From positions 1 through 35,198 of the IMG/VR virus record IMGVR_UViG_3300034110_000353: 35,198 nt of DNA; one strand, given 5' to 3'. Below the pieces are notes generated by a model, which saw only the letters and a list, made by a program, of their open reading frames with translations, did not search any database and was not told where the DNA came from. Every line of letters starts with the position of its first letter. Within the stretch, counting starts at the first letter, position 1. The stretch comes from a virus. Made by a program: the position numbers and the translations under genes. This document shows, piece by piece, positions 1 through 35,198 of the stretch.

Positions 1-126
1 GCGTCGCGATGCTGAAAAACAGCTTTCGGCTGGAGCTATCACATACGTTCACGACTTAGTAGATCAAATTTATTACGATTATAAGGATTTTATTACTTCT
101 AAATATTTCGACAAGGGTATTATTTG
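1..126. repeat. Terminal direct repeat, left copy
   Basis: These 126 bases recur without a difference at 35054-35179. Joining the two copies restores an open reading frame that is cut at both ends, so the repeat marks a circular map or terminal redundancy and not two genes. Unit length would be 35,053 bp. Whether it reflects an assembler overlap, a headful-packaged permuted genome or a true short terminal repeat cannot be told from sequence alone. Confidence 0.95.
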
Positions 127-583
127 CGAACAAATGGCAATTGATTACTTGAATACTAATTTATTTACTAATTATACGAAATTCCCTGAGGGAAAATACG
201 AAAATGATTTCTTAGTTTCTAAGGGTTGCGATATTAAGGACGGTCGTATTATTCGCGATATTAAAAACGCGTGGAGCAAAAAAACAATGCCTCGTTTTAA
301 ATCTGAAATTTTATCGCACGATTACAAATGGCAAGGAATTGCGTATATGTATCTTTTTGATGCTGACGAATTCCATTTGGACTACGTTTTAATGCCAACG
401 CCTGAAAATTTGATCGGGTACGAAAACAAGGATTTACATAACGTTGAAAATTTACCTTTTGAAAAACGATATAAAACAGCTTCAATAAAACGCGATCCAG
501 CTTTGGAAAAATTAATCGAACAGGCTGTTAAATTAGCACGTGTCGAAATGAATGATTATTTTGATTTACTTATTAACGATTGA
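2..583 (+). CDS. YqaJ/lambda-exonuclease-like PD-(D/E)XK nuclease, C-terminal part
   Basis: This is the 3' part of a gene that begins at 34890 and crosses the artificial ends; joined, it encodes 248 residues. The frame is open from base 2, so the internal ATG at 134 is residue 100 and not the start. In joined numbering, Glu98, Asp132, the D-I-K triplet at 141-143 and a QxxxY motif at 166-170 match the catalytic core of PD-(D/E)XK phage exonucleases of the YqaJ/RedX type, which degrade one strand of duplex ends. The gene directly upstream is an ERF annealing protein, the usual partner in a Red-like recombination pair. The fold assignment is based on motif spacing; the biochemical activity is inferred. 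Confidence 0.8.
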   Translation, partial: RRDAEKQLSAGAITYVHDLVDQIYYDYKDFITSKYFDKGIICEQMAIDYLNTNLFTNYTKFPEGKYENDFLVSKGCDIKDGRIIRDIKNAWSKKTMPRFKSEILSHDYKWQGIAYMYLFDADEFHLDYVLMPTPENLIGYENKDLHNVENLPFEKRYKTASIKRDPALEKLIEQAVKLARVEMNDYFDLLIND

Positions 584-619
584 TCAAAAAGTTGGGCGAA
601 AACTTTAAGCGCATTTTTT

Positions 620-750
620 AGTCAGGTGGCGGAATTGGTAGACGCCGTTTATTGGTTAAACTCCGATACATCTAACATATGGTGCTTATAGAAGATAGAT
701 ATTTTTCCGAAATGCTAAATATCATACAGGTTCGAATCCTGTCCTCGACT
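620..750 (+). tRNA. tRNA-like gene with an expanded anticodon loop and a damaged 3' end
   Basis: Canonical parts are present in order: acceptor strand AGTCAGG (620-626), T8 G9, D-stem GCG/CGC (629-631 with 643-645) around a loop containing GG, base 26, anticodon stem GTTTA (647-651) pairing with TAAAT (716-720), a five-base variable region (721-725), and a perfect T-arm ACAGG-TTCGAAT-CCTGT (726-742). The anticodon loop is 64 bases where seven are expected. The 3' acceptor strand at 743-750 has one extra base (CCTCGACT). The perfect partner CCTGACT lies 514 bases away, at 1257-1263, after the HNH gene. Removing 57 bases from the loop gives TTGATGC (GAU, Ile) or TTGGTGC (GGU, Thr), depending on the breakpoints. 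An alternative local stem, GTTTA with 657-661, leaves a five-base loop. As it stands it is probably not a working tRNA. Confidence 0.6.
735..750 (+). repeat. tRNA 3'-end direct repeat, left copy
   Basis: AATCCTGTCCT (735-745) is followed by an extra C and then GACT. The same 11 bases followed directly by GACT occur at 1249-1263. The pair flanks the HNH gene. Confidence 0.8.
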
Positions 751-790
751 GATACAAACAGATAGGAGATTGAAATATATCTCCTTGAAG

Positions 791-822
791 TTTGTATAAT
801 TAAAATATAGTTCGTATATTTG
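791..822 (+). promoter_or_regulatory. Bacteroidota-type promoter of the HNH gene
   Basis: TTTG at 791-794 and TATATTTG at 815-822, separated by 20 bases, match the Bacteroidota consensus (TTTG, 19-21 bases, TAnnTTTG). Transcription would start near 829. This places the possible GTG start at 822 inside the promoter and favours the ATG at 843. Confidence 0.7.
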
Positions 823-842
823 TGACTACAAAATATAGATAT

Positions 843-1250
843 ATGAAAAGATTTTTTGACAAGATTGATAAAACAGAAACTTGTTGGCTATGGACAGCAG
901 GAAGTAGAGGTAAAACAGGGTATGGTGCGTTTAAATTAAATAAAAAAGTAATTGATGCTCATAGAGTATCATACATGATTCATAAAGGAGAAATACCAAG
1001 TGGAGTATATGTGTGTCATACTTGCGATAATAGGAAATGTGTAAATCCTGATCACTTATTTTTAGGAACAGCAAAAGAAAATCATCAAGACGCTGTTAAT
1101 AAAGGTAGAGTTATATTTGGATGGAACACTGAAAAATTAAAAAAACATCCGAGTAGAGGTGCTTATCTTAGAGGTTGTAGATGTGAAGAATGTAAAGCTA
1201 TCAATAATATGATGGTTAAAAGATATAGGGAGGGGTTAAAAAATAAATAA
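843..1250 (+). CDS. HNH homing-type endonuclease
   Basis: A 135-residue protein with an HNH_3-type core: Trp-rich start (CWLWTAG, residues 14-20), D-A-H-R at 39-42, then VCHTCDN and [11 protein letters not shown] at about 57-76, the usual beta-beta-alpha metal site with paired cysteines. A second Cys cluster (GCRCEEC) near the C-terminus may add a zinc or DNA-binding element. Such enzymes nick or cut DNA and spread by homing in phage genomes. The frame also runs upstream to a GTG at 822, but that codon lies in the promoter, so I take the ATG. The stop codon overlaps the right copy of the tRNA-end repeat, so the gene and the cassette end together. The gene is CpG-poor compared with the structural genes, consistent with recent arrival. 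Confidence 0.85.
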
Positions 1251-1264
1251 TCCTGTCCTGACTA
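1249..1264 (+). repeat. tRNA 3'-end direct repeat, right copy
   Basis: AATCCTGTCCT (1249-1259) then GACTA. CCTGACT at 1257-1263 is the exact complement of the tRNA acceptor strand at 620-626, and A1264 would be the discriminator base. This copy therefore looks like the original 3' end of the tRNA, pushed away by the inserted cassette. Confidence 0.75.
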
Positions 1265-1400
1265 CAATTCCGATCCCAAGGAATGAAATAAAAGGAGAGA
1301 TTAAAGTTGTTCTCACAAGACAACCGTTATCGGAAGGACGTGATAGATTTCGTGACAGCACGGAAAGACGGCATTTTTATTAACTATTTATTTTAAAATT
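1265..1400. other. Short non-coding stretch downstream of the HNH cassette
   Basis: No open reading frame of useful size. Small hairpins can be drawn: ATTCC/GGAAT near 1267-1285, GTTGT/ACAAC near 1306-1325, and CGTG-ACAG-CACG near 1352-1363. This could be a leader RNA for the downstream genes or a remnant of an intron, but I cannot assign it to a known RNA family. Confidence 0.3.
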
Positions 1401-1676
1401 ATGTCAACAATTACAGGAACACTAAAAACAATTAACGAAATACAGGTTATTTCAGAAAAATTCAGTAAAAGAACAGCGGTTATCGAAACGGCTGGCGATT
1501 ATCCACAACCGATCGAAGTTGAATTTATCAACGACAAAACGGATCTTTTAAATAATTTTTTCGGAGGCGAACAAGTAGAGGCAAAATACAATTTAAGGGG
1601 GCGCGAGTATGTAGATAAAACAGGACAAACCCGTTATTTTAATACGATCCAGATTTGGGATATTAAAAACGTTTAA
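1401..1676 (+). CDS. DUF3127 OB-fold single-strand DNA-binding-like protein
   Basis: A 91-residue protein matching the DUF3127 pattern from Bacteroidota: an N-terminal beta strand region, SEKFSKRTAVIET (18-30), the signature NLRGRE (64-69), and YFNTIQIW (79-86) near the end. This family has an OB fold and is thought to act like a small SSB. Its position just after the exonuclease and annealing protein fits a role in coating single-stranded DNA during recombination or replication. The stop is followed one base later by the next ATG, so the two genes are co-translated. Family assignment is strong; binding activity is inferred. Confidence 0.8.
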   Translation: MSTITGTLKTINEIQVISEKFSKRTAVIETAGDYPQPIEVEFINDKTDLLNNFFGGEQVEAKYNLRGREYVDKTGQTRYFNTIQIWDIKNV

Positions 1677-1677
1677 A

Positions 1678-1920
1678 ATGGAAAAATTTAAAGGAACAAT
1701 AGTAACAGGTGATTTTGATGAAAACACAGTAACGATCCAAATGGACAAGCCTATAACATTAAAAGCTGGGGAGTATTTTGTTATTCCGAAAGAAAAATAT
1801 AAAGCACCTGAAATGTTGGAGATGTTAGAGGAATTAATTAGTGCAAATCCAATGCACGATGGCTGGCACGAGAAAATATTAAAAGCAAACCAACTAATCA
1901 AAGAAGCAACCGAAATTTAA
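1678..1920 (+). CDS. Hypothetical early protein, 80 aa
   Basis: I do not recognise this protein. The N-terminal half (residues 4-40) alternates beta-forming residues, and the C-terminal half (41-80) is predicted helical with many Glu and Leu. It starts with MEKFKG, close to the MEKFKK start of the next gene, which could reflect a shared leader and not homology. It lies in a tight early operon after the SSB-like gene. Confidence 0.6.
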   Translation: MEKFKGTIVTGDFDENTVTIQMDKPITLKAGEYFVIPKEKYKAPEMLEMLEELISANPMHDGWHEKILKANQLIKEATEI

Positions 1921-1924
1921 GAAA

Positions 1925-2152
1925 ATGGAAAAATTTAAAAAATTCCCTTGCGCTACGGCTTTCGAATTGGACGTTATCAATACTGTTAACAAAGTTATTC
2001 GTGAAAAAAAACTATCTGTTTTCAGCGTTGCAAAGTCAATGAATTACACGAATACAAAAAATTTAAAATCTATTTTAGCGCACGAAAAAAGTTGCACAAT
2101 TGCAACCTTGCAAAAGTTTATTGATTTTATAGATTTACAAAACAAAAACTAA
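1925..2152 (+). CDS. Small XRE-like helix-turn-helix protein (possible)
   Basis: A 75-residue basic protein. Residues about 30-70 (LSVFSVAKSMNY, then KNLKSILAHEKSCTIATLQ, then KFIDFIDL) follow the five-helix rhythm of Cro/C1-type domains: a short helix, a recognition helix ending in a His/Lys-rich turn, then a leucine-rich closing helix. It could regulate early transcription and is a candidate to bind the palindromes at 28556 and 34224. The match is by pattern only, and the first 25 residues are not typical of the family. Confidence 0.5.
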   Translation: MEKFKKFPCATAFELDVINTVNKVIREKKLSVFSVAKSMNYTNTKNLKSILAHEKSCTIATLQKFIDFIDLQNKN

Positions 2153-2153
2153 A

Positions 2154-2167
2154 AAACAAGAACAATG
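2154..2167 (+). repeat. Partial copy of the repeated early leader
   Basis: AAACAAGAACAATG, sharing the last bases and start codon of the 18-bp leader found before several following genes. Confidence 0.6.
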
Positions 2168-2419
2168 GAAAACGGAAAACAACCAATTACACCAACAATG
2201 TACACTAAATGTGGTGAAGGTAAAAATGATTACAAACCTTTAAAAGATGGTCAAAAAACAGGCTGGGAAGTAAAATTTGGAGGGCTTACCAAACGTGAAT
2301 ACTTTGCTGGATTAGCAATGCAAGCTTTGATATCTGGAAATTCAACACATTTCTCAGATATACCTGAAAAGTCTGTAATATTTGCAGATGCTTTGCTTTT
2401 AGAGCTTGACAAAGCATAA
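2165..2419 (+). CDS. Phage-conserved hypothetical protein, 84 aa
   Basis: The C-terminal half has the segment LTKREYFAGLAMQAL (about 41-55) followed by an Ala/Asp-rich helix ending in LLLELDKA. This arrangement is familiar from small proteins in Bacteroidota prophages and phages, where no function is known. From here to about 3280 the DNA becomes CpG-poor compared with the structural genes, and the genes are spaced by a repeated leader, so this may be the first unit of an acquired cassette array. Confidence 0.65.
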   Translation: MENGKQPITPTMYTKCGEGKNDYKPLKDGQKTGWEVKFGGLTKREYFAGLAMQALISGNSTHFSDIPEKSVIFADALLLELDKA

Positions 2420-2452
2420 AAGTATAACAATTGTAAAGCAGAAAAGTATAAT

Positions 2453-2470
2453 TAAACAACAAGAACAATG
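2453..2470 (+). repeat. Early leader repeat (18 bp)
   Basis: TAAACAACAAGAACAATG ends in the start codon of the gene at 2468. It is preceded by AGCAGAAAAGTATAAT, a segment also repeated before 3264. It supplies an A-rich, SD-less initiation region. Confidence 0.8.
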
Positions 2471-2743
2471 ACACAAGAAACAGTAGAAGAAGTTAGAAAA
2501 GTAAAAAGAACGGAATTGTTTAAATCTATACTTTCAATTGTAAAGCAAATTCCAAGAAAAGATGTTGAAGGAGATGCAATGGATGCTCCAAGTTGTGCTT
2601 ATGAAATAGAACAACTGTTTTATAAACTGCAATCTGAAAGATTATTTACTGATGATGAAATGAATCTTGCCTATATTTTAGGTGGAAAAGGTGATATTGT
2701 TAGACTTGGTAAAATTTTAGATTCTAAACAACAAGAACAATGA
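2468..2743 (+). CDS. Hypothetical early protein, 91 aa
   Basis: Acidic, mostly helical protein, not recognised. Residues 30-75 contain a conserved-looking patch (DAMDAPSCAYEIEQLFYKL). Its last five residues, KQQEQ, come from reading the leader repeat as coding sequence, so the C-terminus may have been created by cassette joining. It overlaps the next gene by 4 bases (ATGA), which indicates translational coupling. Confidence 0.6.
   Translation: MTQETVEEVRKVKRTELFKSILSIVKQIPRKDVEGDAMDAPSCAYEIEQLFYKLQSERLFTDDEMNLAYILGGKGDIVRLGKILDSKQQEQ
2725..2742 (+). repeat. Early leader repeat (18 bp), in coding frame
   Basis: The same TAAACAACAAGAACAATG, but here read in frame as K-Q-Q-E-Q with TGA as stop. 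The start codon of the next gene is embedded in it. Confidence 0.8.
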
Positions 2744-3027
2744 GTGAAGATATTTTAGAAGTAGAAGTTGAATTAGGCAATGGTGATAAAGTTGCTATAA
2801 AAATTCAAAAAGAGGATGATTGGTATAACATCCCAAAAGGAACACGTGGTATTATAATGCTAGTTAATGGTCAAGTCATGCTAGTTAATATAAATAGTGC
2901 TGATGAAGATGAAGGAGTTTCATTTAATATTATTGGAAGTGGTCAAAGTTATCACTATGATGCAGGTGTAGTTAATGAAATTTATGTAGAAGTTAAGGAA
3001 GAATCTCTTAAACAACAAGAACAATGA
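2740..3027 (+). CDS. Hypothetical early protein, 95 aa
   Basis: Not recognised. Very acidic and rich in beta-type residues: VEVELGNGDKVAIKIQKEDDW (5-25) and a second Val/Ile-rich half suggest a small beta barrel. It also ends in KQQEQ, derived from the leader repeat. ATGA overlap with the next gene. Confidence 0.55.
   Translation: MSEDILEVEVELGNGDKVAIKIQKEDDWYNIPKGTRGIIMLVNGQVMLVNINSADEDEGVSFNIIGSGQSYHYDAGVVNEIYVEVKEESLKQQEQ
3009..3026 (+). repeat. Early leader repeat (18 bp), in coding frame
   Basis: Perfect copy, again read as K-Q-Q-E-Q then stop by the upstream gene, with the ATG at 3024 serving the downstream gene. Confidence 0.8.
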
Positions 3028-3200
3028 TTAAATTTTATATGCTAATAACACTTGCAATAGTGCAATTTATTGTGTGTGGTTTGTTTATACTCATTTATAG
3101 AAAAAGTAAAAAACCAAAACACGAAGGAATAGTATATGGTTGCGTGTTTGGATTTGGACTATCTTTTGTCTATATAATTGAAGCATTTGGAAACCTTTAA
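3024..3200 (+). CDS. Small two-segment membrane protein, 58 aa
   Basis: Residues 5-25 (LITLAIVQFIVCGLFIL) form a clear transmembrane segment, followed by a basic loop (YRKSKKPKHEG), and 36-53 form a second hydrophobic segment. By the positive-inside rule the loop is cytoplasmic. The start overlaps the upstream stop (ATGA). The function is unknown. Early position and membrane location would suit a host-takeover or superinfection-exclusion protein, but nothing in the sequence proves this. Confidence 0.55.
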   Translation: MIKFYMLITLAIVQFIVCGLFILIYRKSKKPKHEGIVYGCVFGFGLSFVYIIEAFGNL

Positions 3201-3215
3201 ACAACAAGAACAATG
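3198..3215 (+). repeat. Early leader repeat (18 bp)
   Basis: Perfect TAAACAACAAGAACAATG. The TAA is the stop of the membrane protein at 3024, and the ATG begins a 17-codon frame at 3213. Confidence 0.8.
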
Positions 3216-3266
3216 ACACAAACAGCAGTAAAGTATAATAATTATACAGCAGAAAAGTATAACTAA
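3213..3266 (+). pseudogene. Remnant cassette frame, 17 aa
   Basis: Starts ATGACACAA like the gene at 2468 and ends with AGCAGAAAAGTATAAC before another leader copy. Only 17 codons remain. It looks like a collapsed cassette or a spacer between repeats and not a functional gene. Confidence 0.35.
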
Positions 3267-3281
3267 ACAACAAGAAAAATG
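3264..3281 (+). repeat. Early leader repeat (18 bp, one mismatch)
   Basis: TAAACAACAAGAAAAATG; C to A at one position. The last copy in the series. Confidence 0.75.
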
Positions 3282-3308
3282 AAAATAGTTAATCAATTGT
3301 AAAAAACA

Positions 3309-3491
3309 ATGATCGCAACGATTGAAACATACGGCGTTAAGTTTTCATTTGAAACAAAACACGATCATTTAGATTCAGACGAATTTTGTGCGGAAATGTT
3401 TAAATTGATGTTAACAGCTGGATTCCATAAAGACAATTTAATTGATTCTTTACAGGAAATTATTAACGAGGAAAAAAAAATAAGGGCATAA
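3309..3491 (+). CDS. Hypothetical protein, 60 aa
   Basis: Small acidic protein without recognisable domain. Begins with a beta segment (TIETYGVKFSFETK) and continues with a helical, Phe/Leu-rich part. It lies between the cassette array and the better conserved gene at 3511, in the same direction and with short gaps. Confidence 0.55.
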   Translation: MIATIETYGVKFSFETKHDHLDSDEFCAEMFKLMLTAGFHKDNLIDSLQEIINEEKKIRA

Positions 3492-3510
3492 CCTTAAAAA
3501 ACTAAACAAA

Positions 3511-3942
3511 ATGAAAACATTTAAAATTGAAGTGCCAAACGGGTACGAAATCGACAAAGAAAAAAGTACTTTTGAAAATATAGTATTTAAAGAAGTGAAA
3601 AACAAACTACCTAAAACGTGGGAAGAATTAGGAGAAATTAAAGGATATTATGTACATAATGATTCAGAACATAGAAACGTATTCTCTACGCACGAACAAG
3701 CCGAAGCAAGTTTAGCGCTTGCGCAATTGAGCCAGCTTCGTGAGGTTTACCGTAATGGCTGGAAACCTGATTGGACTGTTGATAACGTAAAATTTTGCAT
3801 TGGTATTGTAGAAGATAAAATTATAGAAACAACATATTATCAAAGTAGTACTTTTTTATCGTTTCAAGACAAAGAAACGCGCGATTTATTCCTTGAAAAT
3901 TTCCGCGATTTAATCAAACAAGCTAAACCTTTAATGTCTTAA
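3511..3942 (+). CDS. Bacteroidota phage conserved protein, 143 aa
   Basis: The N-terminus (IEVPNGYEIDKEKSTFENIVFK, shortly after the start), the middle Ala/Leu-rich helix (ASLALAQLSQLREVYRNGW, about 70-88) and the end (KETRDLFLENFRDLIKQAKPL) form a pattern shared by small proteins of many Bacteroidota phages and prophages. The function is not established. It is followed two bases later by the next gene. Confidence 0.65.
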   Translation: MKTFKIEVPNGYEIDKEKSTFENIVFKEVKNKLPKTWEELGEIKGYYVHNDSEHRNVFSTHEQAEASLALAQLSQLREVYRNGWKPDWTVDNVKFCIGIVEDKIIETTYYQSSTFLSFQDKETRDLFLENFRDLIKQAKPLMS

Positions 3943-3944
3943 AT

Positions 3945-4256
3945 ATGTCAAACATACACAATTACGCCGATTTTACGTGGAAAGTTTCTAAGATCCTGAA
4001 AGGCTCAGGGCTTGCGCCAAAAAACGACATTTGGTTAACTGTTAAAACTAAAAATTTGGGGACGATTTCAAAGCTCGTTCCCGTTAATTTTACTATTCAG
4101 CAATACGAGTATTACGCTAAATTGTTACGCGTACAGCTTCACAACGATTCAGGCTTACCAATTAGCAAAGCGCCGAAATTTATTCGGGACGCTGTAAAAG
4201 CTGAACGAAGCGTTTGGCGAAAAATTACTAACTTTATTAAAAATTTATTCAAATGA
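3945..4256 (+). CDS. Hypothetical protein, 103 aa
   Basis: Basic protein (many Lys), not recognised. The final 15 residues (VWRKITNFIKNLFK) form an amphipathic basic helix. It overlaps the next gene by 4 bases (ATGA), so the two are probably co-translated. Confidence 0.55.
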   Translation: MSNIHNYADFTWKVSKILKGSGLAPKNDIWLTVKTKNLGTISKLVPVNFTIQQYEYYAKLLRVQLHNDSGLPISKAPKFIRDAVKAERSVWRKITNFIKNLFK

Positions 4257-4630
4257 AAGTAGATTTAAGCAATGTAAAAAAAGGGGATAAAATCTGGACT
4301 ATTGAAAATGGTTGGGAAGAAGTTTTATCAACTGATTATATGGAAAAATACCCTATCGAAACTAAAAAGCGTTGTTACAGTTTAAACGGTAAACTCCAAT
4401 TAGAATACAAGTTCGCCTCAGCATTTTTAGAATATCCATTCAAAGAACAACCAATCGAAAAAGATACGCTTGTTTGGTATAGGGATAACGAATCAATGTC
4501 TTGGTTTAATGGGTATTATTCACATTATGAAAATGGTAAACATTATTGTTTTAATTACTCAAAGAAATCAACTGAAACAACATTAGCAACAGATTGGAAA
4601 ATAGTAACAAATGTAAACCCTTTTTTATGA
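4253..4630 (+). CDS. Hypothetical protein with KOW/SH3-like start, 125 aa
   Basis: Begins with LSNVKKGDKIWTIENGWEEV (5-24), the pattern of a small SH3-like barrel in which a Gly-Asp turn is followed by a paired strand. The rest is rich in Tyr and Trp. Similar proteins are common in Bacteroidota phages without known role. It overlaps the next gene by 4 bases. Confidence 0.55.
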   Translation: MKVDLSNVKKGDKIWTIENGWEEVLSTDYMEKYPIETKKRCYSLNGKLQLEYKFASAFLEYPFKEQPIEKDTLVWYRDNESMSWFNGYYSHYENGKHYCFNYSKKSTETTLATDWKIVTNVNPFL

Positions 4631-4890
4631 AACATTTATTAAATTTCCCGACGTATCTTTTGATTCGGTTTTTACAGTTGCCTTTATTTTGGCGATCTGT
4701 TTTATCTTATTCAAAACATACATTTATGGCGCACGACTATTTTATCGCTGTATTTGGTTACGGTGCGATTTTCTTCAGCTGGCATTTATTATGGATCGGC
4801 TTTTTAACTTATTGCGCATTCGTATTTTACGAAGTTTACAAAGATTATATGTTAAACGAAAAATTAAATGATCAAGAATATGGAAACTGA
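4627..4890 (+). CDS. Small membrane protein, 87 aa
   Basis: The start at 4627 overlaps the previous stop (ATGA); a longer TTG-initiated frame from 4594 lies inside the upstream gene and is less likely. The sequence is strongly hydrophobic with two or three probable membrane segments: about 6-22, about 37-52 and about 53-70. The C-terminus is charged and probably cytoplasmic. It overlaps the methyltransferase start by 23 bases. Function unknown. Confidence 0.55.
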   Translation: MKHLLNFPTYLLIRFLQLPLFWRSVLSYSKHTFMAHDYFIAVFGYGAIFFSWHLLWIGFLTYCAFVFYEVYKDYMLNEKLNDQEYGN

Positions 4891-5944
4891 ACATAAATTT
4901 CCTTATAACTGGACTTTAAAAGATGCAGTTTTCACAAAAGATAAAGGCAAAGTATTTAGTTGTTTTGCTTGTGGTGGTGGTTCTACAATGGGTTATAAAT
5001 TAGCTGGATTTGATGTAATTGGTCACAATGACATTGATAAAAAAATGATCGAAGTTTATAAAGAAAATCACAATCCAAAATATTCATTTTTAGAATCAAT
5101 TACAACTTTTGCAAAAAGAAAAGATTTACCAAAAGATTTATACAATTTAGATATTTTAGATGGTTCGCCACCTTGTAGCAGTTTTTCAATGGCTGGCAAT
5201 CGTGAAAAAGATTGGGGAAAAGAAAAGGTATTTAGAGAGGGACAAGCTGAACAAGTTTTGGATACTTTGTTTTTTGATTTTATTGATTTGGCAAAAGAAT
5301 TACAACCTAAAGTTGTTGTTGCTGAAAATGTAAAAGGGTTACTTTTGGGAAATGCAAAAGAATATGTTAGAAAAATTTACATTGCATTTGATCAAGCTGA
5401 ATATTATTGCCAACACTTTTTACTGAACGCTTCAAAAATGGGAGTTCCACAAAGACGTGAGCGTGTATTTTTTATTGCATTAAGAAAAGACTTAGCAAAA
5501 GATTTTTTATATTGGCAAGATATGTTTACACAAATTCCAAAAATTGAAATGGAATTTAATGAGAAAGAAATTGTTTATTCTGAAATAAGAGAGTTAAAAG
5601 GGAATGAAAACGCAATAGGATTAAGTGAAATGATTAGTTTTTATTGGAAAAAAACAACTCCAGGAAATTCATTTAGTGAAAACCACCCTAAAGGAAGTTA
5701 TTTCAACGAAATAAAACTACACCCAAATAAAACAATACCAACAATTAGGGCAAAGAGTTTGCCTTATGATTATGAAATTGAAAGAACTTTATTTGATAGC
5801 GAAGTAAAAAAAGCTGGAAGCTACCCACAAGATTATAATTTTCTTAAATTAAAACCTGAATATCTTATTGGTATGTCAGTTCCACCCGTAATGACAGCAC
5901 AAATAGCAAGTAATATTTACAAACAATGGTTATCTAAATTATAA
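4868..5944 (+). CDS. C5 cytosine-specific DNA methyltransferase
   Basis: 358 residues with the C5 motif order: motif I FSCFACGGGSTMGYKLAGF (30-48) for SAM, motif IV DGSPPCSSFS (98-107) with catalytic Cys103, motif VI ENV (153-155), motif VIII PQRRER (194-199), a variable target-recognition region (about 215-290), motif IX TIRAK, and motif X near GMSVPPVMTAQIASNIYKQW. It transfers a methyl group to C5 of cytosine in a short target, probably protecting phage DNA from host restriction. The target cannot be read from the sequence. Met5 (4880) is a possible alternative start. No restriction enzyme gene is adjacent, so it is an orphan. CpG-poor codon use differs from the terminase genes that follow. 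Confidence 0.93.
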   Translation: MIKNMETEHKFPYNWTLKDAVFTKDKGKVFSCFACGGGSTMGYKLAGFDVIGHNDIDKKMIEVYKENHNPKYSFLESITTFAKRKDLPKDLYNLDILDGSPPCSSFSMAGNREKDWGKEKVFREGQAEQVLDTLFFDFIDLAKELQPKVVVAENVKGLLLGNAKEYVRKIYIAFDQAEYYCQHFLLNASKMGVPQRRERVFFIALRKDLAKDFLYWQDMFTQIPKIEMEFNEKEIVYSEIRELKGNENAIGLSEMISFYWKKTTPGNSFSENHPKGSYFNEIKLHPNKTIPTIRAKSLPYDYEIERTLFDSEVKKAGSYPQDYNFLKLKPEYLIGMSVPPVMTAQIASNIYKQWLSKL

Positions 5945-5947
5945 ATT

Positions 5948-6352
5948 ATGGCACCACATTTTAAAAGCCCTGAAGAATTACAGCAAAAAATCGACGCTTA
6001 TTTTAACTATGGCGTAAGGTCTAAAACAGTATTAATCGGAAAGGATAAAATACCGACTGAAATACCAATTCCAACAATTAGCGGACTCGCTTATTACTTA
6101 GGATTTGCGTCGCGTCAATCCTTTTATGATTACGAAAAAATGGAAAATTATTCTTACACCATAAAAAGGGCGCGTTTATTTATAGAAACTGAATACGAAA
6201 TGCAATTATCTGTCGGTAATACAACAGGCGCAATTTTTGCCCTTAAAAATATGGGCTGGATTGATCAAATTAGCACAGATTTAACGACTTTAGGCAAAGA
6301 AATTAAACAAGCTCCGTCGATAGTGTTTAAAACGTTTAAAAACGATGAGTGA
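5948..6352 (+). CDS. terS: Terminase small subunit
   Basis: 134 residues. The pattern KSPEELQQKIDAYF at the start, a helix-turn-helix-like GLAYYLGFASRQSFYDYE (about 46-63), and AIFALKNMGW (about 92-101) match gp3-like small terminases, which bind the packaging site and load the large subunit. The ending ...FKTFKNDE overlaps the large terminase start by 8 bases. It is directly upstream of terL, as usual. Confidence 0.85.
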   Translation: MAPHFKSPEELQQKIDAYFNYGVRSKTVLIGKDKIPTEIPIPTISGLAYYLGFASRQSFYDYEKMENYSYTIKRARLFIETEYEMQLSVGNTTGAIFALKNMGWIDQISTDLTTLGKEIKQAPSIVFKTFKNDE

Positions 6353-7619
6353 CATTGAAATTTCGAGTAAATTCGAACCATTATTTCAATTATTGGACGA
6401 TACGGCGTTCCCTGAAGTTGATACAGTCGTATTGACTGGGGGGCGATCGTCGTCTAAGTCTTATAACGTTGCTTTGCTGTCGTTAATTGGTTTAGTTCAA
6501 TACGGCTGGAAATCGCTTTATACACGATTCACGAATACAAGTATAGGGGATTCAATTAAGACGGAAGTAAGCGACAAAATAGAACTTTTAAATTACGAAG
6601 ATTACGTCGAAGATCAAAAATATCAAATAATAAACCGTTTAAACGACGGACATATATCGTTTAAGGGTATAAAGACTGGATCTAAGGGACAAACGGCTAA
6701 CTTGAAAGGGCTTTCAGGGTTTAACTGTTTTATCGTTGATGAGGCGGAAGAAATACCGTCATTTGAAACATTTAAAAAAGTATTTTATTCGATACGGCAC
6801 AAAGAACGTCGTAATTTATCAATTTTGATATTAAATCCAACGATAAAAACACATTGGATCTATAAAAAACTATTCAAAGAAAAAAATATCCCTGACGGAT
6901 TTTGTGGCGTTGTCGATAACGTCCTTTACATACATTCCAGCTATTTAGACGTAAAACCTGAGTACATACCTAAAAATATCGTAAAAGATTACGAGCGAAT
7001 GAAAATAGAAAACCCAAACGAATACAAAAATATTGTTTTGGGGGGTTGGATTTCTGAGCTGGAGGGTACTTTATTTAAACGTAAAGAATTAAAAACTTTT
7101 GCGATTAGTCAGGTAGATTTTACGGCTTCAGTTGGTAAACTTGCGTTTATTGACGTTGCGGACACAGGAAGCGATTTTCATTGTGTTGTAATTGGGGAAT
7201 TGTTGGGCGATAAAATTTATATTATTGATGTGTTATTTACGCCACTTTCGACGGTTGAAAATGTTGATCTAAGCGCGCAAATTTTAAATAAACACAACCC
7301 TGAATTCGTACGTATCGAATCCAACTTCGGGGGATCAATGTATAACAGCCTTTTAACGCCTAAACTAAACACGTCAATAACGCCGTTATCGATTAGGGCG
7401 ACAACGAACAAACATTCGAGAATTATTCAAATGTCAGGATTTATAAAAAATCATTGTTTATTTAGAAACGACTACGAAATAGGATCGGACTACGATTTAT
7501 TTATGGAAAATATCCACGAGTACACCTCAGACGGCAAAGCTGAACACGACGACGCGCCAGACGCACTCGAGGGGCTTTGTTCAATGATTAGATCGTTTCA
7601 CTCGCATTTATGGCAATAA
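6345..7619 (+). CDS. terL: Terminase large subunit
   Basis: 424 residues, PBSX-type terminase. ATPase half: Walker A-like GGRSSSKS (32-39), Walker B FIVDEAEE (129-136), and LNPT coupling segment (163-166). RNase H-like nuclease half: Asp270 and Asp273 in FIDVADTG, a central RIESN motif, and HDDAPDALE (401-409) near the end. It powers DNA translocation into the prohead and cuts concatemers. Nothing looks broken. It is followed by a 455-base gene-free block and then the portal gene on the opposite strand; in related phages the portal follows directly on the same strand. Confidence 0.93.
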   Translation: MSDIEISSKFEPLFQLLDDTAFPEVDTVVLTGGRSSSKSYNVALLSLIGLVQYGWKSLYTRFTNTSIGDSIKTEVSDKIELLNYEDYVEDQKYQIINRLNDGHISFKGIKTGSKGQTANLKGLSGFNCFIVDEAEEIPSFETFKKVFYSIRHKERRNLSILILNPTIKTHWIYKKLFKEKNIPDGFCGVVDNVLYIHSSYLDVKPEYIPKNIVKDYERMKIENPNEYKNIVLGGWISELEGTLFKRKELKTFAISQVDFTASVGKLAFIDVADTGSDFHCVVIGELLGDKIYIIDVLFTPLSTVENVDLSAQILNKHNPEFVRIESNFGGSMYNSLLTPKLNTSITPLSIRATTNKHSRIIQMSGFIKNHCLFRNDYEIGSDYDLFMENIHEYTSDGKAEHDDAPDALEGLCSMIRSFHSHLWQ

Positions 7620-8010
7620 AACAAACTTTTTACTGCTTTTTACTGACTTTTTTTTAAGTTTTTCTTAGTGTTTATATGGTTTATAGCTGAATAGTAAAAA
7701 TAAAAAAAGTTTTTCCCTATTCTTATATACATTTTTTCAGGGAGTTTGTAAAAAATATTTTTTTTCTAAAAAAGTTTAAAAGTTTTTACTAATTGCCCTC
7801 AAACCCTTTACCAGCCTCAGAAAAAGTTGAGTAAAAAGTCAGTAAAAACATCTAAGTTTATAGTAAACTTTTTACTTATTTACTATAATAGACGTGAAAA
7901 AAGAATAATTATAATACTAAACTATAAAATTTTATAGCAAAAAATGGCGGTTTTACTGAGAAAAAGTTAAGTAAAAACTTTATTATGTTAAATAGACTTT
8001 TTACTATAAA
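7620..8010. repeat. Iteron-like block A (TTTTTACT / AGTAAAAA array)
   Basis: Gene-free and very AT-rich. TTTTTACT occurs at 7627, 7637, 7783, 7869 and 7998, and its complement AGTAAAAA at 7693, 7830, 7841 and 7970. Neighbouring sites are 10 or 11 bases apart (7627/7637 and 7830/7841), one helical turn. It shares GTTTTTCTTAGTGTTTA (7658-7674) and the order of elements with block B at 29770-30012. It could be a replication origin, a partition-like or regulator-binding site. Confidence 0.75.
7922..7937. promoter_or_regulatory. 16-bp palindrome in block A
   Basis: CTATAAAATTTTATAG is a perfect palindrome and resembles the CTATAAA-AG-TTTATAG operators at 28556 and 34224 and the related site at 29984. 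Confidence 0.55.
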
Positions 8011-8041
8011 CAAAAAAAAACCTACCTTATTAGGGTAGGTT
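8011..8041 (-). terminator. Rho-independent terminator of the portal gene
   Basis: On the minus strand, AACCTACC (8041-8034) pairs with GGTAGGTT (8026-8019) around a 7-base loop and is followed by a run of T (8020-8012). It lies about 33 bases after the portal stop codon. Confidence 0.85.
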
Positions 8042-8074
8042 AAAAAGATCCAATAAATTAATCGGACGTTTTTA

Positions 8075-9301
8075 TTATTGTAAATTGATTATTTCTTTTA
8101 ATTCGTTTGTTGAATATTGCCCTGTTTGTAATAAAGTATTAAAGGCATTCGCTTTTTTCTCGAGTACTTCGGCTTTCTCTTTTAAATTTTCCTGAAGCGC
8201 TGGGATATGTGAATAGTCCAATTCCAACCATTCGCCACGTTCAACAAGTCCAAATAATTGCGATCTATTCATAGCCAGCTCTTCAGCTTCAGGAATTATC
8301 GTTGATTGATAAGCCTGTTTAATTCCCTCCGCTAAATTTTCGTAGGTTGCGCCTTTGTCGCGTGTGAATAAATTATCATTTAAACCGTATTGATCAATAA
8401 TTGAATTAAAATCGGCGTTTACTTCCTCAAATAACATTAAGTCTTTAGTCGGGAACGTCATCGCTTGCCACGTTAAAGCCGTGTTCGTCATAATAACCTG
8501 ACTTTTTTCCTTTTGGATTCCGAACATACGATTATATTCCTTATCTAATCGCTCGCGTTCGGCTGGAGTCAACGGTATTGCTCCCTGACTATCTTTTGAA
8601 TTATTTGATAAAATACCTAACGCACCTTTTTTATTCATTATTACGTTACGAAATTCGTACGAAGCGCGAATATTAGATATTGGCATATAAATAGGGATCA
8701 TTGGCGATTCCCCTTTAATTGGATTTTTACCATTAACAACGCGCGTGTGATTTATTTCGTTTGTTTCGAATATTTCGTAACTATCGCCACGTTCCAATTT
8801 ATAATTTTTAATTACTTCATTAATATCTTTTTGACGGTAAATTTTTCCTGTTGTATTGATTTCGATTTGTGCTGGTGGTAAATTTGTCAATTGCTGAGGC
8901 ATTAACATTGAAGCCGATCTATTTACAAATTCGTAATTATTTCCGTAAATACATTTATTTTCATTCCATTGACGAATTAAATCGTTACCATTCATAAAAA
9001 TATTAGGATTTTCCAATAAATTAACGAAAGGGCTATTTTCTACGATTGTAGCTTTTCCGCCTACGGTTTTGTAGTGTTTCCATTGTCCCGAAGCCAAAAG
9101 GTAGCCACGACGTTGAATAACTGCATAAAGTTGAGGCGTTGTTAAGTAGATATTATAGGCGTCCCAATTGTCAGGGCTTAAAAATTGCGCTGATCCTGTT
9201 AAGACTTGCGACATATAAGACAAATTTTTCGTTCCTGAGTAGGATAAACGACCGCCGAGAAAGGCGTTAAAAAAGTCTGGAATACTTATTTTCATATACA
9301 A
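8075..9301 (-). CDS. Portal protein (HK97-type)
   Basis: 408 residues, the size expected for HK97-family portals. Characteristic features are the early AYNIYLTTPQLYAVIQRRG segment (48-66), the ENPNIFMNGNDLIRQW region, a central stem-like part (EFRNVIMNKKGALGIL), and the C-terminal helical part with EGIKQAYQSTIIPEAEELA. The dodecameric portal forms the DNA gate at one capsid vertex. It is the only structural gene on the minus strand, though its place between terminase and protease is canonical. It has its own terminator and a candidate promoter. A second Met lies two codons in. Confidence 0.88.
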   Translation of the reverse strand: MYMKISIPDFFNAFLGGRLSYSGTKNLSYMSQVLTGSAQFLSPDNWDAYNIYLTTPQLYAVIQRRGYLLASGQWKHYKTVGGKATIVENSPFVNLLENPNIFMNGNDLIRQWNENKCIYGNNYEFVNRSASMLMPQQLTNLPPAQIEINTTGKIYRQKDINEVIKNYKLERGDSYEIFETNEINHTRVVNGKNPIKGESPMIPIYMPISNIRASYEFRNVIMNKKGALGILSNNSKDSQGAIPLTPAERERLDKEYNRMFGIQKEKSQVIMTNTALTWQAMTFPTKDLMLFEEVNADFNSIIDQYGLNDNLFTRDKGATYENLAEGIKQAYQSTIIPEAEELAMNRSQLFGLVERGEWLELDYSHIPALQENLKEKAEVLEKKANAFNTLLQTGQYSTNELKEIINLQ

Positions 9302-9318
9302 AAAATTTAATTTTACAA

Positions 9319-9326
9319 CAAATTTA
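9319..9326 (-). promoter_or_regulatory. Candidate -7 box for the portal gene
   Basis: On the minus strand TAAATTTG matches TAnnTTTG and lies about 17 bases before the start codon. No clear TTTG is seen about 20 bases further upstream, so this is tentative. Confidence 0.4.
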
Positions 9327-9381
9327 CGATTTTTTTTAAGTTGTATTTAAAAATTATTAATTTTGTATTTAATATTTTATT

Positions 9382-9474
9382 ATGGAAAAGCAAATTTTAA
9401 CAGCTGAAGAAATTAAAAAGCTAAAAAATAGTAGAGAAAAACAGGTTAAAAGCCAGCAAATAATTAAGAAATGA
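9382..9474 (+). CDS. Tiny basic protein, 30 aa
   Basis: ATG at 9382, 30 codons, rich in Lys and Gln (MEKQILTAEEIKKLKNSREK at the start), predicted helical. It overlaps the protease start by 4 bases (ATGA), and this coupling is the main argument that it is translated. A leader peptide or small scaffold-associated protein is possible; nothing is recognised. Confidence 0.4.
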   Translation: MEKQILTAEEIKKLKNSREKQVKSQQIIKK

Positions 9475-10316
9475 CAAAAGAACAAGAAATTGAACACGTT
9501 TTCGTAAATAAGGAATTAATTATTTCAAGAAAAAAAAACGAAGTTAAACACGCTGACGTTGTTTTGAATGTTTCATTAAATGAAGCTGAAGAAAATACCA
9601 ACAAAGCCGTTACGGATCTAAGCGCTGAAGATATTAACGTATTAAACGCTAAATTAGTGATCAATACAACTAATTTAATTGATTCGCATTTAGATTGCCA
9701 CGTTCCTAATATTTGGAATAAATCATTAAAGGAAATCGGCACGTTCTTTTTATTACAGGAACACGAAATGGAGTTCGATATGGTTATCGCTGATTCTGTT
9801 AACGATAATTTAAAGGCATACGTTGAAAATATAGCGTGGAATAAATTAGGCTTTAAATATGCTGGAGAAACGCAAGCGCTAATCTTTGAAACACAAATTA
9901 AAAAGGATCGTAACGAATTTATGTTTAACCAATACCGTAAAGGTTACGTTTTAAACCATAGCGTTTCAATGCGCTACGTTAAAATGTTCCTTTGTATTGA
10001 TTCAAACGAGCCTACTTATTCAAGTGAAAAATCAAACTGGGATAAATACTATCCGATTGTAGCAAATAAAGAAGTAGCCGACGAGAAAGGTTATTTTTGG
10101 GCTGTTACTGAGGCAAAAGTAATCGAGGGTTCGGCTGTTGTAAAAGGATCTAATTTTGCAACGCCAACACTTGAAATCGAAGTTGAAAATAAAACTGAAA
10201 ATATTGAAGCCGTCGAGGACACTTCAAAGATCGAGCCGTCTAACGACACTCAGGAAAAACAAATAACGCCCGACGAGGCACAAAAACAATTTTTTATTAA
10301 TCTTCTTAAAAACTAA
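9471..10316 (+). CDS. Prohead maturation protease
   Basis: 281 residues. NTTNLIDSHLDCHVPNIWNK (65-84) carries the probable catalytic His73, and YVLNHSVSMRYVK (159-171) carries the probable catalytic serine (164 or 166), the His-then-Ser order of HK97/U35-type prohead proteases. The acidic tail after about residue 230 (EVENKTENIEAVEDTSK) may act as an internal scaffold that is removed later. The gene lies directly before the capsid gene with a 2-base gap, as in HK97-like modules. It cleaves the capsid N-terminal delta domain during maturation. Confidence 0.85.
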   Translation: MTKEQEIEHVFVNKELIISRKKNEVKHADVVLNVSLNEAEENTNKAVTDLSAEDINVLNAKLVINTTNLIDSHLDCHVPNIWNKSLKEIGTFFLLQEHEMEFDMVIADSVNDNLKAYVENIAWNKLGFKYAGETQALIFETQIKKDRNEFMFNQYRKGYVLNHSVSMRYVKMFLCIDSNEPTYSSEKSNWDKYYPIVANKEVADEKGYFWAVTEAKVIEGSAVVKGSNFATPTLEIEVENKTENIEAVEDTSKIEPSNDTQEKQITPDEAQKQFFINLLKN

Positions 10317-10318
10317 AA

Positions 10319-11560
10319 ATGAAGAATTTTAACGAATTCCTATTAAGTAAAGGAATTACAAACGAAGAATTCGCAACAAAAACAGTTCAGGAAATGGCTG
10401 AATTGACTGCGGAATTCAATTTAGTAAACAACAAAGAAATTAGCGACGTTGTTGAAAGTAACGCAACGGCATCGGCTGAGGCTGTTGCTAATTTAGAAAA
10501 AGCTATTAATGAGTTAGGCGCGAAAGTACAAGCTAATTCTGAAATCGCTGAAAAAGGACAAGTTTCTGACAGTTTGTTAAAAGCTGTAACAGAAAACAGA
10601 TCTAAAATCGATATGGCTACACGTCAAAAAGGTTCAGGTTCTGCGTTCGAATTTGTTGTAAAAGCTGACACGGTTCGCGCTTCAGTTGCTAACAACGCTA
10701 TGGCTATGGACTTAGCTGGTATCGGTCAACTTGCAACGCGTAAATTAACTGTTTACGATTTGTTCCCGAAAGTATCTGTTCCTCAAAATATGAACGGAAC
10801 TGTTCGTTACATTGACTGGGACGAGGCTACGACTGTTCGTTCAGCGACTGCAATTGCTGAGGGTACTGCTTTCCCTGAGTCTACGGCAAAATGGGCGACT
10901 TACACGTTAAACCTACAAAAAGTTGGGGATTCAGTTCCAATGTCTGAGGAGTTCGCTTACGACGATCAAATGTTCGTTCAGGAAGTTAGAAATTTCTTAT
11001 CTACAAACGTTGATGTTAAAATCGACACTGATTTGATCAACGCTAACGGTACTTCGCCAAACATTAAGGGTATGCTTGCACAAGCTGGAGCTTACACGGC
11101 AACGGCGCAAGGAATTTCAGACGCTTCAATTTACGATTTATTAGTTGACGTTAAACGTTCAATTACTACAACTGGAGGATCTAAATATAGCCCTGATTTC
11201 GCTTTAATGAATATCGCTGATATTAACAAAATGTTGTTGAAAAAAGACGTTAACAAACAATACGTTGCACCACCATTCGCATTAAACGCAAACGGAGAAT
11301 TTACAGTAAACGGAATTCGTGTTATCGAATGTAACGCCTTGACTGCAAACACTTGTATCGTTGGGGATAGCCGTTTCGGTAAAATCTACGAGGAAGCTGG
11401 AATGTTTGTTGGAGTTGGTTACGACGGTTCGGACTGGTCTAACGATATGATGACATTAAAAGCTAGAAAACGTTTGAATTTATTGGTACGTACTGCGGAT
11501 CAAACAGGATTCAAAAAAGTTACTTCAATTAGTGCATCTTTAGTAACTTTGGCATCTTAA
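10319..11560 (+). CDS. Major capsid protein (HK97 fold)
   Basis: 413 residues. The first ~100 (helical, with an Ala/Glu-rich coiled stretch EAVANLEKAINELGAKVQ) look like the delta/scaffold domain; the fold proper starts near residue 110 (FEFVVKADTVRAS). Typical segments follow: LTVYDLFPKVSVP with a short linker, VRYIDWDE (E-loop area), KVGDSVPMSEEFAYD, and an ending with RKRLNLLVRTADQTGF. It forms the icosahedral shell and is the substrate of the protease encoded just upstream. High codon regularity suggests strong expression. Confidence 0.92.
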   Translation: MKNFNEFLLSKGITNEEFATKTVQEMAELTAEFNLVNNKEISDVVESNATASAEAVANLEKAINELGAKVQANSEIAEKGQVSDSLLKAVTENRSKIDMATRQKGSGSAFEFVVKADTVRASVANNAMAMDLAGIGQLATRKLTVYDLFPKVSVPQNMNGTVRYIDWDEATTVRSATAIAEGTAFPESTAKWATYTLNLQKVGDSVPMSEEFAYDDQMFVQEVRNFLSTNVDVKIDTDLINANGTSPNIKGMLAQAGAYTATAQGISDASIYDLLVDVKRSITTTGGSKYSPDFALMNIADINKMLLKKDVNKQYVAPPFALNANGEFTVNGIRVIECNALTANTCIVGDSRFGKIYEEAGMFVGVGYDGSDWSNDMMTLKARKRLNLLVRTADQTGFKKVTSISASLVTLAS

Positions 11561-11563
11561 TAA

Positions 11564-11728
11564 ATGGTTAAGGTCAAATTTTTAGAAAACTTCGCTGGTA
11601 AATTAGCTGGCGAAGTTTTTGAATGTGATTCTATGTTAGCGTCGCATTTGGTAAATGTTGATCTTGTCGCTGAATTTGTTAGTACTGAGGTAAAAGAAGT
11701 AAAGAAAAAAACACCTAAAAAAGATTAA
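11564..11728 (+). CDS. Small post-capsid protein, 54 aa
   Basis: Starts 4 bases after the capsid stop. The sequence VKFLENFAGKLAGEVFECDSMLASHLV resembles tiny proteins often found right after capsid genes (beta hairpin, then a helix that sets an Ala/Leu boundary), followed by a Lys-rich tail (KKKTPKKD). Such proteins are sometimes head accessory proteins; the role here is not known. It is close to the next start (3 bases between), so it is part of the operon. Confidence 0.6.
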   Translation: MVKVKFLENFAGKLAGEVFECDSMLASHLVNVDLVAEFVSTEVKEVKKKTPKKD

Positions 11729-11731
11729 AAA

Positions 11732-12229
11732 ATGGCTTACGTTGATGTTTCAAATTTTGCAAGCGGTTTCAATAAAATAGCTTTTAACGAGCAAACAATT
11801 GTCGATTTAACAAGTTTTATCAATGACAAAGAAAATTTTATTTTAACTGAATTATTCGGCGAAGAATTGTTCGGACTTTTTAAAGCTGGAGTAATTGCCG
11901 AAACGCCTAAATATTTGAAACTTAAAAACCCTTTTATTGATCAATTACAAAGCTGTCGTGTAATTCAATCTAAAGGCGTTGCAGAAATGCTCGCTGGATT
12001 TATTTACTTTGATTACTCACGTTTTCAGGCGACAGCGCCAACGGTATTTGGTCGAGTAACACCAAAAGGGGAAAATTCAAACGTAGCTAGTTTTAATATG
12101 GGGCTAATTACTGAAAAATATATGACAGCCTTAGACACTTACGAGGCAATACAATTGTATATTTTGGATAATTTAAGCGATTACCCAACTTTTAACGGTA
12201 TCGAAAAATTCCCTATCTTAGCGCTATGA
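11732..12229 (+). CDS. Head-tail connector, DUF6712-like
   Basis: 165 residues, mostly helical. NEQTIVDLTSFINDKENFILTELFG at the N-terminus and YEAIQLYILDNLSDYPTFNG near the end match the pattern of Bacteroidota phage connector proteins (DUF6712-like), which sit in the same place as gp6-type adaptors that bind the portal. It overlaps the next gene by 4 bases. The position (after capsid, before tail tube) supports a neck role; the family name is given from memory of the pattern. Confidence 0.6.
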   Translation: MAYVDVSNFASGFNKIAFNEQTIVDLTSFINDKENFILTELFGEELFGLFKAGVIAETPKYLKLKNPFIDQLQSCRVIQSKGVAEMLAGFIYFDYSRFQATAPTVFGRVTPKGENSNVASFNMGLITEKYMTALDTYEAIQLYILDNLSDYPTFNGIEKFPILAL

Positions 12230-12945
12230 TCGATATTTATAACATAGTAAAACAACAAATTTTTGATAAGTTAGATAAAACTATCAAAGTCAAAAGTTTA
12301 GAACCTGTAAGCGGAAAATTAAAAATGTATGTTTGTGGCTCAGTTAAATGGGCGCGCGTTGGTAAAACGTTACGAACTAATACAAGTTTAGCAAATTTTC
12401 CAATTGTTTCGGTTGACTATGTTAATAATACTTTGATCTTAGATTTCCCCTTAACGCCTTTGGGCGCTCCGATTAGTTGGACTGGGGACACGGGAACGTT
12501 AAACGATGTTTACTTTTTTATCGGTACACCTTTACGCACGAACGCTGAATGGTTGTCGTTTTCAAATAATGAAATGTTAAAAACCCCTTTTATTTGGTTA
12601 GTTGAGCCAACGAGAGAAAAAAAGCTCGGGGTTTCTTCAATTATTGAACGAGAGTCGGACATTCGTTTACTGCTATTGGATAATAATAATTCAGCTAATT
12701 GGTTGACTAAAAACGTCCACGAAAATAGATTAGGAGCTTTATATAACTTAGCAAGTGAAATCGAAAACGTGGCAAATGATAACGTTAAATGGTTTAAAGA
12801 AATTGAAACTGTCGACGTTAAAAACTATACACGTTTTGGAACTGAAACACCGCAAGGATTCGAAGCAAATATTATTGACGCGGATTTAACAGGGGTTGAA
12901 ATGCGCTTTACCCTGAAAGTAATAAAACAAGCGTGTAATTGTTAA
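12226..12945 (+). CDS. Neck / head-completion protein (putative)
   Basis: 239 residues. Not matched to a named family. It has an N-terminal beta-rich region with repeated hydrophobic strands (VSVDYVNNTLILDFPL, about 61-76), a middle part with SIIERESDIRLLLLD (about 137-151), and a Cys-containing end. It is placed between the connector and the tail tube gene, where head-closure or tail-terminator proteins are coded in siphoviruses. Confidence 0.5.
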   Translation: MIDIYNIVKQQIFDKLDKTIKVKSLEPVSGKLKMYVCGSVKWARVGKTLRTNTSLANFPIVSVDYVNNTLILDFPLTPLGAPISWTGDTGTLNDVYFFIGTPLRTNAEWLSFSNNEMLKTPFIWLVEPTREKKLGVSSIIERESDIRLLLLDNNNSANWLTKNVHENRLGALYNLASEIENVANDNVKWFKEIETVDVKNYTRFGTETPQGFEANIIDADLTGVEMRFTLKVIKQACNC

Positions 12946-12968
12946 AAAACACTTAAAAATTAAATAAA

Positions 12969-13901
12969 ATGGCAGAAATTTGCACTTGCGCTGGAACTTC
13001 TTACGGGAATACAGGCGTTGACGGTTGCGCTACTATCGGCAAAACACCGTATAATATTATCGTTATGCCGAAATACGCGGTTGACGGTTCGGAAAATGTA
13101 ATTGATTTGACTTCCCCAACTTTGGGACAGGATATTAAAGATCTTTGTAACGCTGTAACAGTGCCACAAAGTCGTTTATACCCTTTGCCTTTTGCTGAGA
13201 ATTTTCAAATTACAAAGTCGGAAACTATTTACGAAACAGGACCGTCAGGAAATAAATACAAAATTAAAGACGGTATTCGTTCTTATGCTTTTGAATTAGT
13301 TGACAAAAACGCTTCAGTTCGTTTGTTGGAAAACTTGACTAAATTCGGTTGTTCTGATATGGTTTACTTCGTTGTTGACATTGAGGGGAAAATTGAGGGT
13401 TGGAAATCTTCAGGTACTTCTACGGATTTACACGGTTTCCCAATGTCGAACAGTACTTGGAATGCGATTTTAACTTATGCAACCGATACAACAGTTCAAA
13501 AATTAATGGTTTCTTTTGATCAATCTCAGTATTTTAACGACGGATCAATTTACTATTTAACGCCTAACGATTTAGGTTATTCAGCTACTGAGTTGAAAGG
13601 TTTAGTATCGGCTACTGCAACTGTTGGAACAATTACGACAACTGGAGCGGTTGTAACGATCAAAAAAGGATCGACAGACGCGGTTTCGACTGGAGTTCCT
13701 ATCGTTGGTTTATTGTTGGCGAATTTCGCACTTTACAACAAAACAACTTCTACTGCTGTAACGATTACTTCGGTAAACGAAACTTCAGCTGGAGTTTATG
13801 CGATTTCGTACACGGCAATTACTGGAGCGAATTCATTTAGATTAACAGCGACGGCGATTGGTTACGACATTCCTGTTGTGGTTTACGCTGATCCAGCTTA
13901 A
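12969..13901 (+). CDS. Major tail (tube) protein with C-terminal Ig-like extension
   Basis: 310 residues. The N-terminal ~200 residues (starting with a Cys-containing MAEICTCAG) form a beta-rich, tube-like domain. From about residue 210 a Thr/Val/Ala-rich segment follows (SATATVGTITTTGAVVTIKKG, then SVNETSAGVYAISYTA), which looks like an added immunoglobulin/BIG-type domain exposed on the tail surface. Its stop overlaps the next start by one base. Position before the chaperone and tape measure genes supports a tail tube role. Confidence 0.65.
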   Translation: MAEICTCAGTSYGNTGVDGCATIGKTPYNIIVMPKYAVDGSENVIDLTSPTLGQDIKDLCNAVTVPQSRLYPLPFAENFQITKSETIYETGPSGNKYKIKDGIRSYAFELVDKNASVRLLENLTKFGCSDMVYFVVDIEGKIEGWKSSGTSTDLHGFPMSNSTWNAILTYATDTTVQKLMVSFDQSQYFNDGSIYYLTPNDLGYSATELKGLVSATATVGTITTTGAVVTIKKGSTDAVSTGVPIVGLLLANFALYNKTTSTAVTITSVNETSAGVYAISYTAITGANSFRLTATAIGYDIPVVVYADPA

Positions 13902-14062
13902 TGACTAAGCAAAAATTTGACGGAATTTTGGGAAGTACTTCGTTCAACGTTGACTTCCTGAAATCCGTTACTTTAAAGGAAGCCTTAGAACATTTTAAGG
14001 GGACAGAAATACACGAGGATCGAGTTCGTAACGCTTGGAAACGTGCAAATAACAAAAAGTAA
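13901..14062 (+). CDS. Small hypothetical protein, 53 aa
   Basis: 53 codons, starting on the last base of the tail tube stop codon. MTKQKFDGILGSTSFNVDFL then a basic helix (VRNAWKRANNKK). A terminator follows at 14080, so it is the last gene of the head/tube transcript. Function unknown; possibly a tail chaperone part or an accessory protein. Confidence 0.5.
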   Translation: MTKQKFDGILGSTSFNVDFLKSVTLKEALEHFKGTEIHEDRVRNAWKRANNKK

Positions 14063-14079
14063 AAGTTAAATTTATTGGT

Positions 14080-14111
14080 AAAAAGGGGCGTCGATTGATT
14101 CCCCTTTTTTT
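14080..14111 (+). terminator. Rho-independent terminator after the tail tube genes
   Basis: AAAAAGGGG (14080-14088), a 12-base loop, CCCC at 14101 and a T-run. It separates the capsid/tube transcript from the tail assembly genes and would reduce readthrough, fitting the high copy number needed for capsid and tube. Confidence 0.8.
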
Positions 14112-14125
14112 ATACAAAAAAAATA

Positions 14126-14581
14126 ATGGCTGTAATTAATTTCACAAAATTGGATTTAATTTTCGAAAAGATCGCACGATTGGACGAGGATAAATTATGG
14201 GTTTTTTCGGTCGATAAACCACTAAGGGATAAAATGATCGAATTGAATACCGATTTACAGCTTTACGAGTTTGGTATTGATTCAAAGGGGGACGACTTAG
14301 GGAATTATAGTAATTTCACGGTACAAATTAAACAAAGCAAAAACCAACGTTTCGACCATATTACGTTAAAAGATACAGGGCGATTTTATGACAGCTTTAC
14401 GGTTGATGTTACTGTTAACGATATTATTTTCGACGCTGAGGATTCTCAATTTTATGACGTACCTTTGTTTGAGGTTTACGGTATTGACGTTTTGGGTTTA
14501 ACTGACGAAAATATGGTTTACATCAAAGACACTATTTTACACAATTATTTAAAAATTTTAACGAATGAATTATTTTCATAA
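14126..14581 (+). CDS. Tail assembly protein (putative), 151 aa
   Basis: I do not assign a family. The middle contains YSNFTVQIKQSKNQRFDHITLKDTGRFYDSF (about 55-85), a pattern seen in Bacteroidota phages in proteins encoded between tail tube and tape measure. Mixed beta and helix, acidic. It overlaps the next gene by 17 bases in a different frame. Confidence 0.5.
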   Translation: MAVINFTKLDLIFEKIARLDEDKLWVFSVDKPLRDKMIELNTDLQLYEFGIDSKGDDLGNYSNFTVQIKQSKNQRFDHITLKDTGRFYDSFTVDVTVNDIIFDAEDSQFYDVPLFEVYGIDVLGLTDENMVYIKDTILHNYLKILTNELFS

Positions 14582-15011
14582 AATAGAAGTTTTTACAATG
14601 GATCGCTGGCTACGTTGTCAGGCTGGGGATTTAACAGCGACAAGGATCGACGAGCAAATAATCGACGAAACAGCCGATATTTTAGCGTGGGAGTTGTTGA
14701 ACGACGACTATTTATTGACTTTTGGAATGAATAGAAAACACGCGCATTTTATGCAATTACAAAAGAAACTTACACTTTTACAATTGGATTACGTTATTAC
14801 GGACGATATGTTCTTATTTAACGAAATTCGAGAAATTACTGAAGAAATAAACAACCTTTTTAAGGACGAAAATAAAGGCGAAAATAATATAACTAAAACA
14901 TTAATTTACTTATCTAAATGGGTAGGTTTTAAATTAAAATTGAACGAAGTAACTGTTTTAGAATTTTTTACAATGTTAAACGAATACTCAAAAGATCAAA
15001 AAAATGGCTAA
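14565..15011 (+). CDS. Tail assembly chaperone-like protein
   Basis: 148 residues, mainly helical and acidic, directly before the tape measure gene and overlapping it by 8 bases. That is the place of the G/GT-type chaperone that keeps the tape measure protein soluble. MDRWLRCQAGDLTATR at residues 12-27 could be the true start (ATG at 14598), which would remove the 17-base overlap with the upstream gene. I see no clear slippery sequence for a programmed frameshift. The role is inferred from position. Confidence 0.5.
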   Translation: MNYFHKIEVFTMDRWLRCQAGDLTATRIDEQIIDETADILAWELLNDDYLLTFGMNRKHAHFMQLQKKLTLLQLDYVITDDMFLFNEIREITEEINNLFKDENKGENNITKTLIYLSKWVGFKLKLNEVTVLEFFTMLNEYSKDQKNG

Positions 15012-18000
15012 AAAAATAAGCAGAATAGATATAATCGACAACGATATATTTAAGGATTTAAAAGATAGTTCAAAACGCGCTCAGGATCAATCGGAAGCGT
15101 TAAAAGTTTCTTTGCTGGCTATTAATGATATTTCAAAAGAAATCAAAAAAAACGCTTCAGCTTTAAAGGATTCAATTAAAATTGTGGACGCTTCGGAAGT
15201 TGCAAACGCTAAGAAATTAACAGAAATTCAAAAAGAAGCGAATAAATTAGCCGTAGACGCTGAGAAAGTTAACAGGGCAAAGATTCAGACGGAAAAGGAA
15301 ATTGAACGTCTTAAAACGATCCAAATACGCAACGAAAAGGCTTTAATAAAAGAAAGCGAGAAAAAAATAACGCTTTACGCTCAGGAGTCGAAGCGTTTAA
15401 ATGAAATGCGCAAGGAATACAAAGATTTAGCGCTTCAGGAACAACAAAACACGGCAACTGCAAGGGCTTTATTAAAGGAAATTACAGCCTTAGACGGTAA
15501 GCTAAAACAAGTTGATGCAACCGTCGGGCAACACCAAAGAAACGTCGGAAATTACGACGGTGCAATAAGTAAATTAAAAGGCGGTTTAAGGGGCGTAACG
15601 GGAATGTTATCGCAATTTGGCTTAGCTTTTGGAGGGGTTGCACTTGCTGGAAAGGGTATAAAAACAATTGCGGACTTTGAAACAAGCGTCGCGGATTTGT
15701 CGGCTGTAACGGGGCAAAGTGGTAAGGACTTAGATTTTTTGGCGAATAAATCAATTGAATTTTCAAAACGTTTTGGAGGTTCGGCAAGTTCAATAGTTGA
15801 GGCGTTTAAATTAGCTGGTTCGGCGCGTCCTGAATTGCTTAAAAACGGTCAGGCTATGGCTGATCTTACGGAAAAAGCTATATTATTAAGCAAAGCGTCA
15901 GGGGACGACGTGCCTACGTCAATAAAGAATTTGACGGGAACGTTAAACGCCTTTGAACTTCCAGCGTCGCAAGCTGGAAAGGTTATGGATATTTTGGCGA
16001 ACGCTTCGCAATTAGGGGCGCAAGAAATACCTTATTTAACTGAAGCGTTTACAAAATTCGGGGGAATTGCTAAGTCGCAAGGGGTTTCAATTGCTGAAAG
16101 CGCTGGGGCGATTGAGTTATTAGGTTTAAAAATGCCTGACGCTTCGACTGCGGGGACGGCTTTACGAAACGTAATGATCAAATTGATGGCGCCCGATGCA
16201 CTTGGCAAGGACGCTCAGGATCGTTTAAAGAATTTAGGAATAAATACGGCTGAATTATCTGATAAAAACAAAAGTTTAGCTGAAAGGTTACAAGTATTAA
16301 AGCCTTTGCTAACTGATTCGGGGGCGTTGGTAAAAGTATTCGGAGCTGAAAACGCTTTGGGCGCTCAGATCTTAATTAGCCAAACGGAGGAATTAAAGAA
16401 ATTTACTGCTGGACTAGATAAAAACGGTACTACTCAGGAGCAAGCCGATATAAAAAGTAAAACATTAACGGAAGCGTGGGGACGTTTAAAGGCTCAGGGC
16501 GAAGCGTTGTTTTTGAGTATTCGCGACGGCGCAAGTGGTTTAAGCGTTACGCTGGATTTTTTAAGTCGTAATTTTGGATCAATTGTTACGGCTGTTAAAT
16601 ATTTGATTGAAGCTTTTGTATCTTATAAAGCGGTACAAACTGCATTGAATTTAAAACAAAATTTTAGCGACTGGCAGGCTAATAAAAACGCTATTAAAGA
16701 AACTGGAAGCGCTTTAAAAGAGGGTGCGGACGGTGCAAAAGGTTTCGGAAATGCTTTAAAGGGTATCGGTTTATCGGTTGCTATTACTGTTTTATTTGAA
16801 GTTGGAAAGGCAATTTACGACATTGCAAGCGGGGCAAAACAAGCACGCGAGGAATTAGCTATGTTAGAAAAACAGGTCGATATTTCTACGAAAAGAGTTG
16901 ATAAAAATATAGGCACTATTCAAAAAAGAAATGAAAAAAATATAAGTGAATATAATTTAAGATTAAAAGAGGCTGGAGTTACTGGGGCTGAATTTCAGAA
17001 AAAAACTGCCGAATTTGCTAAAAAACAAACTGAAAATTCAACAAAAGAAATTCAAGGATTGAAAAAAGTAGCTTATCAAAAAGTTTTAAATTATAAAGAA
17101 GAACTTGAACGATTAAGATTCTATAAACAAACGTATGAAAGTGGAAATCGATTCGATTTAACTGAAGCGCAAGCCCTTGACGCTGGTAAATTATTGACAA
17201 AATATGGATCATTTGACAAAGGTATTTCGTTATTAAAAGCAAATGTCGGGGCGTCAACAAAAGCGTTTCAAGCCTATGCAACTGAGGGCGAACAATTAGC
17301 GTTAAGTTTGAACGATGCGAAAGGCGCTGTAATTGATAATTCAGGGGCTACGTCTAAAAATACTGAAGAAACTAAAAAAAATAAAAAAGCTACAAAGGAT
17401 TTAAAAGAAGAAAAAATTTCATTAACTCAAAAACACCGAGAGGGCGCAAAAGCTATTGAACAAGAAACACGCGCCAATTTATTTAACGCTGATTCTTTAA
17501 AAGCTGTTTTATTATTAGAAAAACAACGAGCTGTAACAGTTGCGGACATTGCTGTTACTGAGGCGGAAATTGAATTGGAAAAGGCAAAGAAAAAAGGCGA
17601 TCCAAAAAAAATATTAGAAGCTGAAAGAAAATTGACAGACGAAAGAATTAAACAAATTCAGGCGCAACTTGAATTAGATTTGAGGGCTGAAGATAATTTA
17701 GTAAATCAAGAAAAACTTAAAAAAGATGCTGATTTAAAAATTTTACAGCTTACAAATGATTTTAACGACAAAGCTGATCAATTAGAGAAAGATCGCCTTA
17801 AAAAACGTTACGAAAATGTAAAAAAATATACTGAATTGGCGAACGATTTAGCGCAAAGTCAACTTGACAAACGTATCGAATTAATTGACAAAGAAATCGA
17901 CGCTTCAAAGAAAAAAGAGTCTGAACTCGAGGAATTAGCAAAGAATGGAAACATTAAAGCTAACGAAAGTATTGCCGAACAGGAGCGAATACAAAATGAG

Positions 18001-18555
18001 CAATTAGCACAAAAACAAAAAGCGGAGCGCCAAAAACAGTTGATCCAGTCAACAACGGCATTTTTAACGGCTTACACGAATGAATTGGAAAATGGTAAAA
18101 GCTCAGGCGAAGCCCTTACAATTGCATTAACTGACAAGGCGCTTTTGGACGGTATTATTTCGGCTTTGCCTACTTTCTTTGTGGGTACTGAGGACACGGG
18201 GAACGGTGGTAATTTAGATAATAACGGCGGTTTCTTATCGGTATTGCACCCTAACGAACGAGTAATGACAAAGGAGCAAAACCAACAATTAAACGGAATG
18301 TCTAACGATGAGGTTGTTAAAATGGTACAAAAAGCAAAGATAAACAACGTACAAAATGGATCATTTGAAAACGTGGGCGTGCTTAGTGAATTGAACGGCT
18401 TAAAATCTGAGCTGGGAGCTATTAAACAGGCTATTTTAAATCGTCCTGAAACAAATATCGAACTCGGTGCAATTACTCAGGGAGCAATGGAAATCGTACA
18501 TTCAACGAAAAAAGGGAATAAAACGACTGTAAACACTTTTAAAGTTAGGAATTAA
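15004..18555 (+). CDS. Tail tape measure protein
   Basis: 1183 residues, by far the longest structural protein after the distal tail proteins. Residues ~30-190 are a long coiled coil; residues ~215-430 match the TP901-type tape measure core (TIADFETSVADLSAVTGQSG, then KASGDDVPTSIKNLTGTLNAF and the SLAERLQVL segment). Hydrophobic stretches near 205-220 and 595-620 could insert in membranes during DNA entry. Further coiled coil covers about 830-1030. It determines tail length, guided by the tail chaperones. At about 0.15 nm per residue the tail would be roughly 175 nm; that figure is only the usual rule of thumb. Confidence 0.92.
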   Translation: MAKKISRIDIIDNDIFKDLKDSSKRAQDQSEALKVSLLAINDISKEIKKNASALKDSIKIVDASEVANAKKLTEIQKEANKLAVDAEKVNRAKIQTEKEIERLKTIQIRNEKALIKESEKKITLYAQESKRLNEMRKEYKDLALQEQQNTATARALLKEITALDGKLKQVDATVGQHQRNVGNYDGAISKLKGGLRGVTGMLSQFGLAFGGVALAGKGIKTIADFETSVADLSAVTGQSGKDLDFLANKSIEFSKRFGGSASSIVEAFKLAGSARPELLKNGQAMADLTEKAILLSKASGDDVPTSIKNLTGTLNAFELPASQAGKVMDILANASQLGAQEIPYLTEAFTKFGGIAKSQGVSIAESAGAIELLGLKMPDASTAGTALRNVMIKLMAPDALGKDAQDRLKNLGINTAELSDKNKSLAERLQVLKPLLTDSGALVKVFGAENALGAQILISQTEELKKFTAGLDKNGTTQEQADIKSKTLTEAWGRLKAQGEALFLSIRDGASGLSVTLDFLSRNFGSIVTAVKYLIEAFVSYKAVQTALNLKQNFSDWQANKNAIKETGSALKEGADGAKGFGNALKGIGLSVAITVLFEVGKAIYDIASGAKQAREELAMLEKQVDISTKRVDKNIGTIQKRNEKNISEYNLRLKEAGVTGAEFQKKTAEFAKKQTENSTKEIQGLKKVAYQKVLNYKEELERLRFYKQTYESGNRFDLTEAQALDAGKLLTKYGSFDKGISLLKANVGASTKAFQAYATEGEQLALSLNDAKGAVIDNSGATSKNTEETKKNKKATKDLKEEKISLTQKHREGAKAIEQETRANLFNADSLKAVLLLEKQRAVTVADIAVTEAEIELEKAKKKGDPKKILEAERKLTDERIKQIQAQLELDLRAEDNLVNQEKLKKDADLKILQLTNDFNDKADQLEKDRLKKRYENVKKYTELANDLAQSQLDKRIELIDKEIDASKKKESELEELAKNGNIKANESIAEQERIQNEQLAQKQKAERQKQLIQSTTAFLTAYTNELENGKSSGEALTIALTDKALLDGIISALPTFFVGTEDTGNGGNLDNNGGFLSVLHPNERVMTKEQNQQLNGMSNDEVVKMVQKAKINNVQNGSFENVGVLSELNGLKSELGAIKQAILNRPETNIELGAITQGAMEIVHSTKKGNKTTVNTFKVRN

Positions 18556-20276
18556 TGAACGTAATGAAACACTACATTAACGGCGTTGAAGTTATGCCAG
18601 CAAACGGCGATAATATTGGGATTCGTTTAGACTTTACAGGCGACGCAAAGGAAGCCGAACTAAATGTCGATTCTATTATATTGACAAACGAGGCTTATTC
18701 GGCGGTTATGTCGCATTTAAACGGTTCTTTGGGTTTATTTGAGGGAATACCATATAACGTTGAAATTGGAGGCTTACAATTAGATTATTTTATTGATCTA
18801 ACTGAGGGCGCAAAATTTAGCGATTCGCAAGTAGAAGTAAAAATAAAAAAACGTCGGGCTGTTGATTGGTTTTTAACGCAAGCTCGCGCAACTTCTTTCG
18901 AGTTGATTAATAGTAAACAAACAATTACAGGGGCTTTTAATATTCCTTACGTTATCGTAAAAGATAATCAACTTGAATTATTAGTAATGCTAAGTTTATC
19001 GACTTACACGTTAACAAAGGAGCTAATCGAGGCAACGAAAGACCTTGTTACTATGGTAACTTCGCCAACGATTGAAGCGTCAACGCCGAACGCTGGAGTA
19101 CCGCCGTCGATGAATTTAGGGGCTATTATTACGGCTGTTTTAAAAATAGGGGCGCAATTGGTTTATACACTTGCTATTGCTACGGCTTTATATCAAACGG
19201 TTTCACAATTGATCGAGTTGATTTGCCCGAAAGTTAGATTTTTGAACGGTAACAAAGTAAAGGATCTTTTAACGCAAGGTTGTAACTTTTTAGGCTATAA
19301 ATTCGAAAGTAATTTATTAGATAATTTGAGCGGTTTAACTGTTTTACCCGTTCCTTTGGTGCAAAATAACGAGTCTATTTTTGATGTTTTAATCGGTAAT
19401 TCAACGACGGCATATAATAAACCTTACCCGAGCGCTTCGGATAGTGTTTCAACGTTGGGGGCTTTGATTGAAGAAATGAAAAAATTAGGAAATGCGACCT
19501 TAAAAGTTATCGGGGATACGGTTTATTTAGAACGTTGGGACTATTGGCAAAATGTTTCGTCGCAAGGATTCATAAATACTATGAATTTACAGGAACGTAG
19601 GGAAAATGAATATACTTACAACTTTGCGGAATGCTGGAAACGTTATTATTTACATTATCAATTTGATCCTCAGGACACGCATACAATGGATAAATTAAAC
19701 GGTTTACAGTCTGAACATTCAACTGAGCCGATTAATACTTTAAATAGCGACATAGTTTTAATTAAGGGCTTAGTAGATCAAAGTTTGGATTTTTCAATCG
19801 GTTATCGTAAGGATAAACTTACTTTTGTAGAAAAAAGCGCGTTAAAAGTTGCGCAATTGTGCGATTCTGTTGTTTCAAGTTTAGGGGGATCGAGTTCGTT
19901 AAGTCAAAAAGTAAACGCAAGGATCGGAGTACTGCAAATTTCACAGCAATATTTTTCTAAAACTAAATTAATGTACGTTGTCGGAAATCGTCAACCGCCT
20001 GACTATTTAGATAAAATCGGCGCGCCCGCTTTATATAATAATTATCATTTTATTAATCAAATTGATCAAAATTTACAGGAAATTTTAACTTCTGAAATTC
20101 CATTCGCTCCGAAACAAATTGAAGCGCTGATCGAAAATAATTATATCTTTGATCAAACAGGCGAACAATACAAAATTTTAACGTTTGAGTGGGTAAACGG
20201 TAGCCAAAAGGCAAGCGTTGAATATTCAAAAAAATCAAATAAAGGAACTAACACTAAAACAATACAAATAATATGA
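18555..20276 (+). CDS. Distal tail / baseplate protein (putative), 573 aa
   Basis: Starts on the last base of the tape measure stop. The N-terminal part (NGVEVMPANGDNIGIRLDFTG) is beta-rich, like distal tail proteins that form the tail tip ring. Residues ~190-225 are strongly hydrophobic (GAIITAVLKIGAQLVYTLAIATALYQ), unusual for a purely extracellular tail protein and suggesting a membrane-interacting segment. The C-terminal half is mixed. Bacteroidota siphophages often have a protein of this type in this position. No catalytic motif is seen. Confidence 0.55.
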   Translation: MNVMKHYINGVEVMPANGDNIGIRLDFTGDAKEAELNVDSIILTNEAYSAVMSHLNGSLGLFEGIPYNVEIGGLQLDYFIDLTEGAKFSDSQVEVKIKKRRAVDWFLTQARATSFELINSKQTITGAFNIPYVIVKDNQLELLVMLSLSTYTLTKELIEATKDLVTMVTSPTIEASTPNAGVPPSMNLGAIITAVLKIGAQLVYTLAIATALYQTVSQLIELICPKVRFLNGNKVKDLLTQGCNFLGYKFESNLLDNLSGLTVLPVPLVQNNESIFDVLIGNSTTAYNKPYPSASDSVSTLGALIEEMKKLGNATLKVIGDTVYLERWDYWQNVSSQGFINTMNLQERRENEYTYNFAECWKRYYLHYQFDPQDTHTMDKLNGLQSEHSTEPINTLNSDIVLIKGLVDQSLDFSIGYRKDKLTFVEKSALKVAQLCDSVVSSLGGSSSLSQKVNARIGVLQISQQYFSKTKLMYVVGNRQPPDYLDKIGAPALYNNYHFINQIDQNLQEILTSEIPFAPKQIEALIENNYIFDQTGEQYKILTFEWVNGSQKASVEYSKKSNKGTNTKTIQII

Positions 20277-20458
20277 ATATAAATGACTTAATACAGCAAG
20301 CTCAGGGCTTAATGGATTCACTTTTAACGCCTGAGGTTTTGGATAAAATGACTGACGAGCAATTAAAACTAATTGACGAAGCGAAAAATTCCGTAAATTT
20401 GAAAGGCGATTTATCGGAAAAATTAGAAATGTTAAAAAAATATACAGATGTCAACTAA
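20273..20458 (+). CDS. Small helical tail-region protein, 61 aa
   Basis: Acidic, leucine-rich helices (LIQQAQGLMDSLLTPEVLDKM, then LSEKLEMLKKY). It overlaps both neighbours (4 bases upstream, 11 downstream), so it is clearly within the operon. Function unknown; small size and helical content suit a structural adaptor or assembly factor. Confidence 0.55.
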   Translation: MNINDLIQQAQGLMDSLLTPEVLDKMTDEQLKLIDEAKNSVNLKGDLSEKLEMLKKYTDVN

Positions 20459-23400
20459 CATAAATACGGAAAAATATAACAATTTGCCTGCTTTGTATTC
20501 CAATGCTGGAAAGGTTGTAAACGCTGAATTTAGTATAAAAGTTGATTATACGGAAATTTCAACGGATAGCAATAAATTCACGTTTGTAGGCACTACATTA
20601 AAACGCGCTTCAGGAAATTGGCAAGCGACGGGCTTAGTTGTTGGCGACGTTATTACAATTACTTTCGCTTCGCAAATTTCGCCCTCAGGGCTTAAAACAT
20701 TTACGCGAACAATTACGTATATAAACGGCGATTTGATTTATATCGATTCAGCTTTACCAGCCCCGTGGACAAATTTAATTTTCCCGACTAGCGGACAAGT
20801 TGGCGGAATGATTTTAAAAGCTATAAAGTCGCCTCAGGCGGTTGAATTTCAATTTAATTTAACAAAGAACGGCGTACAAAGTAACGATTCATTAATTGAT
20901 GGCGAAATAAACAGATTTGTTTACAATGGAGCGCATTTATTAGCGGTTAACGGTACGGGATCATTTACGCAATTAGGAAATAAATCGGGCGGTATTTTTG
21001 GGAGTGCGCTTCCTGTAATTACTAGACTAGCGGATACAACGGCTTCAATATTTTCCTACAAAAATTTTAAAGTTACTTTTCAATTTATTGACTGGACTAT
21101 TTACAACGAAAACGACATTTACACGGCTGGGAATTGTGTCGCTCCTTACATAACGGTAAAAACTTATCCTTTGATCGGAAATCCTAACGGGGTGCAAAAA
21201 GACACGAACGGGGCAAAAGAAGCGAATACAGGTTATTTTAACGAAAATTATAACGGCGGACAAAACCCGTACACTATAATAACGCCGATTAGCTGGACGG
21301 ATTTAAGTAATAACCCAATTGATAAAATGAATTATCTAGGGGCTTCAAAGTTTTCGGTTGGTTTAACTGATCCATTTTCGCCAAATTCAGCTACTAGATA
21401 CCGTATCGGGTTGGCATTTAGACCAAAAAACGACGATCTTTATAAGAATAAATTATCGTCAATGGGGAACAATATAATGTTAATTACGCCTTTATACGAC
21501 TTCGCCCCGAGTTTAAGCCCGTCGCCTTTGGTTTTTCAGGGAGCAACAAACGACGAGGGCGTAAGTTTTCAATTGACTGATTTAATGTTCGCGCAAACGT
21601 CTGGGGCTGTTGGGATCTTTGGAAAGGTTACGCCAAACGCAAACGCTGAGGCTTTTTTTAATGATCTAAGCGACGGAGAACGCGAAATGCTGTTATGGGT
21701 TGAAATTAAAAACCCCGCTACTTCAGGACAAACAACTTCGAACGAAGTAAACGTATTAATTTACGAAAACGATTGTTACCCAGCGCCAACGATTGCGGAT
21801 CAAATTCCTGACGTTATTTCTGAGATTCTTTTGGATCACAACGGAAACGATGTAAATTATTCAGGTTTAGGAATACAGGAAACTGTTACGCAAGACGATT
21901 GTGTTTATGAAATTGATATTTTACTCGAAAATGGTAAAGTTTACGACGGGGTTCGATCGGCTATTTCGGCGCGTTCGATTGCTCCAGCTGATAGCTTTGA
22001 GCTAGAAAGTATCTTTTTATCATTTGCAAATGTTCCATTTATAAACGGAATATATGAAGTAAATCAAATAACTTCGAGAAACTTTAATTTACCAGCAAGC
22101 GCGAATAGAAATTCCATATCTGTTACAAGAAATACGGCGGAAGATACAGCGACAAAATACGGGATAACGATTAGATACAGCTTTTTAAACGACTGGCGTT
22201 ACTGGCTTGCACAACCAAACGCAGATAATTACTTTTTTGATCAAAATTTTCCGAATAACAACAAAAATAAAGATTGGAAACACTACCAACAAGAGCCGTA
22301 TAATTTATACGTTGATACTTATTTGCGAGTGGCTGGAGTGGATTTTTATAATCACTTTAAATACTTTGATGCAAGTTACCAAAACGGGAACGCAACGGCT
22401 ACTAGAACACTGACAAATTCAAGCGGAAGCGTTATTAGTAATTTAATGGATAACGAAATAATAAACTTACAAGTTGATTTCGAGTGGTTGGATTCTAATT
22501 TCACAAGTGGGACGGAATGGGTTGAATTTACGATTGAAGATTTTGAAGCTGGAAGCCGTTACGTTAGTTCGTCAGTTTTTGAACGTGGCGCGGTTGCTGG
22601 AAATCCTTTTATTAATAATTTAATACCGATAACGGTTTTAACTACACAAAAAAGACGGGCAACGGCTCAAATTAATACTGCTTTGATTAATGCGAACAAA
22701 GTTTCGTTAAGTTACCGTATTTATTCGACTGGAGTTTACAGGGAAAACGGCTCGGCTATTTACTTAAATTACAGAAAAAAAGAGGATTTCAACGTCGTAA
22801 AATTGCCGTCAGGTTTACAGCCTGAGGATCGCGGTTTAATTGAGTGCTGTTGCGCTTACGATGTTTACGCTGATCTAACTTCGAACGATAGTTGGAAAAA
22901 CGACGTCAAAGGGGTTTATTTGAAGCGATCAACTTCGGGCGATACGGCTACGTTTAAAATCAAAGATTGTAATAATAACATTTTAACAAATTACGGGACT
23001 GTTTTAAGTTTCCCGAATGATCCTTTGACTAAGGGATTTGTTTACAATTGGAAACAATATTTACAAACTTACGGGGCTGGGGTTTATACAATTTCAGTAG
23101 ATTATACAATTTCAGGAATTACGGGAACTTTGGTTTTCGGAGCGTTTAATTTACAGCAATATTCGCTCGCAAAATTGAATGAAACGGTACGTTTAAAATC
23201 TTTGTTTAATTCATATTCAATGGAGGAAGATATCGACTTTACGGGTTCGAATTTTGTGGATACTGTTCGTTCGGCTGGGTACTTTGGTTTAATGCAACCG
23301 AATGTAGAGGTTAATAACCTGATCGACAAAGGGCGTAAAATGGTAAAAACTACGCGCGAATACTTAAAAAGTTACGAATTAACGTGCGAGCCTCTGACAA

Positions 23401-23621
23401 GTTGCGAAAGCCCTTTAATTTTGAAACACTTACTAAACGAGGACGGTTGTTTTATTTCAGATTATAATATTTCTAATCATTCGTATTTATACAACGATTT
23501 TCCTGTAATTGTTTCAGGAGAAATAAATTGCGAATACCCGTCAAACGCTCGATTGATGCGATTAAAAGCAACTTTTAACGATATTACTAAAAATAAAAAA
23601 TCAATGTACAATGTCATATAA
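20448..23621 (+). CDS. Large tail tip / baseplate protein, 1057 aa
   Basis: Beta-rich protein with many Thr, Asn and Tyr, no long coiled coil, suggestive of serial beta domains. A region about 465-500 has Cys-containing motifs, and the C-terminal part has clustered Cys (ECCCAYD, CEPLTSCESP, DGCFISDYN), which may form disulfides or metal sites after release. Located between the distal tail protein and the fiber gene and overlapping the latter by 11 bases, it is the likely central tail tip or receptor-contacting baseplate protein. No enzyme motif was recognised. Confidence 0.6.
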   Translation: MSTNINTEKYNNLPALYSNAGKVVNAEFSIKVDYTEISTDSNKFTFVGTTLKRASGNWQATGLVVGDVITITFASQISPSGLKTFTRTITYINGDLIYIDSALPAPWTNLIFPTSGQVGGMILKAIKSPQAVEFQFNLTKNGVQSNDSLIDGEINRFVYNGAHLLAVNGTGSFTQLGNKSGGIFGSALPVITRLADTTASIFSYKNFKVTFQFIDWTIYNENDIYTAGNCVAPYITVKTYPLIGNPNGVQKDTNGAKEANTGYFNENYNGGQNPYTIITPISWTDLSNNPIDKMNYLGASKFSVGLTDPFSPNSATRYRIGLAFRPKNDDLYKNKLSSMGNNIMLITPLYDFAPSLSPSPLVFQGATNDEGVSFQLTDLMFAQTSGAVGIFGKVTPNANAEAFFNDLSDGEREMLLWVEIKNPATSGQTTSNEVNVLIYENDCYPAPTIADQIPDVISEILLDHNGNDVNYSGLGIQETVTQDDCVYEIDILLENGKVYDGVRSAISARSIAPADSFELESIFLSFANVPFINGIYEVNQITSRNFNLPASANRNSISVTRNTAEDTATKYGITIRYSFLNDWRYWLAQPNADNYFFDQNFPNNNKNKDWKHYQQEPYNLYVDTYLRVAGVDFYNHFKYFDASYQNGNATATRTLTNSSGSVISNLMDNEIINLQVDFEWLDSNFTSGTEWVEFTIEDFEAGSRYVSSSVFERGAVAGNPFINNLIPITVLTTQKRRATAQINTALINANKVSLSYRIYSTGVYRENGSAIYLNYRKKEDFNVVKLPSGLQPEDRGLIECCCAYDVYADLTSNDSWKNDVKGVYLKRSTSGDTATFKIKDCNNNILTNYGTVLSFPNDPLTKGFVYNWKQYLQTYGAGVYTISVDYTISGITGTLVFGAFNLQQYSLAKLNETVRLKSLFNSYSMEEDIDFTGSNFVDTVRSAGYFGLMQPNVEVNNLIDKGRKMVKTTREYLKSYELTCEPLTSCESPLILKHLLNEDGCFISDYNISNHSYLYNDFPVIVSGEINCEYPSNARLMRLKATFNDITKNKKSMYNVI

Positions 23622-25839
23622 AATAGAAATACAAAATAATTTCTTTGTCGTAACAGATACGGCGACAGGGATCGAGGAAATTCGCGAAGTTAGGGATCAA
23701 GTCAAATGGAGGGTTTCGGGTTCTATATATTCATTTTTTTATAATATTCCAAATTTAGTTGATCAAAATACGCCAAATATTATTCGGCTAGGGGAAAACG
23801 CTAAGGAATTCGATTTTTCTGAAATAGTTGATTCAACGGAAACGCCTTTCGCTTCGCGTGCAATATTCAACGATTTGCTAAATGTAAATTTAGGTAAAAT
23901 CATACAATTAACTTCGGCGACGTGGGGATATATTACGGGCGATATTAACGATCAAACAGATTTACAAACTATTTTAAATAGCAAATTTGACGATCCAACG
24001 GGGGACGTTACGCAATACATAGCGGGCGACGGTACTTTGATCACGTTTCCTGTTGCGGGACAAGCTGGAACTTTGGTTCGTGAGGTTAAAAACACAACGG
24101 GCGCGACACTTACAAAGGGAACTATTGTATATATTAACGGTGCAAATGGAAATAAACCAACGGTCGCTAAGGCTTTGGCTACTTCAGACGCTACGAGCGC
24201 TCAAACATTTGGATTTTTACAAACTGACATCGCAAATAATGCTGTCGGTTATGCGGTTGCAATGGGCGATTTAATCGGCTTAGATACTTCGGGAATTACT
24301 GAGGGAACACAACTATATTTAAGTTCGACGGTTGCTGGAACTTACACAACGACAAAACAAGTAGCGCCCGCGCATTTAGTTTACGTCGGAATAGTTACAC
24401 GATCGCACCCAACGCAAGGGCAAATTGAAGTAAAAATTCAAAATGGCTACGAATTGGACGAGTTACACGACGTTTTAATTTCAGGGGAAACGGACGGTCA
24501 GGTTTTACAATTCGAGGGAGCTTCGGGGCTTTGGAAAAATAAAACTTTGGAAACTGGTTTAACGGTTGGATCAACGGCGATTTCAAGTGGAACGGACGGG
24601 CGCGTGTTATTTCAAAATGGTGGCGTATTACAGCAAAATGCGAATTTGTTTTGGGACAATACAAATTCACGTTTAGGAATTGGTACAAGTTCGCCGTCCG
24701 CTCGTTTACATATTTTGGCTCAGGGTGCTTTATCTACTGATTTAGCGTTTAGGGTTCGAAATTCAGCGAATACTGCTGATTGGATTAAAATAGACGGAAC
24801 GGGTGCAATGACTTTGAGCAATGCTGGAGGAACGGGTGCTATTTTAGTGTTTGATAAAATAAATAACGGTAGCGGTTATTTTTATGGAGATGCTTCAAGT
24901 AATTTAACGTATTCCGCTAAATTAGCGGTTAATGGTACTTTATACCTAGGAAATGGTATAGGAATGCAAGGATATGGAAAAGACATATCTATGAATAGCG
25001 GAACAATTAGCACAATTACTAAAATAACAATGCAAGAAAGTTCTTCTATTGTTATGCGACCAGATTTTAATTTAGCATTAACAGAAAATAATTTAGGTTT
25101 ATTTATTGCGCCAACTAGCACGTTAAACCCAACGAAGAAATTAATTAAATTAATGGATTCAACTTTAACCACTACTTATTTTACGGTAAACGGCTCAGGT
25201 CAAACAGGAATTGGAACAGACACCCCAACGGCTCGCTTACATATTACAGCGCAAGGAGCGTTGTCAACTGATATTGCTTTTAAAGTTAGGAATTCGGCGA
25301 ATACTCTTGATATATTAAGTGTTAATGGAAATGGCGGTACAACTGTACTTGGATTATCAATTGCACAACCTGCAGGTCAATATTATCCTACATTATCTTT
25401 TAGTAATAATGGTGGTGTAGGACAAGGTTCTATCTTTGGTTATAATAGCAGATTATGTTTTTCATCTTCAAGAATTACGCCTGGAAATGTATTAAGTGTA
25501 AATTTTGCGTATTTTGATGGAAATTACGCACAATTAGAAGTTTTAGCAAAAGATGCACTATCAACAAGTAATTCATTTGGTATTTTAAATAATGCTTATT
25601 CTGCTTATTTATTTAAAGTACAAAATAACGGAGCTATTGGAATTGGAACAACTACGGCGCTTTTAGCTTCGGCAAAAGTTCAAATAGATTCAACGACTCA
25701 GGGCTTTTTACCGCCGAGAATGACAAACGCCGAGCGTACTGCAATAGCAAGCCCAGCGGTGGGATTAATGGTTTACTGTACCGATACCGTTGAGGGTTTA
25801 TATATTTATAAATCAACGGGCTGGACGTTTGTAATATAA
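23611..25839 (+). CDS. Tail fiber / receptor-binding protein
   Basis: 742 residues. The N-terminal ~130 residues should attach it to the tail tip. Later it has repeated units: RLGIGTSSPSARLHI followed by an ALSTDLAFRVRNSANT stretch (24670-24780), and a second, diverged copy (25205-25315), then another GIGIGT-type start (25631). The end (GFLPPRMTNAERTAIASP, AVGLMVYCTDTVEGLYIYKSTGW) is a conserved C-terminal knob seen in Bacteroidota fiber proteins. The middle, about 24850-25660, is CpG-poor and AT-rich, unlike both ends, suggesting an exchanged host-range module. The function is inferred from architecture and position. Confidence 0.75.
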   Translation: MSYKIEIQNNFFVVTDTATGIEEIREVRDQVKWRVSGSIYSFFYNIPNLVDQNTPNIIRLGENAKEFDFSEIVDSTETPFASRAIFNDLLNVNLGKIIQLTSATWGYITGDINDQTDLQTILNSKFDDPTGDVTQYIAGDGTLITFPVAGQAGTLVREVKNTTGATLTKGTIVYINGANGNKPTVAKALATSDATSAQTFGFLQTDIANNAVGYAVAMGDLIGLDTSGITEGTQLYLSSTVAGTYTTTKQVAPAHLVYVGIVTRSHPTQGQIEVKIQNGYELDELHDVLISGETDGQVLQFEGASGLWKNKTLETGLTVGSTAISSGTDGRVLFQNGGVLQQNANLFWDNTNSRLGIGTSSPSARLHILAQGALSTDLAFRVRNSANTADWIKIDGTGAMTLSNAGGTGAILVFDKINNGSGYFYGDASSNLTYSAKLAVNGTLYLGNGIGMQGYGKDISMNSGTISTITKITMQESSSIVMRPDFNLALTENNLGLFIAPTSTLNPTKKLIKLMDSTLTTTYFTVNGSGQTGIGTDTPTARLHITAQGALSTDIAFKVRNSANTLDILSVNGNGGTTVLGLSIAQPAGQYYPTLSFSNNGGVGQGSIFGYNSRLCFSSSRITPGNVLSVNFAYFDGNYAQLEVLAKDALSTSNSFGILNNAYSAYLFKVQNNGAIGIGTTTALLASAKVQIDSTTQGFLPPRMTNAERTAIASPAVGLMVYCTDTVEGLYIYKSTGWTFVI

Positions 25840-25846
25840 TTTTTAA

Positions 25847-25854
25847 TATATTTG
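25847..25854 (+). promoter_or_regulatory. Candidate -7 box before the lysis region
   Basis: TATATTTG matches TAnnTTTG and lies 17 bases before the start of the gene at 25872. The nearest TTTG (25828-25831) is 15 bases upstream, shorter than the usual spacing, so the promoter is uncertain. Confidence 0.4.
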
Positions 25855-25871
25855 TAAAAAACAACAAAATT

Positions 25872-26183
25872 ATGGGAATTTTTGTAAAATCAACTGAAGA
25901 AAAAAAAGTAAATATTAAAGGAACGCCGATCGAATTAAAATCGGTTTATTTACGAGTGGAATTCGCTTCACGAGCGGACGGGCAAACTATGGAAATAGCA
26001 AATTACAGCTATTACGATAAGCAAGGTTTTAAGGATAACGTTGTCGTTCCTACGGATATGCCTGAGGGATCGTTAACGGTTAAAATTGAAGCTGGATCGG
26101 AACAAACTTCGGAAGTTGCTTTGGCGTATATGGCGGAGGCTTTGAAGCAACAAGGCTACGACGTTGAAATCGAAAAATTCTAA
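25872..26183 (+). CDS. Hypothetical protein, 103 aa
   Basis: Beta-rich first two-thirds (STEEKKVNIKGTPIELKSVYLRVEF) and a helical end (VALAYMAEALKQQGYDVEIE). No membrane segment, signal peptide or known motif. It lies after the fiber gene and a candidate promoter, so it could belong to the tail module or be the first gene of the lysis transcript. Confidence 0.6.
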   Translation: MGIFVKSTEEKKVNIKGTPIELKSVYLRVEFASRADGQTMEIANYSYYDKQGFKDNVVVPTDMPEGSLTVKIEAGSEQTSEVALAYMAEALKQQGYDVEIEKF

Positions 26184-26186
26184 GTT

Positions 26187-26459
26187 ATGACTTATACTGA
26201 ATTGATACAAGCGGGTTTAATTGCTTCGACTGGAATAGTTGGATATTTTTTAAGAATGATTCATTCAGATTTACGTGAAGTCGTTGAAGATGTCGGCAAA
26301 TTAAAAGGAAAAATTGAACTTGTAGAACAAGAAAGTCGATTAAAGTATCAATCAATACAGGAGCAAACACAATTAGAATTGAAAATGCTTGCAAAAAATG
26401 TAAGCGATTTATCGAATGCCGTTAAAGAATTGATGTTAAAATTACACAATGATCATTGA
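26187..26459 (+). CDS. Membrane-anchored coiled-coil protein (holin-associated, XhlA-like)
   Basis: 90 residues: one N-terminal hydrophobic segment (LIQAGLIASTGIVGYFLRMI, 5-24) and a long coiled coil (about 27-85). This layout resembles XhlA-type accessory proteins that sit beside holins. It overlaps the next, more hydrophobic gene by 11 bases. A link to the lysis system is inferred from these neighbours and from the endolysin 1.5 kb downstream. Confidence 0.55.
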   Translation: MTYTELIQAGLIASTGIVGYFLRMIHSDLREVVEDVGKLKGKIELVEQESRLKYQSIQEQTQLELKMLAKNVSDLSNAVKELMLKLHNDH

Positions 26460-26667
26460 ATTATTAAAACAAACATTAAAGCCAAAAGGTAGATTTGAAT
26501 TGAAACGTGTTGCGTCTTTTGTTTCGTTTCATATTTCTGTTATTTACGCTTTTTTACCTGTATTATTTAATGATTTTAAAGTTCAAGAATTTGTTTTTAT
26601 TGGTTTTTTAGCTTATTCGGCTACGTCTATTGGTTTAAATATATGGAATAAAAAAATTGAAAAATGA
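26449..26667 (+). CDS. Holin-like protein, 72 aa
   Basis: Two predicted membrane segments (about 24-41, VSFHISVIYAFLPVLFN, and 47-65, FVFIGFLAYSATSIGLNIW) between a basic N-terminus and a Lys-rich end. Size and topology fit a class II-type holin. It is placed between a coiled-coil membrane protein and a spanin-like lipoprotein, upstream of the endolysin. It would form holes in the inner membrane at the time of lysis. No family is recognised with certainty. Confidence 0.55.
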   Translation: MIIELLKQTLKPKGRFELKRVASFVSFHISVIYAFLPVLFNDFKVQEFVFIGFLAYSATSIGLNIWNKKIEK

Positions 26668-27107
26668 AAGTCGATTTAAAACAGCTTATTTCAATGCTAA
26701 TACTTTGGATAATTTCAATTTATTTGGTATTTTATTTTACAAGTTGTTCGGCAAAATGGCACTTAAACCGCGCATACAAAAAAGGGGCAAAGCTGGAGCA
26801 AACAAGCGACACAATTACTATTTCGGCAATTGATTCGTTTAAGGTCGTTTTAAAAGATACTTTTTACTTCGAGAAGTATTTTACCAAAAAAGATACTGTA
26901 ATTCACTACAAACGAATTTTTGTACCTAAAACGCGATATGAAACGCGTATTGAATATAAATTAAAACGCGATACTTTGCGACTTGAAAAAATTAAAGTTC
27001 GCAAGGAATACAAAATAATTCCAAAACCTTTTCCGTACACGTTACTTTTAATCGTTATCGGTTTGCTGTTAATAGTTATTTTATCCTTTAAATTTATGCC
27101 TAAATGA
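26664..27107 (+). CDS. Candidate unimolecular spanin (lipobox plus C-terminal membrane segment)
   Basis: 147 residues. The N-terminus has a hydrophobic stretch (8-25) ending in a loose lipobox, with FTS before Cys28. The middle (about 30-120) is charged and beta-rich, and residues about 124-143 (PYTLLLIVIGLLLIVILSF) form a C-terminal transmembrane segment. An outer membrane lipoprotein tied to an inner membrane anchor is the layout of u-spanins such as T1 gp11, which disrupt the outer membrane in the last step of lysis. The length is similar. It overlaps its neighbours by 4 bases at both ends. The assignment rests on topology. Confidence 0.55.
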   Translation: MKVDLKQLISMLILWIISIYLVFYFTSCSAKWHLNRAYKKGAKLEQTSDTITISAIDSFKVVLKDTFYFEKYFTKKDTVIHYKRIFVPKTRYETRIEYKLKRDTLRLEKIKVRKEYKIIPKPFPYTLLLIVIGLLLIVILSFKFMPK

Positions 27108-27970
27108 TTGTAAAAAAATACTCAAAAAATGTTCATTGCATTGAAGTAAAGGACAGCGAATTTAAAATCGCTATGTTAAGCGATATTCATTGGGACAACC
27201 CTCATTCAGATTGGGACACTTTAAAACGCCATTTGGACTATTGCAAAAAAAACGACATTAAAATAATGATTAACGGCGATATGTTTTGCTTAATGCAAGG
27301 GCGAGGGGATCGTAGAAGCTCAAAGTCTGATATTCGCCCTGAACATAACAACGCGCGTTATTTGGATTCTGTTGTCGAAACTGCTGTTGAATGGTGGTCG
27401 CCTTACGCTGATTTACTTACTGTAATTGGTTACGGTAACCACGAAACAGCTATTATAAAATGGCAAGAAACGGACTTATTGCAACGATTTGTTGATCTAT
27501 TGAACTATAAATGCGGGACGAGTATTTACGTTGGCGGTTACGGCGGTTGGTTGGTTATTAGACAAAAAGTAAACGGCGATTCAAACGTAGCAACAAAAAT
27601 AAAATATTTTCACGGCTCAGGCGGTGGCGGAGTTGTTACAAAGGGAGCGATTAATTTAACGCGAGCGCTGGAGCTTTACGAAGATTTTGACGTTTTCACA
27701 ATGGGACACATTCACGAGAATAGCTCACGAAACGACGTTAGGGACTGTTTAAACCACAAATTTAATGTAAAACACAAACAGATTCATTTAATGTTAACGG
27801 GGGCGTATAAAGAAGAATACGGCGACGGATCAAAAGGCTGGCACGTTGAAAGGGGCGCACCTATTAAACCAATTGGGGGACGTATTTTGACAATAAAATT
27901 TCAAATGATCCAAAAAGATGGCGTCAGGGAATTAGTAAAATTTATCGATTCAACTAAATTTAATTTATGA
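27104..27970 (+). CDS. Calcineurin-like metallophosphoesterase
   Basis: 288 residues with the full metal-binding set: D-I-H (27-29), G-D (58-59), GNHE (111-114), His170 (YFHGSG) and GHIH (201-204). These enzymes hydrolyse phosphodiesters or phosphomonoesters using two metal ions; the substrate cannot be told. It is placed within the lysis genes, overlapping both neighbours by 4 bases, so it is expressed with them. Possible roles are nucleotide or signal-molecule turnover, cell envelope work, or DNA processing. None is proven by sequence. Confidence 0.85.
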   Translation: MIVKKYSKNVHCIEVKDSEFKIAMLSDIHWDNPHSDWDTLKRHLDYCKKNDIKIMINGDMFCLMQGRGDRRSSKSDIRPEHNNARYLDSVVETAVEWWSPYADLLTVIGYGNHETAIIKWQETDLLQRFVDLLNYKCGTSIYVGGYGGWLVIRQKVNGDSNVATKIKYFHGSGGGGVVTKGAINLTRALELYEDFDVFTMGHIHENSSRNDVRDCLNHKFNVKHKQIHLMLTGAYKEEYGDGSKGWHVERGAPIKPIGGRILTIKFQMIQKDGVRELVKFIDSTKFNL

Positions 27971-28413
27971 ATTTAAGCAAACACGTAACTTTAAAAGAGT
28001 TCATTTTTTCGGCTACTGCAATACGGCACGGAATTTATAATGGAATGACTGCCGAACAAACAAAACGCGCGATTGATCTTTGCGAAAATTGTTTCGAACC
28101 AATTAGGGTAAAAGTTGACGGTCCAATTAAAATAAATAACGGTTTTAGATCTGAAAAATTAAACGGAATTATTAGTAAAAGCTCGAAAACTTCGCAACAT
28201 TGCAAGGGCGAGGCTATGGATTTAAATTTACAGGACCGCAAATTATTTGACTGGATAATTGACAATATTAAATTTGATCAATTGATCTATGAATACGGCG
28301 ACGACGACGCTCCTGACTGGATTCATATAAGTTTTAGGGCTGAGAAAAATAGAAAACAAGTAATAAGAACAAATAAAACAGGCGGTTATATGCTGTATAA
28401 ACGAAAATATTAA
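27967..28413 (+). CDS. Endolysin, M15-type peptidase
   Basis: 148 residues. Zinc ligands of the M15 peptidase fold are visible: His78 and Asp85 in SQHCKGEAMD (76-85) and His120 in DWIHIS. The segment INNGFRSEKLN (57-67) precedes, as in D-Ala-D-Ala carboxypeptidase-like and L-Ala-D-Glu endopeptidases. No signal sequence is seen, so release depends on a holin. The enzyme cuts peptide bridges in peptidoglycan. A terminator follows at 28448. Confidence 0.88.
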   Translation: MNLSKHVTLKEFIFSATAIRHGIYNGMTAEQTKRAIDLCENCFEPIRVKVDGPIKINNGFRSEKLNGIISKSSKTSQHCKGEAMDLNLQDRKLFDWIIDNIKFDQLIYEYGDDDAPDWIHISFRAEKNRKQVIRTNKTGGYMLYKRKY

Positions 28414-28421
28414 TATATTTG
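28414..28421 (+). promoter_or_regulatory. Candidate -7 box after the endolysin
   Basis: TATATTTG directly after the endolysin stop, without a convincing -33 element and with no open frame before the terminator at 28448. It may be chance or drive a short RNA. Confidence 0.25.
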
Positions 28422-28447
28422 TAACGTTTTGGATTTATGTTTTGTTG

Positions 28448-28480
28448 AAAAAGGGGTTTATTTAGGTAGATCCCTTTTTT
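28448..28480 (+). terminator. Rho-independent terminator of the late operon
   Basis: AAAAAGGGG (28448-28456), a loop, then TCCC and a T-run ending at 28480. It ends the lysis transcript before the early promoter at 28549. Confidence 0.8.
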
Positions 28481-28548
28481 ATTTTACGAGTATTTATAAG
28501 GGTTTCAGAAAAAAATTAAAAAAAAATTAAAAAAAAAGTAAAAAAAAG

Positions 28549-28579
28549 ATTGCTACTATAAAAGTTTATAGTATATTTG
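28549..28579 (+). promoter_or_regulatory. Early promoter 1 with embedded palindrome
   Basis: ATTG (28549-28552) and TATATTTG (28572-28579), 19 bases apart. The palindrome CTATAAA-AG-TTTATAG (28556-28571) fills most of the spacer and ends at the -7 box. The 29 bases 28557-28585 are identical to 34225-34253 upstream of the ERF gene. Confidence 0.7.
28556..28571. promoter_or_regulatory. Operator-like palindrome 1
   Basis: CTATAAAAGTTTATAG: two 7-base arms that are exact reverse complements around AG. Its placement between the promoter elements suits a repressor site. Confidence 0.6.
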
Positions 28580-28608
28580 TATCACGAAACAATTAAAACA
28601 AAACAAAA

Positions 28609-28770
28609 ATGACAACTCAATTAGCATCAACAAAACAAATTAATTCTTTAAAATTAAAAGCAATTAAAAAAGGTGGTTACGAAAAATTCAAAAATGAAAT
28701 ATTAGAAGCCTGTAAAAATCATTTTGAAAATTTTGGAATTGATTTAACACCAAAACATTTATTAAATTAA
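28609..28770 (+). CDS. First early protein, 53 aa
   Basis: ATG 24 bases after the promoter-repeat region. The sequence MTTQLASTKQINSLKLKAIK followed by KGGYEKFKNEILEAC and a LTPKHLLN end is basic and helical. CpG-poor. It is the first gene behind a strong-looking promoter, a place often used for host-takeover proteins; nothing in the sequence identifies a role. Confidence 0.5.
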   Translation: MTTQLASTKQINSLKLKAIKKGGYEKFKNEILEACKNHFENFGIDLTPKHLLN

Positions 28771-28826
28771 TAAAAACAGGGGTGCGACTGTAACGCACAA
28801 TTTTACAAACTTAAAACAAAACAAAA

Positions 28827-29006
28827 ATGGAAAATGTATTTATCCCTTTAAAGCCAAATATCGCAAGAATGCGTAAATTTTGGACGAAAGAAAAACAAAC
28901 AAAGGCGGAAGATCGCGCTGGAAATTTCAATTTAGAATTATATTTCGATTACTTAAATGTTATTAACGAGGGTTTTTGCGAACCTGTAAAAACTTTGAAA
29001 AAATGA
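28827..29006 (+). CDS. Early protein, 59 aa
   Basis: ATG at 28827 in an A-rich context (ACAAAAATGG). Residues 1-30 are basic (PNIARMRKFWTKEKQTK), and the rest contains an aromatic stretch (LELYFDYLNVINEGF). Overlaps the next gene by 4 bases (ATGA). Unknown function. Confidence 0.5.
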   Translation: MENVFIPLKPNIARMRKFWTKEKQTKAEDRAGNFNLELYFDYLNVINEGFCEPVKTLKK

Positions 29007-29236
29007 TTAATCACGAACTTGCACGCAAAGCCGATATTTTAAAAGATTTGGCTTACGATATGAAACGTAGAATTCGAACTAAAAAAGATATTATTTTGGA
29101 TTTTGAAAAATTCCCTTATTCAAAAACTTTAAAATCATTTAAAAAAGATTTGGTTTTTGCTGAAGCTGGATTGAAAAGAATAGAGGCGTATTATTACAGA
29201 ACACTCGAGGAACTTTTAAAAGATAGGGATATATAA
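29003..29236 (+). CDS. Early basic helical protein, 77 aa
   Basis: I choose the ATG at 29003 (ATGA overlap with the upstream stop) over a TTG at 28976 that lies inside the upstream gene. Rich in Lys and Arg, mostly helical (DLAYDMKRRIRTKKDI, then SLKRIEAYYYRTLEELL-like end). Could bind nucleic acid; not recognised. Confidence 0.55.
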   Translation: MINHELARKADILKDLAYDMKRRIRTKKDIILDFEKFPYSKTLKSFKKDLVFAEAGLKRIEAYYYRTLEELLKDRDI

Positions 29237-29286
29237 TCGGAATTTATCCGATTTACTAAAATTAATTTTACATAAATTTTAAACAA

Positions 29287-29523
29287 ATGAAACAAACCCC
29301 AACACGCCGAACGATCAAAATTGAAATTGATTTCGAGGAATTTAAGGGCGTTAAATTTTTGCTGGAAAACTTGTCGATTGAAGCGATGCGAAAATCAATG
29401 TTCGAAACAAGGCATTTAAGCGCTTATTTAACGCTTAGTAGTATAAACAGGTTGCAATTTCAGGAACCGCGCTTAGAAACGATTAATGGGCGTAATTGTA
29501 TGGTATTTAAAAGCGTAATGTAA
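29287..29523 (+). CDS. Early hypothetical protein, 78 aa
   Basis: Starts with a basic Thr/Arg-rich tail (MKQTPTRRTIKIEIDFEE), then alternates strands and a helix. Ends one base into the next gene's start (TAATG). Not recognised. Confidence 0.55.
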   Translation: MKQTPTRRTIKIEIDFEEFKGVKFLLENLSIEAMRKSMFETRHLSAYLTLSSINRLQFQEPRLETINGRNCMVFKSVM

Positions 29524-29768
29524 TGGAAAATGTTTATAAATTTAGAAACGGCACAATTATAGATTTTTATTTTAAAGTAAATGAACAAAAACTTTTAAAA
29601 AAACAATTTGATCTACAAATTGATAAAATAAAAAGTTATTTATTTCTTAGATATAAAATGTTAAACGCTGAATGTAAAGTTCAAACGGGTACTATTGAGG
29701 ACGATTTTTTTAAAAAGAAAATTACTGTTCGAATATCATTTACAAACATAACTTATTTAAACCTATAA
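29523..29768 (+). CDS. Early hypothetical protein, 81 aa
   Basis: Aromatic and Lys-rich, predicted beta strands at both ends (IIDFYFKVNEQK and KKITVRISFTNITYL) with a central helix. It is the last gene before iteron-like block B. No family recognised. Confidence 0.5.
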   Translation: MENVYKFRNGTIIDFYFKVNEQKLLKKQFDLQIDKIKSYLFLRYKMLNAECKVQTGTIEDDFFKKKITVRISFTNITYLNL

Positions 29769-30012
29769 AAACTTTTTACTTGTTTTTACTGTCTTTTTAC
29801 TGGGTTTTTCTTAGTGTTTACAAGGAATAGTTAAAAAGTAAAACTTTTTTACATATTACTTAAATATATTTATTTCTTTACTTTACTTAAAAAAAAAAAA
29901 TTTGAAAAAAACTTTAAATGTTTTTACTTTTGCCCTGAAACGTAGAGCCTGACTCAGAAAAAGTTAGTAAAAAGTGAGTAAAAAGATAAAATTTTATAGA
30001 AAAGTTTTTACT
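29769..30012. repeat. Iteron-like block B (TTTTTACT / AGTAAAAA array)
   Basis: Gene-free. TTTTTACT at 29773, 29783, 29794, 29921 and 30005; AGTAAAAA at 29966 and 29977. The first three are spaced 10 and 11 bases, and the last pair 11. It shares GTTTTTCTTAGTGTTTA (29804-29820), a TTGCCCT...CAGAAAAAGTT segment and the following site pair with block A. An A-tract and AT-rich core lie between. It sits just upstream of the SF3 helicase operon, a usual place for a phage origin. Confidence 0.75.
29984..29999. promoter_or_regulatory. Palindrome in block B
   Basis: AGATAAAATTTTATAG, with a 12-base perfect core (ATAAAATTTTAT). It matches the palindrome at 7922-7937 at 14 of 16 positions and takes the same place relative to the AGTAAAAA pair. 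Confidence 0.5.
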
Positions 30013-30027
30013 ATTTAAAAATTTTTA

Positions 30028-30035
30028 TATATTTG
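30028..30035 (+). promoter_or_regulatory. Candidate -7 box of the helicase operon
   Basis: TATATTTG at 26 bases before the ATG at 30061. The region 20 bases upstream is T-rich (GTTTTTACT) without a perfect TTTG, and overlaps the last iteron-like site (30005-30012), so a protein bound there could control this promoter. Confidence 0.5.
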
Positions 30036-30060
30036 CACTTCAAAACATAAACAAAACATA

Positions 30061-30249
30061 ATGGAAACAATTACTCAATTACTTCGGGATCGCTTCCCAA
30101 ATTTGGAAATTTCCTATTCAGGAAAAACAGTAACCGTAAACGGTATTATTCAATACAAAGAAATATTCAGGCTATGCCACGAATATAATTCGGTAAAAGA
30201 ATATAGTTTATTTATGCTCGACGGCTTAACTGTAATAACTTTTTTATGA
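30061..30249 (+). CDS. Small protein upstream of the helicase, 62 aa
   Basis: METITQLLRDRFPNLEISYSGKTV start, compact alpha/beta pattern, overlapping the helicase start by 4 bases (ATGA). Co-translated with the helicase and therefore possibly a partner or a DNA-binding accessory, but this is only context. Confidence 0.55.
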   Translation: METITQLLRDRFPNLEISYSGKTVTVNGIIQYKEIFRLCHEYNSVKEYSLFMLDGLTVITFL

Positions 30250-31688
30250 AACGATTTTGGACGGAAACGGAAAACGGTCGTATATTCTTAGATAATTACG
30301 ATTTTAAGTTTTTTTTAGAGGATAAAAATTTCTTCAAAAATAAACCAAACGAAAAAAGTAGTTTTAACATAATTTGTAAGGACGGAATTTTTCTTAAAAT
30401 TTACGACGAGCTGGACGTTAAGGATTACGTTTTAGATTATATTTTAAATAACGACATCGGCAAAAGGGTTTACAATTTAATGACTGGCAAAGCGTCAATT
30501 TTTACTCGTCAATTTTTATCAATGATTAAGACGGAAGAAATTAACGTATTGCGCGATACAAAAGATACAGCGTTTTTATTTTATCAAAACGGCGTTGTTG
30601 AAATTAATAAAGACAAAGACGAATTAAAACCTTACGAAAGTTATGGATTGCACGTTTGGGAGGATCAAGTTATAAAAAGGGACTATATTCCAGCCGACCA
30701 CCATACGAGCGAATACAGGACGTTTATTTGGAAAATTTCAGGCGGTTTCGATTTACCACAAAACGCAACGCCTCAGGAATTGGAAACTTATAACACCGCC
30801 GTAGATCGTTACAATACGTTTCAAACTGTTATCGGTTACTTATTACACAGTTACAACGTAGGGGGCGATAATAAAGCGATAATATTAAACGACGAATTAA
30901 TTTCAGACGATCCAAACGGAAGAAGCGGAAAGGGTTTATTTTGGAATGGTTTAAAACACCTTAAAAAAGTTCAATCATTGAACGGAAAATCGTTTAAATT
31001 CGACGCTCCTTTTCCTTATCAAAGTGTAAAAACTGACTGCCAAATATTAGTTTGGGACGACGTTAAAAAGAACTTTGATTTTGAACAGCTATTTTCTGTA
31101 ATTACTGAGGGGATCGAAATAACGTATAAAGGCAAAGATACGATTAAACTACCGATCGAAGAAAGTCCGAAAATATTAATTACAACAAACTACACAATTA
31201 AGGGGAAAGGCGGAAGCCACGACGCTCGAAAATTTGAAGTTGAACTTTCAACGTTTTTTAATTCAGATTACACGCCGATAGATTTTTTCGGGCATAAACT
31301 TTTTGACAGCTGGGACGATCAGGAATGGGCGCGCTTCGATTGTTATATGATTGAATGTTTAAAAAAGTATTTAACAAATGGGTTGATGTCTTATAAGTCG
31401 ATTTCGTTACCGTTTAAAAAATTACAGGTTGAAATTAGCAAAGAATTATTTGAATGTATTGAAACAACGCCACGAAACGAATGGATCGACGCGAATACAT
31501 TTTACGATACTTATATTTCAATGATCCCGAAACGTTGGAACGCTAAAACAAAAAACAGCGTAACGATTGATTTAAAAAAATATTGTAAATTTTACGGGCT
31601 GGAATACGAATCTATTTTGAGTAATGGAATTAAAAAATTCAGTATAAATAAAAGCGGTTTTGAAAATTTAACAAATGATCCTTTTTAA
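30246..31688 (+). CDS. SF3 / D5-like replicative helicase (DUF5906-type)
   Basis: 480 residues. Walker A in DDPNGRSGKG (221-230), Walker B ILVWDD (267-272), and the SF3-type sensor ILITTNY (310-316), then an arginine-containing region (DARKFEVELS). The N-terminal ~200 residues resemble the linker part of D5-type phage proteins; I see no zinc or TOPRIM primase motif, so it may depend on a host primase or only unwind DNA. It would act at the origin, which could be block B directly upstream. A few tiny genes follow in the same operon. Confidence 0.85.
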   Translation: MKRFWTETENGRIFLDNYDFKFFLEDKNFFKNKPNEKSSFNIICKDGIFLKIYDELDVKDYVLDYILNNDIGKRVYNLMTGKASIFTRQFLSMIKTEEINVLRDTKDTAFLFYQNGVVEINKDKDELKPYESYGLHVWEDQVIKRDYIPADHHTSEYRTFIWKISGGFDLPQNATPQELETYNTAVDRYNTFQTVIGYLLHSYNVGGDNKAIILNDELISDDPNGRSGKGLFWNGLKHLKKVQSLNGKSFKFDAPFPYQSVKTDCQILVWDDVKKNFDFEQLFSVITEGIEITYKGKDTIKLPIEESPKILITTNYTIKGKGGSHDARKFEVELSTFFNSDYTPIDFFGHKLFDSWDDQEWARFDCYMIECLKKYLTNGLMSYKSISLPFKKLQVEISKELFECIETTPRNEWIDANTFYDTYISMIPKRWNAKTKNSVTIDLKKYCKFYGLEYESILSNGIKKFSINKSGFENLTNDPF

Positions 31689-31690
31689 TT

Positions 31691-31990
31691 ATGGAAAATA
31701 TAAAAGATTTATTTAAAAAATACGGGTTGGATCAAAACCACGTTTTAGGGCTAGAATATAAAAAGACACAATTTTTCTTAGACGAGTTGATTTTAAGAAC
31801 TGAAAAAACTTTAATAGATATTCAGGATAAGGAGGGTTTAGATTATTATTCTGAGCGTCAAAAGTCAGTTGAAACAACTTTACAAAGATTGTTATTTGTG
31901 AATAGCAAAGTTCGACAAATGGAGCTTTTAATTTACCGGCTGGAGCTGGAAAACGAACTATTATCAAAACGATTAAAATTAAGAAAATGA
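31691..31990 (+). CDS. Coiled-coil protein, 99 aa
   Basis: Starts 2 bases after the helicase stop. Mostly helical with heptad-like Leu/Ile spacing at the end (MELLIYRLELENELLSKRLKL, about 76-96). No catalytic motif. It overlaps the next gene by 4 bases. Possibly a replication accessory; not recognised. Confidence 0.55.
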   Translation: MENIKDLFKKYGLDQNHVLGLEYKKTQFFLDELILRTEKTLIDIQDKEGLDYYSERQKSVETTLQRLLFVNSKVRQMELLIYRLELENELLSKRLKLRK

Positions 31991-32223
31991 ATACGGTAAA
32001 AGCTGAATTTGATGGAACTTATAATAAAAAATGTTTGTATTTTAACAAAATGGTTGGTTCTATTCTTTGCGTTGGTCATCCACATTTAAAAATTCCTAAA
32101 TGCGAATTTTGCAAAGGGCATACAGAAAATAATAGTTATTATTTACCAATTTTAAACGAAACAACTAGAATAGTTGATACCGTTCAATGTAGTTTTGAGC
32201 CAACACAATTAACACTATTTTAA
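31987..32223 (+). CDS. Small Cys-rich protein, possible zinc ribbon, 78 aa
   Basis: Cysteines at positions near 16, 28, 39 and 42 (CLYF, ILCVGHPH, CEFCKGH) could bind zinc together with histidines. The end (PTQLTLF) resembles a C-terminal clamp-binding peptide (QLTLF), as in proteins that interact with the DNA polymerase sliding clamp; this is an observation of similarity only. Next to replication genes, so a DNA-related role is plausible. Confidence 0.5.
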   Translation: MNTVKAEFDGTYNKKCLYFNKMVGSILCVGHPHLKIPKCEFCKGHTENNSYYLPILNETTRIVDTVQCSFEPTQLTLF

Positions 32224-32224
32224 A

Positions 32225-32326
32225 ATGAATATAATTTTACGAGAATATCAACAAAACATAATCGGCGCGCTTCGACAGTCTGTTCGTAATGGGAACAAAA
32301 GGATTGTCTTATGCGCGCCTACGTAA
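32225..32326 (+). pseudogene. N-terminal fragment of the SF2 helicase, ended by a frameshift
   Basis: Starts one base after the previous stop. It encodes 33 residues: LREYQQNIIGALRQSV (the Q-motif region of SF2 helicases) and RIVLCAPT, the first half of motif I, and then stops at TAA (32324). The rest of motif I (GGGKT) continues in another frame at 32329. Removing the five bases TAATT (32324-32328) joins them as LCAPTGGGKT, giving a normal 469-residue helicase. Confidence 0.8.
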
Positions 32327-33639
32327 TTGGGGGCGGAAAAACGATAATGTTTTCTTTTATGGTATCGGAACACGTCAAAAAAGGCGGAAAGGTTTTGATA
32401 CTTACGCACCGAAGCGAATTGTTTAAACAGTCAACAAAAACGTTTTTAAATTTTGGGCTGGAGGTTGAAAAAATAGATGCTGGATCAATCCCCGATTTAA
32501 GTAAAAATTTACACGTTGCAATGATCGAAACAATTGCGAGGCGTTCGGTTGATTACGAAAGTTTTATATCTGAACGTACAATGATCGTAATTGACGAGGC
32601 GCATTTAACGACTTTTAACAAAATATTCGACTATATAAACCCTAAAACGTTTGTAATTGGTGCAACTGCAACGCCATTAAGAACAGGAAAACAGCCCTGT
32701 TTAAGTGAATTTTATACCGATTTAATTCAGGAAGTCGATACGCCTGATTTAATAAAACAGGGTTTTTTATGCAATGCGTTGACGTATGGCGTACCTATGG
32801 AAGTAAAAGGGTTGAAAAAAGTCGGGGACGATTACGACACTAAGAAATATTTTGAAGAAAATAAAACTTATAAGGGCGTCGTTGAAAATTATTTGCGTTT
32901 AGTTGCTGGCAAAAAAACTATTATTTTTGCTTCAAACGTTGAAAGTTCTAAACAAGTAAGGGACGAATTTATAGCTTCAGGAATAGAGGCGAGGCATATC
33001 GACGGCGCAACACCTGAGAAAGAACGTACCGAAGCGCTGGAGTGGTTTAAAAACACCCCAACGGCTATTATTTGTAACTGCGGAATTTTAAATGCTGGCT
33101 ATGACGAACCAACGATTGAGGCTGTAATTTTATACAGGGCTACGACTTCGCTACCTTTATTTTTACAAATGGTCGGGCGTGGATCACGAACGGCAAAAGA
33201 TAAACAAAGTTTTTATTTATTGGACTTCGGAAATAACGTTCAAAGGTTTGATTTTTGGGAAACGCGAAGATTTTGGGACTTAAAAAAAGCTGAAAAAAGA
33301 AACACGATCGGCGCTTCGCCTGTTACTGACTGCAAAAATTGCGGGGCTATTATTTCAAATAAGGCAAAAGGTTGCGACTATTGCGGTTATGCTTTGCCCG
33401 AAAAGGAGGTTTTCGACGCTGACGAAATAGCTGAATTAAAACTATTAACAACCGCGCAATTAATGAACGATTCGGATATTTACGAAAAGGTTAAGCTCGT
33501 TAAATCGGGGCTACTAAAAGCGTTTTATGTATTGCACCAGCTGAAAACAAAAGACGAAGCCGTTTTATTTTGTAAATTAATGGGCTATAAAGACGGATTT
33601 TTATATCAGAACGCGCATAGATTTAAAATTTTCCAATAA
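32311..33639 (+). CDS. SF2 (DEAD/DEAH) helicase with zinc ribbon, main frame
   Basis: The frame is open from upstream of motif I, with an in-frame ATG at 32311 that gives MRAYVIGGGKT. Motif II DEAH (residues 95-98 from this start), motif III GATATP (117-122), motif VI QMVGRGSR (286-293), and a C-terminal four-cysteine ribbon (Cys341, 344, 355, 358). It resembles phage SF2 helicases used in replication or recombination. Because motif I is split by the frameshift described for 32225-32326, either the gene is damaged, or translation starts at 32311 and yields a protein lacking the Q motif, or the five bases are an assembly error. No other stop codons occur, so any damage is recent. Confidence 0.8.
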   Translation: MRAYVIGGGKTIMFSFMVSEHVKKGGKVLILTHRSELFKQSTKTFLNFGLEVEKIDAGSIPDLSKNLHVAMIETIARRSVDYESFISERTMIVIDEAHLTTFNKIFDYINPKTFVIGATATPLRTGKQPCLSEFYTDLIQEVDTPDLIKQGFLCNALTYGVPMEVKGLKKVGDDYDTKKYFEENKTYKGVVENYLRLVAGKKTIIFASNVESSKQVRDEFIASGIEARHIDGATPEKERTEALEWFKNTPTAIICNCGILNAGYDEPTIEAVILYRATTSLPLFLQMVGRGSRTAKDKQSFYLLDFGNNVQRFDFWETRRFWDLKKAEKRNTIGASPVTDCKNCGAIISNKAKGCDYCGYALPEKEVFDADEIAELKLLTTAQLMNDSDIYEKVKLVKSGLLKAFYVLHQLKTKDEAVLFCKLMGYKDGFLYQNAHRFKIFQ

Positions 33640-33665
33640 AAAGAAACTAAAAAAGGTATAAAAAA

Positions 33666-34022
33666 ATGAAAAAAAGCGAAGATAAGATCCAACAGGAGGC
33701 GTTTATTTGGTTTACAAATAACTACTGTTTAAAACACCACGAACCGCGTTTGTTGATGTTCAGCGTTCCAAATGATTCGGCAAGTGTTACGGAGCAAATG
33801 AGAAAAAAAGCGACTGGCTTAATTGCTGGAGTTTCTGACACTATTATAGTTTTCCCGAATAAGGTTGTATTTTGTGAATTTAAAACGCCTACGGGTAAGC
33901 AAAGCGATTCACAAATAGACTTTGAGGCGCGCGTGAATAAGTTAGGTTTTGAATATTGGATCGTTAGGGACTTAGAAACATTTAAAAAAATTGTAAAAAA
34001 TGTATGCGATTTATATTGTTGA
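33666..34022 (+). CDS. VRR-NUC domain nuclease (Holliday-junction resolvase-like)
   Basis: 118 residues. VRR-NUC/PD-(D/E)XK signature: Glu11 near the start (IQQEAFIWF), GVSD (55-58), E71-x-K73 (CEFKTP), and Gln83 in SDSQIDF. This small family cuts branched DNA and is common beside phage helicases. Its neighbours, the SF2 helicase, ERF and exonuclease, fit a recombination-dependent replication module. It overlaps the next gene by 23 bases. Confidence 0.85.
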   Translation: MKKSEDKIQQEAFIWFTNNYCLKHHEPRLLMFSVPNDSASVTEQMRKKATGLIAGVSDTIIVFPNKVVFCEFKTPTGKQSDSQIDFEARVNKLGFEYWIVRDLETFKKIVKNVCDLYC

Positions 34023-34239
34023 TCTTAAAATTTCATTAAAAAAACCAGCCAAAAACACAAAGTTAATAGTAAAAATATTGGAAAAATACCCTGTTATTTT
34101 AGACGAAAACAAAAATTTACCACAAAAAGAAAAAAATAAATTAGCCCTGAAACACTTGAAAACATTAGAATTATGCGATTTTGAAATAAAAAATTTAAAA
34201 TTTTCTTCAAATATTTGTTATATATATAAAAGTTTATAG
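34000..34239 (+). CDS. Hypothetical Lys/Leu-rich protein, 79 aa
   Basis: MYAIYIVDLKISLKKPAKNTK start, then basic helices (LPQKEKNKLALKHLKTLE) and an aromatic end. It overlaps the nuclease gene by 23 bases in another frame, and its last bases lie within the palindrome of the ERF promoter. Not recognised. Confidence 0.45.
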   Translation: MYAIYIVDLKISLKKPAKNTKLIVKILEKYPVILDENKNLPQKEKNKLALKHLKTLELCDFEIKNLKFSSNICYIYKSL

Positions 34240-34247
34240 TATATTTG
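34214..34247 (+). promoter_or_regulatory. Early promoter 2 (ERF/exonuclease operon)
   Basis: TTTG (34214-34217) and TATATTTG (34240-34247), 22 bases apart, slightly long. Bases 34225-34253 are identical to 28557-28585 at promoter 1. The start codon is at 34271. Confidence 0.7.
34224..34239. promoter_or_regulatory. Operator-like palindrome 2
   Basis: ATATAAAAGTTTATAG, differing from palindrome 1 (28556) at the first base only, in the same place relative to the -7 box. Confidence 0.6.
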
Positions 34248-34270
34248 TATCACATAAAACATAAAACAAA

Positions 34271-34909
34271 ATGAAAAAAGAAGAAACACAAACACCAATT
34301 GAAATTGATAATTTGCATAGTGCAATTATCAAAGTAATGCAAGACGTCAAAAATATCGACAAGTCAATGACTATCGGCGAGGGGCGTAATTCTTATAAAG
34401 GCGTAGCCGACAAAGACGTTAAATTTATTATCGGTCAATCAATGGCAAAAAACGGTTTAACCTGTTTACCTATAAACATACAACCGTCTATGAAAATTGA
34501 GCGTTGGGAGGCTTTGGATTACTCAGGAAAACCAACTATGAAACAGTCAGTTTTTACGGAAGTACTTTGTACGTACAAAATAACGCATTCATTAAGCAAC
34601 GAATCAATTGAAATACAGGGTTACGGACACGGCGTTGATGCTCAGGATAAATCAGCTGGCAAAGCGTTGACGTATGCGCTTAAAAACGCTTTATTATATA
34701 TGTTCTTAGTACCTACAGGATCAATCGAGGATACGGACAATACGCATTCGGATAAAATAGAAACACCAGCACCAACAAAGCCCGAAATAACGCCTGAGCG
34801 ATTCGTTAAGGCTGTGGAAGCGATTACAGCTGGAACGTACAAAAAAGAAACATTAGAACAAAATTTTAACTTAACAAAAGATCAAAAAGATGCAATTTCA
34901 AAACTATAA
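34271..34909 (+). CDS. erf: ERF family single-strand DNA annealing protein
   Basis: 212 residues. NLHSAIIKVMQDV at the start, GEGRNSYKGV (36-45), and the family signature GHGVDAQDKSAGKALTYALK (119-138). The C-terminal part is Pro/Glu-rich followed by a helical tail. ERF proteins form rings on single-stranded DNA and anneal complementary strands. The exonuclease gene overlaps its 3' end by 20 bases, a Red-type pair. Downstream of promoter 2 with its palindromic operator, so likely early and regulated together with promoter 1. Confidence 0.88.
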   Translation: MKKEETQTPIEIDNLHSAIIKVMQDVKNIDKSMTIGEGRNSYKGVADKDVKFIIGQSMAKNGLTCLPINIQPSMKIERWEALDYSGKPTMKQSVFTEVLCTYKITHSLSNESIEIQGYGHGVDAQDKSAGKALTYALKNALLYMFLVPTGSIEDTDNTHSDKIETPAPTKPEITPERFVKAVEAITAGTYKKETLEQNFNLTKDQKDAISKL

Positions 34910-35180
34910 ATTTCGCCCGTCAAGTATCGGTAAAATAATGACTGGATTCGATACGCCAAATTTAACGGAAGTAATGGAACGCGATTTAAGCGAATTACTT
35001 GCAAAAGTTACCTTAACGGAAGCGCAAGCAAAAAAACGCGACGAATTAACAAAGCGTCGCGATGCTGAAAAACAGCTTTCGGCTGGAGCTATCACATACG
35101 TTCACGACTTAGTAGATCAAATTTATTACGATTATAAGGATTTTATTACTTCTAAATATTTCGACAAGGGTATTATTTGA
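34890..35180 (+). CDS. YqaJ/lambda-exonuclease-like nuclease, N-terminal part (continues at 2-583)
   Basis: Start ATG inside the end of the ERF gene. The first residues (FRPSSIGKIMTG) are the recognition-like start typical of YqaJ-type nucleases, followed by a Lys/Glu helical region. The frame stops at TGA 35178-35180 only because the sequence folds back onto the other strand there; the true frame continues as in bases 126-583, giving 248 residues in total. See the entry at 2-583 for catalytic residues. Confidence 0.8.
   Translation: MQFQNYKFRPSSIGKIMTGFDTPNLTEVMERDLSELLAKVTLTEAQAKKRDELTKRRDAEKQLSAGAITYVHDLVDQIYYDYKDFITSKYFDKGII
35054..35179. repeat. Terminal direct repeat, right copy
   Basis: Identical to bases 1-126. 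After this point the sequence no longer matches the expected continuation (GCGAAC at 126-131). Confidence 0.95.
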
Positions 35181-35198
35181 TCTACTAAGTCGTGAACG
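35175..35198. repeat. Fold-back end
   Basis: The last 24 bases are the reverse complement of 35099-35122. The joint uses a 5-base micro-identity (ATTTG). This is the usual look of a chimeric amplification or assembly end and creates a false stop codon. Confidence 0.85.

Follow-up and report, generated by a model that had tools for sequence, protein, structure and literature searches.

Iteron-like blocks linked to a replication helicase gene in a Bacteroidetes-type phage: candidate initiator-binding, origin-type sites

Genomic setting and organisation of block A

The window, i.e. the whole stretch of 35,198 nucleotides analysed here, is one complete virus record (IMGVR_UViG_3300034110_000353 of IMG/VR) whose two ends share a 126-bp repeat (period 35,053), giving a circular map. 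The record end (35054-35198) repeats bases 1-126 and then continues into an inverted stretch of ~19 bases, probably an assembly artefact. Among annotated DNA relatives, the closest are for the most part Flavobacterium phages, which match chiefly over the methylase gene, and a search of the window for structured RNA gave no Rfam match and no tRNA. Within the window, terL, encoding the terminase large subunit (6345-7619, + strand), and the portal protein gene (8075-9301, - strand) converge on a gap (7620-8074) that holds no ORF of at least 60 aa, in agreement with the gene-free interval of the original prediction. The portal gene is reversed relative to the terminase and capsid genes, and L073, a more distant relative, likewise has portal and terL in opposite orientations. 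A terminator-like hairpin with a T run, read from the sequence at 8010-8041 on the - strand, would serve the portal transcript.

Block A (7627-8005), located in this gap, contains nine exact TTTTTACT/AGTAAAAA sites, at 7627 (+), 7637 (+), 7693 (-), 7783 (+), 7830 (-), 7841 (-), 7869 (+), 7970 (-) and 7998 (+). All nine lie where they had been placed before, including the pairs 10 and 11 bp apart (7627/7637 and 7830/7841). Local dinucleotide shuffles gave a mean of 0.56 sites and a maximum of 4, and nine or more were reached in 0/2000; this count, suggested with the original prediction as a way of refuting it, upheld the view that the block is more ordered than AT-rich filler. Over the whole window 27 sites were observed against 8.98 expected, and block A, together with a second block (block B) described below, holds 16 of the 27 in 1.8% of the sequence.

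The sites are arranged in two arms around a spacer. The left arm (7625-7672, +) carries two iterons (7627, 7637), a third unit that is degenerate, and the core TTTTTCTTAGTG; it is followed by a spacer of 76% AT (7673-7815) with one iteron (7783-7790) and an accessory site (7693-7700). The right arm (7816-7876, -) is an inverted repeat of the left arm, with the core CTCAGAAAAAGTT, iterons at 7830 and 7841 (both -) and a closing iteron at 7869 (+). Beyond it, a partial third stretch resembling the right arm can be read from the sequence at 7954-8005, carrying the accessory sites at 7970 (-) and 7998 (+). The perfect 16-bp palindrome CTATAAAATTTTATAG that had been pointed out in the block does exist, at 7922-7937, and exceeds all others of the window in length; its significance did not hold up, since 78/1000 shuffles of block A contained one of equal length, and it was rejected as a functional element.

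A homologous block upstream of the helicase gene

Block B, at 29771-30012, is homologous to block A and had been missed earlier. It contains seven sites, a count that 0/2000 shuffles reached. Its left arm (29771-29818, +) carries iterons at 29773, 29783 and 29794 and the core TTTTTCTTAGTG, its spacer (29819-29952, 80% AT) one iteron (29921-29928), and its right arm (29953-30012, -) the core CTCAGAAAAAGTT, iterons at 29966 and 29977 (-) and one at 30005 (+). Both blocks consist of two inverted arms of ~10-11-bp units around an AT-rich spacer of 143 bp (A) or 134 bp (B) and follow the same order: TTTTTACT units, TTTTTCTTAGTG, spacer, CTCAGAAAAAGTT with inverted units, and a closing TTTTTACT, which stands 28 bp after the last inverted unit in both. 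BLASTN aligned the two blocks with 75% identity over 264 bp, and in the window the identity amounts to 85% for the left arm and 87% for the right arm, compared with 57% for the spacer.

Bacteroidetes-type promoters have a -7 box with the consensus TAnnTTTG. Downstream of block B lies TATATTTG (30028-30035, +), which by this consensus we take to be the -7 box of the helicase operon. It is followed by a 62-aa ORF (30061-30249, +) and by the gene for a putative SF3/D5-type helicase of 480 aa (30246-31688, +) with a predicted C-terminal winged helix (residues ~392-470), the proposed iteron-binding initiator. A TAnnTTTG box was not found in block A, in line with the earlier view that the block, lying between convergent genes, is not needed as a promoter. 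Elsewhere in the window, a promoter segment of ~26 bp, AAAAGTTTATAGTATATTTGTATCAC, with a TATAAA/TTTATA palindrome, precedes two early genes (28556-28583 and 34226-34252).

Conservation of the two blocks in close relatives

The conservation of block A was assessed in eight genomes, namely the window and seven contigs. Among the 10 relatives closest by terL, these seven extend into the gap, and the contigs of L014, L015 and L018 stop short of it. The block lies between terL and the portal gene, in L013 at the contig end directly after terL. Across the eight genomes, the six sites that A has in common with B show no variable column (0/48, against 56/368 outside all sites, p=0.001). The three accessory sites (7693, 7970, 7998), which are absent from B, vary in 7/24 columns, and pooling all nine sites gives a difference that is not significant (7/72 against 56/368, p=0.27). 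Counted by region over the eight copies, variable columns number 2/48 in the left arm, 28/143 in the spacer and 5/61 in the right arm. In block B, compared over four genomes, 0/56 site columns vary against 37/235 others (p=2.6e-4). Block A has thus passed the second proposed check, that of conservation in relatives, and the alignment indicates that its arms are still under constraint. As block A is devoid of the promoter box, helicase transcription does not explain this conservation.

Linkage of iteron blocks to the helicase gene across phages

Of the window's genes, the helicase gene alone is common to all 29 relatives compared. In total, 132 distinct helicase loci were considered, encoding either a short helicase (460-496 aa), the form present in the window, or a long form of mostly 780-800 aa; three long-form helicases scanned contain a BT4734-like N-terminal domain. 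A further 14 distant helicase relatives in genome contigs (26-40% identity) were left out of the block counts. A flank was scored as repetitive if the commonest 8-mer in the 1 kb beside the gene exceeded the best of 100 shuffles. The upstream 1 kb passed in 38/119 loci (24/50 of the short form and 14/69 of the long form, three of these 14 being a simple 3-base run, TACTACTA, rather than iterons, although kept in the count) and the downstream 1 kb in 2/121 (1/48 short form, 1/73 long form), counts that are not independent as the loci are related to one another. Upstream of the remaining 26/50 short-form loci this strict test failed.

When 19 genomes were scanned blind to gene position, 16 of them, including the window and G009, proved to have five or more copies clustered no further than ~1.6 kb upstream of the helicase gene. 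Of the three genomes without such a cluster, G005 and G021 have a degenerate block discernible by eye and G014 has none. Of the 19 genomes scanned, the window and G009 alone had a further cluster of the same word at a distance, and the partial contig G010 (L017) also carries both blocks. All two-block genomes share a single word. Any other word goes with just one block, and in single-block genomes this block sits at the helicase gene. Among the genomes compared, a second copy was found only in the window's clade, to which it appears limited. Two iteron sets around an AT-rich region were also read by eye in several relatives. The iteron-like nature originally proposed for block A can therefore be framed more precisely, blocks A and B being two copies of an array that accompanies the replication helicase gene in a phage family.

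Clusters of unrelated words also occur in G001, G005, G019 and G022, those located away from the helicase block including AAAATGCT (11 copies, G001:33709-33976, in L036), ACCACTCG (10 copies, G005:23039-23282, in L038) and ACCATAAC (12 copies, G019:11793-11955, in L253). Several relatives, although not the window, have a leader RNA between the promoter and the helicase operon (L072:9886-9973, L217:4403-4488, L222:5180-5266, plus other relatives), with two helices in the order 1-2-1'-2' (H-type pseudoknot). Of 16 leaders extracted, 10 were aligned; pairing holds in 95.5% of cells, and 11/20 pairs have changed on both sides, a result matched by 0/500 shuffles. By a crude search, a leader-type arrangement is present in 27/50 short-form loci, four of the 27 being the iterons themselves; there was no Rfam match in 12 loci scanned, and a brief literature search listed nothing on the leader. 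In L072, a short ORF with similarity to the helicase N-terminus (9929-10282) directly precedes the full helicase gene, as if the start of the gene had been duplicated.

Lineage-specific iteron words

The iteron word differs between lineages, with AGTAAAAAGT in the window and AGGAAAAAGTT, AGTGCAAAGT, CGTAAAAAGT, CAATAAAAGTT, TGTAGAAAGT, AGTGGACTTT, AGTAATCTTT, AGGCATAAAGT, ATAAAGTCAACA, AATAAGTTAA and ATCTCTACA in others; these words, including those used in the co-variation comparisons below, were assigned partly by eye. The arm-to-arm distance is ~139-155 bp in loci with both cores recognised. Since the arm spacing is steady and the words differ, the scaffold appears to be kept and the word rewritten in each lineage.

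Iteron similarity tracks the winged helix (rho 0.36) no better than it tracks the whole helicase (0.35), and the assignment of iteron reading to one helicase domain was rejected, as all domain-wise correlations lie between 0.15 and 0.37. Among pairs that are 80-96% identical, on average 34% of the differences fall in the winged helix if the iterons differ (15 pairs) and 23% if they are alike (20 pairs), although the pairs are non-independent and exceptions occur (L212/L217 with 13%, L047/L074 with 50%). Between L055/L140 and L057/L063 the word changes at ~90% helicase identity, and 26/37 fixed differences, five of them tail gaps, fall in residues 400-480. This comparison was not retained as a sign of winged-helix reading because other pairs do not repeat the pattern.

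Features of the helicase protein

Over its full length, the 480-aa helicase aligns with the helicase portion of its longer relatives, and it has no primase part. It carries GRSGKG, VWDD and TTN blocks, which presumably represent SF3 motifs, although the window protein has no Pfam match of any kind; a PDB sequence search with A1 gave no match. The AlphaFold model of the winged helix (residues 386-472) has a pLDDT of 91.5. Structural comparison with VIA placed the P4 origin-binding domain 1ka8 among the best matches of this domain (Z 7.2-7.4, rmsd 2.5, 71 residues, 17% identity), level with many winged helices that are unrelated; the domain alone had no Foldseek match at E<=0.001. For the whole helicase model, the best VIA match was the SaPI5 primase-helicase (Z 8.8, rmsd 4.3, 241 residues), and Foldseek pointed to pox D5/E5 and AsfvPrimPol, the AAA+ core being modelled at low confidence.

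Blocks A and B as candidate origin-type sites

We assign a probability of roughly 0.7 to blocks A and B being iteron sites of origin type at which the initiator of the phage's own SF3-helicase replicon binds, with B as the ancestral origin and A as a promoterless duplicate. According to this model, the 480-aa helicase would use its C-terminal winged helix to bind the ~10-bp units in both inverted arms, two helicase assemblies would form facing one another, the AT-rich spacer would melt, and host polymerase would take over, perhaps together with host primase, given that the N-terminal domain fused to the long relatives is missing from the short helicase. The roles of B, located upstream of the helicase gene, as origin and of the helicase as initiator are proposed by analogy. 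An origin had been among the functions first suggested for block A, and the linkage of the array to the helicase gene and its conservation speak for this suggestion, while binding, melting and firing are steps that we infer rather than observe here. GC skew shows no switch at block A or B. A literature search on iterons with SF3 helicases or on Flavobacterium/Bacteroidetes phages found no description of these blocks, a weak negative as subscription journals were thinly covered.

Block A looks like a derived copy, since in L073, where terL and the portal gene converge in the same way, the gap contains a 472-aa ORF and no block, and since single-block genomes have theirs at the helicase gene. 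P4 has two separated repeat sites, ori and crr, and plasmids P1 and F have extra iteron control clusters, incA and incC, away from the origin. Block A may be pictured as a second origin, a P4-crr-like helper or an incA-like control site, roles that would look alike in sequence; most likely it is a helicase-binding site that would serve as a spare or helper origin. Whether it would be active as a second origin in its own right is rather doubtful. Equally tentative is the broader proposal that the origin architecture stays constant while the iteron word is rewritten per lineage, as in incompatibility groups, and that the window's clade comprises two-origin phages whose late region holds, 22 kb from the first, a second origin, complete and promoterless.

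Several other explanations may be considered. The one that survives best, a possible yet clearly less probable account, holds that block A is not an origin, but an initiator sink or handcuffing site that limits initiation at B. It would suit a promoterless block between convergent genes that has the same iterons as B and conserved arms, and control clusters of this type need no origin function; such a site, however, would not need the spacer and the inverted two-arm layout, both of which are kept in A. An early regulator could instead bind the blocks as operator arrays, B controlling the helicase operon and A acting as regulator sink. Although B abuts the TATATTTG promoter and a site spacing of 10-11 bp suits cooperative binding, we consider this unlikely, as the core sites of A are invariant despite its lack of a promoter box, each block extends over ~240 bp with two inverted site sets, and the helicase alone is common to all relatives compared, no other protein going with the block. 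The packaging-related role also raised for block A, as a pac/cos or end-processing signal, would fit its position next to terL, but is very improbable and was abandoned, since the homologous block B adjoins the helicase gene, the block goes with the helicase rather than the terminase in other relatives, and the corresponding gap of L073 is without a block. Chance repeats in AT-rich filler have a negligible probability, even at the ~78% AT of block A, given the shuffling results for either block and the conservation of the arms above that of the spacer.

Comparison with known replication systems

Taken as origin-type initiator sites, blocks A and B are comparable to several known systems. Extra iteron clusters as in P1 incA and F incC are a likeness to the window, although block A keeps full origin-like symmetry, and the Rep initiators of iteron plasmids with control clusters are not SF3 helicases. 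The window resembles P4 alpha/ori/crr in having two separated repeat sites and, by prediction, an SF3-type helicase whose C-terminal winged helix would bind the repeats. According to PMC4234260, P4 alpha binds the origin repeats with its winged helix and carries a TOPRIM primase. In alpha this primase is fused to the SF3 helicase, whereas the 480-aa protein of the window has no primase part, and the iteron words differ. The pRN1 and BIP-1 replicons likewise use an SF3 helicase with a C-terminal winged helix as initiator but, according to the same source (PMC4234260), have a proposed stem-loop 3' of the gene and no iterons. A related primase-polymerase, that of NrS-1, is described in PMC8718748.

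The SaPI/PICI Rep-ori systems resemble blocks A and B in that PICI origins contain an AT-rich region with one iteron set on each side (PMC6092414), and SaPI Rep and Cch2 recognise iterons with their C-terminal domain (PMC7581432). In the known SaPI/PICI origins covered by the former source, however, the origin lies 3' of rep (PMC6092414), whereas the window blocks lie 5' of the helicase. SaPIs and PICIs are satellites that depend on helper virion genes, whereas the window encodes terminase, portal, capsid and tape measure, and the present systems further differ in belonging to Bacteroidetes-type phages, in their short SF3 helicase without a fused N-terminal domain and in the two blocks of the window's clade. 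A layout close to that of PICIs recurs in SF3-helicase phages of Bacteroidetes type, here on the opposite side of the gene. At least ten iteron words on one scaffold would provide a natural series for studying origin recognition by a helicase initiator and the emergence of new replication specificities, and block A offers a clean test of why a small phage keeps a second initiator site.

Follow-up and report, generated by a model that had tools for sequence, protein, structure and literature searches.

The window, the whole stretch of 35,198 nucleotides of viral DNA analysed here, carries the structural gene set of a tailed phage with terminase, portal, capsid and tail genes. Self-comparison identified positions 1-126 as an exact repeat of 35054-35179, an exonuclease gene is cut by the end-to-end junction (34890-35180 and 134-583), and the relative G001 reads across this junction; thus the genome is circular or circularly permuted with a size of about 35,053 bp. 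At the very end, 24 bases repeat 46-69 in inverted orientation, which probably is an artefact of assembly. The nearest named terminases belong to phages of Olleya, Leeuwenhoekiella and Nonlabens/Persicivirga, and relatives of the helicase within cellular assemblies sit in Bacteroidota bins, hence the host probably belongs to the Flavobacteriia or to a related Bacteroidota class. An HNH endonuclease gene (822-1250) had no detected counterpart in G001 and G002, both of which include the genes next to it, and is probably a mobile homing-type insertion. The replication module contains a repeat-rich non-coding region, named block B, in front of a helicase operon:

29769-30017, block B, proposed replication origin, an iteron region with dyad symmetry preceding the helicase operon (alignment to block A, relatives, constrained sites)
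29773-29801, minus strand, left-arm iterons of B, three copies of TTTTTACT (starts 29773, 29783 and 29794, spacing 10 and 11; direct reading)
29805-29816, plus strand, left element E of B, TTTTTCTTAGTG, conserved across relatives with differing iterons (12-block alignment)
29844-29919, AT-rich centre of B and candidate unwinding region, most 50-base windows having 84-90 % A+T
29921-29936, inner iteron TTTTTACT of B (29921), then TTTGCCCT (29929) (direct reading)
29952-29963, minus strand, right element E of B, ACTCAGAAAAAG, inverted partner of the left element E
29966-29984, plus strand, right-arm iterons of B, two copies of AGTAAAAA 11 bases apart (starts 29966 and 29977; direct reading)
30005-30012, minus strand, iteron TTTTTACT that completes the right palindrome of B, shortly before the promoter (direct reading)
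30028-30035, plus strand, promoter element TATATTTG of the helicase operon, abutted by the right palindrome of B (scan)
30061-30249, plus strand, fast-evolving 62-aa ORF
30246-31688, plus strand, SF3 (D5-like) helicase of 480 aa, with a winged helix predicted at residues about 388-470 as the proposed iteron reader (AlphaFold2, PDB comparison)
31691-31990, plus strand, 99-aa ORF, helicase-linked in relatives (about 31-48 % identity), candidate rival iteron binder

Direct reading recovered all elements of block B at the places given in the preliminary description, including the leading sites at a spacing of 10 and 11 bases, TTTTTCTTAGTGTTTA at 29805 and CAGAAAAAGTT at 29955. The longest inverted repeat of B comprises 33 nt and pairs 29783-29815 with 29952-29984 at 82 %. 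Read inwards, an arm consists of two to three iterons at 10-11 bp spacing, followed by the element E (TTTTTCTkAGTG), a GTTTaCaaGG-like stretch, an inner iteron-like site and the AT-rich centre. The promoter element downstream of B corresponds to the Bacteroidota -7 promoter element (consensus TAnnTTTG). The same element TATATTTG was present at 28572 and 34240 in two intergenic stretches of 53 bp that are 87 % alike (28557-28609 and 34225-34277), and at 28414, at the start of a long stretch without credible ORF (28414-28976) that includes an A-tract repeat with an 11-bp period at 28509-28547.

A second copy of the dyad, block A, lies between the genes for the terminase large subunit (terL) and the portal protein:

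7623-7882, block A, second dyad copy, between terL (plus strand) and portal (minus strand)
7627-7644, minus strand, left-arm iterons of A, two exact copies of TTTTTACT (starts 7627 and 7637)
7659-7670, plus strand, left element E of A, TTTTTCTTAGTG
7816-7848, right element E of A, CTCAGAAAAAG, with two AGTAAAAA iterons (7830 and 7841)
7956-8005, extra right-arm-like module, GAGAAAAAGTTAAGTAAAAA to TTTTTACT, unique to A (weak second HMM match at 7955-8006)
8019-8041, minus strand, terminator-like hairpin of the portal gene, bordering A (of a kind found at background frequency, placed by context)

The preliminary description had proposed that the two blocks are homologous, and pairwise alignment bears this out: the local alignment score was 180, while 300 shuffled pairs with preserved dinucleotides averaged 29.6 and did not exceed 43. 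In the blastn self-comparison, the identity was 73.7 % over 262 bp (E 6.6e-35), a separate blastn search yielded 73 % over about 260 bp (E 6e-37). Block A had also been described as having the same order of elements as B. This holds for the end-to-end alignment, but just two of the leading sites of A are exact, the third being TTTTTTTT, and A possesses the extra right-arm module at about 7956-8005. The longest inverted repeat of A is 27 nt (7637-7663 with 7822-7848). Exact AGTAAAAA or TTTTTACT sites occur 27 times in the window, of which seven lie in B, seven in the matching part of A and two just beyond A. Seven iterons within 260 bp were never approached in 200 simulated first-order Markov genomes, which had at most three. 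A profile built from the blocks also matched their own reverse complements with E-values of about 1e-12 to 1e-18, thus each block is a dyad. On the circle of about 35,053 bp, A follows about 12.9 kb after B, in accordance with the distance of about 13 kb expected beforehand. Neither strand of A presented a TATATTTG-type promoter element in the scan, and A holds no credible ORF. While terL and the capsid genes on either side of it are on the plus strand, the portal gene (8075-9301) is on the minus strand; this orientation is shared with G006, G002, L069, L070 and L074, whereas the gene is on the plus strand in the phages Harreka_1 and Arctus_1. Block A is located at the border of this inversion.

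The search in relatives revealed both blocks in the sufficiently complete close relatives, in G006 and G002 at the same two places; the refuting case named in the preliminary description, relatives lacking both, thus did not arise. G001 has block B, its contig ends inside terL. Block A was also present in at least five further contigs (L068, L069, L070, L071 and L074). A single block upstream of the same helicase gene was observed in G003, G004, G005, G007, G008, L085, L086 and L088-L091. A second block was sought and not found in G003, G004 and G008, which have the same replication module with other structural genes, G008 with terminal repeats; consequently, this type of replication can do without the second copy. 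No second block turned up in the partial contigs of more distant relatives either. The copies of A cluster together in a tree, as do the copies of B of the window's lineage, and the identity between A and B (71-74 %) exceeds that of A or B to the block of G003 (58-61 %), which in the simplest reading dates the duplication to after the separation from the G003 lineage. The iterons agree within a phage and differ between phages (AGTAAAAA; AGGCATAAA; AAGTCCACT; AGTGCAAA; AGTAATAAA; TAGGAAAA), yet the block layout is constant and the element E is kept in most relatives, a pattern to be expected if an initiator co-evolves with its sites. Within the window's lineage, variable positions were rarer inside the sites than outside, both in B (3 of 89 versus 24 of 156, p 0.002) and in A (9 of 114 versus 39 of 270, p 0.05), counts that were taken from few sequences with site limits drawn by eye.

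A scan of 2.9 million viral contigs for paired E elements placed all real blocks within this phage group. The E-pattern matches in L113, L116, L119, L120, L122, L125, L126, L128 and L130 were unrelated to the block and were discarded. A blastn search of block B against 50,697 phage records gave no match. The Olleya phage Harreka_1, which shares the terminase, had no block, the terminase locus included, and Arctus_1, sharing the terminase as well, had none in the part searched.

The helicase encoded downstream of B carries a Walker A motif (GRSGKG) and the motif ILVWDDV, features of an SF3 helicase initiator. The full model, in which the core residues 203-332 are poorly modelled, matched the SaPI5 primase-helicase, AsfvPrimPol and poxvirus D5, and its best whole-model matches were SF3/D5 helicases. 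A PDB sequence search with the helicase profile gave one insignificant match. The C-terminal domain was predicted as a winged helix with a pLDDT of about 90. Among its best matches was the origin-binding domain of the P4 protein (1ka8) with Z 7.3 and an rmsd of 2.4 Å over 71 residues, a fit tied by several unrelated winged helices; 1ka8 had the highest sequence identity (17 %) among the structure matches listed. Winged helices are a common fold. Between the window and G003, residues 201-400 of the helicase are 95-100 % identical, residues 401-480 only 65 %, and in other relatives the drop in identity towards the tail is similar or steeper. The 62-aa and 99-aa neighbours are also fast-evolving and could be the iteron binder. 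In longer relatives (L094, L099), the helicase is preceded by a Prim-Pol domain (PF09250). No primase family matched the 480-aa protein, and no other primase was identified in the window; with the Prim-Pol domain missing from this lineage, the primase would have to come from elsewhere.

In the relatives, the leader of the helicase operon may have a function of its own. An H-type pseudoknot with a terminal U-run is possible between the promoter of the block and the first gene of the operon in the 12 relatives tested (L006, that is G003, 1401-1530; equivalents in L007, L008, L010, L011, L085, L086, L088, L089, L090, L091 and L092). In 10 of the 12, the score exceeded those of all 60 shuffles, the exceptions being G007 (2 of 60 as high) and L090 (5 of 60 as high), and the stem sequences differ completely between the phages. 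As many stem choices were allowed and the sequences are related, the pseudoknot has to be seen as a strong lead and not as proof. The leader matched no Rfam family, nor did Rfam match anything in the window or in 11 relatives, and the window's own lineage lacks this leader. An attenuation of initiator expression by this leader is possible.

We consider block B an origin of replication read by the C-terminal winged helix of the helicase, and block A a duplicate bound likewise, which serves as a second origin or as a distant site comparable to crr of P4. To this reading we assign a probability of roughly two thirds. The preliminary description had suggested paired sites recognised by one protein, with B beside the SF3 helicase, and this part is well supported by conservation, layout, predicted fold and site constraint. 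Its wording as a pair of origins fits B, for which an origin is the most likely function; for A, the sequence does not separate an origin from an accessory replication site of the crr-like, titration or handcuffing type. From the evidence above we infer helicase binding, melting of the centre, origin firing and the role of A in the following manner. The SF3 helicase would bind the iterons of both arms of B via its winged helix and form an assembly on the dyad, probably two hexamers oriented towards the AT-rich centre. The assembled helicase would melt this centre and replication would start there, as for P4 alpha and the Rep proteins of SaPIs and PICIs. Block A, the lineage-specific duplicate, would be bound by the same protein and kept under constraint, acting as a further origin or, from a distance, as a cis-acting site that cooperates with B like crr with ori1. 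The GC skew showed no switch at A or at B, a weak test since nearly all genes are on one strand.

The strongest competitor to this reading, possible but clearly the less probable one, regards B as the sole origin and A as a site that restrains initiation by titration, handcuffing or an incompatibility-type effect, or as a decaying relic of the duplication. It agrees with the relatives that manage with one block and with the lack of one exact leading iteron in A. However, A has been kept through the divergence of at least three lineages with copies 91-97 % alike, its sites vary less than the rest of A, and it has an additional right-arm module; a decaying relic is thus unlikely. Regulation of transcription is a less probable explanation still: a phage regulator acting on the repeated sites as operators or enhancers would control the helicase operon at B and another transcript at A. 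The right palindrome of B indeed abuts the TATATTTG element at 30028, and an early 75-aa ORF (1925-2149) weakly matched an HTH (E 0.004). But an AT-rich centre with two arms is more than an operator requires, and in A the whole dyad of 250 bp is kept between convergent gene ends; the lack of a promoter and this position disfavour A as a plain operator. An extra autoregulatory role of B is possible beside its proposed function as origin.

Packaging sites (pac/cos) or centromere-like partition sites are very improbable. Block A directly follows the gene of the terminase large subunit, but B is at the replication module, relatives whose structural genes are unrelated still have the block at the helicase, Harreka_1 has the same terminase without a block beside it, and no ParA/ParM-like gene occurred among the ORFs searched. 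Least probable of all are attachment sites for a tyrosine recombinase, whose arm-type sites are arrays of short sites at 10-11 bp spacing flanking a core, an arrangement that the blocks resemble, since a search of the ORFs gave neither an integrase nor a recombinase, the block position tracks the helicase gene in all relatives, and the duplication spans the whole 250 bp and not the core alone.

The design of the origin itself is known from the iteron origins of the P4/PICI type; its duplication is uncommon and resembles the paired sites of P4. In P4, crr and ori1 lie apart in the genome and share their repeats, and crr presumably bridges to ori1. The window shares with P4 the SF3-type helicase and the two separated cis sites with the same iterons, A and B. 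The C-terminal winged helix predicted for its helicase is a candidate counterpart of the repeat-reading domain of P4. In contrast, P4 is a satellite with a Toprim primase fused to the initiator; the window is a tailed phage with its own structural genes, it lacks this primase and its relatives have a Prim-Pol domain instead, and its two sites are homologous over nearly their full length as copies of one dyad element. The winged helix of P4 alpha binds origin repeats (PMC4234260), and for the two replicons of P4 we refer to the papers cited in PMC6092414. PICI origins have an AT-rich region flanked by two sets of iterons (PMC6092414), and SaPI Rep and Cch2 bind iterons with the C-terminal domain (PMC7581432). 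The SaPI/PICI origin is immediately 3' of rep on an integrated satellite island with an integrase, whereas B is upstream of the helicase operon in a phage with structural genes and no integrase found, and has a second copy 13 kb away. Cch2 of SCCmec is likewise a helicase-only initiator of the D5 family, its C-terminal DNA-binding domain binding direct repeats beside the gene (PMC7581432). The putative SCCmec origin differs in having three short iterons only, with no dyad layout described, and a separately encoded partner primase. Proteins of the pRN1 type have the order of Prim-Pol, SF3 and winged-helix domains found in the longer relatives of the window's helicase (PMC4234260), but the pRN1 origin is a stem-loop without iterons, and the protein of the window has lost the primase part.

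The dyad symmetry, the iteron change between phages and the lineage-specific second copy add to what had been described before. They extend a known origin design to tailed phages of Bacteroidota, in which the letters of the iterons are swapped between phages and the core of the helicase is hardly altered. A bolder interpretation, which we regard as tentative, is that two homologous dyad origins about 13 kb apart are bound by the initiator, or that both have to be bridged by one initiator complex, with an initiator that has shed its primase and with iteron and winged-helix specificity switching together. If this is true, the relatives would be a natural series of orthogonal pairs of initiator and origin. 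The phage series is suited for tests of the co-evolution of winged helix and origin in SF3 initiators, and also for asking whether two such sites can be used by one phage or have to be bridged.
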